Positions 1 through 51,589 of a DNA stretch of 51,589 bases are shown piece by piece. Each line of letters begins with the position of its first letter. The first letter of the stretch is position 1. Origin of the DNA: a virus; IMG/VR virus record IMGVR_UViG_3300033141_002903, positions 1 to 51,589 of that record; one strand, written 5' to 3'. The position numbers were made by a program, and so were the translations under genes. The notes below the pieces were generated by a model. The model searched no databases. It saw only the letters and a list, made by a program, of their open reading frames with translations, and had not been told where the DNA came from.

Positions 1-114
1 TGTTGCTTCTCTTGGCTCAAGATATTACATGATTAATGATTCTTCTGGTATTGCTGATTATAAATTAACACAAACTACTGCATCTTCTGGAGCAGAGCAA
101 TCATTTAATAAATC
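1..114. repeat. Terminal direct repeat, left copy
   Basis: Identical base for base to 51476-51589. The fibre reading frame continues through it from the right end, so it marks closure of a circular or terminally redundant molecule. The unique length is then 51,475 bp. The sequence alone cannot separate an assembler overlap from a true virion terminal repeat. Confidence 0.95.
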
Positions 115-1144
115 TGGTTTATCTAATGATGACTACATACTTGGTTGGATTTCACCAAATCCAAATGAACCAAGCACATTAATTAAAGGAGTATATAGTT
201 GGAATATTTATGCTAAAAAAACAAGTGGAACAAAGGAGTTAAGGTTATATTGGAAATTAATAGAGAGACTATCAAATGGAACAGAAATTGTAATAGGAAC
301 ATCTGTTAATAGTAATGAGGTGTTAAATTATTATGAAGGAGATTCTGATTCTCACTGGGAAATCCCAACTAATTTGGAAGTATTATCAAGTCAATTTGTA
401 AATTTAGATGGTGATACTATGACTGGAGCATTAAATGTTTCATCTATTAATCCAGATAATTATGGTAATTTATTAATTGATTCAGGAACCTTTTTTATTG
501 ATTCTTCAAATAATAGGATTGGTATAGGAACAATAAATCCAAATCTTGGGAAAGTTCAAATAAATGGAAGTGTAAATGGAATTAGTTTATATGCAGAGCA
601 TAATATTTCAGCAGAAGATTATCTATATCATTCTCCTTTCCCTGATGAAAGCTACACAGATGAACAAGCACTTTTAGATTTAATTAAAATTAAGTCTGAT
701 GGAAAGGGGAAATTAAATCACTCTACAATTCCTTTTAATGCAAGAGTGAATATGATTAAGCCAATTTATAAAGATAAAGTAATTCAATATGAAGATTCTG
801 AGGAAATTTGCGAAGAAGTTCCATACAATATCACAGAAGACAATCAAACAATAACAGAGTATAAGTCAGTATGTCATATTGAAACAAGGGTTAAGAATAA
901 AACAATTCAAGAGAAAATAGGAGAAATAGAAGAGCCACAGACATCAGTAGGAATGATGCTTGGAAATATAATCAAATCAATTAGAAGAATATTTGAATGG
1001 AATACTCAACAAGACGAGAAACTAACCCAATTAGAAAACGAAGTAACAATTTTAAGAGCAGAAAATCAATTAATTAAACAAGAGCTTTGCAATAAGGATA
1101 ATACATATTCCTTTTGCATACAGGAGATAGAGATATTAAAATGA
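1..1144 (+). CDS. Tail fibre/adhesin-like protein, C-terminal part (gene spans the join)
   Basis: This is the 3' part of a gene starting at 50715; joined across the circle it gives 634 aa. Seen here: a second MTGAL tail-fibre repeat, a stretch of the type IDSSNNRIGIGT common in beta-helical fibres, a region with the LYHSPFPDESYTDEQ sequence, and a C-terminal heptad coiled coil (EWNTQQDEKLTQLENEV region) ending in Cys-bearing LCNKDNTYSFC. Many N-x-S/T sequons are present. The architecture is typical of trimeric fibres and also of exported DPANN surface proteins. The stop codon overlaps the next start as ATGA. Role as receptor-binding fibre is inference. Confidence 0.8.
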   Translation, partial: VASLGSRYYMINDSSGIADYKLTQTTASSGAEQSFNKSGLSNDDYILGWISPNPNEPSTLIKGVYSWNIYAKKTSGTKELRLYWKLIERLSNGTEIVIGTSVNSNEVLNYYEGDSDSHWEIPTNLEVLSSQFVNLDGDTMTGALNVSSINPDNYGNLLIDSGTFFIDSSNNRIGIGTINPNLGKVQINGSVNGISLYAEHNISAEDYLYHSPFPDESYTDEQALLDLIKIKSDGKGKLNHSTIPFNARVNMIKPIYKDKVIQYEDSEEICEEVPYNITEDNQTITEYKSVCHIETRVKNKTIQEKIGEIEEPQTSVGMMLGNIIKSIRRIFEWNTQQDEKLTQLENEVTILRAENQLIKQELCNKDNTYSFCIQEIEILK

Positions 1145-1578
1145 ATTTAGATAAGACAAAAGTTGGATTAATAGGATTAATTACTCTCTTAGGAGTTCTT
1201 GGGGGAAACATATATCTTAGTCAAGACCAATTAGATAACGCCTATTATTGTACTGCAACAGAGGAAATAGGAATATTCTATGGTGGCATAAGTTCAACTG
1301 GTTTAACAGCCTACCCTTATGAGGAAAATCGTTCAGGTTATGTTAGGTGCCAAAAAGCTGGAATAAAAGGAGTATGGATACCACTACAAGAATATGCTAA
1401 AGAAAATAACATTGAGATATTTAAAATAATTAATAATGATACAAAAACATATATAGAAAACGCAACAAAAATCGTTACAATAGAATATCCTAATGGTAAA
1501 ATCTATGAATGTTATTTCCATAACGAATACGATAATAATACAATTAAATCAACTTCTGAATGCGTGTTAATAACATAA
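1141..1578 (+). CDS. Exported/anchored small protein (145 aa)
   Basis: The start at 1141 is chosen because it overlaps the fibre stop as ATGA, a normal coupled junction. The N-terminus has one hydrophobic segment (about residues 6-24, VGLIGLITLLGVLGGNIYL) acting as signal or anchor, followed by an outside-type domain with four Cys (YYCTATEE, YVRCQKAG, YECYFH, SECVLIT) that could form two disulfides, and several N-glycosylation sequons. No family is recognised. Its position directly behind the fibre suggests a fibre partner, a membrane-anchored assembly factor, or an exclusion protein. Confidence 0.7.
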   Translation: MNLDKTKVGLIGLITLLGVLGGNIYLSQDQLDNAYYCTATEEIGIFYGGISSTGLTAYPYEENRSGYVRCQKAGIKGVWIPLQEYAKENNIEIFKIINNDTKTYIENATKIVTIEYPNGKIYECYFHNEYDNNTIKSTSECVLIT

Positions 1579-1579
1579 G

Positions 1580-2188
1580 ATGGTAACTGAAAATTATAAT
1601 GGTTCTGATTGTACTGGAAATAGTGGAGATAAAAATAGGGTTTTGACATTGAATAATACTAGTGAGACAAGTTCATCTGGTTTTTTTGTGTATGTTTCTG
1701 GTTTATTACTTATAATTGATTCTGATTATACTGTCACTCACAATGAAACTGGAACAAAGGTAACCTTCCTCAATCCAATATGGGATGATATGCCAATAGT
1801 AGTTGTTTATGAAACAACAACTGCGTCTGGTACGGGCTCTAGTGTTAATCAGAACATTGTAGATAGGGCTATATCCAAATATGGGGAAAGTGCTACACTT
1901 ATAGTTGCGAGTCAAACAACATATTCTGACTATGGTGATTTTTCTCAGACAACATCAAGTTCTACAATAACAGTGGTTCATAATGACATTCAGGGAGATG
2001 AAGAGTTCAATAAGGATGGGAGATATAGACCTGGAGATAAAGTGTTTTTCGCTAAATCAGATGTTTCTGGATTGGCTGTCTCAAATAGAATAAAATTCAA
2101 CGGAGCAACATATGAAATTAAAGATGTTATAACACACCATATTCAAGGAAAAGATATGGTTCATGAAGTAAGATGTGGAAGAATATAA
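1580..2188 (+). CDS. Putative neck/head-tail completion protein (202 aa)
   Basis: It lies between the fibre block and the tail-terminator gene, where head-tail joining proteins sit. The first 80 residues are Thr/Ser-rich beta-type sequence that includes FFVYVSGLLLIIDSDYTV, and the last 100 (from VDRAISKYGESATLIVASQ) resemble small head-tail stopper proteins: a beta domain with GDKVFFAKSD and IKFNGATYEIKDVITHHIQGK. The two-part composition suggests a fusion of a decoration-like and a stopper-like module. Function is inferred from position and fold-like pattern only. Confidence 0.6.
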   Translation: MVTENYNGSDCTGNSGDKNRVLTLNNTSETSSSGFFVYVSGLLLIIDSDYTVTHNETGTKVTFLNPIWDDMPIVVVYETTTASGTGSSVNQNIVDRAISKYGESATLIVASQTTYSDYGDFSQTTSSSTITVVHNDIQGDEEFNKDGRYRPGDKVFFAKSDVSGLAVSNRIKFNGATYEIKDVITHHIQGKDMVHEVRCGRI

Positions 2189-2204
2189 TAATGTTTATAA
2201 ACTT
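2185..2204 (+). promoter_or_regulatory. Late-type promoter copy (tail module)
   Basis: ATAATAATGTTTATAAACTT matches the motif at 44628-44647 and 46386-46405 with one difference. It precedes the gene at 2252, which also has an SD-like AGGAGAG at 2240. Shared wording with the terL/protease region promoters suggests common late control. Confidence 0.65.
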
Positions 2205-2251
2205 ATAAACTTATATAAAGTAGTCAAGAGACAATATCTCAGGAGAGAATC

Positions 2252-2731
2252 ATGGCAGGAGCTGTAACAAAAAGCGAATTAGATAGTAGTATATGGCAGA
2301 ATTTTTATGATGTTTTAGTTAATGATGTAGTTGGTAAAAGCATAACTGACGCACATGGAAATACCCATACTCTTTCTAGGGCAACAAATTCTTTTCCAGA
2401 TACACAAATAGATAATAAATCAACTTACCCTATTTTAGTAATAGAATCTCCTGATTTATCAAGCGAATCATTCACCTTAGATAAAGAACAAATAAATGGA
2501 ACAATTACAATAGAAATATATTCTACAAGTTCTGAGGTTGCAAGTAAATTTTTTAATAAAATACTCGACTCAATTGAAACAAGCAAACCAGAATTTTCAG
2601 ATAATAATATTCACAACATTAAGATAGATTCTACTGACTCTGTTCATGTTCAAAGAAATCAAATTAAAGTTCATGTTAGAAGCGTAACATATAGTTTTGT
2701 TACAAGATACACTAAAACAGGTGGGCATTAA
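2252..2731 (+). CDS. Putative tail terminator/tail completion protein (159 aa)
   Basis: A small alpha/beta protein placed just before a gp10-like gene and the tail tube gene, the standard place for the tail terminator of HK97-like viruses. It starts MAGAVTKSELDSSIWQNFYDVL and contains YPILVIESPD followed by alternating strands (INGTITIEIYS) and HVRSVTYSFVTRYT near the C-terminus, the pattern of small tail-completion proteins. An SD-like AGGAGAG precedes the ATG and a late-type promoter lies upstream. Assignment rests on synteny and secondary-structure pattern. Confidence 0.6.
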   Translation: MAGAVTKSELDSSIWQNFYDVLVNDVVGKSITDAHGNTHTLSRATNSFPDTQIDNKSTYPILVIESPDLSSESFTLDKEQINGTITIEIYSTSSEVASKFFNKILDSIETSKPEFSDNNIHNIKIDSTDSVHVQRNQIKVHVRSVTYSFVTRYTKTGGH

Positions 2732-2732
2732 A

Positions 2733-3185
2733 ATGATACAAATTAAATTAATCGGAGGGAAAAGAGTAAGCAGAATGATGTTAAATTTAGGACCAGAATT
2801 AAATAAGATGATGAATAAGGCTGGTTTGGAATTTCTTAAATCTGTTAGACGTGGTGCAATGATTATGGCTCCAAAATTAACTGGTAATTTGTCAAATAGT
2901 ATAGTTATTAGAAAGAAACAAAATAAATATGTTTTTGCTGTTGAAAGTCCTTATGGTAGGTATGTTGAAATGGGATACAGACCACACCTTGTTAGTAGTT
3001 CTGCTTATGCTTATCCTGGAAAGACAATAGCACAAGTTTATGGTATACCAGAAGGAGTAACTTTGTTAGTTAGTGGTTCTAGGAGACCACATTTTGTTAG
3101 AGATGCTTTTCAAAATGCAATCGCTAGATTGCCACAGATAATTGAAAGGAGGGCTAAACAAGCAATACAAAATTCTAAAAAATGA
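2733..3185 (+). CDS. HK97 gp10-like neck/tail-joining protein (150 aa)
   Basis: Residues around MAPKLTGNLSNSI and YGRYVEMGYRPH match the gp10/minor-tail signature (aPvdTGxLr...YaxyvE.Gt..., ending with RPHFVRDAFQNAI). Such proteins join capsid and tail. ATG at 2733 is taken as start because it follows the previous stop directly; an upstream extension would overlap the tail-terminator gene. The stop overlaps the next start by four bases (ATGA). Confidence 0.8.
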   Translation: MIQIKLIGGKRVSRMMLNLGPELNKMMNKAGLEFLKSVRRGAMIMAPKLTGNLSNSIVIRKKQNKYVFAVESPYGRYVEMGYRPHLVSSSAYAYPGKTIAQVYGIPEGVTLLVSGSRRPHFVRDAFQNAIARLPQIIERRAKQAIQNSKK

Positions 3186-3394
3186 GATTAAGAAATAAGA
3201 CAAAATCACCGAAGGAATTGAGAATTAAAGGGAAAGTTGTAGTGGTTAAGCCAAAGGAAATAATTGAAGCAGAAAAAGTTGTATATGATTCACGTTCATT
3301 CGAAAAGGTGGAAAAGAAAAGTGTCATTAGTAGGCACAAGAAAAGCAGTACCAGGTTACCTGGGAAGTTAATTAAAAAGGAGAAAATAAATTAA
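3182..3394 (+). CDS. Small basic protein of the tail operon (70 aa)
   Basis: Lys/Arg-rich protein coupled by ATGA overlap to the gp10-like gene and followed after one base by the tail tube gene. It contains a short beta-type stretch, IKGKVVVVKPKEIIEAEKVVYD, reminiscent of small virion proteins that begin with a beta-hairpin. The C-terminal half is highly basic (SRHKKSSTRLPGKLIKKEK). No family is recognised. Confidence 0.65.
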   Translation: MRLRNKTKSPKELRIKGKVVVVKPKEIIEAEKVVYDSRSFEKVEKKSVISRHKKSSTRLPGKLIKKEKIN

Positions 3395-3395
3395 G

Positions 3396-3968
3396 ATGGC
3401 TTATGACACTTTTGGTGAAGGTTCCACATATCTGAGCATCGCTAAAAAAAACGGAAGTGATATTAATTTCAAAGCAATAATAGAGACTATTGATATCTCT
3501 GGTGGTGCAAAAGGATTTGATTCAATTGCAACAATCGCTGGTGGTAGATTGAAAAAACATACTCCTCAAGAAGACATAGAGATAACTCTTGAAGGATATG
3601 CTGTTGAAGTTGGAAGCACTAGCACTACTGGAAATGGTTTCTATGACTTGATGCATTCTCAAGATACAACTCAGCCACTTAGCATTAGCACAGATTACTC
3701 AAGAAATGAATATAGAATGGTTATTCTTGCTACAGACAATACAAGTCAGACAGATGCTGTTAGTGCTACAAGTAGTGGTGATGACGCTATGAGATATGTA
3801 TTCCAAAACGGACATTTCACTAACGTTACAGCAAGTTTTACAGATGGTGTGTGGAAATTTAGTATAACCTATAAAGTTACACCTTTTGATAAAAATAAAA
3901 ACTCAAATGTGACATACGAATCTACTGATGGTTCAACTATATTGACTGCGGTTGATTCATATACATAA
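3396..3968 (+). CDS. Major tail tube protein (190 aa)
   Basis: Size, position (gp10-like upstream; chaperones and tape measure downstream) and pattern fit a tail tube subunit. It starts MAYDTFGEGSTYLSIAKKNG, has IIETIDISGG and DIEITLEGYAVEVGST, and ends with a strand-rich TASFTDGVWKFSITYKVTPFDKNKN region as in tube proteins that stack by beta-hairpins. No separate sheath gene is seen nearby, so the tail is probably non-contractile. Confidence 0.75.
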   Translation: MAYDTFGEGSTYLSIAKKNGSDINFKAIIETIDISGGAKGFDSIATIAGGRLKKHTPQEDIEITLEGYAVEVGSTSTTGNGFYDLMHSQDTTQPLSISTDYSRNEYRMVILATDNTSQTDAVSATSSGDDAMRYVFQNGHFTNVTASFTDGVWKFSITYKVTPFDKNKNSNVTYESTDGSTILTAVDSYT

Positions 3969-3969
3969 A

Positions 3970-4272
3970 ATGAGTGAGATAAAAGATAGGATTGAAATTA
4001 GAGGGCTCGTAGTTAGCAGAATTCCTAGCTGGGCTAAGACTTACATAAAACAAAGAGCAAAAGAGGAATTCTGCGATGACTATGGAGCTCTTATTTCTTA
4101 TTTGATAAGGCAAGTAGAAGAATATGAGCTATTTAAATCAAAATTTCTAAATTCAGAGTTAATGATACAAATAGTTAATAATCCACAAAATGAAAAAACT
4201 GATGCTGGGGTACCCAGGTCTATTTGTGGAGAACCAATTAAATTTGGAGGTAAGAATGGGAAAGATAGATAA
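3970..4272 (+). CDS. Hypothetical tail-operon protein (100 aa)
   Basis: Starts two bases after the tail tube stop (start MSEIKDRIEIRGLVVSRIP). Residues 12-60 look like a ribbon-helix-helix or helical fold (IPSWAKTYIKQRAKEEFCDDYGALISYLIRQ), and the Gly/Lys-rich tail overlaps the next gene by 17 bases. It could be a tail assembly factor or a regulator carried in the late operon. Not assigned to a family. Confidence 0.6.
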   Translation: MSEIKDRIEIRGLVVSRIPSWAKTYIKQRAKEEFCDDYGALISYLIRQVEEYELFKSKFLNSELMIQIVNNPQNEKTDAGVPRSICGEPIKFGGKNGKDR

Positions 4273-4585
4273 ATTTTTAGCCAAACCTGTTGAAGTAAGT
4301 ATTGGTGGAGAAAGGTTTTCCATTAGACCATTTACTGTTGAGGATATACCAATGCTTAATAGGATGGGTTCTAAAGATGTTTCAGTAAGTTCTGAGGCAA
4401 TCCAAGAAGCAGTATTCAAGGTTTGCAAACAAATTGACCCTGAGTGTACAAGAGAGCAGGTAAATAACATCTCTGTAGAACACCTTGAAGACTTTTTGAA
4501 CGCTATTGGAAAAGCCAATAATATGGATATTGGTGAAGCAAAGGCTAAATTATTGAAAGAAAATGAATCCATTACAAGAGCTTAA
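4256..4585 (+). CDS. Putative tail assembly chaperone, first (109 aa)
   Basis: The start MGKIDKFLAKPVEVSIGG is preferred because GGAGGT lies 5 bases upstream. The beginning (PVEVSIGGERFSIRPFTVEDIPML) resembles phage tail assembly chaperones, which bind the tape measure before tube polymerisation. It is followed by a short overlapping gene and then the tape measure, the canonical arrangement. Many phages fuse these two chaperone genes by frameshifting; here the second one has its own ATG. Confidence 0.65.
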   Translation: MGKIDKFLAKPVEVSIGGERFSIRPFTVEDIPMLNRMGSKDVSVSSEAIQEAVFKVCKQIDPECTREQVNNISVEHLEDFLNAIGKANNMDIGEAKAKLLKENESITRA

Positions 4586-4766
4586 AAGGATTGTAAAAGG
4601 GGACAATAATGAAGATGAACTTATTGAAACTTTTTATGTTTTAATGAAAACTTTTGGTTATACTCTGGATGAGCTTAAGAAAATACCTATACCAACCTTT
4701 AATTTATTGGTTAGAATGATAAATAAAGAAGAACAATTAAATAGGAAGGCTATAAGAAAGAGATAA
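4563..4766 (+). CDS. Putative second tail assembly chaperone (67 aa)
   Basis: Small helical protein overlapping the previous gene by 23 bases in the +1 frame and touching the tape-measure gene at its stop. Contains ELIETFYVLMKTFGYTLDEL and IPIPTFNLLVRMINKEEQ, the helical pattern of the C-terminal part of frameshifted chaperone pairs. No classical A-AAA-AAG or GGGAAAG slippery site is visible in the overlap, so independent initiation at ATG 4563 is the simpler reading. Confidence 0.6.
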   Translation: MNPLQELKRIVKGDNNEDELIETFYVLMKTFGYTLDELKKIPIPTFNLLVRMINKEEQLNRKAIRKR

Positions 4767-6265
4767 TGGCAATTCAATTAAATAATATTGTGAAAATAAC
4801 CACATTGTATAAGGCAATAGGTTTGGAAAAATTTAGTCGTGAAGCTCGTAAGGTTAGTGAAGCTATTACTAGAAAACAAAGGGCTATGCAGGATGCTACA
4901 AAAGGGGGTAGGAGATATAGGGAAACAATTGAAAACAACAGAATCGCACAAAAAGGATACTTTGATGTTATGAGAATGGATAGTGAGACGTTTGGGAAGT
5001 ATATCAGACAGAATAGAAAATTTGAAACAATAGGTGAAAGAATTGCTGGAACATTAAGGAGAATAACTCACGGTGCAGAGGGTTTTAGGATGGAAATACT
5101 TGGTATAATGTTCTTTGGGATGACATTAAATAGAACGCTTATGGGTCTAATTAAAACGTCTATGGATTGGATGGGTGTAACAGAAATATTTACACAGACA
5201 CTTGGAATTTTGTTTCTACCTGTTGCTGAACTTCTTTTAGATTGGTCATTGTATTTCCTTAAAGCAGTTACAAATCTTACAGATAAACAGAAAAAATGGA
5301 TTGGTATGTTGGTTTTGGGTGGTGCCATTCTTGGTGGATTCATTATGGTTGTTGGAACATTAGCATTAGGTATAGGTTCATTAATTATGGCTTTCGGTGC
5401 ATTGGCAACACCAATTATGTTGTTTTTTGGATTAATAGCTGGAATATCAGGATATTTCTTATTTAATGCTTGGTTAAAAAATTCAGCAGAGAATGTTGAT
5501 AAATTAAGAGAGGAAATGGTTAATTTTGGTGTATCTGGTGAAATGTTTGATTTAGTTAAAGAAAAATTAATTGGATTTGCTAACATTATTAGAGATAAAT
5601 TTATTGATATTAAAAGTAAGATTGGTGAATTTATAGGTGAAGTATTGCCAAAGATGATAGAATCTGGTGGAGATATTATTATGAGTTTAGTTAATGGTAT
5701 AGCAGCAAATGCTAATAAAATAAGTGAAGCTATTAAAAAGCTAATAAATAAAATTATATCTTGGATAGATGAAAATCTTGATTTAATAATAGATTCTGGA
5801 TTAAAGATACTTCAAGCAATAGTTGATGGTATTAGTGAAAATGTAGATAAAATTGGGTCTGCATTACAGAAATTATTAGAAAGAATGGGAACATGGGTTG
5901 GAGAGAATTCTGATAAAATTATAAATATCGGATTAACAATAGCTGGTTATATTATTGAGGGTGTTATTAATGGTCTTGGTAATCTTGGTGAGATTGTTGG
6001 AGAAAAAATCAGGAATGTAATAAATACTCAACTTGGAATAGAAGAAGGTTCTAGGTTAGAGTCTTTTATATGGGGACCAAAAATAGAGAAACCAGAAGTT
6101 ATAAAAAATCCTCTCCCTGGAACAGTTATTAGTACTCCTTATGGTGGTATGTCCATTGCTACCACTTATAATGTAAATGTATCAGATAAGAGGGATTTTA
6201 TTAGATGGCTTGAAGAAAGGGATAGGCAGTGGGTATTTGATGTTCAAAGGAGTGTAAGAACATAA
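4766..6265 (+). CDS. Tape measure protein (499 aa)
   Basis: The longest strictly helical protein of the tail module, directly after the chaperone pair. The N-terminal 100 residues are charged helices; a hydrophobic stretch at about residues 175-240 (MLVLGGAILGGFIMVVGTLALG and onward) gives several membrane-type segments; and three repeats of the type II(M/D)SGxxIxxxIVDGIxxNxxKI follow (around IIMSLVNGIAANANKISEA, LKILQAIVDGISENVDKIG, IGLTIAGYIIEGVINGL). These are usual in tape measures, which set tail length and may form the entry channel. At the common 0.15 nm per residue, the tail would be about 75 nm (inference). Confidence 0.85.
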   Translation: MAIQLNNIVKITTLYKAIGLEKFSREARKVSEAITRKQRAMQDATKGGRRYRETIENNRIAQKGYFDVMRMDSETFGKYIRQNRKFETIGERIAGTLRRITHGAEGFRMEILGIMFFGMTLNRTLMGLIKTSMDWMGVTEIFTQTLGILFLPVAELLLDWSLYFLKAVTNLTDKQKKWIGMLVLGGAILGGFIMVVGTLALGIGSLIMAFGALATPIMLFFGLIAGISGYFLFNAWLKNSAENVDKLREEMVNFGVSGEMFDLVKEKLIGFANIIRDKFIDIKSKIGEFIGEVLPKMIESGGDIIMSLVNGIAANANKISEAIKKLINKIISWIDENLDLIIDSGLKILQAIVDGISENVDKIGSALQKLLERMGTWVGENSDKIINIGLTIAGYIIEGVINGLGNLGEIVGEKIRNVINTQLGIEEGSRLESFIWGPKIEKPEVIKNPLPGTVISTPYGGMSIATTYNVNVSDKRDFIRWLEERDRQWVFDVQRSVRT

Positions 6266-6266
6266 A

Positions 6267-6755
6267 ATGACAAATGAAATAACAATCAGCAAGGGAAGTT
6301 ATCAAGTAACGCTTTATGGTGTTAATATTGCAGAGAATTATTCGAATAAAATATTTGTTATAACACCAGCAACATCCATAGCAAATCAGTCTAGTGGTGG
6401 AGAAAAATCTAAAATTGTAGATTTATTGAGAATAACACACCAAATAGTTATAAAAGGATATATTTGTGGAAGCGATACTTCAGATTCACAACCAGCTAAA
6501 CTCAATGGAGTTGCACAAAATTTAACTGCAAAACAAGTTAAAAATTATCTTGTAAAGATATTTGATGGGGGAGGTATCTCTGGGGGAACAGCAACATTAA
6601 CATTCGACCCTGGTGGAAGCGAGGAGGAATCATTTAACGGATATATTGAAAAATTAACCTTTGTAGAAGTATCAGAGGATGCTCCATCCTCATCAATTAA
6701 AGATGCTGCAAGATACGAGGTTGCATTAACATTTGTTGAAGGTATTCAAGTTTAA
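6267..6755 (+). CDS. Distal tail/baseplate-type protein (162 aa)
   Basis: Beta-rich protein directly downstream of the tape measure, where distal tail or gp53-like baseplate proteins lie. Features are SYQVTLYGVNIAENYSNKIFVITPA, SKIVDLLRITHQIVIKGYI and a Gly-rich loop (DGGGISGGTATLTFDPGG). The strand pattern ending in RYEVALTFVEG is typical of tail-tip proteins. Role inferred from position. Confidence 0.6.
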   Translation: MTNEITISKGSYQVTLYGVNIAENYSNKIFVITPATSIANQSSGGEKSKIVDLLRITHQIVIKGYICGSDTSDSQPAKLNGVAQNLTAKQVKNYLVKIFDGGGISGGTATLTFDPGGSEEESFNGYIEKLTFVEVSEDAPSSSIKDAARYEVALTFVEGIQV

Positions 6756-6756
6756 A

Positions 6757-9700
6757 ATGACAAGAAAAATATATGCCGAGAGTGTTAAAAAATGGGCAAA
6801 AGGTTCTGGAATTGTAGGGGGGACTTTAATTGGAATAATATTTATATATCTTTATACCACGGGGGCAATTAGTAATGTAAGTTATTCTGGAGATGTTATT
6901 TGTGCAGGAACAATTGAAGACCCTTGTTATGCTTATATTAACTTCACTGCAAATGAGGATATTTTTATTTATCCAACAGATTATGACCCATGGGGGAGAA
7001 ATACAATTTTTAATTTTGACCCAGCAATTAAATCTTGGAAATTAGAAAGAAGTTGGGGAAATGGTTGGCGAGAAATTCCATTAAATAAATCTTGTACAGG
7101 AACATGGTGTGGATTAAGTAATTCACAAGACGAAAGAAAGTTTAGTGTAGCATTTAGGGAAGGTAGAAATTATTCTTTAAGGATTACTGCCTATAAAAAC
7201 AATCCAAATGACGACATTAAATGGGGTGCTTTTTCAGGAGTTGATAAGATAGACCCTATTTTTTATGGGATAGAAAAATATAAAATTTATAATTCAGAAT
7301 TGAAAGAAGTTACAATAAGGGACAAGAATGTTAAAGAACTTGTAAAAATAAAACTTCTTACTCCTTTAAATAACTATGTTGGAAGAGGTTATCAAAAAGT
7401 TGCTGAATATGAAGTTAATTCTAAAAAAGAATTAAAGATTCTCGTTTCTAATATTGAATTATATGATAAAAATGATGGGATGAACCCAATAATCAGGCCT
7501 ATTGATTTTAAAATAAAAGGAATTGAACAAGTTGAGGTTAATGATTATGCAAGGGTTTGTGAGGAAATTTGGAATGATACAATAAATAATAATACCTTAA
7601 CTTGCACACAAAAATTAATTGGAAGTCATTATGAAGAGAGAATTATTTGGACAGATTTAAATAAAGTTGATTTTAAGGAAAATGAGAGTATAATTGTTGG
7701 TTTATTTACAAATGTTAAAAAAGGTGATAAAATTGAGTGGATTCCAACATTCCAAATAGGAAGTAAAGGTTTTAAAATTGAAGAATGGGCGACTTGGACA
7801 GAGGATTTAAATGCTGGTCTAGTAGCCTATTATAAATTAGATGAAACAACAGGAGATGTAATAGATGCAACAGGAAAATACAACGGAATTAATTATGGAG
7901 CAACAAGAGGTGTAACTGGGAAAATAAATAATGCTTATAGTTTTGACGGCTCAAATGATTACACAAACCATAGCAATCCAGCAGGATTACAATTAACAGA
8001 TTATTTTACTTTCAACGCATGGGTATATTGGGGCGGGGCAGGAAGTGCAAATCAAGATGTTATATTTTCAAGGTGGGAAAATTCAAATGAAAAATCTTAT
8101 GTATTTAATCTTAATAAAGATACAGGGAATTTACAGGCATATTTATCAAGTGATGGAACCACCACATCTTTTCCAGGGAAATGTAATACATCGTTTCCAA
8201 CTAATCAGTGGGCTATGGCTACAATAACTTACAATAAAACAGCTGGAGAAGTTATATTTTATATGAATGGTCAAAAATATAACACAGAATTTTTCAGTTC
8301 AAGTTTATATGTCGGAAATAGCAACTTCTTCTTAGGAAGATTCTATAATTCAGAATTTTTTAAGGGAACAATAGATGAAATTGGTATTTGGAATAGAACA
8401 TTAAATGATAGCGAAATTGTAGATTTATATAATGGAGGAGCAGGAATTACATGGACAGTTAATTATGCTCCAAACTCCCCAATTTTAAATGCTCCTTTAG
8501 ATGATGCAACAGGAGTTTCATTAAATCCTATATTAAATGTAACAGTTTCAGATCCAGATGGGGATGTAATGAATGTAACTTTTATTAAAAATTTAGACAA
8601 TTCAGTAATTTGCACAAATAATTCAATCTCAAATAATACTGTTGTAACTTGCACTTGGAGTGGATTAAGTGAATTAACTGATTATCAATGGTATGTTAAT
8701 GTTACAGATGGTTCATTGACAACTCAAAGTGATTTTTGGAATTTTACAACAGGAGATTTTACTAATCCAAAGTGGGAGCAAAACAAGACAAATATAACTA
8801 CAAAAACAGATTATTTAGATTCAGTTTATTTTAATATAACCTTAAATGATAGTAGTGCAGACTATTATATTTTTAGGTGGTATAATGGAACCGCTTGGGT
8901 AAATGACTCAGCAGTTAGTTATACAGACGGAGAGGAAGTTTCAGTAATAAAAACAATTAATGTTCTTTCGGATTCTTTTCAAATAAACTGGACATTCTAT
9001 TTTAACGACACATTTGGAAATTCTAATCAGTCAGATGAATGGAGTGTATCAATTGATAATTATAATCCAAGAATAGAATTCATTTCTCCGACATTAAGTA
9101 ATAATTCTGTAAAAGATAGAAATTGGATTTATGTTAATGTTTCAGTCACAGAAGCAAATTTTAGAGACATAGTTTTTAATCTTTATTGGAGCAACCAAAC
9201 AATCCTTAATTCAACAAATTACACATCAGGAATTTATGAAATAAATTGGACAGGATTATCTTACGGAAAATATTATTATAATGTTACAGTTTATGATACT
9301 TATTCACATTCAAATTCAACAGAAACAAGAATTCTTTATTTGTCAGATTTGAATTTATCTCTTGAAGGATTATACTCAAACATCAGCGTCGAGCTTAACA
9401 CACCGATAGATATTGTTGCTAATTCTTCAGTGGACTTTGGAGATATTTTTATTGACATAGTTTATCCTGGATACGGAATAAATTATACAAATGGAAGTTG
9501 GGGGGTCAGTTTAATCGATTTCTTAGTTTCTTATTTTAGAAAAAATGTATTAGCTGATGGTTCTACTAGCAAATTATTTAGTTTTTCTGGACTTTATGTT
9601 AATGATACTGGTTTGAAGATAAGTTCACATCAATATGACGAGGTTGTTGGTTTAAAATTGAACATAAGCTCGAATGATTCAGTTATTGACCCTGTTTTTT

Positions 9701-11985
9701 ATGGTTGTAATTCAACAGATTTTGACAGGGCTTATGATGGGTATTTGATAAACAATTTAATTTTCCTAAATTCAACCTATGATGGAAACGAACAAAATAA
9801 CGTTAGTTTTAGTACTGCTGGAACAGATTTCTTATATTTTTATTTAGATGATAATTCTACTATGAAAAAAATATCTTTTTTGGTAAGTGCAGATTCGTAT
9901 GGTTTTGATTATGAGAATGGTGAAATATTTGGGACCTTTGATAATTTTGACGATATAGATTCAACAGAAACAAATGCAACCCTTGAAGGGAATATAATCA
10001 CTCCAGGAGGAAATAATCCTCAAAGTTTTTATTATGATGATTTTGAAGATGCTTCTATTAATACAGCACTTTGGTATGTTTGGTTATCAAATGGTGCATA
10101 TGGTTCAAATCCAACCCCCGGAGATAGATACACCTATACAATAGATAATGATGAAACAGAGGGGTATTTTGAATTGGAAGTTCAAAATTTCCATGAAGAT
10201 TTTAATTTAGATAATGCTGGAACAGAAACTGCAAATAATTACTTTGAGTCAAATGATACAAATGTGTGGATTAATGCTTATACGGCAAGTAATGTTATTT
10301 TTGAATTAGATTATTATGGAGTAGGTTCAGAACAAGCAACAAATTCTAAATGTTCTTTTGAAAATAGAGTTTATTTTGCTGGAAAAAGTATTTGGAATAG
10401 TTCTTTTGATTACTGCACAAGAGAAACTTCTCCGGGAAGTTATTCAGATTGCACAGATAATGCAGAAGCTATAGAGAATATTGTTTTTAATTTAACAAGA
10501 AATACAAACAACACTTGGACTGTTAAAATATCTGGAGTAGAACAAACTACTGGATACTGGAATAGAGGAGGAGGATCTGCTGATTGTGGAATTTTTACTA
10601 AAACTTATAATTATACTGCTGGAAATTACACTTTAACTTATACTTCTGGGAGTTGTTCAAATTCAAGCGGAAGTTTAACAAATGAATTTTTAATAAATCC
10701 TTCACTTTATCACACAGACCAATTTTTAGTGAATCAATTTTTATCTGGGAACTTTGATGATTCTACAAATAAAGGTTGTTTAGATATAGATTTTTGGACA
10801 AGAATTTATTATGTTAATCAAACATTACTTAATAGAACAAACACAACAGTCATTTCAGAATCTGTTTTTGATTCAAGTGCAGACATCGTTGCTGCAACGC
10901 CTTATTTCAATGTTGCTGGACCAGAGGGAACATCAAGCACAGGATATTTAAGTGCAGATAATGGAGATAACTGGGAGAGTATAACAAATGGAGTAGAGCA
11001 TCATTTTACAAATACTGGAAGAAATGTTAAATTTAGATTAGACTTTGATGTAGGAGTAGGAGGATATGTGAATAAAACGCAAGTCTTTGATTACATAAAC
11101 ATCTCAACAGAAGAAGGAAATTTAAGTTATGTTACTTTTGACTTCGGGGATGATGGAACAATAGATTACACAATACCTGGAAATTTTACTTCAGATAACG
11201 GAACACTTAATATTGATTTAACAAATGCAGATTTATCAAACTCTTTTACAGAAGTTAGGGACTTGCATACTCACACATATAAAATTCCTCTTGAAATAGG
11301 TTCTAATTCACCAGGATTATTAAAAATTGATGCAATTAATATAACTTATGACCCAAACCCAGTGCATTTAAATCACTCTTATATACAAGATTACTTGGAT
11401 AATTATGGGGAAAACGAAACTAACTTTACAATTCCAATTGGAGGAACAAATGGAAGCATTAATGTAAGTGATATAAAGTATGACTATGCTGGAGGAAATG
11501 ATACAATTACAATTACTGCCCACAATGAAGATTACTCTCTTAAAATAATAAGACAAATTATTTATTATTATTCTAGATGGGATTATGCTTTTGGTCCAAC
11601 TTATGTTAATTATATAGAATTCATTCCATTATCCCCAACAAGTAAAAATGTGAATGCTTATGGACAAACAAGTTCAACACCAATTTTGAATATAACTAAT
11701 TATGGATATTACGGTATATCTTCTAATCTTTCAGTTTATATGAATGATACAGAAGATACGGGGTGTGTTAATATTACTCTTAGTTTGGATAATAATAAAT
11801 CTAATGGTTATCAAATAGGAGAATATTGGACAGACCTAAATAAGTCATTAGGTTATTTAGAAACCAATGGAGTTTGGTTATGGGCTGATTATGAATGCAA
11901 TTATACTAATTGGAGATTATTTAACCCATATATTTATTTTAGACAATGTGCAAATAATTCAGTATGTTCGGAGGAATTAGTATAA
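6757..11985 (+). CDS. Giant exported LamG-domain surface/tail-tip protein (1742 aa)
   Basis: The start MTRKIYAESVKKWAKGSG is chosen because it follows the previous stop. One N-terminal hydrophobic segment (about residues 17-38, IVGGTLIGIIFIYLYTTGA) is a signal or anchor. At roughly residues 355-570 is a concanavalin-like LamG domain, from LVAYYKLDETTGDVIDATG to IDEIGIWNRTLNDSEIVDLY. It is followed by Ig/Fn3-like repeats (YAPNSPILNAPLDDATGVSL; NYNPRIEFISPTLSNNSV) and a long beta-rich Cys-poor remainder full of N-x-S/T sequons. The architecture is like giant DPANN surface adhesins. Position between distal tail and gpD-like hub implies a tail tip/receptor-binding role, but the anchor suggests export to the host surface. 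Confidence 0.8.
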   Translation: MTRKIYAESVKKWAKGSGIVGGTLIGIIFIYLYTTGAISNVSYSGDVICAGTIEDPCYAYINFTANEDIFIYPTDYDPWGRNTIFNFDPAIKSWKLERSWGNGWREIPLNKSCTGTWCGLSNSQDERKFSVAFREGRNYSLRITAYKNNPNDDIKWGAFSGVDKIDPIFYGIEKYKIYNSELKEVTIRDKNVKELVKIKLLTPLNNYVGRGYQKVAEYEVNSKKELKILVSNIELYDKNDGMNPIIRPIDFKIKGIEQVEVNDYARVCEEIWNDTINNNTLTCTQKLIGSHYEERIIWTDLNKVDFKENESIIVGLFTNVKKGDKIEWIPTFQIGSKGFKIEEWATWTEDLNAGLVAYYKLDETTGDVIDATGKYNGINYGATRGVTGKINNAYSFDGSNDYTNHSNPAGLQLTDYFTFNAWVYWGGAGSANQDVIFSRWENSNEKSYVFNLNKDTGNLQAYLSSDGTTTSFPGKCNTSFPTNQWAMATITYNKTAGEVIFYMNGQKYNTEFFSSSLYVGNSNFFLGRFYNSEFFKGTIDEIGIWNRTLNDSEIVDLYNGGAGITWTVNYAPNSPILNAPLDDATGVSLNPILNVTVSDPDGDVMNVTFIKNLDNSVICTNNSISNNTVVTCTWSGLSELTDYQWYVNVTDGSLTTQSDFWNFTTGDFTNPKWEQNKTNITTKTDYLDSVYFNITLNDSSADYYIFRWYNGTAWVNDSAVSYTDGEEVSVIKTINVLSDSFQINWTFYFNDTFGNSNQSDEWSVSIDNYNPRIEFISPTLSNNSVKDRNWIYVNVSVTEANFRDIVFNLYWSNQTILNSTNYTSGIYEINWTGLSYGKYYYNVTVYDTYSHSNSTETRILYLSDLNLSLEGLYSNISVELNTPIDIVANSSVDFGDIFIDIVYPGYGINYTNGSWGVSLIDFLVSYFRKNVLADGSTSKLFSFSGLYVNDTGLKISSHQYDEVVGLKLNISSNDSVIDPVFYGCNSTDFDRAYDGYLINNLIFLNSTYDGNEQNNVSFSTAGTDFLYFYLDDNSTMKKISFLVSADSYGFDYENGEIFGTFDNFDDIDSTETNATLEGNIITPGGNNPQSFYYDDFEDASINTALWYVWLSNGAYGSNPTPGDRYTYTIDNDETEGYFELEVQNFHEDFNLDNAGTETANNYFESNDTNVWINAYTASNVIFELDYYGVGSEQATNSKCSFENRVYFAGKSIWNSSFDYCTRETSPGSYSDCTDNAEAIENIVFNLTRNTNNTWTVKISGVEQTTGYWNRGGGSADCGIFTKTYNYTAGNYTLTYTSGSCSNSSGSLTNEFLINPSLYHTDQFLVNQFLSGNFDDSTNKGCLDIDFWTRIYYVNQTLLNRTNTTVISESVFDSSADIVAATPYFNVAGPEGTSSTGYLSADNGDNWESITNGVEHHFTNTGRNVKFRLDFDVGVGGYVNKTQVFDYINISTEEGNLSYVTFDFGDDGTIDYTIPGNFTSDNGTLNIDLTNADLSNSFTEVRDLHTHTYKIPLEIGSNSPGLLKIDAINITYDPNPVHLNHSYIQDYLDNYGENETNFTIPIGGTNGSINVSDIKYDYAGGNDTITITAHNEDYSLKIIRQIIYYYSRWDYAFGPTYVNYIEFIPLSPTSKNVNAYGQTSSTPILNITNYGYYGISSNLSVYMNDTEDTGCVNITLSLDNNKSNGYQIGEYWTDLNKSLGYLETNGVWLWADYECNYTNWRLFNPYIYFRQCANNSVCSEELV

Positions 11986-13457
11986 TGCCAGTCAGAAACA
12001 TCAGAAGTCTAGGAAATAGTAAGCCAATTCCAATATATGTTTGGATACCACCAATTTATAATCCCGTATATAAGATAGAAGTTGTAACTAGTTCAAATAC
12101 ATATGATATTACAAGTATCATGATTGAAGGTGAATATACTGATGGGATAACAGAAACCATAGGCTCTTTTGAATTTAAAATAGATAATTCTAGCGAAATT
12201 TATACAGACTTATTTAGCCCCTATGATAAGGTTAATATATATATGGATTATGGAGCAACTGCTACTACAAAAGTTTTCACTGGAAAAATAGAAAGAATTT
12301 CTAAAACAAATAATTCCCTTGTTTTAACTGGTAGAAGTTCTGCAATAAGGACGATAGGTAAAAATGTGACTTATTCAGTAACAAATACTAAAAGAAGTGA
12401 TGTTCTAAAGGCAATAATAAATAAGTATTTTGATTACATTACAACAAATAATCTAGAAGATGATGATACTTTAATAGATGTTGATTATGAAGAAAAACCT
12501 TTTTGGGAAGTTGTAGAGGAATTGTGTTTGGCTGCTGGATATGATGCTTATATTGACCAAGATTTTGATTTTCATTATTTTCAAAGCGGTTCAAGACAGA
12601 ATACTACTGAAGCTGTTGTGCATAATGCAAATATTGTTGATGTTGGGGATTTTAGTCCAGACCTACAATTAGTTTATAATAAAGTTAGAGTATATGGAAA
12701 AAGCATAAATGACTTACCAATTTTCGCTACAGCAGAAGATTCCTCTAGTCAGAGTCAATACGATGTTAAGGAATTAACAATTCACGATACAAGCATAAAT
12801 ACTGTTGAGCAAGCACAGGCAAGAGCAGACTATGAATTAAGTGTTAATAAAGACCCTCCAATAATAGGGAGTGTTTTATCTCTTGGATTGCCTACAATTA
12901 AACCAGGAGAGCAAATTAGAATATCTGACCCACAAAACGGACTTGAACCAAAATATTACACTATCCAAAAATTCACCCATAAATTCAGCAATGATGACCC
13001 CTTTATGACTGAATTGACTATTCAGAAAGAAAGAACAACTGTATCCCAAATCCTAAAAAAGAGAATTAAATTTGAATTTTCTAGCTCTGAAAAAAACAAT
13101 CCAAATGAGTTAGACCATTCTTATTTAATTACTTTTGATTCTGATTCAGGAACCCACACAAACACCGAAATTGACACAAATATTGGGGTTCTCAAGGTAG
13201 CTAGCGGAAGTTCTAGTGGTGTATGGATTAGTGATAATTATGAGGTTGATGAAAATATTACTGTTGCTGAAGTTAGATTGTCAGGAAATAATCTTGGTGG
13301 CTCAAGTGTATATATCAGTCTTACTGGTGGTGAGCCATATACTCCAATAACACTTAAACAAGCAAACGCACAGTCTGGAAACAATATCCGTATTAAGGTT
13401 GCTCTAGCAAATGCAAATGCAGAATTAAAAACAATCGCTGTTTATTATAAATACTAA
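11985..13457 (+). CDS. Late control gpD-like tail hub protein (490 aa)
   Basis: The start overlaps the previous stop (TAATG). Residues 30-320 show the gpD/gp27-like hub pattern: FSPYDKVNIYMDYGA with FTGKIERISKTNNSLVLTGR, then FWEVVEELCLAAGYDAYIDQ, then LPTIKPGEQIRISDPQNGL and YYTIQKFTHKFSNDDPFMTE. These form the trimeric ring between tube and tip. A separate C-terminal beta domain (from LITFDSDSGTHTNTEID) resembles carbohydrate-binding or spike modules. Confidence 0.75.
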   Translation: MPVRNIRSLGNSKPIPIYVWIPPIYNPVYKIEVVTSSNTYDITSIMIEGEYTDGITETIGSFEFKIDNSSEIYTDLFSPYDKVNIYMDYGATATTKVFTGKIERISKTNNSLVLTGRSSAIRTIGKNVTYSVTNTKRSDVLKAIINKYFDYITTNNLEDDDTLIDVDYEEKPFWEVVEELCLAAGYDAYIDQDFDFHYFQSGSRQNTTEAVVHNANIVDVGDFSPDLQLVYNKVRVYGKSINDLPIFATAEDSSSQSQYDVKELTIHDTSINTVEQAQARADYELSVNKDPPIIGSVLSLGLPTIKPGEQIRISDPQNGLEPKYYTIQKFTHKFSNDDPFMTELTIQKERTTVSQILKKRIKFEFSSSEKNNPNELDHSYLITFDSDSGTHTNTEIDTNIGVLKVASGSSSGVWISDNYEVDENITVAEVRLSGNNLGGSSVYISLTGGEPYTPITLKQANAQSGNNIRIKVALANANAELKTIAVYYKY

Positions 13458-13458
13458 A

Positions 13459-13731
13459 ATGTTTTTGATATGTTGGTTTAAATTTTATTGTATGATAATG
13501 TTTGCTATGTGTATAGACAATCTTTTCTGGATTTCTTCAAGTCCAGAATATAGAACTTTTAAGAAATTATTGTGGTTTAGAAAATCTTCTGTAAAAATTA
13601 TGATTAATGGAAAAATTTATAATACAAAAATACATTATATAATAAATTACAGAATTAAATCTGTAATAACTTGCTGGAGGGATATTTTACCAGCAGTTAT
13701 TGTATCATTGATTTTAGCAATATGTGGATAG
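13459..13731 (+). CDS. Small membrane protein (90 aa)
   Basis: Two hydrophobic segments, one at the N-terminus (FLICWFKFYCMIMFAMCI) and one at the C-terminus (ILPAVIVSLILAI), with a basic middle. It follows the hub gene after one base. Position at the end of the tail module and topology are compatible with a holin-like or exclusion protein, but no family is recognised. Confidence 0.55.
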   Translation: MFLICWFKFYCMIMFAMCIDNLFWISSSPEYRTFKKLLWFRKSSVKIMINGKIYNTKIHYIINYRIKSVITCWRDILPAVIVSLILAICG

Positions 13732-13934
13732 AAAAAGAAATTATTGGATTAAAGAAAGAAGTTGATATTATAAATGAGAATATAGAAAATATTGAAAAAA
13801 AGTTAAAATCTAATGATATATCGGGGATGATTAAGAGAATTTCAGAGATAAATTCCCGTTTAACTGAAATAGAAAAGAATTTAAATCATAAAAACGTTGG
13901 ATTTTTAACTAAAATTTGGAGGAAAATATGGTAG
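13722..13934 (+). CDS. Small coiled-coil protein (70 aa)
   Basis: Start MWIEKEIIGLKKEVDI is inside the end of the previous gene. Almost the whole protein is a heptad coiled coil (INENIENIEKKLKSND, ISEINSRLTEIEKNL) with a basic amphipathic end (FLTKIWRKIW). The neighbouring small membrane protein and this partner could form a complex. Function unknown. Confidence 0.6.
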   Translation: MWIEKEIIGLKKEVDIINENIENIEKKLKSNDISGMIKRISEINSRLTEIEKNLNHKNVGFLTKIWRKIW

Positions 13935-14095
13935 AAGGATATTGTATCCACTGCAAGTCAAGGGTTAAAATTCTTGATTTAGAGTTTGTTAGAAGAAGCC
14001 CACGGAATGGGATACTCTGTTATAGGGGAAAATGCTCTGTGTGTGGTGGTGGTGTTGGAAAACTTTCAACACAAGAATTAAATTTGGAGGAATAA
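13928..14095 (+). CDS. Small zinc-ribbon protein, DUF5679-like (55 aa)
   Basis: MVEGYCIHCKSRVKILDLEF followed by CSVCGGGVGKL gives two CxxC knuckles about 30 residues apart, the spacing of the short zinc-ribbon proteins (DUF5679 type) seen in many archaeal and bacterial virus genomes. It overlaps the previous gene by seven bases. A structural role or nucleic-acid binding is possible; the exact role is unknown. Confidence 0.7.
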   Translation: MVEGYCIHCKSRVKILDLEFVRRSPRNGILCYRGKCSVCGGGVGKLSTQELNLEE

Positions 14096-14096
14096 A

Positions 14097-14312
14097 ATGG
14101 CTAGGATAAAAAGTCCACGTATGAGCCTTAAAGGTTGGAGTTTTGGACAATGGTTGAAAGGTAATTGGAAAACCATTAAGGAACTCTTGAAGGTAGGGCT
14201 TCCATTAGTTGCTTCAATGAACTTATTTGACCCTGTATGGGCAGAGTTCATATCAACTATTTTAGGTAAGTTCCTTTTAGACACAGGCGAATACTTTTTT
14301 AAAAAATATTAA
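14097..14312 (+). CDS. Small hydrophobic/amphipathic protein, possible holin-like (71 aa)
   Basis: SD-like GGAGG at 14086. The protein has a basic N-terminus, Trp-containing helix (GWSFGQWLKGNWKTIKELL) and a moderately hydrophobic stretch (VGLPLVASMNLFDPVWAEFISTILGKFLL). It lies with other small proteins at the end of the virion operon where lysis or holin genes often occur. No lysin is seen beside it, so the holin idea is weak. Confidence 0.5.
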   Translation: MARIKSPRMSLKGWSFGQWLKGNWKTIKELLKVGLPLVASMNLFDPVWAEFISTILGKFLLDTGEYFFKKY

Positions 14313-14313
14313 A

Positions 14314-14451
14314 ATGCCAGAGGCATTAGATAGAATTTACAGGAAAGTTGTAGAGCAAGTTAGAGAAGCTCATCCAAATTGGTCTAATGATAAGATAGTT
14401 GAAACTGCTTGGAAGATTTCTTGGAGCATATATAAGAGAAAATATAAGTAA
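14314..14451 (+). CDS. Small conserved-type phage protein (45 aa)
   Basis: Reads MPEALDRIYRKVVEQVREAH then an NWSNDKIVETAWKISWSIY helix and a basic end. It begins one base after the previous stop. Short proteins of this type (…HPxwSxxKxxxiAwki…) are common among tailed viruses, but their role is not known to me. It is the last gene of the plus-strand virion operon. Confidence 0.6.
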   Translation: MPEALDRIYRKVVEQVREAHPNWSNDKIVETAWKISWSIYKRKYK

Positions 14452-14462
14452 TTTTTTTAAAA

Positions 14463-14522
14463 CCCTGCCAGGTTACTCAGAACTCAATTTAGAATCAATG
14501 GAGTTCTTTTCACCTGGTGGGG
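14463..14522 (-). ncRNA. Long stem-loop: 3' structure of the virion operon or a minus-strand small RNA
   Basis: An 11-bp stem (14463-14473 with 14512-14522, two G-U pairs) encloses a 7-bp stem (14479-14485 with 14501-14507) and a 15-nt loop. T7 at 14452-14458 follows in minus-strand sense. A TATA-like element, TATTTATATTAT on the minus strand, lies about 25-30 bp upstream of the stem (14542-14553), which would place a minus-strand start right at the stem. It may equally be the 3' end structure of the plus-strand operon. Confidence 0.45.
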
Positions 14523-14584
14523 AAAAAGAGGTGATATTATGATAATATAAATAGCATATATAAATGTTTCTATAAGAAATAAAT

Positions 14585-14599
14585 GGGGCATAAAGCCCC
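14585..14599. terminator. Short GC hairpin in the convergent intergenic gap
   Basis: GGGGC-ATAAA-GCCCC, the only GC-rich stem in this AT-rich gap, lies between the plus-strand operon end (14451) and the minus-strand S-layer-like gene end (14614). It is placed to mark transcript ends, though no U-tract follows directly in the plus sense. Confidence 0.4.
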
Positions 14600-14613
14600 A
14601 AAAATTAAGGAAA

Positions 14614-16080
14614 TTAAATCAACGTAATTGTTGATTCTAATTTTTCTTCAGGGACAACAATATTGATTTCTTGGTCATCAACAGAATCTTCTGGATTCTT
14701 TATAAGGACTCCATAATCTGTTAGATAGTCGTCCTCATTAGATGAAATATCTGTTCCACTAACCTTTATGGATGTTAAATCCATTGGGAACTCGATATTA
14801 TCTATTCTAATATTACCAGAAACCAATTTTAGTGACAAGTCAGAATCTCCCAATTCTGCTTCTGTTCCAATTAACTCGAAATCCTTGTCATAGATTCCAG
14901 TATCATTGATATAAACTTTTTCATAATCGTTTATACCAGATAGGAACAATCCACGAGCCTCAACATAATCTACACCATTTCTTGTATCTAATTCAAAAGA
15001 ATAATCTTCTGAATCTTCTTCAAGAACTCCATCATATCTTACACAAACATAATCGTTTGGAAGACATAATTTTTCAGATGCAGCAAGAGGCTTGTATTCA
15101 TCGTCCAATTCCATAAATTCTTCATTAAGAACAATTCCGATGGAATTAGCACTTATCTTCCATTCCCAGATACTGTCTTCTTCATATTCGTCTCCGTTTT
15201 CTACAGTTTTTTCAACCTCATCACCCAAGACAACGATAGCCTTAAGGACAGGTCCAACTTCACTATAGATAACATTCTTGACTTCGATTTCGAGTCCATT
15301 AACCTTCTTTGTTTCACCTTCTTCTATTTCCTTAGTATCACCATTAACACTAATGAAAATAGAATTTTCCATGACATGAAGTAGTTTGAACTCTTTGTCA
15401 CCAACAACCTTCACTTCACCCTCAGACATCAAGGATTCTTCTCCTTGTGTAAAGGTTACTTTATCACCATCCCATTCAGAAACTTCAACCTCCTTACCTA
15501 ATAATGTGAAAACAAGGGTTTCCTCATCATCGATAAGTGAGGTATCTAAATCAGAATCGAATACCATTTTGTATTCGATTCCCTCGAAAGGGATTGTAAG
15601 GTATGGTACTCCCTTGAAATCATCTTCGTTTGCCAAAACCTCTAATCCAGATAAGATTAAAGATTCTTCAGCATCATACCTATCACCATCAAAATCGACT
15701 TTTCCATCAAATAGGGTCTTTATTTCTCTATCTGAAAATTCATCATCAATTGATGTTGATAAGAAGATTTTATCAAGCAAGTATCCTACAATAGAAGATT
15801 CATCTGTACCTTCTGTTGATTGTTTGGTTGTTGCCTCTGCAAGTTTAGTGGTCAATTCATTAATGGTTGCGTCCTTAGAATCCAACTTTGCCTGAAATTC
15901 AGATGCTTGTTCTGAAAGGGCTTTGTTAAGTTCAGATTCATATTCTGCTTGTAGTTTTCCACCCATATCGTTCAATTTGATGTATGCACCAAAAGAGAAC
16001 AATACGAATAGAACAGCCATTATTCCTAAGAACCACTTAAAACCATTGTTTATTCTTACAGAATTTTTTGCTTGAACCAT
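14614..16080 (-). CDS. S-layer-like, membrane-anchored surface protein (488 aa)
   Basis: The start MVQAKNSVRINNGFKW is the first ATG after the GGAGG at 16094-16098. An N-terminal anchor (residues about 13-32, WFLGIMAVLFVLFSFGAYI) is followed by a short coiled coil (EYESELNKALSEQASEFQAKL) and a very acidic beta-rich region with repeated units such as LLGKEVEVSEWDGDKVTFTQG and ISVNGDTKEIEEGETKKVNG. This style (strand, EGET/EGE turn, VNG strand) is that of archaeal S-layer proteins. The virus may use it to alter the host envelope; the gene stands alone under its own promoter. Confidence 0.7.
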   Translation of the reverse strand: MVQAKNSVRINNGFKWFLGIMAVLFVLFSFGAYIKLNDMGGKLQAEYESELNKALSEQASEFQAKLDSKDATINELTTKLAEATTKQSTEGTDESSIVGYLLDKIFLSTSIDDEFSDREIKTLFDGKVDFDGDRYDAEESLILSGLEVLANEDDFKGVPYLTIPFEGIEYKMVFDSDLDTSLIDDEETLVFTLLGKEVEVSEWDGDKVTFTQGEESLMSEGEVKVVGDKEFKLLHVMENSIFISVNGDTKEIEEGETKKVNGLEIEVKNVIYSEVGPVLKAIVVLGDEVEKTVENGDEYEEDSIWEWKISANSIGIVLNEEFMELDDEYKPLAASEKLCLPNDYVCVRYDGVLEEDSEDYSFELDTRNGVDYVEARGLFLSGINDYEKVYINDTGIYDKDFELIGTEAELGDSDLSLKLVSGNIRIDNIEFPMDLTSIKVSGTDISSNEDDYLTDYGVLIKNPEDSVDDQEINIVVPEEKLESTITLI

Positions 16081-16103
16081 CTTGTTACTTTTACCTCCTT
16101 TCA

Positions 16104-16131
16104 GCTCTATAAAAAAAGTACTCCTTGAGTA
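16104..16131 (-). promoter_or_regulatory. Promoter and interrupted palindrome upstream of the S-layer-like gene
   Basis: A near-palindrome ACTCcTTGAG-TAT-CTCAAGAGT (16110-16131) lies just upstream of a TTTTTTTATAG stretch on the minus strand, ahead of the AAAGGAGG ribosome site. It is placed to be an operator for this single gene. The binding protein is unknown. Confidence 0.4.
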
Positions 16132-16156
16132 TCTCAAGAGTATTATTTCTAGCCAC

Positions 16157-16180
16157 CAAATCCATAATTTTTAATGGATT
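16157..16180. terminator. Hairpin between the nuclease gene and the S-layer-like promoter
   Basis: Inverted repeat AAATCCAT / ATGGATTT separated by eight bases. It lies just past the stop of the minus-strand gene at 16200 and ahead of the next promoter, so it probably ends the long minus operon. Confidence 0.4.
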
Positions 16181-16199
16181 TTATCCTTTTTAAGTGTTT

Positions 16200-16583
16200 C
16201 TATAATCCAAGAATTTCTTCTGCGTTGTTTATATTCCATTCTTCAACACGAATAGGAACAATATCTGTAATATCTTTTGGATAATATTCTAATTTATTTA
16301 GAAACATATCTTTTGTTTCTGATTTCAGGACTTCGATTATCCAAGCCATACCATTACCAATACATAAAATATCTGCCCTTCCAGAATCATTAAATTCAAC
16401 TTCTGTAAAAACTTTGTATCCTTTATTAACAAGATACCATACAATATCAGACATAACCCTAAAATGTTCATAACTTACACCCTTCCAACATTTCACAAAA
16501 CCAATTTTGCTTCCAGACCTAGAACTATATTTAATTGATTGCAAGATTCTATATTCAAATTCTTTTTTTTGTTGGGAATTCAT
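16200..16583 (-). CDS. PD-(D/E)XK-type nuclease-like protein (127 aa)
   Basis: Start MNSQQKKEFEYRILQ overlaps the upstream zinc-ribbon gene by ATGA. The core VNKGYKVFTEVEFNDSGRAD followed by ILCIGNGMAWIIEVLKSE has the order strand, D (in GRADIL), then E-x-x-K-type (IIEVLKSE) expected for a PD-(D/E)XK nuclease fold. This fold serves many DNA-processing enzymes. The final K is displaced relative to E-x-K, so activity is uncertain. Confidence 0.55.
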   Translation of the reverse strand: MNSQQKKEFEYRILQSIKYSSRSGSKIGFVKCWKGVSYEHFRVMSDIVWYLVNKGYKVFTEVEFNDSGRADILCIGNGMAWIIEVLKSETKDMFLNKLEYYPKDITDIVPIRVEEWNINNAEEILGL

Positions 16584-16717
16584 TTTAATTTCTTTATCAT
16601 AATATAAGAGCAAGGATTTCTAGCCTTACATTTAACAATAAGTTCATTATTGCGTATAAATCTAATTGCTGTTTTTCCACAACGAGGGCATTTAATTTTC
16701 TTTGAATACGATTCCAT
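16580..16717 (-). CDS. Small zinc-ribbon protein (45 aa)
   Basis: MESYSKKIKCPRCGKTAIRF, then VKCKARNPC, giving CxxC…CxxxxxC as in Com-type or short zinc ribbons. It overlaps the nuclease-like gene by ATGA and the SWIM gene by 26 bases, so it belongs to the same operon. Com-like ribbons of phages regulate translation or modify DNA-handling enzymes; the role here is not known. Confidence 0.65.
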   Translation of the reverse strand: MESYSKKIKCPRCGKTAIRFIRNNELIVKCKARNPCSYIMIKKLK

Positions 16718-16949
16718 TTTCTTTCAATATTCTAATTGCCTCTTTCTTGTGCTTACATAATGGGTTCTTATTAATCATAGTATCCTTACAAGTGCAATCA
16801 GTATCAACTAAAATTTCATTTATTTCATCTATTTTTATTTCAGTTATATGTAGTCCGTCTTTTGGATTTGTTGGTTTAAAGTTAAATTCATATATTCTAT
16901 TCCATCTTCTGTCTAATCTAGTTCTATATGGAATTATCTTTATTCCCAT
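16692..16949 (-). CDS. SWIM-type zinc finger protein (85 aa)
   Basis: The motif DCTCKDTMINKNPLCKHKKEA gives CxC…CxH, the signature of SWIM zinc fingers, which bind nucleic acid or proteins. The start MGIKIIPYRTRLDRRWNRIY is inside the end of the winged-helix gene (26-base overlap). Small SWIM proteins occur as recombination partners in archaea; function here is inference. Confidence 0.6.
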   Translation of the reverse strand: MGIKIIPYRTRLDRRWNRIYEFNFKPTNPKDGLHITEIKIDEINEILVDTDCTCKDTMINKNPLCKHKKEAIRILKENGIVFKEN

Positions 16950-17199
16950 TTGAAAAAGCATCCATCTTTTTTGTTAGTTGTTTAAGCAACTCCAATCCTT
17001 TTTTAGTTAGGTTTATTTTCTTGAATTTTCCAACATATTCGTATCGAATAAGACCTTTTTTCTTTAATTTACCTAATACAATTAGCCCATATGATTTTGT
17101 ACATATACCCCTACATATATTGGCTGCGTGATTTATTTTTTTTGTAGATGCTGATAACAATATCTTTCTTTCTGTTAATGATAATTTAACCTCATTCAT
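16924..17199 (-). CDS. Winged-helix DNA-binding protein (91 aa)
   Basis: The protein reads as a wHTH: LTERKILLSASTKKINHAAN, ICTKSYGLIVLGKLKKKGLI, then a wing (YEYVGKFKKINLTKKGLELL). It resembles archaeal MarR/PadR-type regulators. It overlaps the preceding coiled-coil gene by eight bases and is probably a regulator of this operon. Confidence 0.65.
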   Translation of the reverse strand: MNEVKLSLTERKILLSASTKKINHAANICRGICTKSYGLIVLGKLKKKGLIRYEYVGKFKKINLTKKGLELLKQLTKKMDAFSNGNKDNSI

Positions 17200-17596
17200 T
17201 AGTTCTGATTACACCCTCCCTTATTTGTTTTTCTAAAGGTCTAACCATATAATTCTCATTATGCCATATTCTATGTTGTAATTGCTTTATTTGGGCTCTA
17301 ACCCTTTTCATAGGCATATCCATTTTTATAAATTCTTCTTGTGTTGCAATTTCAACCTTAAGCGATTCCTTTTCTATGTCTTCTAGTTCCTTTCCTTCAG
17401 CTGTTTTTCCACTCTTAAGTTGCTCTTTCAAATTTTTTAGATTTTGCTCTGCAAGTTTATGGTCCAACCTTATTTCTAATCTTTTTTCGAGGTTCTTTAT
17501 GCTAAGCTTATCTTCTTCTATTTGTTGTTTGATTTCAGATAGTTTAGCCTTTTTCATTATTATGTCTCTTTCACTAAGTTCAATAACTCTATTCAT
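17192..17596 (-). CDS. Coiled-coil protein (134 aa)
   Basis: The start MNRVIELSERDIIMKKAK is preferred because AAAGGAGGTG lies 6-7 bases upstream. It is heptad-rich across almost its whole length (LSEIKQQIEEDKLSIKNLEK and IKQLQHRIWHNENYMVRPLE). It follows the HTH protein and may be its partner in replication or partition. No family recognised. Confidence 0.6.
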   Translation of the reverse strand: MNRVIELSERDIIMKKAKLSEIKQQIEEDKLSIKNLEKRLEIRLDHKLAEQNLKNLKEQLKSGKTAEGKELEDIEKESLKVEIATQEEFIKMDMPMKRVRAQIKQLQHRIWHNENYMVRPLEKQIREGVIRTNE

Positions 17597-17610
17597 TTTT
17601 TCACCTCCTT

Positions 17611-18186
17611 TCACTTATCTAAATCTAATGGTTTAATTATTTTAATGTATCCTTCACGATGCAATCTTGTAAGAGCAACGTTCAGGTGTTTATTCAGGTC
17701 AGATAATGTTGGCATACTTTTTTTCATTTCTAATGTTATTTTGCCTTGTTCCTCTCTTAAAAAAGCTATTTGGTCCTTAATTTCCCTAACTATTTGAACT
17801 ATTGCTGGAACTGTTCTGATAAATTTTAAATAAGTTCTAATATCGTCTATATCTTCTTTTTCTATGTTATCTAATGTTTTTTTTGCTAAATCATGCAACC
17901 TGTCCATTGTTTCAACTATTTCATTAAATCTATTGTCCATAGCCTTAATGTGTTCTTTAAAATGATTTCCATGTTTCTTACTTACTGTTAGACTTAAAGC
18001 CATTTCGTCTTGATATAATTTTTTAACAGTAGGAACAGATAATTTGACATCTTGTGCTATTTCGTCCCAAGTTTTTCCTTTACCCCTTAATAGAATTATT
18101 TTTTGTCTTTCTTTCAGGTGTCTTGATTCAGATGCCTTGCCGTCTATTTTTAGTCTGGGATTTATAGTAACTTTTTTCTTTTTCAT
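17611..18186 (-). CDS. HTH protein, small-terminase/regulator-like (191 aa)
   Basis: Residues 26-62 form a helix-turn-helix (ERQKIILLRGKGKTWDEIA, QDVKLSVPTVKKLYQDEM) of the kind found in small terminase subunits and Hin-type regulators. The rest is long helices (MDRLHDLAKKTLDNIEKE, IVREIKDQIAFLREEQGK). The start overlaps the AAA+ gene stop by ATGA, so the two are coupled. It lies far from terL, so a replication-initiation or regulatory partnership with the ATPase is as likely as packaging. Confidence 0.6.
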   Translation of the reverse strand: MKKKKVTINPRLKIDGKASESRHLKERQKIILLRGKGKTWDEIAQDVKLSVPTVKKLYQDEMALSLTVSKKHGNHFKEHIKAMDNRFNEIVETMDRLHDLAKKTLDNIEKEDIDDIRTYLKFIRTVPAIVQIVREIKDQIAFLREEQGKITLEMKKSMPTLSDLNKHLNVALTRLHREGYIKIIKPLDLDK

Positions 18187-19172
18187 ATGAAACCAATTCT
18201 CCTGCTTTTACTTTCCTTAAATGATTTTTTATGATTTAAGACTGCTTTTTCTAATGAATTCTGCTTTATAAATCCTCCTGTTGTTATTATGTCTCCGTTT
18301 TCATTATAAATCATATCCTTTACTTTTTGTCTTATGGCACATTCTACTGATTGGAAAATATCTGCATAATTGAATCCTTCTGACATTTCAGCCAATATAT
18401 TGGTATCATAACCTCTAATTACCTTGTGTTTAGCTTTATAATTTATTTTACTTATTGCTTTAGCAAATGCTGTAACTCTTTCATAATAAGTAGGAAGTTT
18501 TAATTCTATCCTTCTATCTATCCTGCCAGCCCTTAAAGCAGCCTCATCACATAACTCAGGCAAGTTACTCATCAATACAGTATAGACATTTTTTGTATCG
18601 TGAGCTATTTGCATATTTTTCATAATAGTCTCTAAAACTTTTCTATCTTCTATATGGGAATGTAACCCACCTTTCCTAGAAGATAATAATGCATCAGCTT
18701 CATCTATTGAAACCAAACAATCTTTACCGAGTGTAGCAAAAAAGAATACTCTATCAAAGAATTTTTGCACAATTCTGCTTCCAATATTTATATAAGCTGT
18801 CCCATATCTTCCTATATCATACTCAAATAATAATAAATCCATTTCCCCTAAGTCACAAGTCATTGGTTTTATTTCACCATTTTCTTCTATATCGTTTTCT
18901 GCATAATTCCTTATATAATCTTTCAATCTAAATGCAACACCAATGTTTTTTGTGTTATTCAAAGCCTTGATACACATAGTCTTTCCAACACCAGGAGGAC
19001 CTGTTAAAACATATGATTTATCTGGTGAGATTCCCATGTTAGAGAAAATTTCCTTGTTATCTATATTTATGCTTATATCTTCTAAAAATTCTCTTGCTTC
19101 TCCAACAACATCATTTTTTAAAGGAGATATATCTGGAGTTGTTGGATTAAATTCTGGAACTTTCGAACCCAT
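18183..19172 (-). CDS. AAA+ ATPase, Cdc48/FtsH-type (329 aa)
   Basis: Walker A GPPGVGKT (residues 58-65), Walker B LVSIDEAD (153-160), sensor-1 TVLMSNLP (198-205, N203) and an arginine-finger region AALRAGRIDRRIELKLP (211-227) identify a classical AAA clade ATPase, closest to Cdc48/proteasome/FtsH modules. The start MGSKVPEFNP follows the previous stop by one base. Without a peptidase or helicase domain it may remodel protein complexes, for example as a replication-origin loader or segregation ATPase. It is the only energy-using enzyme near the regulatory block. Confidence 0.9.
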   Translation of the reverse strand: MGSKVPEFNPTTPDISPLKNDVVGEAREFLEDISINIDNKEIFSNMGISPDKSYVLTGPPGVGKTMCIKALNNTKNIGVAFRLKDYIRNYAENDIEENGEIKPMTCDLGEMDLLLFEYDIGRYGTAYINIGSRIVQKFFDRVFFFATLGKDCLVSIDEADALLSSRKGGLHSHIEDRKVLETIMKNMQIAHDTKNVYTVLMSNLPELCDEAALRAGRIDRRIELKLPTYYERVTAFAKAISKINYKAKHKVIRGYDTNILAEMSEGFNYADIFQSVECAIRQKVKDMIYNENGDIITTGGFIKQNSLEKAVLNHKKSFKESKSRRIGFI

Positions 19173-19173
19173 T

Positions 19174-19428
19174 TTATAAACCAAAAAACCATTTAAGGAA
19201 AGCTAATAAAATAATAACTTGCCTATTTTTAATTGTTTCTGGAACCTTAAATTGTAATTTTCCAGATTCTAATATACCAACTATTTTAATGTATTCTGGA
19301 TTGATGTCTGGATTATGCTTTAAAATATCTGATATGTTGAATAAAGCATGTTTTCTTAAGGTGTATTCTGAATAATAATTTATTCCATTTATTATTTTAT
19401 CTGGCTTTATCTCATTTAGGTTTTTCAT
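19174..19428 (-). CDS. Hypothetical protein (84 aa)
   Basis: Short protein with LRKHALFNISDILKHNPDIN, which could be a small DNA-binding or SLATT-like fold, then INPEYIKIVGILESGKLQFK and a hydrophobic C-terminus (VIILLAFLKWFFGL). It overlaps the previous stop by ATGA. No family recognised. Confidence 0.55.
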   Translation of the reverse strand: MKNLNEIKPDKIINGINYYSEYTLRKHALFNISDILKHNPDINPEYIKIVGILESGKLQFKVPETIKNRQVIILLAFLKWFFGL

Positions 19429-19742
19429 TTAGCCCTCCATAATTCCATCTCTCTATATTTACCAAAAGGAATTACTAATTTTTCAACTTTTCTATTGTCT
19501 GTCAAATATTGTAATTGTCTTTCAGCAGTATTATAATTGCAACCAACATTTCTTTTGACTTGATGAGTATTCTGCCATGTTTTTTTTTCCCTTAAAAAAT
19601 CTAGAATTTTTTTACGATAGATATTTTTCTGGTGTGATGGTATTTCATCTTCAAAATTTAAATCTAGTCCTTTATCCATTTTAAAACAGTAGCTGGGGTG
19701 GTCGTCACCAATGCCCAGCTGAAGGAAAGTCTGTAAAGACAT
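19425..19742 (-). CDS. Winged-helix protein (105 aa)
   Basis: Start MSLQTFLQLGIGDDHPSY is chosen because a TATA-like TTTATAAAA (minus strand, 19763-19771) stands about 25 bp upstream, as for leaderless archaeal genes; a later ATG at 19679 is possible. The C-terminal half is a winged helix (NIYRKKILDFLREKKTWQNT, KRNVGCNYNTAERQLQYLT, then EKLVIPFGKYREMEL). It is probably a transcription regulator of the operon that follows. Confidence 0.6.
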   Translation of the reverse strand: MSLQTFLQLGIGDDHPSYCFKMDKGLDLNFEDEIPSHQKNIYRKKILDFLREKKTWQNTHQVKRNVGCNYNTAERQLQYLTDNRKVEKLVIPFGKYREMELWRAK

Positions 19743-19759
19743 AATAATAAGGTATAAAG

Positions 19760-19774
19760 GTTTTATAAACTTTT
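19760..19774 (-). promoter_or_regulatory. TATA-type promoter for the operon reading to 16.2 kb
   Basis: AGTTTATAAAACC on the minus strand, about 25 bp before ATG 19742. It lies inside the end of the upstream RHH gene. Confidence 0.5.
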
Positions 19775-19782
19775 CTACATCT

Positions 19783-20232
19783 CTAAATTCCTTTATTATT
19801 AACCAAATCCATTGATTCCTTAAGCAATTCAAGAGAAGATACACCAGAAATTCTTTGCCATACTTTGCTCAATCTTTCTGCTTCTTCAAATTCCTTATGT
19901 AATAATTTTCTACTTATTATCTTTATTGCTTGTTCTTTTTTCCCTTGCTTTTGTTTTTGTAGTTCATTATAATATTTAATATATCCCATATGTTGTTTTA
20001 TTTCCATATCTAATTTAGTTAATTTCTGGTTAAGTTCTTCTCTTTCTTTTAGAAGGCTATTCAATTTTTCATTTGGGTCTATTCCAATATCCCAATTATG
20101 AACTAAGAAAGAAATTAATTCGCTTTGGCTCATATTTTCAAATTCAGCAATTTTCTTTATTTTATGTCTTGTTTCTTTCTCAAGAACATATGTTGCTCTT
20201 TCCCATTCCCTTAATGATTTTTTTCTTGGCAT
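19783..20232 (-). CDS. RHH-like DNA-binding protein with coiled coil (149 aa)
   Basis: Residues 12-48 (RATYVLEKETRHKIKKIAEF, ENMSQSELISFLVHNW) form a ribbon-helix-helix, followed by a long coiled coil (LKEREELNQKLTKLDMEIKQ) and an all-helical end. The start overlaps the stop of the smaller RHH gene by 22 bases. Such RHH plus coiled-coil proteins are usual early regulators in archaeal viruses. Confidence 0.65.
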   Translation of the reverse strand: MPRKKSLREWERATYVLEKETRHKIKKIAEFENMSQSELISFLVHNWDIGIDPNEKLNSLLKEREELNQKLTKLDMEIKQHMGYIKYYNELQKQKQGKKEQAIKIISRKLLHKEFEEAERLSKVWQRISGVSSLELLKESMDLVNNKGI

Positions 20233-20393
20233 TTTTTGAATTTGTTAATAAATGATTTATGTATCAGTGCTTCTATAAACGCTGATTTATTTTTAGTTAA
20301 TTTAGTTAATTTAGATAACTTATTTATTGCATCATAAGACAGATAGACATTCACTCTTTTTCCAAACTTTAATTTTTTCTTCATTTTATTCAT
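20211..20393 (-). CDS. RHH (CopG-type) regulator (60 aa)
   Basis: Compact RHH: KRVNVYLSYDAINKLSKLTK (strand and first helix) and NKSAFIEALIHKSFINKF (second helix). It is the first gene of the operon, preceded by a TATA-like TTTAAAAG and by four ATTACAT half-sites at 20433-20468, so autoregulation is likely. Confidence 0.75.
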   Translation of the reverse strand: MNKMKKKLKFGKRVNVYLSYDAINKLSKLTKLTKNKSAFIEALIHKSFINKFKKCQEKNH

Positions 20394-20432
20394 AAATTAC
20401 ACAACTTTTAAATCCTTCTATTTTGAGTTGTT

Positions 20433-20468
20433 ATTACATTATTACATAATATGTAATAATTATTACAT
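20433..20468. promoter_or_regulatory. Operator array ahead of the RHH regulator
   Basis: Four copies of ATTACAT (20433-20439, 20441-20447, inverted at 20451-20457, 20462-20468). The middle two form a palindrome ATTACAT-AAT-ATGTAAT. The array stands upstream of the TATA-like element at about 20404-20411 (minus TTTAAAAG). This is the layout of a tetrameric RHH operator. Confidence 0.6.
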
Positions 20469-20555
20469 AAAACAAAATATATAATATATATAAATTACAC
20501 AATTTATGATTATCATACATGGTGTTTAGCATATAAACCATAGCATTTAACATTT

Positions 20556-21245
20556 TTATGGATGGTATTTAACCTCACCCCTATCAACATATAAGGATTC
20601 TCCTGTGCAATGGGGAAATGATTCTGAACTATCTAAATAAATTGGAATTCCTGCATTATTCAATTTGTAGCAAAAATTAACATCACCACCACGTATTTCT
20701 GGACCATCATTTAATATAATCTGCTCAAAATAAGGAAATTTTAATTTATCAAGCACATCAACATTGATGCACATTCCAACAGGTCCAGTTACACCAATTT
20801 TTATTAGCCCATCATTTTTATTTGGTTTTACAAGATTATCTTCTTCCTTAAACCCAATTCCCTTAAGTTCCTTATATTGTGTTTGTTTATATGGTGGTGT
20901 TCTTTGGCTAGTGCAACCAACAACTACAGGAAGATTATAAGAAATGAATTTATTTATGAAATTTGGAGAATAAATATGGTCGTCATCCAACATAACAATA
21001 TAATCAAACCTAAATCCCCTAGCCTCTTTTCCTTTATTTTGGGCTATCAGACAAGCCCTGTTTCTCATATAATTCACATCACAGCTGGAAACATTGATTA
21101 ACTCTATATTATGCTCTTTTCTTGTATTATTTACCAATTCTATTAAACTTAGACTAAAATGTTTAGGAAAATAACCCCTATTACTTATTATTGTAATGAG
21201 AACTTTTTTCTTGTCTTTTTTCTTTTCTGATATTTCAACAGGCAT
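20556..21245 (-). CDS. GT-A glycosyltransferase-like protein (229 aa)
   Basis: A GT2-like fold is indicated by VLITIISNRGYFPKHFSLSL at the N-terminus, the metal-binding DxD-type motif in FDYIVMLDDDHIYSPNFI (residues about 84-101), then PVGMCINVDVLDKLKFPYF and IRGGDVNFCYKLNNAGIPIY, where the GGD…C pattern resembles the acceptor side of GT-A enzymes. The nucleotide sugar and acceptor are unknown. It is the last gene of the sugar cluster and has its own ATG two bases after the previous stop. Confidence 0.7.
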   Translation of the reverse strand: MPVEISEKKKDKKKVLITIISNRGYFPKHFSLSLIELVNNTRKEHNIELINVSSCDVNYMRNRACLIAQNKGKEARGFRFDYIVMLDDDHIYSPNFINKFISYNLPVVVGCTSQRTPPYKQTQYKELKGIGFKEEDNLVKPNKNDGLIKIGVTGPVGMCINVDVLDKLKFPYFEQIILNDGPEIRGGDVNFCYKLNNAGIPIYLDSSESFPHCTGESLYVDRGEVKYHP

Positions 21246-21246
21246 C

Positions 21247-21459
21247 TTATTTGCTTTTTTTTATGTTTGTAGTATTCGGTGATTTTACTTCATAAGTTTT
21301 TTTAGCGTGAGAATTTATCTCTCCATTATACTTTACTTCTATCCCTTTTGAATTTATGAACAATTCTGTTTCATCTCTACATCCATCTTTACTTTTTACT
21401 TTTCTTGTTCTGCTTTTATAAAAGATTGGTCTATGTTTTATTTCTACCGATTTCGCCAT
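21247..21459 (-). CDS. Small basic protein in the sugar cluster (70 aa)
   Basis: Begins MAKSVEIKHRPIFYKSRTRK, overlaps the preceding glycosyltransferase by 16 bases, and ends in a Lys-rich tail (TTNIKKSK). It has a short beta pattern (DETELFINSKGIEVKYNGE). No family is recognised. Confidence 0.55.
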   Translation of the reverse strand: MAKSVEIKHRPIFYKSRTRKVKSKDGCRDETELFINSKGIEVKYNGEINSHAKKTYEVKSPNTTNIKKSK

Positions 21460-22316
21460 TTTACATCAAATGATTGTATTGGTATGTTTTTTGAAATTAT
21501 AAATTGTTTAATTTCTTCCAACATTTTAAGCCTTTTATCCTGAAGATTTTGGTATTCTTCGTTCCAATGAGTCCATAATCTTATGAATTTTTCTTGTGAT
21601 GGTTTTTCTTCTCCCCACGGTTTATTTGAGTATATAATTCCATTCAATATCTTTTCTGTGTTATAATGCGACTTCTCAATGCGAATGAATCTTGCCCTCT
21701 CCCTCATTTCCTCTGGAAGATTATCTTCTTTTTTTGGATGTTCCTGATGATACATTGGAAGATTAATATCAATTAGTCTGCAATTATCAAATAATGCCCT
21801 TTGATATAGGTCGTTATCTACAGCACCCCACAGAATTAAATTTTCATCATATCCACCAACAGAATAAATCCATTTTCTAGAAAATACTTGGATTCCGCCA
21901 TTTGCCTTGGAATTTATCCTTTTTAGGTTATTGTTATCCTCATACCAACCCCATGATTTATTCCATTTACCTATGTCTTTTGCGTTAATCCTTTTAACAT
22001 TGGTGTTTATTATGAATGTTTTTTCTCCAAGAGATTTTAACACACGCTCCATAACCTCTTTTGTTACAATAATATCACAATCAATAGTCATAATATAGTC
22101 CCCATTGCTTTTTTTAATCCCATAATTTAAACCATGGGATTTATTCCATACATTATTCTTATCATACCTTATTATTTTGGCATTATTGACTTTAACTGGT
22201 TTCTTACTACCATAATCTATAACAATAATTTCATCTACAAAATTTTTTATTGCATTGATGCAGTTCTGTATTCTCCTGTTACTTCTATCCCTTACAACAG
22301 TTATTGCTGAAATCAT
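21444..22316 (-). CDS. GT2-type glycosyltransferase (290 aa)
   Basis: The N-terminus is a GT2 fold: ISAITVVRDRSNRRIQNCIN, EIIVIDYGSKK, and the DxD motif in NGDYIMTIDCDIIV. At about residues 140-170 is SVGGYDENLILWGAVDNDL, the galactosyltransferase-type second motif with acidic ND pair. Such enzymes add hexoses to surface glycans or proteins. It overlaps the sulfotransferase gene by four bases, so the cluster is co-transcribed. Confidence 0.8.
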   Translation of the reverse strand: MISAITVVRDRSNRRIQNCINAIKNFVDEIIVIDYGSKKPVKVNNAKIIRYDKNNVWNKSHGLNYGIKKSNGDYIMTIDCDIIVTKEVMERVLKSLGEKTFIINTNVKRINAKDIGKWNKSWGWYEDNNNLKRINSKANGGIQVFSRKWIYSVGGYDENLILWGAVDNDLYQRALFDNCRLIDINLPMYHQEHPKKEDNLPEEMRERARFIRIEKSHYNTEKILNGIIYSNKPWGEEKPSQEKFIRLWTHWNEEYQNLQDKRLKMLEEIKQFIISKNIPIQSFDVKWRNR

Positions 22317-22975
22317 TTGTAATTAAGAAATTTTAGTTCAAAATCAAGTGATTCTTCTAATTTTCTAGCCTGTTCTATTGTTAAATATTTTCTGTATTCC
22401 CCAATATTTGGTGTTCCTATATGCATTGCGTGTATGTGGTCGCTTTTGTCATAATGACCAAAATCGTGTTTTTCTCTCATTAGTTTTATTGACTTTTTCT
22501 TATTGTTTTCTAGACTTACTTTTTCCATTACTTCTGCTCTTTTTTTTACATTAATAGGAATAAAGAATTCCATCTCAATTATATCCAATAAATGTTCAAC
22601 ATTATTGAAGAAATCCTCGTATCTTAAAATTATTATTTCTTCATCACGATAATATGTAAGATAAGTGTAAAAAGTCATTAGTCTGTTTTTAACAGAATCA
22701 ACACAACCAAGTAAATCTTTTGTATTTGGTCTATTAAGAAGATTTCCGTTTTTATCATGTTTTCCAAAATATATTCTCCAATGAGAGAATGCTATTTCTC
22801 TAGGGTCTCTTACAACAAGAAAAATTTTATATCCTTCTAAATTTTTTACAAATCGGTGTGTCTGTGGTGGAATTGGTCCTCCTTCTGGAGTAAGTAAGAA
22901 CTCTCTAAATACCTGCCATACTAATGTTCCACCGCTTCGTGGTATCCCGTATAAATGGACCTTTACTTTATTCAT
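22313..22975 (-). CDS. PAPS-dependent sulfotransferase (220 aa)
   Basis: It carries the two PAPS-binding motifs of sulfotransferases: GIPRSGGT at residues 10-17 (5'-phosphosulfate loop) and VVRDPREIAFSHWR at about 54-67 (3'-phosphate loop). Later TFYTYLTYYRDEEIIILRYE is also typical. It would move sulfate from PAPS to a sugar or Tyr. Sulfated surface glycans occur in archaea. The supply of PAPS would have to come from the host. Confidence 0.85.
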   Translation of the reverse strand: MNKVKVHLYGIPRSGGTLVWQVFREFLLTPEGGPIPPQTHRFVKNLEGYKIFLVVRDPREIAFSHWRIYFGKHDKNGNLLNRPNTKDLLGCVDSVKNRLMTFYTYLTYYRDEEIIILRYEDFFNNVEHLLDIIEMEFFIPINVKKRAEVMEKVSLENNKKKSIKLMREKHDFGHYDKSDHIHAMHIGTPNIGEYRKYLTIEQARKLEESLDFELKFLNYK

Positions 22976-23883
22976 TTTAAAATAATGTCAATAATCTTAT
23001 TTGTGAGTAAATCCCGATAATACTCATATTTTCCATGAGACGTTTCCCGAAATTTTCTTGCATTTTTAATAATCTCATCATATTCTTCTTGTGTTATGTT
23101 CTTTAAATAATTTCCTAATCCATTCAAATCAAATTCTTTTGTTTTTGGATTAAACCATTTTCTTAAATCAATGAAACAATTTGTTGGTATATGGTGTTCT
23201 ATTCTAGAATCACCTAAATAAAGGGTAACCCTGTCTGTAGCAAATCCATCCCAGATTTTTTCGTATAAATAATTTGGATAAATTGTATTTTCCAATGCAA
23301 GAACAAAATCGCATTTGGATTCAATTATTTTCTTTTGTTTATCCTCTCTCCAATTAGGAACTTTAGTAATCTGACCATGCCATCCCCTACCAATCATAAT
23401 GCTTTCTTGGAATCTTTTTTCTAAATATTCTCCTATCAATCTTCTCAAATAAGTTATGTTTATTCCACCACAAGAATCTGGAATTTTATCATAGAATCCA
23501 ATCATTCCAGCATAAAAAACACCCCGAGACATAATAGTGGTATCTTTTCTGGTAATGAAGGGGAATGGGTCTGGTCTTGTTGGATAATATTGTGGGCAGT
23601 CATCAGGAGTAAATGGAATTTGATTATCTTTTTTTATATCAGCCCAATGACACACAACAGTATGAAATTTATCAAAATTTCTATAACACCATACACGATG
23701 GTCTGCAAGTGGTGGCTCTACTGCAATATAGATTGTTTTGTTCATATGCTCTGGAAAACTGCAAGTTGATTGCGATATTAGAAAATCTGCTTCATGCGGA
23801 TTATTTACCAATTCTATTTCTGGATTATTTTTTATGAGTTTCTCGTTCAAATTAGTTCTTGTTGTTATAAAGACCTTTCTCAT
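22972..23883 (-). CDS. GT10 (fucosyltransferase-like) glycosyltransferase (303 aa)
   Basis: Residues 193-224 (FVLALENTIYPNYLYEKI followed by WDGFATDRVTLYLG) match the GT10 alpha-1,3-fucosyltransferase block (F-x-L-A-x-E-N…Y…EK…A…V-x-x-Y-x-G). The N-terminal half has IYIAVEPPLADHRVWCYRNF and a DPFPFI-containing segment. GT10 enzymes use GDP-sugars, consistent with the GDP-mannose pathway coded nearby. Whether it takes GDP-fucose, GDP-perosamine or another 6-deoxy sugar is not decided. Confidence 0.8.
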   Translation of the reverse strand: MRKVFITTRTNLNEKLIKNNPEIELVNNPHEADFLISQSTCSFPEHMNKTIYIAVEPPLADHRVWCYRNFDKFHTVVCHWADIKKDNQIPFTPDDCPQYYPTRPDPFPFITRKDTTIMSRGVFYAGMIGFYDKIPDSCGGINITYLRRLIGEYLEKRFQESIMIGRGWHGQITKVPNWREDKQKKIIESKCDFVLALENTIYPNYLYEKIWDGFATDRVTLYLGDSRIEHHIPTNCFIDLRKWFNPKTKEFDLNGLGNYLKNITQEEYDEIIKNARKFRETSHGKYEYYRDLLTNKIIDIILK

Positions 23884-24371
23884 TTTTTTGCTATTGCTAT
23901 TATCTCTGATTTGTTTGTATTTTTTAATTTAACTTTTTTTAATTGTAATATTTCAAATCCAACATGTCCTAGAAAAAGTTTTAGGGTTGTTAGTGTGAAT
24001 AAAGTCTTATGGCACATCATACTATCCCCTAAATCACGATAATCACAGCATTCACCATCTGGTACAGATATTCCTATTTTTCCACCAACCTTCAATATCC
24101 TTCTCCATTCCTTCAATACCCCAATAGTGTTATTTGTATGTTCAAGAACATGACTAGCGACTATAAAATCTAAAGAATTATCTTTTATGGGTATGTTGTG
24201 CATATCACAAAGATAATCTGGATTATAGTCTGGATTTATGTCAAGTGTTTTAGCATTATCAGAAATTGGTCTATCCGCACTACCAATATCTATTCCATTT
24301 CCAACACATATTTCTTTTAATATTTTCCTTCCTTCTTCATCAAAAGTCCTATTTTTAAATGATATTGCCAT
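23880..24371 (-). CDS. SAM-dependent methyltransferase (163 aa)
   Basis: Class I methyltransferase: GNGIDIGSADRPISDNAKTL is motif I with IDIGS, NPDYLCDMHNIPIKDNSLD is the D-x-x-x-I-P-x-x-D block, DFIVASHVLEHTNN is motif IV, and KVGGKIGISVPDGEC is motif V-VI. The start MAISFKNRT follows the cupin region by overlap; a GTG start upstream is less likely. It probably methylates a sugar hydroxyl. Confidence 0.75.
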   Translation of the reverse strand: MAISFKNRTFDEEGRKILKEICVGNGIDIGSADRPISDNAKTLDINPDYNPDYLCDMHNIPIKDNSLDFIVASHVLEHTNNTIGVLKEWRRILKVGGKIGISVPDGECCDYRDLGDSMMCHKTLFTLTTLKLFLGHVGFEILQLKKVKLKNTNKSEIIAIAKK

Positions 24372-24750
24372 TTTTATTATCACTTCCTTTATTTATTTCA
24401 TCTACAATTTTTCTCAGTTTTTCATCATATTTGTTTTTGTCCGATGCTGGAACACCCCATTCAATTATTATACTGTCTTCTTTAGCCACAAACATATGTG
24501 GTGTATTTGGTGGTATCAATGAATGCTCGCCTTTAACATAACCAATAGAGTTAATTTTATGACCTTCTTTCCATATAAATTCACCAAATCCTTCAATTAT
24601 ACAAAAATCCTCTGCAATAGAATGAATGCAACCACCAATAGCCTTGCCTTTATTTAATTTAATTATGGTAAATTCCTTATTATTCTTAAGTAGATTTTCT
24701 ATCAAATAGATAGTTCTTCTTTCATCTGAATGTATCTTTTTAATTTCCAT
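24355..24750 (-). CDS. Cupin sugar-binding protein, dTDP/GDP-sugar isomerase-like (131 aa)
   Basis: Cupin-type beta strands: FTIIKLNKGKAIGGCIHSIA, EDFCIIEGFGEFIWKEGH, and HSLIPPNTPHMFVAKEDS, with His and Glu residues at typical ligand positions. Small cupins in sugar clusters act as ketosugar isomerases or epimerases. It overlaps the aminotransferase end by 11 bases. The exact reaction is not recognisable. Confidence 0.65.
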   Translation of the reverse strand: MEIKKIHSDERRTIYLIENLLKNNKEFTIIKLNKGKAIGGCIHSIAEDFCIIEGFGEFIWKEGHKINSIGYVKGEHSLIPPNTPHMFVAKEDSIIIEWGVPASDKNKYDEKLRKIVDEINKGSDNKNGNII

Positions 24751-25738
24751 CGTAAAATTCTTTTATTTTATTTATTACTTCATTTTGGTCATTTTTAGAT
24801 AATCCACCACCATTAGGCAACCAGATACAAGTCTTATAATAAAATTTTGCATTTGGAAGCCCCTTAAATGGTTTCCAAGGAATCCTTACTTCTACGTTAT
24901 TCTTTTTCAAAAATTCAATTAATTCGTTTCTTTTTTCTTTTGGAAAGAATTCAACCCATAAGGGTACTTCTCCATCATGAAATTCTATAAATGAGCCATA
25001 ACCTTGTAATTCTTTTTTATATGTAAGATATTGTTCTATATGTAATTTCTTTCTTTCTTCAAGTTTTTCTAATTGACCAAGAACAATAGAAGCAAGAATA
25101 TCATTAAATTTAAAATTAAACCCAGAAGTACCATTCTCTTCTTTCTTGTTCCTTCCAAAGTCTTTTAGTCTTCTTATCATGTATGCATATAAATCATTAT
25201 CAGTAGCACAAAATCCCCCTTGCCCACAACTTATCAATTTGTTTGCTTGAAGTGAATAGCAACCAACCAATCCATTATTTACTTTTGAACCAAGACATCC
25301 AGCATTATCGCATATAACTGTTGTGATTGTTGGAAAAACGTCCCAAGCATTTCTACCAAGAAGATTAACAGGAATTATAATCCTTGCTGGCGGAAAAATA
25401 CCTCTAACTAAACAATATCTTTTTTGAGAAACATCAAATATATTTGGATTAAGACCAGCAAGTTCAACAGCATTTTTAGTGGAAACAAACGTTAAGTCTG
25501 GGATAATTACTTCTCCAGAATTATACTCTCTTATTCTTTTATCTGCTTCAATAGCAAGATAAAGAGCAGCAGTGCAACTAGTAGTCATAATAACATGTTT
25601 AGTTCCAACAATTTTAGCAAGTTTTTCTTCTAGTTCTTTTGTTTTTGGACCTTCACTAACATAACCTGATTCCAATACTTTTGTTACTAATTCTTTTTCC
25701 TTCTCTCCAAATACTGGGGTATTCCATTTAATTACCAT
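24740..25738 (-). CDS. DegT/DnrJ/EryC1/StrS aminotransferase (332 aa)
   Basis: The start MVIKWNTPVFGEKEKELVTK is an ATG. The fold is marked by GYVSEGPKTKELEEKLA, TTSCTAALYLAI, GEVIIPDLTFVSTKNAVE, the Asp that pairs with the pyridoxal nitrogen (VICDNAGCLG, D144) and the PLP lysine in CYSLQANKLISCGQGGF (K167). The lysine is present, so it should be an aminotransferase and not a ColD-type dehydratase. Beside GDP-mannose 4,6-dehydratase, the likely product is GDP-perosamine or a related 4-amino-6-deoxy sugar (inference). Confidence 0.8.
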   Translation of the reverse strand: MVIKWNTPVFGEKEKELVTKVLESGYVSEGPKTKELEEKLAKIVGTKHVIMTTSCTAALYLAIEADKRIREYNSGEVIIPDLTFVSTKNAVELAGLNPNIFDVSQKRYCLVRGIFPPARIIIPVNLLGRNAWDVFPTITTVICDNAGCLGSKVNNGLVGCYSLQANKLISCGQGGFCATDNDLYAYMIRRLKDFGRNKKEENGTSGFNFKFNDILASIVLGQLEKLEERKKLHIEQYLTYKKELQGYGSFIEFHDGEVPLWVEFFPKEKRNELIEFLKKNNVEVRIPWKPFKGLPNAKFYYKTCIWLPNGGGLSKNDQNEVINKIKEFYDGN

Positions 25739-25760
25739 TTTGTTAGCCAAATTATTTTGT

Positions 25761-27788
25761 TCATTTCATCTTCTCCTTTGCTTCTTCAATGGTTAAACCA
25801 GCAATTTCTTTTAAATCGTGTTCTAGCATTTCTTTGATTATTTCTTTATAAGTGTATTTTGGCTCCCATCCAAGAGTATTTCTAATTTTAGTTGAGTCCC
25901 CTAGCAATGCTGGAACTTCTGCAGGTCTAAAATATTTCTCGCTTACTTCAACATATTTTTTCCAGTCAAGACCAATCATATCAAAAGCATCTTTTAAGAA
26001 TTCTCTAATAGAATGTGTTTCATTTGTGCTAACAACAAAATCATCTGGTTTATCGTGTGTAATAATCAGATACATCGCCTTAATGTAGTCTAAACTATGA
26101 CCCCAATCCCTTGTAGCATTCAAATTGCCCAAAATCAATTTATCTTGTTTTCCAGCAACTATCCTTGCTATACCTCTTGTTATTTTCCTTGTAACAAAAT
26201 TAACTGTTCTTCTTGGAGAATTATGGACATGAATATTTCCAATACCCGCAATAAACTCCCCACTTTCAGTTTCTAAATCATAAAACCACCCCTTATAATT
26301 GGACATGTCAATAGTTTTTGTTACCTCTGCAAAAGGTTTTGATAAATGAGATTTTATTCCTTTTGGGCTATTTAGGTTAATACAATATATAATTGAACCT
26401 GTTTTTCCTGTTGTTGTATAAAAAGTCTTTCTTTGGGTTGGTAATAAAATATCTGTTAAATACCACAATCCCTGTGCTAATGTTGCAGAATTAGTTTTAA
26501 AAGCCTTAAACTCATAAACACATTTATCTTTTTTTAAGCCATCACAATTATTGTAACCTCTTAAAAAGGACATTTGGGCTTCTTTATTAGCATTTAAAAT
26601 TCTCTTTGGAATTCTTTTATATCTTTCAGAAGTGTACAAATCTAATTCTTTTGTCCAATTATTTCCAGTAAAATATATTTGTTTAACAGTATTACCTTTC
26701 TTAAATCCACTTGATGTATCTTGCTCGTAAGTATGAGTTCCAACAATTTTATTCCACAATTCTAAAAATCTCTTTCTAATTTTTTCATCATTTTTTGTAA
26801 ATTTACCCATATTTCCTTTTTTATTTATATACCCATCAGCAACTAACATCCCTATTAATTCTGCTTCCTCATTAGAAACAAAATCAGAAACATTTTTAAT
26901 TATATTCAGATTAACTAATTCAAATCTATCTCCTTTAGAAATTTCTCTTGTTTTTTTTTCTTCTCCTTCCATAAATGCGACATGGTCACCAGTAGCCATA
27001 TATCCCCCGCATCTTCCAGAAATGAATTTTGGGTCTTTATTGTTCTCTAAATCATGTGGATAGCCTGAAGCATATTTAACCTTAACCCACCCTTTTTTAC
27101 CCAAAATTTCCAAATCTGATATTTCTTTGTGTTGATATTTTTTATTAGATTTATCTATAAATGTTAAAACATCTGTAAGAGGTTTAATATCAAATTTATT
27201 TCCTTCTTTTACAAAAATAGGCATAAAATCTGCCATTGTCTCATGATTAAAACAAATAGAATTACAAGCAAATATCCCATAAGCATTCCTGTAAAGTTTA
27301 ACCAGATGATACGCACCAAGTTTTGCTATTCCATAAGGGCTTACTGGTAGCATTTTAGTATCTTCTTTTTGTGGTGGGGGGCTAATTCCAAACATTTCAC
27401 TAGAACTACATTGTAAAAATCTTGTCTTAGGAGAGAAGTTTTTAATTGCTTCAAGTATTCTCAAAACACCAAGAAGATTATAATTTAAAGTAGATTCTGG
27501 AGTTTTAAAACTAATACTAACGTGGCTCATAGCAGAAGTGTTGATAAAATAATCTGGTTTATGTTTTTTTATTAATTCATTGATATTACAAGCATCAGAA
27601 AGGTCAAAATACTCCATTTTAAAGTTCTGGTTTTCATCTTCTAATGAGCAAAGCAATTCATATCTTTCAGAATTTGGACAAGCATTTCTCCTAATAAGAC
27701 CAATTACTTTTTCACCCCTATTTAGCAGAAATTCTATTAGATTACTTCCATCCATTCCTGTTGCACCAGAAATCATCCATAAACTCAT
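25761..27788 (-). CDS. gmd: GDP-mannose 4,6-dehydratase with an embedded intein (675 aa precursor)
   Basis: Extein: NAD(P)-binding GATGMDGS (residues 8-15), the catalytic SSSEMFG (128-134) and SPYGIAK (150-156; Tyr152, Lys156), then a break inside the conserved NHESPRR sequence and continuation as SPRRTVNFVTRKITRG with TRDWGHSLDYIKAMYL. This turns GDP-mannose into GDP-4-keto-6-deoxymannose. The two exteins total about 335 aa, normal for the family. The intein (residues 184-523) is listed separately. It heads the sugar cluster. Confidence 0.9.
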   Translation of the reverse strand: MSLWMISGATGMDGSNLIEFLLNRGEKVIGLIRRNACPNSERYELLCSLEDENQNFKMEYFDLSDACNINELIKKHKPDYFINTSAMSHVSISFKTPESTLNYNLLGVLRILEAIKNFSPKTRFLQCSSSEMFGISPPPQKEDTKMLPVSPYGIAKLGAYHLVKLYRNAYGIFACNSICFNHETMADFMPIFVKEGNKFDIKPLTDVLTFIDKSNKKYQHKEISDLEILGKKGWVKVKYASGYPHDLENNKDPKFISGRCGGYMATGDHVAFMEGEEKKTREISKGDRFELVNLNIIKNVSDFVSNEEAELIGMLVADGYINKKGNMGKFTKNDEKIRKRFLELWNKIVGTHTYEQDTSSGFKKGNTVKQIYFTGNNWTKELDLYTSERYKRIPKRILNANKEAQMSFLRGYNNCDGLKKDKCVYEFKAFKTNSATLAQGLWYLTDILLPTQRKTFYTTTGKTGSIIYCINLNSPKGIKSHLSKPFAEVTKTIDMSNYKGWFYDLETESGEFIAGIGNIHVHNSPRRTVNFVTRKITRGIARIVAGKQDKLILGNLNATRDWGHSLDYIKAMYLIITHDKPDDFVVSTNETHSIREFLKDAFDMIGLDWKKYVEVSEKYFRPAEVPALLGDSTKIRNTLGWEPKYTYKEIIKEMLEHDLKEIAGLTIEEAKEKMK
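26220..27239 (-). other. Intein with LAGLIDADG endonuclease in gmd, starting with Thr (340 aa)
   Basis: Inserted exactly in the conserved NHE|SPRR site. Block A reads TMADFMPIFVKEGNKFDIKP with Thr where Cys or Ser normally sits. Block B is GGYMATGDHVAF (TxxH). LAGLIDADG-type motifs are ELIGMLVADGY and FLRGYNNCDGLK. Block F/G is GWFYDLETESGEFIAGIGNI and ends in HVHN before Ser+1. The penultimate His and final Asn are present. Only the first residue is unusual. Confidence 0.85.
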
Positions 27789-27839
27789 TTTTTACTATCT
27801 TTTCATTATTTTTAAATCTTTACTATAATTTGAAAGTGA

Positions 27840-28424
27840 TTATTTTTCACAAGAGATATTCAAACTTATTAATTCTCCTTCTATTTTGGCATGAGAGTGG
27901 TCATCATATTTTCCCCATTCAACTTCAGAATGCTTCCATGGTTCTATTCTTTTAAACCCAATAAACCTAAGCAAATCCCCAAGTCTAGCATAATCATAAA
28001 CTGTTTTATGATAAATTATTTTTTTATTTGATTCCATTCTCCCATATAGTGGTCCAAGAAATTTATGTAATGGAACGCCCTTTAAATAAAGTTCAGAAAT
28101 TTTCTTAAAATCTGGAACAGAAAGATAAATTTTCCCACCTTCTTTCAATGCATATTTCCAAAATAGAAGCAATCGAATAACTTCTCTTTCATCAAAATAT
28201 TCCAAGAAATGACTAGCATATATTAAATCAACTGTATTAGTTTTAATATTAGTAAGATAAATATCGTCTGAATGAATGTGATTAAATTTGGCAATATCAA
28301 CATTATACCACCCCTTCCAATTTCTTTTTCCACAACCCATGTGTATTTTCATTTTTCTCATTCTCTTTGATATATTTATATCATCTAATCTAATTATCTT
28401 GTGTGTTTTTTTGATTTTTGTCAT
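27840..28424 (-). CDS. SAM-dependent methyltransferase (194 aa)
   Basis: Class I fold: KIHMGCGKRNWKGWYNVDIA (motif I), TNTVDLIYASHFLEYFDERE (motif IV) and LKEGGKIYLSVPDFKKISEL. The pattern is like the methyltransferases linked to O-antigen and S-layer glycan clusters. The start is the first ATG, ten bases downstream of the tRNA 3' end in minus sense, so a joint transcript with the tRNA is possible. Confidence 0.75.
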   Translation of the reverse strand: MTKIKKTHKIIRLDDINISKRMRKMKIHMGCGKRNWKGWYNVDIAKFNHIHSDDIYLTNIKTNTVDLIYASHFLEYFDEREVIRLLLFWKYALKEGGKIYLSVPDFKKISELYLKGVPLHKFLGPLYGRMESNKKIIYHKTVYDYARLGDLLRFIGFKRIEPWKHSEVEWGKYDDHSHAKIEGELISLNISCEK

Positions 28425-28433
28425 GTTAGTTTA

Positions 28434-28504
28434 TTGGTCTGCGTGGAATTGAACCACGACTAAAGGGTTATGAGCCCAGTGTGCTACCTTTACACTACAG
28501 ACCA
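28434..28504 (-). tRNA. tRNA with CAT anticodon (Met or Ile2 type)
   Basis: Acceptor stem TGGTCTG/CAGACCA (7 bp), D-arm GTGT-AAAGGTA-GCAC, anticodon loop CTCATAA, T-arm CGTGG-TTCAATT-CCACG, discriminator A and no encoded CCA: 71 nt. The anticodon stem has only three firm pairs (GGG/CCC); the two outer ones mismatch. It may be elongator tRNA-Met or a tRNA-Ile with modified C34. Viral tRNAs often supply rare decoding needs or replace cleaved host tRNAs. Confidence 0.8.
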
Positions 28505-28528
28505 TTTCTTGTTTCATTTTCTAAAAAT

Positions 28529-28644
28529 GTCAGCGTGAGTATCCTCTCCAAACAGGCATACGCTATTGTAATTTTCTTCCCCTGTGGAGATTCGTGTCTC
28601 CAGATAAACCCCCAATAGCAAAGATTTATCCTTTTTTCGCTGAC
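28529..28644 (-). ncRNA. Candidate structured RNA with kissing loops
   Basis: A 7-bp closing helix (28529-28535 with 28638-28644) encloses two hairpins: A (28545-28556 with 28581-28590, 10 bp with a 2-nt bulge) and B (28603-28608 with 28625-28630). Loop A contains GCTATTG (28562-28568), perfectly complementary to CAATAGC (28613-28619) in loop B, so the loops can kiss. An alternative hairpin (28585-28590 with 28597-28602) competes with helix A. Neighbours are on the minus strand, so minus is the likelier sense. No known class is recognised. Confidence 0.5.
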
Positions 28645-28647
28645 TAT

Positions 28648-28677
28648 TTGGTACATCTTGGTATATTGAGGTACATT
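28648..28677. repeat. Three tandem 10-bp repeats
   Basis: TTGGTACATC, TTGGTATATT and GAGGTACATT stand head to tail, one helical turn apart, between the RNA candidate and the zinc-protein gene. They may be a binding array. No palindrome is visible. Confidence 0.45.
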
Positions 28678-28745
28678 GCTAATTTAATTCGTTTTCTCTA
28701 ACTTTTTTGTCCGAAATCATCTGAAGTGTGTAGTTTTTGAAAATG

Positions 28746-29097
28746 TTAAGCATATTCTATTAACTTCCAAAAAAGATTATCCTCCTTTATTTTACATTTC
28801 TCTGGATGTTCTTTTTCATCTAACTCTTTCTGAACATCCTTTCTTGAATATAACTTTTTTGGGTATCTTATTATTTTCATTTTCATTTTCTTTCCATACT
28901 TGTTCAAAAGAAACATCTTCTCCTTTTCCTTTTCTAAAAAATGTTTCAGCTACCCGCCACAAAACTGCATCTGAAGACATTATTGGTTGTTGTTTTGCAA
29001 GACTAATATCTTTAGAACATTTTCTACACAAACATCCTTTTGAACAACCCATAATTCCTCCTGTTATTTTTTGTTGGCATAATTTACAATTTGTCAT
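28746..29097 (-). pseudogene. Zinc-knuckle protein interrupted by a one-base frameshift
   Basis: The start MTNCKLCQQKITGGIMGC is preferred to an upstream in-frame M because GGGAG lies 7 bases before it. It has CKLC and CLCRKC knuckles and FRKGKGEDVSFEQVWKENEN. The frame stops at 28816, but in the +1 frame after the A6/T6 run at 28855-28860 the reading continues with good codons as LYSRKDVQKELDEKEHPEKC and ends at 28746. One A fewer in the run would join both parts. It is therefore a homopolymer error, a real frameshift, or phase variation. Confidence 0.6.
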
Positions 29098-29145
29098 TAG
29101 TTTCTCCCAACTTTGGAGCAAAATCCAAAATTTCGTTTAATATTG

Positions 29146-29241
29146 GGATTAAGGAGAGTTTTTACAGAGTAAAAATTCGGGCAGTCGTTAGACTGCTCTT
29201 TAATCCATATTAAACTCTCCGTAGGAAAACCCGAAGGGTTT
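29146..29241. repeat. Multi-hairpin intergenic element 1
   Basis: Complementary pairs: 29146-29152/29200-29206 (7 bp) and 29153-29161/29212-29220 (9 bp), which are mutually interlaced; a hairpin GCAGTC-GTTA-GACTGC (29181-29196); and AAACCC-GAA-GGGTTT (29227-29241). It separates the zinc-knuckle gene from the gene at 29261. Confidence 0.6.
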
Positions 29242-29243
29242 AG

Positions 29244-29575
29244 TTCCGTCCCAAATCGTTTCATATTAATCGCCTATTTACTTTAATTTTGTCCATAATC
29301 TTTAGATTTTTTCCAGTTTCATAAGGTATAACAAATGATTCATCAACACCAAAATTGGAAACAGTAATTCTTAAACTAATGGGGAGATGTTTTCCTCCCA
29401 CAAAAATTTGGGTTTGTTCAACATTTATCCCAGTTATTACATTTTCTGTTTCAAATTCCAGTTTCTCATTTGTTCTATTGAAAAATCTTTTCTCTTCTTT
29501 TTGGACACTGACTTTTTTGCTCATTTTAAACCTCCTGAGTTTAGCTGAACCCCGCCCACAAGATTTGGGACGGAA
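29244..29575. repeat. 14-bp inverted repeat enclosing the gene at 29261-29524
   Basis: Arms TTCCGTCCCAAATC (29244-29257) and GATTTGGGACGGAA (29562-29575) are perfectly complementary. They flank just one small gene; the ribosome site lies inside. In the mRNA the ends would close into a stem. Confidence 0.75.
29261..29524 (-). CDS. Small beta-rich hypothetical protein (87 aa)
   Basis: SD-like AGGAGG lies at 29531-29536, seven bases upstream of the ATG. The protein has an N-terminal charged part (SKKVSVQKEEKRFFNRTNEK) and a beta-rich rest (LEFETENVITGINVEQTQIF, ISLRITVSNFGVDESFVIPY). It could be a small nucleic-acid-binding or virion protein. The gene is enclosed by the 14-bp inverted repeat. 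Confidence 0.65.
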   Translation of the reverse strand: MSKKVSVQKEEKRFFNRTNEKLEFETENVITGINVEQTQIFVGGKHLPISLRITVSNFGVDESFVIPYETGKNLKIMDKIKVNRRLI

Positions 29576-29590
29576 TTGAGTTTAATGTAT

Positions 29591-29694
29591 GCGGATAAGT
29601 TCTCCGTAAGGAAAAAATCCGCAGGATTTTTAGTTTTATGAGCGAAGCGAATAAAATTGAATTTATCCGCTATTATGTTCCCTGCATTAGCAGG
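29591..29694. repeat. Multi-hairpin intergenic element 2 (cloverleaf-like)
   Basis: Closing stem GCGGATAA/TTATCCGC (29591-29598 with 29663-29670, extendable to 10 bp with one G-U) encloses AAAAATCC-GCA-GGATTTTT (29613-29631) and TTTTAT…ATAAAA (29634-29656, with an inner GC-GAA-GC). CCTGC-ATTA-GCAGG (29681-29694) follows. It lies between two small genes. Confidence 0.65.
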
Positions 29695-29873
29695 TTGATT
29701 AATCGGCATCATCATCTTTACCTTCTATTTTTAACCAATTCTTAGCATTCTCTTTATCAAATATATCTTCAAACCCTTGATTATTCCTTATCTGATTTTT
29801 TAAATCTTGTATCTCAAATTCATTTTCTGGTTCTTTCCACATTTTCATTACCTCCTTATAGCCGATTAATCAA
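29695..29873. repeat. 13-bp inverted repeat enclosing the 47-aa gene
   Basis: Arms TTGATTAATCGGC (29695-29707) and GCCGATTAATCAA (29861-29873) are perfectly complementary and lie at the stop codon and just upstream of the ribosome site of one small gene. Confidence 0.75.
29699..29842 (-). CDS. Small acidic protein (47 aa)
   Basis: The ATG at 29842 stands 8 bases after AGGAGG (29851-29856); an ATG two codons earlier is too close to the ribosome site. The protein reads MWKEPENEFEIQDLKNQIRN, then FEDIFDKENAKNWLKIEGK and an acidic DDDAD end. The stop codon lies within the left arm of the enclosing inverted repeat. No family recognised. Confidence 0.6.
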   Translation of the reverse strand: MWKEPENEFEIQDLKNQIRNNQGFEDIFDKENAKNWLKIEGKDDDAD

Positions 29874-29875
29874 AG

Positions 29876-30003
29876 TTTTCCGTCAGGAAAATTGAACATA
29901 ATATCTGCGATTATGGAAAGTTTGTCGTTAAACAAATTTGGGGAGTTCGTTAGAACTCCTCTATAATCGCTATTAATCGCCCCGTAGGGCGTTGCGTAGC
30001 AAC
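29876..30003. repeat. Multi-hairpin intergenic element 3
   Basis: TTTTCC-GTCA-GGAAAA (29876-29891); closing stem GCGATTAT/ATAATCGC (29907-29914 with 29963-29970) around GTTTGT…ACAAAT (29920-29937) and GGAGTTC-GTTA-GAACTCC (29942-29959); then CGCCC-CGTA-GGGCG (29978-29991) and GTTGC-GTA-GCAAC (29991-30003). Loops are mostly G-N-A or G-N-N-A. Confidence 0.65.
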
Positions 30004-30006
30004 GAG

Positions 30007-30362
30007 TAAAGGAGAGTGCGGTCATTCTTCCCCCCTACATTTTTTTAAATGGGCGTAAAGTTTTGGAGCAGTTTCACAATCTCTTTCTTCATCATATAGT
30101 TTCATTAAAGTATCCCATTCTTCTGCAATTCCTTTCCAAATAGGATATTTCTTTGATAAATCAATTATTAAATCTCTGACTTTATGTTTATGATATTCTA
30201 AACAATCAAATAATAAATGAATACATCTCTGAAAGTCAGATGGGTCTCTTGGAATTGCAGGTCTTTCTTTTTCAATACCTAAGATAAATGAAACTATTGT
30301 TAAACTGCTTTCTCCATAATCAGACCATTTAATTTTTTCCATTTTACAAGCACTCTCCTTTA
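30007..30362. repeat. 13-bp inverted repeat enclosing the gene at 30022-30342
   Basis: Arms TAAAGGAGAGTGC (30007-30019) and GCACTCTCCTTTA (30350-30362) are perfectly complementary. Further out ATTAATCGC (29972-29980) pairs with GCGATTAAT (30365-30373). On the minus-strand mRNA the right arm contains the AAAGGAG ribosome site, which the stem would hide. Confidence 0.75.
30022..30342 (-). CDS. Conserved-type hypothetical protein (106 aa)
   Basis: Helical protein with SLTIVSFILGIEKERPAIPR, PSDFQRCIHLLFDCLEYH, KYPIWKGIAEEWDTLMKLY and a final CETAPKLYAHLKKC. The pattern of a DFxRC…L…P…W…W motif occurs in small proteins of tailed viruses, including gut phages, though I do not know their job. The ribosome site AAAGGAG is inside the right arm of an inverted repeat whose partner lies just past the stop, so translation may be controlled by that stem. 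Confidence 0.65.
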   Translation of the reverse strand: MEKIKWSDYGESSLTIVSFILGIEKERPAIPRDPSDFQRCIHLLFDCLEYHKHKVRDLIIDLSKKYPIWKGIAEEWDTLMKLYDEERDCETAPKLYAHLKKCRGEE

Positions 30363-30420
30363 TTGCGATTAATACCCTTTAATCGAACTTTCCACATGAA
30401 GTCTTGGTTAAGTTTATTTA

Positions 30421-30573
30421 TCATTTTTTATTTAATTTAATTTTACTTAATCTAAGTTTCATTTTTATATAGCATCCAGCAGGACTATTATCATAATACA
30501 TTCCTCTTGTTTTATTGCATGTGTTTGAGTTTGCATCATAATTCTCACAAGTTTTCCAATATTTGCATTTCAT
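30421..30573 (-). CDS. Small Cys-rich protein (50 aa)
   Basis: Reads MKCKYWKTCENYDANSNTCN, then MYYDNSPAGCYIKMKLRL. The CKYWKTCENY…TC spacing is like short Cys proteins of other viruses in this window (see 37463). It overlaps the previous gene by ATGA. Role unknown. Confidence 0.6.
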   Translation of the reverse strand: MKCKYWKTCENYDANSNTCNKTRGMYYDNSPAGCYIKMKLRLSKIKLNKK

Positions 30574-30821
30574 TCTAACTCCTTAAATCCTGCTTTTTGT
30601 TTGATTATCTCTCTATCAACCATATAACTAACCTTAACATTTCTTTCATTAATTAAATCTAAAATATCTTGTGGTAAATCATTTAGTTTAATGCAAGATA
30701 AATCTGAATCTAAAATTTCTTTAAAGCATTGTTTAACGTCTTCTTCATAATATGCTGTATTATAATCTCGGCTGTTTGGGTCTAATTCAAATCCTTTTTC
30801 ACTCAATGTTTTTTCTTTCAT
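30570..30821 (-). CDS. Hypothetical protein, paralogue of the 32906 gene (83 aa)
   Basis: The start MKEKTLSEKGFELDPN is taken from the ATGA overlap with the upstream gene; an ATG at 30833 is possible. It shares TLSEK, DVKQ-x-x-KEILD and the C-terminal IKQKAGFKELE with the plus-strand gene at 32906, so the two are paralogues on opposite strands. Helical; no family recognised. Confidence 0.65.
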   Translation of the reverse strand: MKEKTLSEKGFELDPNSRDYNTAYYEEDVKQCFKEILDSDLSCIKLNDLPQDILDLINERNVKVSYMVDREIIKQKAGFKELE

Positions 30822-30979
30822 TCTATTTTCCATTTGACATTTCTTAATTTATCCAATACACCATCTTTATTTGTTAAAATATTATAAGTAATTTCAAATG
30901 CTTTTAGTACTTCTTTTACTTTTTCAAAGTCCCTCATATTATTAAATTCTTCTTCAGTTGCTAATTTTATTTTATTCAT
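30818..30979 (-). CDS. Small hypothetical protein (53 aa)
   Basis: MNKIKLATEEEFNNMRDFEK, then VLKAFEITYNILTNKDGVLD and a basic end. It overlaps the upstream gene by eight bases and the next by ATGA, and has GAGGAG at 30991-30996 ahead of the ATG. Helical, function unknown. Confidence 0.6.
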   Translation of the reverse strand: MNKIKLATEEEFNNMRDFEKVKEVLKAFEITYNILTNKDGVLDKLRNVKWKIE

Positions 30980-31223
30980 GTTTCAACTCCTCCACATTTT
31001 GTTTTATTTCCTCGGTTACATTCATTAAAATTAATCCATAACCAATATTTTCTATCTCACTACAAAATTTTGTTTCTGTGTCTATTATTTCCTCCCATAC
31101 ACTTCCAATATATCCTTGAAAAAATAAATTAAGTAAATGTTCTAACCAAAATGGATTTACAATTATTCCTACAGCGATGTTACTATCTGGAAATTCTTTA
31201 AATTTTGGTATTTCTATTTTCAT
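30972..31223 (-). CDS. Hypothetical protein (83 aa)
   Basis: Starts MKIEIPKFKEFPDSNIAVGI by ATGA overlap with the gene at 31220. It contains NPFWLEHLLNLFFQGYIGSV and a Glu-rich end. No family recognised. Confidence 0.55.
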   Translation of the reverse strand: MKIEIPKFKEFPDSNIAVGIIVNPFWLEHLLNLFFQGYIGSVWEEIIDTETKFCSEIENIGYGLILMNVTEEIKQNVEELKHE

Positions 31224-31705
31224 TCTAACTCTATGAAATTGTTATGTCCGCAGACACGACATTTAAAATATTTTACCTTTCTATTTGAGTTTTCCAATAT
31301 CTTTCTAATGGAATGCTGGAGCATTGATACTCCTCTTGGTGTGTCTCCACGTAAATATATAAGGGTGGGGCTAAGGAAATCCCTTTCCAGCATACCCAAG
31401 TTATACGCCATGTATAAGTATTTACTTTTACATTGTTTATCAAGGTTACTTAAATAAAAACCAAAACGAGAATAATTCAATCCATAAAATCCAAGTGTTA
31501 ACATGTTTAAGATTTTAAATTTCTTAGAATTCTTAATTTCCTTATATCTTTTGTATAAATTATCTAAAACCTCTCCACACAATTTATCTTTTTTCTTTGT
31601 TTCTTCCAATAACTTCTCATACTTCGCTATTAGTTCTTTGTTTTTCCTAATATTCTTTAATCTTGCATCATTTATTGCATTACAATTTTTACATATTATT
31701 TTCAT
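31220..31705 (-). CDS. Zinc-finger-ended helical protein (161 aa)
   Basis: The start MKIICKNCNAINDARLKN is the third in-frame Met; upstream Mets overlap the previous stop. One CxxC (CKNC) is at the N-terminus and one CRVCGH at the C-terminus, with a long charged helical region between (KNKELIAKYEKLLEETKKKD), which could bring the two pairs together as one zinc site. Function unknown. Confidence 0.55.
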   Translation of the reverse strand: MKIICKNCNAINDARLKNIRKNKELIAKYEKLLEETKKKDKLCGEVLDNLYKRYKEIKNSKKFKILNMLTLGFYGLNYSRFGFYLSNLDKQCKSKYLYMAYNLGMLERDFLSPTLIYLRGDTPRGVSMLQHSIRKILENSNRKVKYFKCRVCGHNNFIELE

Positions 31706-31706
31706 C

Positions 31707-31895
31707 TTAATCATCAAGCATCTTAAGTGATTTAGGTATTTTAATGTTAAGTCTTATCCTTTTCGCATTATCCCATCTTATTCTTTCAAAACACCTTCCA
31801 CATACAGGATATGTTCTAATGTATCCAACAGCTTTTCTATCACACATGGAACATTTTACTTTTTTTTTAAATAGTATTGGTTTATTTTTTTCCAT
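31707..31895 (-). CDS. Small zinc-finger protein (62 aa)
   Basis: The start MEKNKPILFKKKVKCSMC is the ATG overlapping the upstream stop. CSMC and CGRC, 18 residues apart, make one zinc ribbon (KCSMCDRKAVGYIRTYPVCG). The rest is basic. Probably nucleic-acid binding. Confidence 0.6.
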   Translation of the reverse strand: MEKNKPILFKKKVKCSMCDRKAVGYIRTYPVCGRCFERIRWDNAKRIRLNIKIPKSLKMLDD

Positions 31896-32151
31896 ATTTG
31901 CTCCTGCATTCATAACATTTAACATAAAATTTAATTTGTTTGAATTTCCTCTTTCCATCAGGATAAATAATTGTTGGATTAACTTTCTTACCGCAATCAA
32001 TACATAAACCCCTCTTTTTCCTAAATTCTACCACTTCTTTTCTTTTACGTTTATAATAACAAGATGTGCATAAACCACTTTTATTTGTTGGAGAAAGATT
32101 TCTTATTTTGCATTCAGAGCAAACTTTCCTTTTACTTGTAGTCCTTGCCAT
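31882..32151 (-). CDS. Double zinc-finger protein (89 aa)
   Basis: Knuckles KVCSECKIRN and GLCTSCYYKR form the first ribbon, GLCIDCGKK and VKCYECRSKYG the second. The protein is strongly basic, as expected for an early nucleic-acid-binding regulator. It heads the minus-strand early block; TTTTAAAGG at 32169-32177 (minus sense) stands about 25 bp before the start. Confidence 0.65.
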   Translation of the reverse strand: MARTTSKRKVCSECKIRNLSPTNKSGLCTSCYYKRKRKEVVEFRKKRGLCIDCGKKVNPTIIYPDGKRKFKQIKFYVKCYECRSKYGKK

Positions 32152-32167
32152 AAAAAGAGAAAAGACT

Positions 32168-32250
32168 TGCCTTTAAAAGAATTTCTAATCATATTAAAGT
32201 GATAACAATTAAATTATTAATTCTATAGTTAATACAAACATTTAAATAAT
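32168..32250. promoter_or_regulatory. Divergent early promoters
   Basis: Minus sense: TTCTTTTAAAGG about 25 bp before ATG 32151. Plus sense: TTTAAATAAT (32241-32250) 28 bp before ATG 32269. Both transcripts would be nearly leaderless. This gap separates the two early blocks. Confidence 0.6.
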
Positions 32251-32268
32251 CAATTTTAGTTTATTTTT

Positions 32269-32451
32269 ATGGTTACATTAAATCAAATAAGAAAAGAGAT
32301 TAATCAAATTGAGTTACTTATCGTCGCTACGTTTTGTGCAAATATAGGAATAATTATAGAGTTAAATACTAAAAAAATAATAAGTGAATTTTTTGGATTG
32401 CTTTTAATATTAATCGGGGTGGGTGTTTATTTTACTAAAAAAGGTAGTTAA
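32269..32451 (+). CDS. Small membrane protein (60 aa)
   Basis: Two hydrophobic segments: LLIVATFCANIGIIIEL and FFGLLLILIGVGVYF. The protein is preceded by TTTAAATAAT 28 bp upstream and would be leaderless. It heads a plus-strand block of early genes. Function unknown. Confidence 0.6.
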   Translation: MVTLNQIRKEINQIELLIVATFCANIGIIIELNTKKIISEFFGLLLILIGVGVYFTKKGS

Positions 32452-32455
32452 AAAA

Positions 32456-32902
32456 ATGAAAATAGATTTTAACGAAGTTGCTGAAGAAATAAAAAAACTG
32501 AATGAAAAGGAAAAGACAAAAGGAATTTGTCCTATATGTAATAAAAAGCTCCCAGAAGATTCCCACCCTGCTAGAAAATATCACCCAGAATGTTCTATAA
32601 AGGTAGCCAAAGCAAGAATGAGAATTTGCAGTAGAAAATATGGGTTGGATAAAAATCAAAAGAAAAGGATTTGGATATACAATATGATAAAGAGAAATGA
32701 GGAAAATCCACAGTGCAATTATTTTCAAGGTGGTAGATGTGTAAGAAAATCTATAAAATTTGAGGGCATGCTTTTTTATCCACATGGTGGAAAGTGTGAA
32801 TTTAAACCAAGAGATAAATGTCCATCTTTTAAACCAAAATATCCAGATATTTATGAATTAATTAAAAAAATAAAGAAAAATGAAAACAAAACAACTAATT
32901 GA
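32456..32902 (+). CDS. Zinc-finger protein (148 aa)
   Basis: The start MKIDFNEVAEEIKKLNEK is the ATG right after the previous stop. CPICNKKLPEDSHPARKYHP forms a CxxC…H/C site, then CNYFQGGRC and CEFKPRDKC form another. The middle is basic. The layout is that of small viral nucleic-acid binding proteins. No family recognised. Confidence 0.6.
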   Translation: MKIDFNEVAEEIKKLNEKEKTKGICPICNKKLPEDSHPARKYHPECSIKVAKARMRICSRKYGLDKNQKKRIWIYNMIKRNEENPQCNYFQGGRCVRKSIKFEGMLFYPHGGKCEFKPRDKCPSFKPKYPDIYELIKKIKKNENKTTN

Positions 32903-32905
32903 AGA

Positions 32906-33262
32906 ATGAAAAAAGAAAATACTTTGAGTGAGAAAGAAATGAAAATGGGCAGACATTTAAGACCAGTTTACGCTAAAAAAGATGTCAAACAATTCATAAA
33001 AGAGATTTTAGATGAGATTGATAATTTAATTGAAGATAATAAAATAGATTTATTCCGTAAGAAGTTTGGTAAGAAAGTTTTTGGAAAATATGATTTTAGA
33101 TTTTTAATGGGATGTTCAAATTGTGTAGAGAACAAAAAAATGCTTAATGATTTAATGAAGGATAAAGAATTAATTTTGATACAGGAAAAGGCTCAATTAA
33201 AAATAATAAAAGAAATCAAACAAATAATTAAACAAAAAGCAGGATTTAAGGAGTTAGAATGA
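32906..33262 (+). CDS. Hypothetical protein, paralogue of the 30570 gene (118 aa)
   Basis: Shares TLSEK, DVKQFIKEILDE and the end IIKQKAGFKELE with the minus-strand gene at 30570. It has an insertion (LFRKKFGKKVFGKYDFRFL, MGCSNCVENK) not present in the shorter paralogue. Its stop overlaps the next start by ATGA. Function unknown. Confidence 0.65.
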   Translation: MKKENTLSEKEMKMGRHLRPVYAKKDVKQFIKEILDEIDNLIEDNKIDLFRKKFGKKVFGKYDFRFLMGCSNCVENKKMLNDLMKDKELILIQEKAQLKIIKEIKQIIKQKAGFKELE

Positions 33263-33477
33263 AAAAACTATATTACGACACAGAAGAATTGAAGGAATTG
33301 TTAGAGATGTTGAATCCAATAGAAGATTGGTATTTTTTTACTGACGGAGAAGATAGGATATTTCTTTATTTATTTTGTGGTTTAATGTCAATAGGAATTA
33401 CCTTGCTTTTTTGGTTATTCATACCAATACTTTTATTATTTCCAATTAAATTTACAAATAGAGCTGAAAGGAGGTAA
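33259..33477 (+). CDS. Small membrane protein (72 aa)
   Basis: Acidic N-terminus (YYDTEELKELLEMLNPIEDW) and one strong hydrophobic segment (LFCGLMSIGITLLFWLFIPI), probably a two-pass hairpin. ATGA overlap with the paralogue gene. Unknown role. Confidence 0.6.
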   Translation: MKKLYYDTEELKELLEMLNPIEDWYFFTDGEDRIFLYLFCGLMSIGITLLFWLFIPILLLFPIKFTNRAERR

Positions 33478-33482
33478 GTAAA

Positions 33483-33962
33483 ATGGAGAGATTGAAAATA
33501 AAGAGAACAACAAAATATGGTGTTGAATTGGTTGAGCCAAAGGAAGATGGAGGTCCTAATTATAGGAATACCACAGAAGCTGTTAGGAATTTTCTATCAA
33601 AACAATGTCCTTGTGAGGTAGAAGTTCAGGAAATGGAAGGAAATGAAATTAGCAGGGTTAAGGTTATAAATAAAGGGAATCAAGGACCCTTTAAACAAAC
33701 AGAAGTAATTCCTGCTGATAAATGTAGTGATGAAAACTCTTATTGGAATTGGAGAACAGATTTTGAATTGCAAAAGCAGAAAAAGATTGAACAACAATTC
33801 TATGAGAGAGAAGCCCTTAAAACAATTGAAATCGCCTTAAAGATGATTGAGTTAAATAATTCAATTCCAGAAAGGGAAAAGATTATTCCAACAGCATCAT
33901 CAATTTTGGATACAACCAAAGTATTGCAAGGAATTATTGAAGAAATAAAGAAAAAGGAGTAA
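33483..33962 (+). CDS. Hypothetical protein, possible SSB/accessory factor (159 aa)
   Basis: GGAGG at 33470-33474 precedes the ATG. The N-terminal half is beta-like (KRTTKYGVELVEPKEDGG, CPCEVEVQEMEGNEISRVKV), the second half is helical (LKTIEIALKMIELNNSIPER). The beta part recalls small OB-type proteins, but no diagnostic motif is visible. Confidence 0.55.
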   Translation: MERLKIKRTTKYGVELVEPKEDGGPNYRNTTEAVRNFLSKQCPCEVEVQEMEGNEISRVKVINKGNQGPFKQTEVIPADKCSDENSYWNWRTDFELQKQKKIEQQFYEREALKTIEIALKMIELNNSIPEREKIIPTASSILDTTKVLQGIIEEIKKKE

Positions 33963-33966
33963 TATA

Positions 33967-34107
33967 ATGGAGCGAGAACATCTTGAAATACTCCAAACAG
34001 CAATTTTCTTACTTGAGGGTGTATCTGATGCTGATTTAATGCTTAGATACAATCTTTTACATAGAAAGAAGAAAGCAGAAAAGATAGTGGATATTTTAAA
34101 AAGTTAA
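33967..34107 (+). CDS. Small helical protein (46 aa)
   Basis: MEREHLEILQTAIFLLEGVS, then DADLMLRYNLLHRKKKAEKI. AAGGAG at 33954-33959 lies upstream. It ends the plus-strand early block. Unknown role. Confidence 0.55.
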   Translation: MEREHLEILQTAIFLLEGVSDADLMLRYNLLHRKKKAEKIVDILKS

Positions 34108-34165
34108 TTTTTTTTGCATTTTTTTAGAATATTTTTTGCATTTTTTTTAGGATTTTTTTGAATTA
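34106..34165 (+). terminator. Poly-T terminator region
   Basis: Several T6-T8 tracts including the repeated block TTTTTTGCATTTTTTT. It ends the plus-strand early block; the next gene is on the other strand. Confidence 0.6.
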
Positions 34166-34254
34166 TGTCTTTGTTTCTTCTCTTGCTGTCATACTTTTTC
34201 ATATAAGGTATATTCAATTTATAATAATGCAATCTTTTTTAAGTTCTTCTTCGT

Positions 34255-34440
34255 TCATTCTAACACCCCATTTATTTTTAACTCATCAAATATATTTTTT
34301 AAATCACCCTCATCTAAAAAAATACTTGCTTTAAGTAAATTATTTACCTGATAATTAAGAGTAACCCCTCTTTCTTCTATTTCTATCCATAAGTCACGAT
34401 CACCTTTTATTTTAATAAAAATTATTTTGGATATGTTCAT
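34255..34440 (-). CDS. Small hypothetical protein (61 aa)
   Basis: Beta-alpha pattern: NISKIIFIKIKGDRDLWIEI, then SIFLDEGDLKNIFDELK. A GGAGGG precedes the ATG by 13 bases. Function unknown. Confidence 0.55.
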   Translation of the reverse strand: MNISKIIFIKIKGDRDLWIEIEERGVTLNYQVNNLLKASIFLDEGDLKNIFDELKINGVLE

Positions 34441-34441
34441 T

Positions 34442-34714
34442 TTAACAAATTTTACCCTCCTGTTTAGTTAAATAAATATTTATACAATCCTTTACACCCC
34501 CCCAACCAACCACATAAATATAATATAGTAAATATAATAAACCAAATAAAAAAGGGCTTTTTTTAAGAGAAAACCCTGAAACTCTTTTAATTTTAGAAAA
34601 GCCACTACTGACTATTAATGAATTTTCTTTTCTTGATTCTTTGTTTGTTTTTCTTATTGATTCGTTTATTTCTTTTTTTATTTCTTTTTTTAGTTCTTCA
34701 CATAACAACACCAT
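34442..34714 (-). CDS. Small membrane protein (90 aa)
   Basis: Charged helical N-terminal region (EELKKEIKKEINESIRKTNK) and one hydrophobic segment (FLFGLLYLLYYIYVVGW), then a short C-terminal part. TTTAAATA at 34748-34755 on the minus strand is about 35 bp upstream. Function unknown. Confidence 0.55.
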   Translation of the reverse strand: MVLLCEELKKEIKKEINESIRKTNKESRKENSLIVSSGFSKIKRVSGFSLKKSPFLFGLLYLLYYIYVVGWGGVKDCINIYLTKQEGKIC

Positions 34715-34855
34715 TTTTAATCACCCTACCAGAATAAAAGACAGGGTATTTAAATAATTTTCTATTAACTTATTAATAGTTACAATCTTATAATTTTGAA
34801 GAAAAATCTGAAATTGAAGATTGGTTAAATGAAAATGTGGATAAATGGTATGAAT

Positions 34856-34874
34856 AAGTTTAGTTACTAAACTT
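34856..34874 (+). promoter_or_regulatory. Leader hairpin with TTA triloop (first of a pair)
   Basis: AAGTTTAG-TTA-CTAAACTT, 8-bp stem, 27 bases ahead of the ATG at 34902; the GGAGG ribosome site lies between. It pairs with 35198-35216 as a covarying copy. Confidence 0.65.
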
Positions 34875-34901
34875 AAAAATTAAATTAGGAGGAAAAACAA
34901 G

Positions 34902-35198
34902 ATGTTAGCAAATGTTACACATATAGCAGATTTTAGTAGTGCTGTTGAGTTTTTTGAAGAACAACCTTATTTAACTTTAAATGGGCTTTGTGAATTGTTT
35001 AATTTAGAGTTAGATGATATAAAAGGTTATGCAGAAACTAATGAAGTAAGTAATGAAATGGCTATCTTTGAACTTCTTAATGAAAAAGGCATAAGTGATG
35101 AAGAAATGATTGAAGAAGTTTTGAAGAATGAGAAAGAAAGTTATTTTGTTACTTATAACGACACAACAGACGATTTTAGCGTTTATCGTATAGATTAA
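34902..35198 (+). CDS. Acidic hypothetical protein (98 aa)
   Basis: AGGAGG at 34887-34892. It reads MLANVTHIADFSSAVEFFEE, then YLTLNGLCELFNLELDDIKG and a Glu-rich end. The middle resembles a short helical domain. Leader hairpin suggests post-transcriptional control. Unknown function. Confidence 0.6.
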   Translation: MLANVTHIADFSSAVEFFEEQPYLTLNGLCELFNLELDDIKGYAETNEVSNEMAIFELLNEKGISDEEMIEEVLKNEKESYFVTYNDTTDDFSVYRID

Positions 35199-35216
35199 AG
35201 AATAGTTACTATTCTT
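35198..35216 (+). promoter_or_regulatory. Leader hairpin with TTA triloop (second of a pair)
   Basis: AAGAATAG-TTA-CTATTCTT, 8-bp stem, 26 bases ahead of ATG 35243. Compared with 34856-34874, two base pairs switched together (TT/AA to AA/TT) while the TAG-TTA-CTA core stayed. Confidence 0.65.
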
Positions 35217-35242
35217 AATAATTAAATAGGAGAAAATTGAAA

Positions 35243-35407
35243 ATGAAAAAAGTAGATTTGGATTTAGAGTTTGAAAGGTGGAAACAAGACAACGAAGAAC
35301 ACCTTAGAGAGAAGTTTTTGGAAATCCATAACTTTCAAGAATATCTGGAAGAAGCGTGGAGAGAATACCAGAACGAAAATGGATTAATTGATAAATCCAA
35401 TATTTAA
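35243..35407 (+). CDS. Small acidic helical protein (54 aa)
   Basis: MKKVDLDLEFERWKQDNEEH, then LREKFLEIHNFQEYLEEAWR. An AGGAG stands 13 bases upstream. Unknown role; paired with the 34902 gene by a shared leader design. Confidence 0.6.
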   Translation: MKKVDLDLEFERWKQDNEEHLREKFLEIHNFQEYLEEAWREYQNENGLIDKSNI

Positions 35408-35423
35408 GGTTACTTATTAAGGG

Positions 35424-35457
35424 GTAGTTATAAAATTATAATAATGTAACTACCCAA
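35424..35457 (+). promoter_or_regulatory. Hairpin after the 54-aa gene
   Basis: GGGTAGTTA (about 35424) pairs with TAACTACCC across a 16-nt AT loop. It lies between the 54-aa gene and the next TATA-type promoter (TATATAAATAC, about 35472). Confidence 0.45.
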
Positions 35458-35504
35458 TAGTTTAAAGATAAATATATAAATACTAAATGTTTTAAAAAAT
35501 TAAG

Positions 35505-35642
35505 ATGGAACTTAAAAAAAGAGAAGAAAAGGAAATAAGGAAAAAGTGGGAAAAATTATCAGATGGTGAAAAATGCAGGTTTAATGGATATAAGGATTTT
35601 GTATCTGTTGAACTATTAAGGAGGAAATTGGATACAGAATAA
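35505..35642 (+). CDS. Small basic protein (45 aa)
   Basis: MELKKREEKEIRKKWEKLSD, then GEKCRFNGYKDFVSVELLRR. TATATAAATAC 34 bp upstream would give a leaderless transcript. The next gene starts two bases after its stop. Unknown. Confidence 0.55.
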   Translation: MELKKREEKEIRKKWEKLSDGEKCRFNGYKDFVSVELLRRKLDTE

Positions 35643-35643
35643 A

Positions 35644-35913
35644 ATGGGATTTTCAACAATAGGAATAAAACCAGAAACAAAGAAAAAACTTAATGAATTT
35701 AAGGACTATTTAAAGGGAGAAATCAAGATAAGAAGTGATGATGATTTAATAAATTATCTGATTAAAAGTAACCTAAAATATCTTGAAATGGATTATAATA
35801 AGAAGAAAATTAAGTGGGAGAGAGAATATTTGGAATTGTGCAGGAAAAATAAACCCAAAATGTCATTTGAAGAATTTAAACAGAAAAAAATAACAGCAGA
35901 ATTAAAATGTTAA
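35644..35913 (+). CDS. RHH-like protein (89 aa)
   Basis: FSTIGIKPETKKKLNEFKDY and KIRSDDDLINYLIKSNL form a ribbon-helix-helix-like start; the rest is a charged helix (KKIKWEREYLELCRKNKPKM). Probably a regulator. Starts two bases after the previous stop; overlaps the next gene by seven bases. Confidence 0.6.
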   Translation: MGFSTIGIKPETKKKLNEFKDYLKGEIKIRSDDDLINYLIKSNLKYLEMDYNKKKIKWEREYLELCRKNKPKMSFEEFKQKKITAELKC

Positions 35914-36104
35914 TTGATGAGTTGAATTTAAAAGACGAATTAAAGGAGTTTATTCGTAAAGAATTTGGTGAGGTTGAAAGTCTTAAAATTATCAAGAATA
36001 CAAAGGGATTTAATTGGGAATTTAAATTGGTTGGGAAAGTTGAAGAGCAAATAAAGAGAATAATCAAAATAAACGAGGAGTTAGAAACTATCTTGAGATG
36101 TTGA
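35907..36104 (+). CDS. Small hypothetical protein (65 aa)
   Basis: MLIDELNLKDELKEFIRKEF, then SLKIIKNTKGFNWEFKLVGK and a helical end. The pattern alpha-beta-beta-alpha is compact. No family recognised. Confidence 0.55.
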   Translation: MLIDELNLKDELKEFIRKEFGEVESLKIIKNTKGFNWEFKLVGKVEEQIKRIIKINEELETILRC

Positions 36105-36105
36105 A

Positions 36106-36231
36106 ATGAACAAAGAAATTAAGGTAAGTTTTGAACAGATTAAAAGGAAATGCAAGACGATTAAAGATTTAAGGGATTTATACTCTAATATAGAGAAAAT
36201 GAGACAGGTGAAAGGAGGGGTTAAAAAATGA
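36106..36231 (+). CDS. Small basic protein (41 aa)
   Basis: MNKEIKVSFEQIKRKCKTIK, then DLRDLYSNIEKMRQVKGGVK. It starts one base after the previous stop and overlaps the next gene by ATGA; its end carries the AAAGGAGGGG ribosome site of that gene. Confidence 0.55.
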   Translation: MNKEIKVSFEQIKRKCKTIKDLRDLYSNIEKMRQVKGGVKK

Positions 36232-36659
36232 GTGCTTTTTTAATGAGTTTTCAAAGTTTAAGCAATCTTACAAATTGGTTTTATTTTGAAAATGACACAC
36301 ACGGAACTTTTAAAGGTTGTAAAAGAGAAATTTTTAAATTATTTCCAGAATTTGAGAAAGCAAAGTTTAAAGATAATTGGAATAAAGTTTTAGCAGAAGA
36401 ACTTTATAAATTAAATTGTTATTCTTTAAACCAAAGATACGGAGATGATTTAAAGAGTTTTCCAGAATTTGAACATAAAGAACCCGAAAAAATAGATATT
36501 TTTCAGTGTTTAAAATCTGTTCAGTGTTGGCTTTATCAAAGTTGCGAGGGAGACGCAGACACAAAACCACTTTATAAGATGATGCGAAGAATTGAGAAGG
36601 TTCTTTTAAATGCGATAGTAAATAGTTTAGAAGAATATAAAATCGCAAAGTGGGAATAA
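36228..36659 (+). CDS. Conserved-type hypothetical protein (143 aa)
   Basis: A GGAGGGG ribosome site stands 8-9 bases ahead. The C-terminal part has CLKSVQCWLYQSCEGDADTK and KMMRRIEKVLLNAIVNSLEE, a recognisable small-phage-protein pattern (L-K-S…C-x-x-Y-Q-x-x-E-G) found in unrelated tailed viruses with unknown function. Single-domain, helical. Confidence 0.6.
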   Translation: MSAFLMSFQSLSNLTNWFYFENDTHGTFKGCKREIFKLFPEFEKAKFKDNWNKVLAEELYKLNCYSLNQRYGDDLKSFPEFEHKEPEKIDIFQCLKSVQCWLYQSCEGDADTKPLYKMMRRIEKVLLNAIVNSLEEYKIAKWE

Positions 36660-36661
36660 TA

Positions 36662-36697
36662 TTTTTTTATTTTTTTTAAAAAGTGAGGGGTTACCCC
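36662..36697 (+). terminator. Poly-T run and small GGGG-TTA-CCCC hairpin
   Basis: T7 and T8 tracts (36662-36677) follow the stop at 36659; a 4-bp hairpin with TTA loop is at 36687-36697. This ends the preceding block; a TATA-like AAATATAAG follows for the 36730 gene. Confidence 0.5.
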
Positions 36698-36729
36698 AAG
36701 AGCAAGGAATTAAATATAAGATAAGTAAA

Positions 36730-36909
36730 ATGAAAGAAGAAATAGTTTGTATAGATGATGTGCAAGATGGAAGTGTCTTAAAGTGGTTCGGAGTTGATTT
36801 AACTTTTAAAGGCAAAAAACAGGCACATTTGAGTATTTGCACAAGTTACCACACAAATCCAGATTTTTTGGAAATATCTGAAATCAATTTTTTAGAAGAT
36901 AGAGATTAA
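36730..36909 (+). CDS. Small hypothetical protein (59 aa)
   Basis: MKEEIVCIDDVQDGSVLKWF, then GVDLTFKGKKQAHLSICTSY. It is beta-rich and acidic. TTAAATATAAG lies about 20 bp upstream. Unknown. Confidence 0.55.
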   Translation: MKEEIVCIDDVQDGSVLKWFGVDLTFKGKKQAHLSICTSYHTNPDFLEISEINFLEDRD

Positions 36910-37238
36910 GAAATAAATACTAAGTGTTTATGTGTTTATGGTTTATTTTTAAAAACTCTTCCTATGGGCAAATTATTCGGTATTAGATTTTAGATAAGGT
37001 TCATTTTGTCACTTGTTTTGATTTTTGATATGGGGATAGTGTTGACAATTTAATAAATATTTAATTTGACAGTTTAATAAATGTATCAATTTAAAAATCA
37101 ATCACGGCTTTTTCTTAAGGATATTTCTAAGTTAAAAAAAATTCTGAAAAAAATTTTTGATAGATTAAAAATACAAGTGTTTGTTATTACTAAATAATTT
37201 ATAGAAAAATATTTAAAGGTTAAAATGTTGGGAAATTT
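36910..37238. other. AT-rich intergenic stretch with iteron-like repeats (possible origin)
   Basis: About 330 bases hold no convincing gene. TTGACAATTTAATAAAT (37042-37058) recurs as TTGACAGTTTAATAAAT (37066-37082), 16 of 17 identical and 24 bp apart. The rest is very AT-rich and ends with a TATA element (37211) for the next gene. An origin is one possible reading. Confidence 0.4.
37211..37220 (+). promoter_or_regulatory. TATA element of the 37239 operon
   Basis: ATTTAAAGGT 28 bp ahead of ATG 37239, which would be leaderless. It starts the long plus-strand metabolic block. Confidence 0.5.
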
Positions 37239-37466
37239 ATGAGTTTGGGTCCTTGGAAAAAGTATAAGGAGAAAGTAATAAGAGGTGTTGATGGAAAAAG
37301 AGGATATATTTTTCATAAGAGGGTTGCTAAGGATTCTAATGGTGGTGGTTTAATTTGTGTTCCTAGAAGGTTTGTTGGTAAGAAAGTAACCTTAGTTATC
37401 ATGGATTATGGAGAAGAAGTTGATTTGTTAAATAGAGATATTGAAGAGGTGGATTTGTTCAAATGA
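37239..37466 (+). CDS. AbrB/DUF2080-like swapped-hairpin protein (75 aa)
   Basis: GGGLICVPRRFVGKKVTLVI is the short swapped-hairpin pattern (x-VP-x-x-x-x-G-K-x-V-x-V) of AbrB/DUF2080 proteins. The N-terminus is basic. Probably a DNA-binding regulator at the head of the middle operon. Confidence 0.6.
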   Translation: MSLGPWKKYKEKVIRGVDGKRGYIFHKRVAKDSNGGGLICVPRRFVGKKVTLVIMDYGEEVDLLNRDIEEVDLFK

Positions 37467-37606
37467 GTTATTGTAAATATCATTGTTGTTATTATAATGA
37501 ATGTTCGAATTATGAGATGAAAAGATGTAAAATTTATCGTAGGTTGGAGAAGTTATTGCATGATTCAAATGGAAAAAACAAAGTGCGTTTGGAGAAACAT
37601 CCTTGA
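37463..37606 (+). CDS. Small Cys-rich protein (47 aa)
   Basis: MSYCKYHCCYYNECSNYEMK, then RCKIYRRLEKLLHDSNGKNK. The C-K-Y-x-x-C…C…C spacing recalls the 50-aa protein at 30421. ATGA overlap with the previous gene. Confidence 0.6.
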   Translation: MSYCKYHCCYYNECSNYEMKRCKIYRRLEKLLHDSNGKNKVRLEKHP

Positions 37607-37862
37607 TGCAAATAAGAACAGGTATAAAAAAGCTATGGAGTATTGTAGTGGTTGTGATGGCTATAATTTAGATTGCCCTGCACATCAAGATTATATCCAA
37701 AAAAATGAAAATTCAAGAAAGTTAGTACTTTTACTTAGAGATGGAATAACTGTTGAAATAAATAAGTGGTATAGGGATTCTGTTAAAGAAATACTTCCTG
37801 TAACAGAGGTGCAAAAATTGAAGAGAAAAGTAAATAGGCTATTAGAGTGGATTGTAAAATGA
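37569..37862 (+). CDS. Cys-cluster hypothetical protein (97 aa)
   Basis: Start MEKTKCVWRNILDANKNR is used; an ATG three codons earlier is possible. CSGCDGYNLDCPAHQDY forms a CxxC…C…H cluster, then a beta-helical region with LLLRDGITVEINKWYRDSVK. Overlaps the next gene by four bases. Unknown. Confidence 0.55.
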   Translation: MEKTKCVWRNILDANKNRYKKAMEYCSGCDGYNLDCPAHQDYIQKNENSRKLVLLLRDGITVEINKWYRDSVKEILPVTEVQKLKRKVNRLLEWIVK

Positions 37863-38353
37863 AATTGAGGAAAACATATTGGGTTAAGCAAGAGAATAGA
37901 AGAAAAGGATATTGGTATGTTCAGTGTCCGAATACTGATTTACCAAGAGGAAATACAACTAAGTTAATTAGTCAGTGTAAAAAATGTCCAGATTATTTTG
38001 GAATGATTGTTGATGAAGATGTTGGAAGATATGTTAAATGTGATTATAGTGTTCCAAAAAAGATGCTTGAAAGCAGAGTAATCACTATGGAAGATAAGCC
38101 CTTTTATATAAATCATAAGCTAATGCATTCTTTGGTTTATTTTAATATTCATCCTAAAGATTTTGAAACAAAAGGTTTGTCTGGTGTAAAAAAAGAGGTA
38201 AAATCAATTTATCGTTCATTGCTAAAGACATTTCATCCAGATACTACTAAACTACCATTAGGAAGGGCAAAAAACGAATTAAGGCGGTTGAGAAGCCACT
38301 ATAATCGTATAAATAAATTGAGAATTAGTCCAAATGAGGATTTTATACAATGA
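37859..38353 (+). CDS. J-domain protein with N-terminal Cys region (164 aa)
   Basis: The start MKLRKTYWVKQENRRKG overlaps the previous stop by ATGA. The C-terminal part has SIYRSLLKTFHPDTTK with the HPD tripeptide between helices, followed by KNELRRLRSHYNRIN: a J-domain, which stimulates Hsp70 (DnaK). The N-terminal region has a CPNTD…CKKCPDYF Cys group. The virus may recruit host DnaK for replication or virion assembly. Confidence 0.65.
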   Translation: MKLRKTYWVKQENRRKGYWYVQCPNTDLPRGNTTKLISQCKKCPDYFGMIVDEDVGRYVKCDYSVPKKMLESRVITMEDKPFYINHKLMHSLVYFNIHPKDFETKGLSGVKKEVKSIYRSLLKTFHPDTTKLPLGRAKNELRRLRSHYNRINKLRISPNEDFIQ

Positions 38354-38775
38354 AGTTATATTTAGCACACCCATATGAGCATTTGCATGAAATAAGGGAG
38401 TGGGAATTAGATTTTGAGAAAAGAAGTGGAATAGAGTTAATTAATCCTTTCTTTGATGTAGAAGATAGAGCAGTTCCAGAAATTGATATGCCTACAGATG
38501 ATAGAAGGAAACTAACATCAAAGTTTTATAAAAAAATAGTCACTGTAGATTTGAGGGAAATACTCATGTCTGATGGTGTTGTAGCAAGATTAAAAGGTCA
38601 TAAAATGTGCGGGACATATATGGAAATGGTTAATGCTACTATGATGAAGAAACCTGTTTATTCTATGATTGAAAATGACATGGATAGACACCCTTGGATA
38701 AAATATTATTCAACTGAAATATTTACAAAATTAAAGGAACTTGAAGATTTTCTTATTAATGTTAAAAATGGTTGA
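38350..38775 (+). CDS. Nucleoside 2-deoxyribosyltransferase-like protein (141 aa)
   Basis: The start KLYLAHPYEHLHEIREWEL with later VDLREILMSDGVVARLKGHK and GTYMEMVNATMMKKPVYSM matches the short nucleoside deoxyribosyltransferase/DUF4406 fold: an N-terminal strand with H-P, D…D for ribose and a G-T-x-x-E end. It would act on nucleosides or nucleotide analogues. ATGA overlap with the J-domain gene. Confidence 0.7.
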   Translation: MKLYLAHPYEHLHEIREWELDFEKRSGIELINPFFDVEDRAVPEIDMPTDDRRKLTSKFYKKIVTVDLREILMSDGVVARLKGHKMCGTYMEMVNATMMKKPVYSMIENDMDRHPWIKYYSTEIFTKLKELEDFLINVKNG

Positions 38776-39235
38776 TTACAAAAAACAAGGAAAAAGAAAT
38801 CGTGCTGCTGGAGCAAGATTTGAAAAGAAGGTAAGAGAAGATTTAGAAAAAAAAGGTTGGATAGTTAGTAGATGGTGTAATAATGTTGAGTGTATAAAAT
38901 ATAATAAAGAAAGCTGTAAAGACCCAGAAGATTGGGGAGAACTAAAATTAATTCCAGCAAAACACCAGTATAGAGGACCAGGTATTCCAATGTCTATAGG
39001 AACAGGATTTCCAGATTTTGTTTGTTTTAGACAACATAGAGAACCATATTATTTAGATAATAACTATGGATATTTATATGGGGTTATAGGAGTAGAATGT
39101 AAAACAAATGGTTACCTATCTAAAGAAGAAAAAGAAAAATGTAAATGGTTATTAGAAAATAACGTATTTAGTAAAATACTCATTGCTAAAAAAGGAAAAA
39201 AGAGAGGAGAGATAGTTTATACTGAGTTCAAATGA
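38768..39235 (+). CDS. PD-(D/E)XK nuclease, Holliday-resolvase-like (155 aa)
   Basis: The start MVDYKKQGKRNRAAGARFEK overlaps the previous stop. The core RNRAAGARFEKKVREDLEKK, then GFPDFVCFRQHREPYY with D, and VIGVECKTNGYLSKEE with E-x-K gives the PD-(D/E)XK triad. The N-terminal G-x-x-x-E is also as in archaeal Hjc-type resolvases. It may resolve branched DNA before packaging. Confidence 0.7.
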   Translation: MVDYKKQGKRNRAAGARFEKKVREDLEKKGWIVSRWCNNVECIKYNKESCKDPEDWGELKLIPAKHQYRGPGIPMSIGTGFPDFVCFRQHREPYYLDNNYGYLYGVIGVECKTNGYLSKEEKEKCKWLLENNVFSKILIAKKGKKRGEIVYTEFK

Positions 39236-39459
39236 CAAAAAGATTAGAAGAAAAAACAAAAAAATATTTGAAGGAAAATTATGTAGATGTATGTGTAGGA
39301 CCAATGACATTAGAAGAGATTGAATATGAAATAAGACATTACATAACTCAATATAAAGGATTAAAACAATTGGTTATAGATATAAATCAAAAAGAAAATA
39401 TATATCAAACTGCAATTTATATGAGAAAATCGGATTTTAAAAGAAAATGGGACAAATAA
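39232..39459 (+). CDS. Hypothetical protein (75 aa)
   Basis: MTKRLEEKTKKYLKENYVDV, then VGPMTLEEIEYEIRHYITQY; basic at the end. ATGA overlap with the nuclease gene and a 13-base overlap with the next. Helical, unknown. Confidence 0.55.
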   Translation: MTKRLEEKTKKYLKENYVDVCVGPMTLEEIEYEIRHYITQYKGLKQLVIDINQKENIYQTAIYMRKSDFKRKWDK

Positions 39460-39833
39460 GAAGATTTAAAACTGGAGCAACAAGAGATACAGACGAGAAC
39501 AAGAATGACTACGAAGGTTTCCTTAGTCCTTTAGTTATTCAAAGATTTGGTGATTATATGACTAAACATAGAAAACAATCTGATGGAAGTATTAGAGATT
39601 CTGATAATTGGCAGAAGGGAATTCCTAAGGAAGAATATATTAAATCAGCATGGAGGCATTTTCTTGATTGGTGGTTAGAACATAGAGGACATAAATCAAG
39701 AGAAGGGATAGAAGATGCACTTTGTGCTTTGATTTTTAATGTTCAGGGATATTTACATGAAATATTAAAAGAAAATGAAAAATGGAGGATTAATTATGCC
39801 ATACATAGAACAAGAAAAAAGAAGAATGTATGA
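39447..39833 (+). CDS. dATP/dGTP diphosphohydrolase-like protein (MazG/DUF5664 type, 128 aa)
   Basis: FKTGATRDTDENKNDYEGFL, then VIQRFGDYMTKHRKQSDGSI, IKSAWRHFLDWWLEHRG and IEDALCALIFNVQGYLHEIL match the DUF5664/MazG-like fold of viral dNTP diphosphohydrolases. In PurZ-type (2-aminoadenine) phages the related MazZ makes dGMP; no purZ is seen here. It probably trims the nucleotide pool. Confidence 0.75.
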   Translation: MGQIRRFKTGATRDTDENKNDYEGFLSPLVIQRFGDYMTKHRKQSDGSIRDSDNWQKGIPKEEYIKSAWRHFLDWWLEHRGHKSREGIEDALCALIFNVQGYLHEILKENEKWRINYAIHRTRKKKNV

Positions 39834-40062
39834 ACCAGAATTGTCTAGTTTGAAAGATAAATTAGACGTAGAAAGCAAAGGAGATTTAACATATTTGGTT
39901 TTTTGTCTTGGATTAGAATATTTCAATAGGAAAGGGGTTTCATACACTTCTATCTCGAATGCTATAAGTTGTTTGACTGATGCTGCAGAAGAAATTAGAA
40001 GAAAGCATTTAATTCCTTATGAGAATCTAAAGATAAAGGAGAATGGAGATATATACAGATGA
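39796..40062 (+). CDS. DUF6899-like small protein (88 aa)
   Basis: MPYIEQEKRRMYEPELSSLK, then GDLTYLVFCLGLEYF, then SISNAISCLTDAAEEIRRK and IPYENLKIKENGDIYR. This is the pattern of a widespread small phage protein family (DUF6899 type) of unknown function. The start follows GGAGG by eight bases and overlaps the MazG-like gene by 38 bases. ATGA overlap with the next. Confidence 0.7.
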   Translation: MPYIEQEKRRMYEPELSSLKDKLDVESKGDLTYLVFCLGLEYFNRKGVSYTSISNAISCLTDAAEEIRRKHLIPYENLKIKENGDIYR

Positions 40063-40385
40063 AAAAAAGACAAGAAACTCTTAGTTTGAAAGACGCAATA
40101 GAAACCTTAGTTACTTATGACATTAAACACTGTCTATTCCCACATAATTATATTGCAGAAGTAATGGAAGAAATTCCAATAGTTCGTGGATTGGCAATGG
40201 ATGACAGGAAATTAATTTTACTTGATTCTGAACAAGGTATGGAGGAAATGAGGGAAACAATAATCCATGAATTAATTCATACTAAATATTACAGATTAGG
40301 AAATTTGAGGAGTAGGAATGTAGAGAGAAAGGTCATAGACGAAACGATTAGAACGTATAAAAAGCTCTATGGAGTAAAACCATAA
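40059..40385 (+). CDS. Zincin-type metalloprotease-like protein (108 aa)
   Basis: The motif TIIHELIHTKYYRLG gives HExxH (His70, Glu71, His74), and a Glu further on (VERKVIDETIRTY) may be the third zinc ligand. Small proteins of this type resemble ImmA/SprT-like peptidases. Target unknown; regulator cleavage or a structural role is possible. Confidence 0.65.
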   Translation: MKKRQETLSLKDAIETLVTYDIKHCLFPHNYIAEVMEEIPIVRGLAMDDRKLILLDSEQGMEEMRETIIHELIHTKYYRLGNLRSRNVERKVIDETIRTYKKLYGVKP

Positions 40386-40387
40386 AA

Positions 40388-40395
40388 TATAAATA
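40388..40395 (+). promoter_or_regulatory. TATA element of the serine protease gene
   Basis: TATAAATA 34 bp before ATG 40422, after the stop at 40385. The gene therefore has its own start of transcription. Confidence 0.55.
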
Positions 40396-40421
40396 GTCTA
40401 TTATCTTTAATATTTTAGAAA

Positions 40422-41189
40422 ATGGAAGAGAAAAAAGACAAGAAAGGGAAGGGAATAAGTCGTAGAGACTTCTTGCTTACTACAGGTCTATGTCTTACTA
40501 GTGGCAAATTAATCTACGATTCTCTTATAAATTTATACAAGAAAGAACAAATAAATAGGATTTTTAATGAGCTTCCTAACTATGTATATTTAGCAGAATA
40601 TAGTGGCGAGGATGAAGACGGGAATATTAGAACATCCAAGGGATATGGTATTGTATTAGATAGAAAGTATATCTCTGTTAGCCATATAATTGATATGGTG
40701 GGAAAATTCTTTTTACCAACTCCTTTTGGGTTGTTAGAAAAGAAGATTGATATAAAAAATAAGAAGTGTATGGTAAAAGGTAAAGAGTTAGAGATACTTG
40801 TTGAAGATATTCCAAATGATGTATTCATTGCTGATGTTAGCTGTTATGATAAAGATACTTTTGCTGATTTTCCATGTAAACCTACAACTAAAAGAAAACT
40901 TGGGGATACTGTTTATATGATAGGAAATCCACAACTTAAAGGAACAAATATCAGAAAGGGAATAATAAGTGACTTGGATACATTTGGTGATGATAGATTA
41001 ACTAAAAATTGTTTTGGAATCGACATTGGAGCAATTGGTGGTGATTCTGGAACTCCTTGTGTTAATGAAGATTTTGAATTGTTGGGTTTAGTGAGAAGCA
41101 GTGTTGGAAATGTATTAGGGTATGTAATTGGTATAGAACATTTTTTAAAAAAATTAGATTACCTTAATAATAAAAAATATGAACCTTGA
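40422..41189 (+). CDS. Tat-type exported trypsin-like serine protease (255 aa)
   Basis: The N-terminus KGISRRDFLLTTGLCLTSGK has the twin-arginine motif SRRDFLL (Arg14-Arg15) and a hydrophobic core, so Tat export is predicted. The trypsin triad is visible: His88 in KYISVSHIID, Asp138 in DVFIADVSCY, Ser209 in IGGDSGTPCV. An exported viral protease could trim the host S-layer, activate fibres or act in exit. It has its own TATA promoter, unlike its neighbours. Confidence 0.8.
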   Translation: MEEKKDKKGKGISRRDFLLTTGLCLTSGKLIYDSLINLYKKEQINRIFNELPNYVYLAEYSGEDEDGNIRTSKGYGIVLDRKYISVSHIIDMVGKFFLPTPFGLLEKKIDIKNKKCMVKGKELEILVEDIPNDVFIADVSCYDKDTFADFPCKPTTKRKLGDTVYMIGNPQLKGTNIRKGIISDLDTFGDDRLTKNCFGIDIGAIGGDSGTPCVNEDFELLGLVRSSVGNVLGYVIGIEHFLKKLDYLNNKKYEP

Positions 41190-41367
41190 GAAACTTGCAG
41201 AATTTGAACATATTTACAACCCACAACACCTTTATTGTAGATTACGTGATATGGGTATAGATAAGAAATATTCAAAGTCATTGATAGAGAGGTATGAAAA
41301 AGAGATTTATGCTCCTTTACTAAGATACATTCAAAATGAAAGGAAAAACATTACAGGAGAACATTAA
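41179..41367 (+). CDS. Small hypothetical protein (62 aa)
   Basis: MNLEKLAEFEHIYNPQHLYC, then MGIDKKYSKSLIERYEKEIY; helical. It overlaps the protease end by 11 bases and the metallophosphoesterase start by 32. Unknown. Confidence 0.5.
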   Translation: MNLEKLAEFEHIYNPQHLYCRLRDMGIDKKYSKSLIERYEKEIYAPLLRYIQNERKNITGEH

Positions 41368-43150
41368 AGAAAAATCAGATTGGCAGAGCATTCCAGTTGA
41401 TGAGAGAAAAAAATCCAACATTCTTAATCTTAAGTATGATAGTGATAAAACTACAATTGTTGTTATGGGTGATGAACATATTGGCTCACGATTTTATGAT
41501 GAAGATACCCACAAGAGGAATGTTGAATGGTGTTATGAAAATGATGTACCAATAATTTTAATGGGGGATGAATTAGAATGTATGGATATGGAAACGCAAA
41601 TTCTAACAGAAAAGGGTTGGAAATTTTTTTGGGAATTGGGGAATTTAAAAGTTGCTACATATAATATTGAAAGAGATGAAATAGAATATCAAAAACCAAT
41701 AAAAAAAGTTTATTATAAATATAAGGGGAAAATGTATCACTTTCTTAATAAAAAATTAGATATGTTTGTTACACCAAACCATAGAATTTTATGCAGGCAT
41801 CATAAAGACAAATTAGAAGTTAGGAGGGCGGATAAATTTACAATAAAATCTGCAAAAGCACGTTGTTGGAATGTTCCTTGCTCTGCATCTTGGAATAAGG
41901 GGCTTGAAGAATATGGTATTTCTGATGATGAGATAAAATTAATTGCGTGGATAATTACAGAGGGTTGGATAGAAAAAAGAGGATTAAGTTATAGGTATTA
42001 TACTTCTCAAAAAAACGGAACAAAAGAATCAGTAGAAATTAATAAAATTTTTAATAAACTTAATATAAAACCACATATAAAGTATAACAAACAAACAAAT
42101 GTTTTAACTTGGAGATTTACAGATAAAAACGGAAAATTTAAAAAATTAATCGGTAAAAAAACAAAAAGAATAACGAGAGAAATTCTTAATAAATTTAGTG
42201 AAAGGCAATTAAAAATTTTATACAAAATACTATTAAAAGGTGATGGTGGAAAAAGAGGGGAGTTTTTTACAATTAGCAAACAATTAAAAGATGATTTTTT
42301 GGAACTATGCTGTAAAATCGGTTTAGTTACTTCTGTAACAAAAACAAAAACAACAAAAGGACCAAATTCTAATGATAAATGGAAACCAAGAGATTTTTGG
42401 ATTATATATACTGGCAATGGAAAAGGAAATAAAAAAACAAAAAAAATGAAACACAAAACAATAACAGATTTGGATATTGTAGATTTTGATGGTGAAGTAT
42501 GGTGTGTTTCTGTTCCAAATAGTTTTTTAGTTGTTAAAAGAAATGATAGAGTATTCATTACAGGAAATACGGCTACAAGAGATTCTGTTGGTGCTGGTGT
42601 TTTTGAACAAGATGAAATAGTTCAGGAACAATTAGAACACGCAGAAAGGATTTATAAGCCTCTTGCTGAAAAAGGATTAATTTTAGGAAATCATATAGGC
42701 AACCATGAGGCAAGAGTATATAATCACTCTGGAGCAAATCTATCAAAAATCTTGGCAAAGTTGTTAGATATAAAGTATCTTGGTGTTGGTGCAATAACAA
42801 ACATAAAAGTTGGAAAAAATAATTATACTTTATATACTACACATGGTTCTTCTGGCTCTAGACTTCCACATACAAAAATTAAGGCTGTGTTGGATTTAGC
42901 AAATATGATTGATGTAGATATTTATGCAATGGGCCATCTTCATGCTCTTGACCACCATGTTAGAAATATGTATTATTTTGATAAAAGGAATAAAACAATA
43001 AAGGAAAAACAAAAACACTTTATTCTTACTGGAAGTTATTTAAAGCATTGGGGAAGTTATGCTCATATTAAGGGAATGGAACCAGCAAGAATAGGTAGCC
43101 CAAAAATAAAGCTGTCTGGATTGGAGAGAAGAATAAGGGTAAGTTTATAA
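41336..43150 (+). CDS. Calcineurin-like metallophosphoesterase with an intein (604 aa precursor)
   Basis: Extein: metal motifs MGDEHIGSRF (D46, H48), LMGDELE (D78), then after the intein GNHIGNHEARVY, TTHGSSGSR and MGHLHALDHH (GHxH), giving a full metallophosphoesterase site, comparable to Mre11/SbcD-like or phage calcineurin-like enzymes. Extein length is about 274 aa. The intein (residues 82-411) sits right behind the GDELE motif, in the active centre. It lies directly before terL, so a DNA-end-processing role in packaging or recombination is plausible. Confidence 0.8.
   Translation: MKGKTLQENIKEKSDWQSIPVDERKKSNILNLKYDSDKTTIVVMGDEHIGSRFYDEDTHKRNVEWCYENDVPIILMGDELECMDMETQILTEKGWKFFWELGNLKVATYNIERDEIEYQKPIKKVYYKYKGKMYHFLNKKLDMFVTPNHRILCRHHKDKLEVRRADKFTIKSAKARCWNVPCSASWNKGLEEYGISDDEIKLIAWIITEGWIEKRGLSYRYYTSQKNGTKESVEINKIFNKLNIKPHIKYNKQTNVLTWRFTDKNGKFKKLIGKKTKRITREILNKFSERQLKILYKILLKGDGGKRGEFFTISKQLKDDFLELCCKIGLVTSVTKTKTTKGPNSNDKWKPRDFWIIYTGNGKGNKKTKKMKHKTITDLDIVDFDGEVWCVSVPNSFLVVKRNDRVFITGNTATRDSVGAGVFEQDEIVQEQLEHAERIYKPLAEKGLILGNHIGNHEARVYNHSGANLSKILAKLLDIKYLGVGAITNIKVGKNNYTLYTTHGSSGSRLPHTKIKAVLDLANMIDVDIYAMGHLHALDHHVRNMYYFDKRNKTIKEKQKHFILTGSYLKHWGSYAHIKGMEPARIGSPKIKLSGLERRIRVSL
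41579..42568 (+). other. Intein with LAGLIDADG endonuclease in the phosphoesterase gene (330 aa)
   Basis: Starts with Cys (block A CMDMETQILTEKGWKFFWEL). Block B includes DMFVTPNHRILC with TxxH. LAGLIDADG-type motifs are LIAWIITEGW and LYKILLKGDGGK. Block F/G is EVWCVSVPNSFLVVKRND and ends FITGN before Thr+1. The penultimate residue is Gly, not the usual His; Asn and +1 Thr are normal. Confidence 0.85.
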
Positions 43151-43154
43151 ACTA
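43144..43154 (+). promoter_or_regulatory. Late-type TATA element before terL
   Basis: TTTATAAACTA, 30 bp before ATG 43174, like TTTATAAACTT before the 44666 and 46424 genes (29 bp). It overlaps the phosphoesterase stop. Confidence 0.6.
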
Positions 43155-43173
43155 AATTTTCTTATTAATTTTT

Positions 43174-44625
43174 ATGAAAACAGAAGAGGAAATACTTCAG
43201 GGAATGGATTATGTTTCTTTTTTGACTAGGTGCAAGGTTGATTTTAAATTCTTTTGCGAGAGGTTATTAGAAATAACAGAGTATGGTGGAATACATAAAT
43301 TTCAAATGGATTGGTTTTATCTAATCCAGAATAGTAAAGTTAGCGTTATAGAAGCTGCTGCTGGACATTCTAAAACAGAAATAGTTGGTGTTGCCTATAC
43401 TCTTTATTATGTTCTTAATCACCCAAACTCAAAAGTTCTTTTGATTTCTAAAGCTATGAAACAAGCGGAAACCAATCTTTTAGAAAGGATAAAAAATTAC
43501 ATTCATTTAAATGAAATAACTAAAAAATTGTTTAAACCAGAAAAAGAAACAACATGGAATAAGACACAAATTAAATTGGCAGACGGCTCTCTTATAACAA
43601 ATGTTCCTTATAATATTAATGTAAGGTCCTATAGGGCAAATTTAATTATTTGTGATGAAGCAGATACATATGATGACCCAGACCTATATTTTTCAGAAGT
43701 TACAAGTAGGTTGATTCCTGGTGGAAAGATTTGTTTAATAAGCACACCAAATGGTGTAACTAAATTGATAGGACAATTGAAAGCAAGGAGACCAACAGGA
43801 TACCAATTTTTAGTAACTCCAGCATTAGTTGATTTAGATGGAAATAGGGCAAAGCCACCATACGAGAAGGATAAAATTCGTTCAATTTGGGAGGAAAGAT
43901 TTAGTGTTGATTATCTTCTAACAGAGAGAGAGGCTATTGGGGATACTGCTTTTGAATTGGTTTATCAATGTAATGTAATTGAAGGCGAAGATGCAATATT
44001 CTCCATAAAAACCATTACAGAATGTTTTGATGAGACTATTGGATTTGATTACACAGTAAATGAAAAAGCACAATATTTTATTTCAGCAGATTTTGCTACA
44101 AGTAAGGGACCAAAGGCTGACTATGATGCATTCGTCGTTATAGAGAAGTTAGGGGAATATATCACAATTAAACATATTGAGATATGGAAGGGTAAGTTGG
44201 TTCCATTTAAGGAAAAGAGGCTTCTTGGATTATATGACATCTTTCAAAATGGTAGGACTGTTAAACTTATTATAGACCCAAATAATGTTGGTGAGGAGGT
44301 TGCTCGTAGATTACGTTCTTATGGATGCACAACAATTTTCCAAAAGTTTGACCATCAATCAAGGAAGGGTTTGCTAACAACTTTATCAAATGTCTTTGAA
44401 AGCAGAACAATAAGGATTCCTAGGAGTCCATCAGATGACAAAGCACTAAAATTAACTGATTTATTAATTGAACAAGCAATAGGATTTAAAAGAAAAAAGT
44501 CTGAAAGTGGAAATGAGGTTTTTTTATCAACAGCACCACATGATGATATTTTAATGTCATTGGCTATGGCTATTAATCATGCTTGTAAGGTTAGAAGTGC
44601 AAGTTTGGTTGGGATGAGCAAGTAA
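43174..44625 (+). CDS. terL: Terminase large subunit (483 aa)
   Basis: ATPase part: Walker A-like AAAGHSKT (residues 61-68, Ser where Gly is usual), Walker B LIICDEAD (157-164), coupling motif LISTPNG (188-194). Nuclease part: ISADFATSKG with D306, KLIIDPNNVG with D368, and TAPHDDILMSLAMA with D457/D458. These are the RNase H-like metal residues of TerL. It packages DNA into the prohead. No small terminase is adjacent. Confidence 0.9.
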   Translation: MKTEEEILQGMDYVSFLTRCKVDFKFFCERLLEITEYGGIHKFQMDWFYLIQNSKVSVIEAAAGHSKTEIVGVAYTLYYVLNHPNSKVLLISKAMKQAETNLLERIKNYIHLNEITKKLFKPEKETTWNKTQIKLADGSLITNVPYNINVRSYRANLIICDEADTYDDPDLYFSEVTSRLIPGGKICLISTPNGVTKLIGQLKARRPTGYQFLVTPALVDLDGNRAKPPYEKDKIRSIWEERFSVDYLLTEREAIGDTAFELVYQCNVIEGEDAIFSIKTITECFDETIGFDYTVNEKAQYFISADFATSKGPKADYDAFVVIEKLGEYITIKHIEIWKGKLVPFKEKRLLGLYDIFQNGRTVKLIIDPNNVGEEVARRLRSYGCTTIFQKFDHQSRKGLLTTLSNVFESRTIRIPRSPSDDKALKLTDLLIEQAIGFKRKKSESGNEVFLSTAPHDDILMSLAMAINHACKVRSASLVGMSK

Positions 44626-44647
44626 CTATAATAATATTTATAAACTT
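44622..44647 (+). promoter_or_regulatory. Late-type promoter copy
   Basis: Twenty-six bases are identical to 46380-46405, ending in TTTATAAACTT; 29 bp from TTTATAAACTT to ATG 44666. Transcript would be nearly leaderless. Confidence 0.7.
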
Positions 44648-44665
44648 GTAAATTCATTTATTTTT

Positions 44666-44986
44666 ATGAAAATTTCCGAAATTTTTGAAAAATTAGTGGA
44701 ATATAACAAAAATAAGAAAAATTTTCCACAAAAGTTTAAAGGATTTTTAAAAAAAACATTGTTTTTTTTTGGAAAAATTAAGAATGTAAGGTTAGATAGC
44801 CAGGATAAAGAAGCTTTAATTCATCTTGTTGGTCAAGTTATTTTCTTTGGTTCTATGACTAATTTTGCTTTTTTTGTTATATTCTCGCTACCTTTTACAT
44901 CTTATTCGTGGATTGGATATGGTTTTGCCGTATATGTAATAGAAAAAAAACTAATTAAATGGTGTAGGGCAATCAGGTTTAAATAA
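44666..44986 (+). CDS. Small membrane protein between terL and portal (106 aa)
   Basis: Basic N-terminal region (MKISEIFEKLVEYNKNKKNF) and two hydrophobic segments (LVGQVIFFGSMTNFAFFVIF, then SYSWIGYGFAVYVIEKKLI). The stop overlaps the portal start. A late promoter precedes it. Possible roles are holin-like, or exclusion; unknown. Confidence 0.6.
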   Translation: MKISEIFEKLVEYNKNKKNFPQKFKGFLKKTLFFFGKIKNVRLDSQDKEALIHLVGQVIFFGSMTNFAFFVIFSLPFTSYSWIGYGFAVYVIEKKLIKWCRAIRFK

Positions 44987-46326
44987 TGGGATTTATTAGT
45001 AAAAGTCTTGGTGGTTTTCAGGCAGTTAATCTTGCTAGAAGCGAATCTGCTGGAAGACCTATTGGAATCCCTGTTGGTATAAAAGGAACAGATAGGGTAA
45101 AAAGAGAACTCCTAGAAATGGATTATAGGTTTGACCCAATAACTTTTAATATTATCAATAAACAAATACAACTTATTCTACGTGCTGGATTTAAGATAAA
45201 AGCAAAAAAAGCCAGATGGCAGAAATGGTGGGACTCCTTCTTTGAGGATATAGGATATGTTGGAGAGGAAATAACAAAGGAAGAGCTTGTTGAATATATT
45301 CTTCAAGATATGTTAATGTATGGTAACGCTTTTGTTGAATTAATTTATGATTCTAGTGATAAAAAAGTTGTTGACCTTAAGATTATTCCAGAGAAGAAAA
45401 TGAATTATGCTATGAATAATAATAAAGAGATTGCTGTCGATAGGTATGGAAAGCCAATAGGATATGTTATGACGCTTCCATTTGGCTATTCTGCTGAAGG
45501 TAAGGGTGATGAGATACCGCAAGAATATAAAAGTAAAGTTAGTATTAGTTCAAATGAAGTTTTCTTTTTACCTAAACGCATAGCTCATTTTAAATTACAT
45601 ACTTATGGAGATAGGTTTTATGGAATTGGACTAATAGAACCATCACACCAATCAACACATAGGAAACTTCTGATTGAAGAATCAAGAACAAATGAGATAT
45701 ATACCCGTGGTGCAAACACTATAATTGCTAATGTTGGTGACGAAAATCACGAACCAGATACACAGGAAATTTCAGATGTGCTAGACCAAATAGCAAATTT
45801 TAAGCATAATAGATATTTTAGTTTTCCATACTGGGTAAAATTGATGACTCTTCCAATACAAGAAACAAAAATTGTAGATGATACATTATCATACTTGAAA
45901 TTAAATCAGACTGCAAGTTCTGGTATGCCTATGGCTATGGCTACTGGTGAAGGGGAAACAGCAAATAAGCAAACATTAGAAACTATGCAACTGTCTTTGG
46001 AGTTGAGTTTAGAGCATATTGTAAAGAAATTTTCAAGTTCTTTTAAAAAATATGTTTTGAGAAGAATAGCTATAACAAATAAAATACCAGATATTCCAGA
46101 CATAGTCTTTGGTGATATAATTGCCGAGGAAAAAAATTCAAAGAATGATAGGCTAATGGCTGCTGTTAGAAATGGTGTTTTGGCTCCAGAAGAGGTTAGA
46201 CCATATATTCTTGCTGCGGAGGACCTTGAGGAAAATCAGAAAGCATATGAAGAGTTTAGAAATACAGCTAAGGCAAAGCCAAAAAAAATACCTAGTGCTC
46301 CATTCCCTCAAGAAGACGATAATTAA
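44986..46326 (+). CDS. Portal protein (446 aa)
   Basis: Position after terL, length, and pattern fit: MDYRFDPITFNIINKQIQLI, WQKWWDSFFEDIGYVGEEIT, LVEYILQDMLMYGNAFVELI, KIIPEKKMNYAMNNN, IAHFKLHTYGDRFYGIGLIE, and SYLKLNQTASSGMPMAMATG near the tunnel helix. These are typical portal positions. It forms the dodecameric DNA channel. Confidence 0.8.
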   Translation: MGFISKSLGGFQAVNLARSESAGRPIGIPVGIKGTDRVKRELLEMDYRFDPITFNIINKQIQLILRAGFKIKAKKARWQKWWDSFFEDIGYVGEEITKEELVEYILQDMLMYGNAFVELIYDSSDKKVVDLKIIPEKKMNYAMNNNKEIAVDRYGKPIGYVMTLPFGYSAEGKGDEIPQEYKSKVSISSNEVFFLPKRIAHFKLHTYGDRFYGIGLIEPSHQSTHRKLLIEESRTNEIYTRGANTIIANVGDENHEPDTQEISDVLDQIANFKHNRYFSFPYWVKLMTLPIQETKIVDDTLSYLKLNQTASSGMPMAMATGEGETANKQTLETMQLSLELSLEHIVKKFSSSFKKYVLRRIAITNKIPDIPDIVFGDIIAEEKNSKNDRLMAAVRNGVLAPEEVRPYILAAEDLEENQKAYEEFRNTAKAKPKKIPSAPFPQEDDN

Positions 46327-46379
46327 TTTTATCAACTACCCAATAAATTTTTTAGTTAATAAAGATTTATTATAAATTT

Positions 46380-46405
46380 GTAACTATAATAATATTTATA
46401 AACTT
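46380..46405 (+). promoter_or_regulatory. Late-type promoter copy
   Basis: Identical to 44622-44647 over 26 bases; the TTTATAAACTT lies 29 bp before ATG 46424. Confidence 0.7.
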
Positions 46406-46423
46406 ATAATTATTATCTCTTTT

Positions 46424-47827
46424 ATGAGAGAAGTTTCATTAGCTATGCAAGAAATTGGAATGGATAGCCCTATTAATGAATTGAAACTACCAGTAATTCT
46501 AAAAAATAAAATTCTTCTTACTCCTGGAAAATGGAATGGATTGGTTTTTACTGAGGAATCAATTAGAGAAGGATATGAATTGACAGACTGGGACAATAAA
46601 GAGAATTATGCATTAATTTATGACCATGACGAGAGGGCAATAAATTGGCTAGGTCACGTTAAGAATGTTAGGTTAGAAAAAGGTAATCTCGTTGGAGATT
46701 TAGAAATATGGGACAGGTCTTTAGCAGAGAAGCTTGTTCTTGCTGGAGCAAAACTTGGAATAAGTGCAAGGGTTCTTGGAATTGAAGACGAACAAGGATT
46801 ATTTCATATTAAAAGATTTGCAAATTTTTCAATAGTGTATGACCCTGCCTGCAAGAATGCTTATATTAATTTATCTGGTCGTGCATTGAATAAAGAATCT
46901 CTTTTGAGATTAAAGCCTGTTGATTTGTCTGTTACTAGTTCCACAGAAGTAAGCGGTGATGAAATAGGTGGTAATGCTAATGAGAAAAAATATTACGGAA
47001 AAAAGAAAAAGAAAAAAGAAGATATGTCTTCTAAAAGATGTCCTCATTGTGGGGAGGAACTTGACGATGAAGATAATGAATTTGATTTTTTAGACGATGA
47101 TGAGGAGTTAAAGCAAATTACAGGAATGGAAAAAGAGAGAAAGAGAAGAAAAATGTCTGTAGATGAATTCTATGCAGTTCCAAGGGACCCACCAAGTAGT
47201 TCTGCATTACCAATATTCGACGAGGCTCATGTAAGGAATGCTATGGCTAGATTCAATCAGACTAAATTTAAGTCATCTGAGGAAAGAGCTAAGGCTAAAA
47301 GGGCAATTATTCGTGCAGCAAAAAAATTCGGTATTAATATAAAAAATTTTGAAAAATTATCATCACAATCACATTCCTCAAATAGGAATATAGAGCTGAA
47401 AGGAGGTAATGATTTAACAGATAACATGGATGAAAACGAGAAAAAAGATGTTGTTGAACAAAACTCTGAAACTGTTGAAGAGAAGACAGATGAACAGCAA
47501 GAAACAAAGGATGAAAGTCCTGAGGAAACTGCTGATGAAAATAAAGAGTCTGTCGAATCAGAAGACAGTGCAGAAGAGTTGAGTTCAAAACTAAATCTCG
47601 TCCTAAGCGAACTCAGAGCTCTCAATGAGAGAATAGCTAAACTTGAGGAATCCAAAGATGAATCACCAAGTGAGGAATCAGAGGAAACCCAAGAGGAAAA
47701 GCTTTCACAGAAGAAAAAAGACGTAAAGTCTTTATCAACTGTTGAAATGCTAAAAGTTCCTAAAGGCTATTCTAAAGGAGACGTAGAGTTTGCTGAAATG
47801 CTGTTGAGTCAAGCAAAATTAAGATGA
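46424..47827 (+). CDS. Prohead protease fused to scaffold (467 aa)
   Basis: The first 160 residues resemble S78/U35-type prohead proteases: ENYALIYDHDERAINWLGHV with His, KLGISARVLGIEDEQ with Ser, then FANFSIVYDPACKNA. Next is a zinc-like RCPHCGEEL followed by a region with ALPIFDEAHVRNAMARFNQ (DUF6582-type) and a Glu-rich coiled coil (LVLSELRALNERIAKLEES) as in scaffold parts. It matures the capsid by cleaving scaffold. The stop overlaps the capsid gene by ATGA. Confidence 0.8.
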   Translation: MREVSLAMQEIGMDSPINELKLPVILKNKILLTPGKWNGLVFTEESIREGYELTDWDNKENYALIYDHDERAINWLGHVKNVRLEKGNLVGDLEIWDRSLAEKLVLAGAKLGISARVLGIEDEQGLFHIKRFANFSIVYDPACKNAYINLSGRALNKESLLRLKPVDLSVTSSTEVSGDEIGGNANEKKYYGKKKKKKEDMSSKRCPHCGEELDDEDNEFDFLDDDEELKQITGMEKERKRRKMSVDEFYAVPRDPPSSSALPIFDEAHVRNAMARFNQTKFKSSEERAKAKRAIIRAAKKFGINIKNFEKLSSQSHSSNRNIELKGGNDLTDNMDENEKKDVVEQNSETVEEKTDEQQETKDESPEETADENKESVESEDSAEELSSKLNLVLSELRALNERIAKLEESKDESPSEESEETQEEKLSQKKKDVKSLSTVEMLKVPKGYSKGDVEFAEMLLSQAKLR

Positions 47828-48885
47828 GTGAACAAAAGTTTATAGGCTTATCTAATGAGACTCAGGCATCTACTGTGCGAGGTACAGCTATTTCAAATGC
47901 ATATACCAACCACCCTATTTTGTTCGCAGAAGAAGTAATGGATGCTGCAAAGAAAAGATTCTTCTTTGCAAATTTCATTAACATTGTCTATCTTCCACAA
48001 GGTCACCATGACTATATTGTGAAGAAAAGAACAAAATATTTGGGTAGTAGTGGTGTGACATTTGATACAAGTGAAGCTACTTCAAGCGACATTTCAAATA
48101 CTAGTTTAAGTACCCTCACAGGTGTTCAGCTAACTCCAAGTGTAGTTACAGCAAGATTCACTGTTACAAATTATGCGATTAGAACAAACGCATTCAATGT
48201 TGTCAGTGAAGCAAAAGCTGAATTATCCGAAGCAATCGGTGATAGGGTTGATAAGGCAATTGCAACTACAATGGGTGACGCAACAAGTTCTGGAGATACA
48301 ACTCAGGGAGCATTAACCCTTTACGGTGGAGATGCTACTGGTACTGACTCCTTATCAAGTGGCGACATCCTAACTACAGACTTGATTGCTAAGGCTGCAA
48401 GATACCTTAAAGATTCTGATATGTGGTATTGGAACTCAGGTACATTTACTAAGGCTACAAGCAAAAAGAATCCATGGTCAAACACACCAGATGACCCATT
48501 TGTCTTGTTTATTGGACCAGCTCAAGAGATGGCACTTAGGCAAGATTCACAATTTACTAACGCTTCTGAATATGGAGGTAATGAAGTTGTGCAAAATGGG
48601 GAAATTGGTAAGTACCTTGGAATCAGAGTTGTAGTTACAGATAATGTTGAGAGAACAGCATCTGGAAGTACTGCACCTGATGGAAATACTGCTGCTGTTG
48701 ATACAACAAGATGTATCTTATGTAAGCCAAAGAAAGCTGTAACATTGTGTTGGGGACAGGAACCTGTAATTGATATGGCTCCTATCCAATGGAGAAAACA
48801 AACATCAATCGTCCTTGAATGTGCTTACGACATCAAAGTTGTACATGATGATGCTATTGTTTTCCTAGATGTCGCAGACGAGTAA
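47824..48885 (+). CDS. HK97-fold major capsid protein (353 aa)
   Basis: N4-gp56-like pattern: AYTNHPILFAEEVMDAAKKR near the N-terminus; VTARFTVTNYAIRTNAFNVV; and FIGPAQEMALRQDSQFTNAS followed by GEIGKYLGIRVVVTDNVERT, the P-domain block of this capsid family. It forms the icosahedral shell. Only a short acidic start (no long delta domain), in keeping with a separate scaffold. Confidence 0.85.
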   Translation: MSEQKFIGLSNETQASTVRGTAISNAYTNHPILFAEEVMDAAKKRFFFANFINIVYLPQGHHDYIVKKRTKYLGSSGVTFDTSEATSSDISNTSLSTLTGVQLTPSVVTARFTVTNYAIRTNAFNVVSEAKAELSEAIGDRVDKAIATTMGDATSSGDTTQGALTLYGGDATGTDSLSSGDILTTDLIAKAARYLKDSDMWYWNSGTFTKATSKKNPWSNTPDDPFVLFIGPAQEMALRQDSQFTNASEYGGNEVVQNGEIGKYLGIRVVVTDNVERTASGSTAPDGNTAAVDTTRCILCKPKKAVTLCWGQEPVIDMAPIQWRKQTSIVLECAYDIKVVHDDAIVFLDVADE

Positions 48886-48889
48886 ATTT

Positions 48890-49020
48890 AATTTGTTTTT
48901 TTGATTGTCTTCAATTTGTTTTTTTCAGAAGACGCAAAGCAAATTGAATGTGGGAGACCCTTTTGGGTTGGCTTGGGGGTTACCTCCAAGTAACATTTCA
49001 ATTAAATATAACGGAGAAAA
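48890..49020 (+). promoter_or_regulatory. Structured leader of the decoration gene
   Basis: Two poly-T tracts (48896-48902, 48919-48925), a pseudoknot-capable pair (48907-48911 with 48929-48933; 48912-48918 with 48940-48946), ACCC-TTTT-GGGT (48957-48968) and CTTGGGGG-TTA-CCTCCAAG (48972-48990). The ribosome site GGAG at 49012-49015 follows. It may attenuate transcription or time decoration protein synthesis. Confidence 0.5.
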
Positions 49021-49024
49021 AACC

Positions 49025-49324
49025 ATGGGAAGATATGGATTACACTCGGGTTATGGAAAGTTCCAGAATATCCAGTCTGGTAAAGCCACAGTTACACTGG
49101 ATAGTAACGGTGATGGAACAAAAGCCGTAACTTTCAAAAGAAAGTTCAAAAATATTCCAGCTATAACTGTGAGTGCAGCAACACAAGACGATACCATAAC
49201 TGTTAATTATGGAAATCCAACAGTTAGCGGATTTACAATTCATTGTGATGGTGCTACTGTAACTGGAACAGATATAACTGTGAGTTATATAGCTATGGAT
49301 GACCCAGCTACTGGGTTTGCTTAA
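49025..49324 (+). CDS. Capsid decoration-like protein (99 aa)
   Basis: The start MGRYGLHSGYGKFQNIQSGK follows a GGAG ribosome site. The pattern VTFKRKFKNIPAITVSAATQ and TVSGFTIHCDGATVTGTDIT is beta-rich and resembles H-type lectin/capsid cement proteins of tailed viruses. It follows the capsid gene, as decoration proteins do. Confidence 0.65.
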   Translation: MGRYGLHSGYGKFQNIQSGKATVTLDSNGDGTKAVTFKRKFKNIPAITVSAATQDDTITVNYGNPTVSGFTIHCDGATVTGTDITVSYIAMDDPATGFA

Positions 49325-49346
49325 TTAAAATAAGGATTGAAAGAGA

Positions 49347-49643
49347 ATGAGAAAATCTGAACTTAAAACCAAATATAAAAACTTAGTTAGGCAAGGACAT
49401 CTTAGTGAGGCAGAAAAAGTTCTCAATATCCTAAGAGGTTTTTCTAGAGGAATAAAACCTAGTTCAGTTGCTAAAGTTACGAAAAAGAATATTAAGCAAG
49501 AGGATAACGAGAAGGATAAAACCTTCACTAAAGAAGATTTATTGAAACTAAGCTTCTCTGAATTGAAAAAACTTGCTAAGAAGTTTGGGGAAACTGGAAG
49601 AAGCAAGAAAGGACTTATTAGAGACATCCTTAAACATTTATAA
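49347..49643 (+). CDS. SAP/HeH-ended basic protein (98 aa)
   Basis: The C-terminal half FTKEDLLKLSFSELKKLAKK, then FGETGRSKKGLIRDILKHL is a SAP/HeH-type helix-extended-loop-helix, which binds DNA or protein. The N-terminal half is basic. Such proteins lie near portal/connector genes in many tailed viruses (Rho-N type). Role uncertain. Confidence 0.6.
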   Translation: MRKSELKTKYKNLVRQGHLSEAEKVLNILRGFSRGIKPSSVAKVTKKNIKQEDNEKDKTFTKEDLLKLSFSELKKLAKKFGETGRSKKGLIRDILKHL

Positions 49644-49659
49644 TCAGAGGAATTAAAAA

Positions 49660-49836
49660 ATGACTGTAAGCAAAACAACAAAAGGTAGGTATAACATTTA
49701 TACTAGTAGTGCTGCTACTACATCAAATGTTATTTCTGAACTTGTACAGGCTTTAAATGATGACAGTATGCACGCAGTAAGTGTTATCTACTTTAATACA
49801 ACAGACAAGACAGCAGTAGCAGAAGTTGGGAGGTAA
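49660..49836 (+). CDS. Small virion-type protein (58 aa)
   Basis: MTVSKTTKGRYNIYTSSAAT, then HAVSVIYFNTTDKTAVAEVG; beta-hairpin-like. It stands between the SAP protein and the connector. GAGG precedes the ATG by 9 bases. Unknown role. Confidence 0.55.
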   Translation: MTVSKTTKGRYNIYTSSAATTSNVISELVQALNDDSMHAVSVIYFNTTDKTAVAEVGR

Positions 49837-49838
49837 AA

Positions 49839-50492
49839 ATGGCTCTGACAACTGTTTCAGATGTTCGTCTTATCTCCAATATTACTAGTAGTGAGGTTTC
49901 TGATTCAAATATAACTAGCTTAATATCTCAGGCAACAAAGGAGATTATGAGTAAGATAAATATTAAAGTAATTCGTGAGAGAATAGAGTATATTGATAAT
50001 ACAAGGGAGAATAAGATAGATGGTTCAAATAAAACATATTATGTTAAGAATTGGAAAGGAAAATATATTGGTGATTTAAATTTAGATGGAACAATAGATA
50101 CAGATGATGTCATAGTATATGCTGTTGATTCTGATGGTACAGAGACAAAAGCAACAGTAAGTTCTGTTACATTCGATGAAGGAAAATTTGTTTTGAGTTC
50201 AGCATACAATTCAAGTTACGAATTATATGTTACTTATGCTTACACGTTTATTGACCCATCAACACCAGACCCTTTGTTAGGGTTGGCTACAGCATACTTG
50301 GTTAGTGCATATGCATATCTTAAGAGAGATTCTGGAATTGATGGCTCTGTTAAATTTGGAAACGTTACTATATCTCAAAAATTGAGTGCTTCTTATGGGG
50401 AATATTATAAAAAATATGAAGAAATAATGAGAAAACTTTTATCATATTCTGAATTAAAAGAAAATTGGAGGGAGGCATATGTCCAAATCTAA
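49839..50492 (+). CDS. Head-tail connector with a dockerin-like calcium loop (217 aa)
   Basis: The ends match gp6/gp15-type connectors: TTVSDVRLISNITSSEVSDS at the start and LGLATAYLVSAYAYLKRDSG plus YGEYYKKYEEIMRKLLSY at the end. In the middle is GDLNLDGTIDTDDVIVYAVD, a D-x-N-x-D-G-x-I-x-x-x-D calcium loop as in dockerins, followed by beta strands. Calcium could brace the connector ring. Confidence 0.7.
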   Translation: MALTTVSDVRLISNITSSEVSDSNITSLISQATKEIMSKINIKVIRERIEYIDNTRENKIDGSNKTYYVKNWKGKYIGDLNLDGTIDTDDVIVYAVDSDGTETKATVSSVTFDEGKFVLSSAYNSSYELYVTYAYTFIDPSTPDPLLGLATAYLVSAYAYLKRDSGIDGSVKFGNVTISQKLSASYGEYYKKYEEIMRKLLSYSELKENWREAYVQI

Positions 50493-50718
50493 TAGTGGTT
50501 GTGCTTATGGTAAGGTTACAAGAACTATTGTTGAAAATATGGTTAATGAATTCAAGGAGTTTAAAACAGACATTAAATCAGAATTCATTACATTGAGAAA
50601 AACCAATGAAGATTTATATAATCATTTATCAAATCGCTTACCACCATGGGCATCAATATTATTTGCTCTAGCAAGCAGTCTCATAACAGGTTTAGCAATA
50701 TACCTTGTTTCAAAATGA
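50479..50718 (+). CDS. XhlA-like small membrane protein (79 aa)
   Basis: Coiled region (MVNEFKEFKTDIKSEFITLR) and one C-terminal hydrophobic helix (SILFALASSLITGLAIYLV), the layout of XhlA-type proteins. The stop overlaps the next start by ATGA. It might act in lysis or anchoring. Confidence 0.6.
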   Translation: MSKSNSGCAYGKVTRTIVENMVNEFKEFKTDIKSEFITLRKTNEDLYNHLSNRLPPWASILFALASSLITGLAIYLVSK

Positions 50719-51589
50719 AATACATAGTTTTATTATCTTTTATAGTAATGCTTACAGGATTGGTAGTTGCAACAGACTTCACACCACAAGGAAATATCAA
50801 TTTAAGAGATTATTACAATATAACTGGAGCACAATATGTTAATGCTACAATTTACTATGGTAATGGAAGTCAACTAACAGGAGTAATAGGAAATGCAAAT
50901 AGTTCTGATTATTGGGATGGTCTAGATACTTATAATTCAACCCAAATGGAAAATAATGGAGGAATATTGAGTATTGTTATCTCTTGGTTTGAAAGCAAAT
51001 TTGATAGTCTCTTTAGTGGAAAAACAACAGATGATTTGACAGAAGGTTCAACTAACCTATATGATAATCAAAGTTGGAATGAATCACACGCCAATACCTT
51101 ATACATTCTTCAATCAAGCGAGTCAAATCTAAATGTTAATTCATCTAATTATTGGGACAACTTAAACACTCCAGCAGATATCCTCGGAAGTCAAATAAAT
51201 AATGACCTAAATTGGATAAATGCGACTTATGGGAATGCAACTTATATTTTACAGGCTGATGAATCAAATCTAAATGTCAATTCATCTGATTTCTGGGATG
51301 GTTTAAATTCTCCGAGCGATATTTATATTGGAAATTTAACAGATGATAATACATATGTAAGAGTTGATGGAGATAATATGACAGGTAATTTAGATAATAT
51401 GACAGGTAATTTAACATTGGCAAATGACCCAAGTGATTTATTTCAAGCAGCAACAAAAGGTTATGTAGATATGGCTGTTGCTTCTCTTGGCTCAAGATAT
51501 TACATGATTAATGATTCTTCTGGTATTGCTGATTATAAATTAACACAAACTACTGCATCTTCTGGAGCAGAGCAATCATTTAATAAATC
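50715..51589 (+). CDS. Tail fibre/adhesin-like protein, N-terminal part (gene spans the join)
   Basis: The ATG overlaps the previous stop as ATGA. The first 20 residues, KYIVLLSFIVMLTGLVVA, are a signal peptide, unusual for a virion fibre. Then come TDFTPQGNINLRDYYNITGA, several SSNYWDNLN-type repeats, and the fibre block DDNTYVRVDGDNMTGNL with NDPSDLFQAATKGYVDMA. The frame runs off the end and continues at base 1 of the window. The start section is like DPANN surface proteins; the MTG block is like tail fibres. Confidence 0.8.
   Translation, partial: MKYIVLLSFIVMLTGLVVATDFTPQGNINLRDYYNITGAQYVNATIYYGNGSQLTGVIGNANSSDYWDGLDTYNSTQMENNGGILSIVISWFESKFDSLFSGKTTDDLTEGSTNLYDNQSWNESHANTLYILQSSESNLNVNSSNYWDNLNTPADILGSQINNDLNWINATYGNATYILQADESNLNVNSSDFWDGLNSPSDIYIGNLTDDNTYVRVDGDNMTGNLDNMTGNLTLANDPSDLFQAATKGYVDMAVASLGSRYYMINDSSGIADYKLTQTTASSGAEQSFNK
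51372..51413 (+). repeat. 21-bp tandem duplication inside the fibre gene
   Basis: GATAATATGACAGGTAATTT plus A stands twice in a row (51372-51392, 51393-51413) and adds seven residues (DNMTGNL) in frame. The copies are identical, so the duplication is recent or selected. Confidence 0.8.
51476..51589. repeat. Terminal direct repeat, right copy
   Basis: Identical to bases 1-114; the fibre frame is continuous through it. Confidence 0.95.

Follow-up and report, generated by a model that had tools for sequence, protein, structure and literature searches.

Branched palindromic elements that enclose whole genes in a tailed-virus genome, tentatively read as gene cassettes

Integrons carry promoterless genes beside attC palindromes, which fold as one DNA strand and are conserved in structure over sequence (PMC8946536); attC, one imperfect hairpin, flanks the gene on one side only and depends on an integrase. 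Rickettsia palindromic elements (RPEs) and MITEs are coding-compatible palindromes that occur in frame at gene ends (PMC10969869), and RPEs are about 150 bp long, similar to each other in sequence, and gene-less. The early promoters of phage N4 are template-strand hairpins with C-GNA-G loops that extrude at normal supercoiling (PMC4496689), but these are single, short hairpins read by the virion polymerase, neither branched nor gene-enclosing. No description of gene-enclosing branched palindromes was found in the open-access literature.

This paper describes a viral locus that resembles each of these systems in part. Like attC sites, its palindromes accompany promoterless genes and keep structure over sequence; unlike attC, they form three- and four-helix junctions whose arms enclose the gene, and no integrase gene was found in the viral records searched. 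As with RPEs and MITEs, the palindromic sequence is open in frame, here in spacers coupled to neighbouring genes, but the modules share a plan rather than a sequence, enclose whole genes, and occupy one region per genome. Moreover, the locus differs from IS200/IS605 or REP-type single-stranded DNA elements in having no Y1 transposase in cis (PF01797 was absent from the virus records searched), although a host enzyme might act in trans.

The window, i.e., the whole stretch of 51,589 bases that was analysed, is an IMG/VR virus record encoding tailed-virus terminase and capsid genes. Apparent inteins were noted in a nucleotide-sugar dehydratase-like gene (25761-27788, minus strand) and a phosphoesterase-like gene (41336-43150, plus strand), the translations being judged by eye only. 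A terminase query of IMG/VR returned three relatives: L002, a near-identical strain in which similarity begins at about 34 kb, with the palindrome locus outside its coverage; a 20.6 kb fragment; and G003, of 55,818 bases, with a terminase 76% identical to that of the window virus. Although recorded as linear, G003 is probably a complete genome, since its first 144 bases (L007 1-144) recur at the end of L009 as a direct terminal overlap. IMG/VR scans with terminase, MCP and glycosyltransferase all converged on the same few records, and the branched element is known from two genomes only, the window virus and G003. DNA similarity to the window was absent among 50,697 phage records, and a provirus search of 84,980 genomes gave no match with the terminase query and a single Bacteroidales locus (47%) with the methyltransferase query described below.

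The first-pass annotation had reported three consecutive small genes, each enclosed by its own perfect inverted repeat, and the arm pairs were recovered exactly as claimed around the following genes:

29261-29524, minus strand: gene 1, 87 aa, without a confident family match; inner arms 29244-29257/29562-29575 (14 bp, perfect).
29699-29848, minus strand: gene 2, 49 aa, with its stop codon within the inner arm; inner arms 29695-29707/29861-29873 (13 bp, perfect).
30022-30342, minus strand: gene 3, 106 aa, PHROG 1229 (E 2.6e-18), a family of which the function is not known; inner arms 30007-30019/30350-30362 (13 bp, perfect).

The annotation was right about the enclosure of the middle gene and in placing the ribosome site of the third gene inside an arm (the 3' arm of module M6, see below); the 47 aa it gave for the middle gene run from the second in-frame ATG, and the outer arms it had reserved for the third gene are present at all three. 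Phages of Salmonella, Cronobacter and Mannheimia encode proteins with about 35% identity to the gene 3 product. Genes 1 and 3 had no relatives in IMG/VR by pattern search plus tblastn. Other members of PHROG 1229 come from phages of Salmonella, Escherichia and further enterobacteria, which are distant from the window virus.

Within the window, these three arm pairs alone combine perfect arms of 13 bp or longer, a G/C count of 4 or higher and a spacing of 100-500 nt. The annotation had named a shuffled-sequence comparison as a check on chance, and such pairs proved rare: among 2000 dinucleotide shuffles of 29100-30420, 1990 contained none, 10 contained one and none contained the three observed. 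Flanking arms of at least 12 bp were present at 3 of the 203 window ORFs (ORFs of at least 45 aa), exactly the three enclosed genes. The spacers held 10 compact hairpins, versus 0.5 in shuffles (maximum 4), and folded with a z of about -14 on both strands alike, so that energies alone do not discriminate the strand. Intrinsic terminators numbered 2, with 1.1 expected.

What the annotation had seen was part of a larger structure, a branched module to which every arm pair contributes a single helix. Folding of the plus strand gives six modules between 29135 and 30374, of which neighbours touch or almost touch:

29135-29215, plus strand: M1, type A; outer helix 29135-29143/29207-29215 and 29146-29155/29197-29206; AGT...ATT hairpin 29156-29178, GG, GTTA-loop hairpin 29181-29196.
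29207-29588, plus strand: M2, type B, gene 1 forming the loop of helix 3; outer helix 29207-29217/29578-29588; hairpins 29218-29226 and 29227-29241, AG, inner arms of gene 1, TT.
29591-29670, plus strand: M3, a gene-less type B; outer helix 29591-29602/29659-29670; hairpins 29603-29612 and 29613-29631; AGT...ATT helix 29632-29639/29651-29658 with an 11-nt loop containing GCGAAGC.
29671-29903, plus strand: M4, a variant of type B, the middle helix enclosing gene 2; outer helix 29671-29680/29894-29903; hairpin 29681-29694, inner arms of gene 2, AGT...ATT hairpin 29874-29893.
29907-29970, plus strand: M5, type A; outer helix 29907-29917/29960-29970; AGT...ATT hairpin 29918-29939, GG, GTTA-loop hairpin 29942-29959.
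29971-30374, plus strand: M6, type B, with gene 3; outer helix 29971-29980/30365-30374; hairpins 29981-29989 and 29990-30004, AG, inner arms of gene 3 (the 3' arm containing its ribosome site), TT.

There is thus a four-helix junction at each gene, one four-helix junction without a gene, and two three-helix junctions. Type B modules run in the order outer helix, hairpin, hairpin, AG, a helix carrying a gene or a loop, TT, outer helix; type A modules run in the order outer helix, AGT-helix-ATT hairpin, GG, hairpin, outer helix. The outer helices of M1 and M2 are alternatives, since the strand ATATTAAAC is common to both, and the same holds in G003. The base of the AGT...ATT helix (A-T, G.T, T-A) is invariant and present in every module, M4 included. 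This helix ends in a small loop in M1, M3, M4, M5 and, in G003, R1 and R3, and carries a gene in M2, M6 and R2 of G003, which gives the appearance of empty and filled states of one helix; M4 is an exception, as gene 2 lies outside its AGT...ATT helix.

The modules have a common architecture and little common sequence. MAFFT failed to align them by sequence, and pairs were therefore counted on a hand-made alignment anchored at the junctions. The type B modules (M2, M3, M6 and R2) have 35 comparable pair positions, of which 29 vary; every one of the 29 has changed on both sides, and pairing is kept throughout. Type A modules offered 34 pair positions, with variation at 15 and on both sides at 13 of these. 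The suggestion of the annotation that the arms are kept by pairing is supported by this divergence of homologous modules that still pair perfectly, as well as by the recurrence of the design around another gene in G003.

The G003 element occupies the same region between two conserved gene blocks, with a different cargo, a C5-cytosine methyltransferase (MTase):

L009 14765-15724 (G003): MTase gene, enclosed by the element.

On the antisense strand the inner arms are TAAACTTGCCC and GGGCAAGTTTA, with AG before and TT after, and the MTase module (R2) has outer arms TATTAAACGA and TCGTTTAATA and a hairpin GGGC-GTA-GCCC, and is without the second hairpin. The type A modules on either side of it contain TTTAATATT, as does M1, which begins with GTTTAATATT and is homologous to R1 and R3 of G003. 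At 11 bp the inner arms alone are not significant in that contig, and the match lies in the combination of features. Similarity to other viral MTases extends as far as codon 277, at which the 3' arm begins, and the element encodes the last ~42 residues of the G003 enzyme. As the fold recurs in G003 around another gene, the element appears to be a kind of gene-carrying palindrome that has not been described before. Apart from G003, two DNA patterns of the type A 5' end retrieved from IMG/VR only unrelated sequence in which the fold is absent. Within the MTase gene, outside the branched modules, there is also a 14-bp perfect inverted repeat, TGTGTCGGATACTC (L009 14840-15523), for which about 0.3 would be expected by a rough estimate.

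Besides folding, the DNA between the genes is open to translation. In the three window genes the inner arms begin at most 3 nt from the stop codons, and the enclosed unit consists of a ribosome site plus an ORF (gene 1, for example, is preceded by the Shine-Dalgarno-like AGGAGGT). The spacers contain the following frames:

29870-30025, minus strand: frame a, 51 aa; its start overlaps the gene 3 stop (ATGA), and it terminates shortly ahead of the gene 2 ribosome site.
29521-29715, minus strand: frame b, 64 aa; its first 17 nt overlap the end of gene 2, and its stop overlaps the gene 1 start (ATGA).
29097-29264, minus strand: frame c, 55 aa; its start overlaps the gene 1 stop (ATGA), and its stop and the start of the following gene overlap (TAATG).
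G003, upstream of the MTase gene: frame d, 45 aa; it overlaps the upstream gene by a few bases and ends 3 nt before the MTase start.

The chance of such an open frame per shuffled spacer was 0.055, 0.027, 0.019 and 0.045 for a, b, c and d, respectively. The same DNA is thus constrained both to fold and to maintain an open frame, and this holds for the four frames as well as for the MTase tail. The spacer-frame peptides had no Pfam match. Directly downstream of the palindrome region lies a tRNA-Met (CAT; 28434-28504, minus strand).

The strand on which the helices are most favourable bears on the nature of the folding molecule. On the plus strand, all helices together contain 269 Watson-Crick, 15 G.T and no A.C pairs, a G.T count that is biased by the choice of the helices from the plus-strand fold. 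Nine of the 15 G.T pairs are the conserved AGT...ATT position, and the remaining six also all fall on one strand. Among the 17 short loops, 14 have a 5' G and a 3' A on the plus strand (C-GNA-G or C-GNNA-G, closed by C-G throughout) and none does so on the minus strand; GTAA is the only GNNA loop that is also a GNRA loop. The tetraloop d(cGNNAg) is stable in DNA. For GNA loops, extraordinarily stable DNA minihairpins are on record (Yoshizawa et al. 1997, listed in PMC7432603). All genes lie on the minus strand, and the folding plus strand is therefore their template strand. Sense folds were weaker than plus-strand folds in all six window modules and in both G003 elements. Together, the wobble pairs and loops favour the plus strand and argue for folded single-stranded DNA, an antisense RNA being less likely.

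The annotation had proposed that the mRNA ends of each gene close into a lasso, controlling translation gene by gene or shielding the message from nucleases. Helices can form in sense RNA as well, and the gene 3 ribosome site does lie inside an arm helix; this explanation is nevertheless disfavoured and rather unlikely, as every template G.T becomes an A.C mismatch in the weaker sense folds, the sense-strand loops are not of RNA type, and the coupled, overlapping frames would have ribosomes traverse the structures. A structured antisense RNA, transcribed from the plus strand through the genes and conserved for its own fold, would turn the G.T pairs into G-U and benefit from the stronger plus-strand fold, and structured RNAs typically have such branched junctions and conserved linkers. 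Such an RNA would, however, contain gene-sized loops, most loops belong to classes better known for their stability in DNA, GNA triloops or non-GNRA tetraloops, and Rfam matched only the tRNA in the window region and nothing at the G003 elements, which makes this origin unlikely.

Selfish or mutational palindromes, spread in the manner of MITEs or made by snap-back copying and enclosing genes without benefit, would account for type A modules with a common start sequence at different gene junctions in two viruses, and for elements read in frame like the Rickettsia ones (PMC10969869). Snap-back copying leaves the common junction plan, the invariant AGT...ATT base and the compensated helices unexplained, and we consider an origin of this kind quite improbable. 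The C-GNA-G loops on the template strand follow the exact N4 rule (PMC4496689), which raises the idea of supercoiling-extruded hairpins serving as entry sites for a special RNA polymerase; yet N4 hairpins are not branched around genes, the genes here are translationally coupled within one operon, and no RNA polymerase appeared among the part of the proteins scanned with Pfam, so that promoters of this type are very unlikely. Least credible is inversion of each gene between the perfect repeats that flank it, given that the genes are co-oriented and coupled and the arms gene-specific, and that the search for tyrosine recombinases (PF00589) found none.

Among the functions that the annotation had offered, mobile gene cassettes are the best supported, and we tentatively read the locus as an array of branched palindromes whose loops carry genes as cassettes, while regarding this as somewhat short of probable. 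The reading draws on the empty and filled helices, the arms near stop codons, the unit of ribosome site plus ORF, and the different cargo in G003; it fits better than the mRNA lasso because the sense strand has A.C opposite the template G.T and folds less stably. In each four-helix module one helix ends either in a tiny loop (M3) or in a loop that holds a complete translation unit (M2, M4, M6 and the MTase module). The folding molecule is most likely the plus strand as single-stranded DNA, in an extruded cruciform or a replication intermediate, with the preference for DNA over RNA suggested by the loops and wobble pairs. Its most likely function would be to mark and carry promoterless cassettes in an accessory-gene operon, in which genes may be gained and exchanged as loop-plus-arms units; as the frame between genes is open and coupled to the gene that precedes it, an inserted unit would leave expression of the operon intact. 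That the virus keeps accessory genes in the loops of branched single-stranded DNA folds and swaps gene-plus-arms units by a putative, possibly host, enzyme is a more doubtful proposition. Against cassettes count the gene of M4 outside its AGT...ATT helix, the lack of an observed exchange event, the restriction to two genomes, and the failure to find a recombinase: tyrosine integrase (PF00589) was absent from G000, G003 and G002 and detected in 14 of 14 control genomes, a host enzyme being possible, and no reverse transcriptase was present in the virus records searched.

The module plan yields clear predictions for searches of other viruses, namely an AGT...ATT helix, G..A loops and cargo in a loop. 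Exchange of genes together with their arms, if shown, would make the element categorically new. Were the genes not mobile, the locus would still show a striking double constraint, with perfect, strand-specific branched folds lying in sequence that is also translated in frame. If the cassette reading is true, the gene-enclosing branched junction would be the building block of a second route, besides integrons, for carrying genes by means of folded single-stranded DNA.
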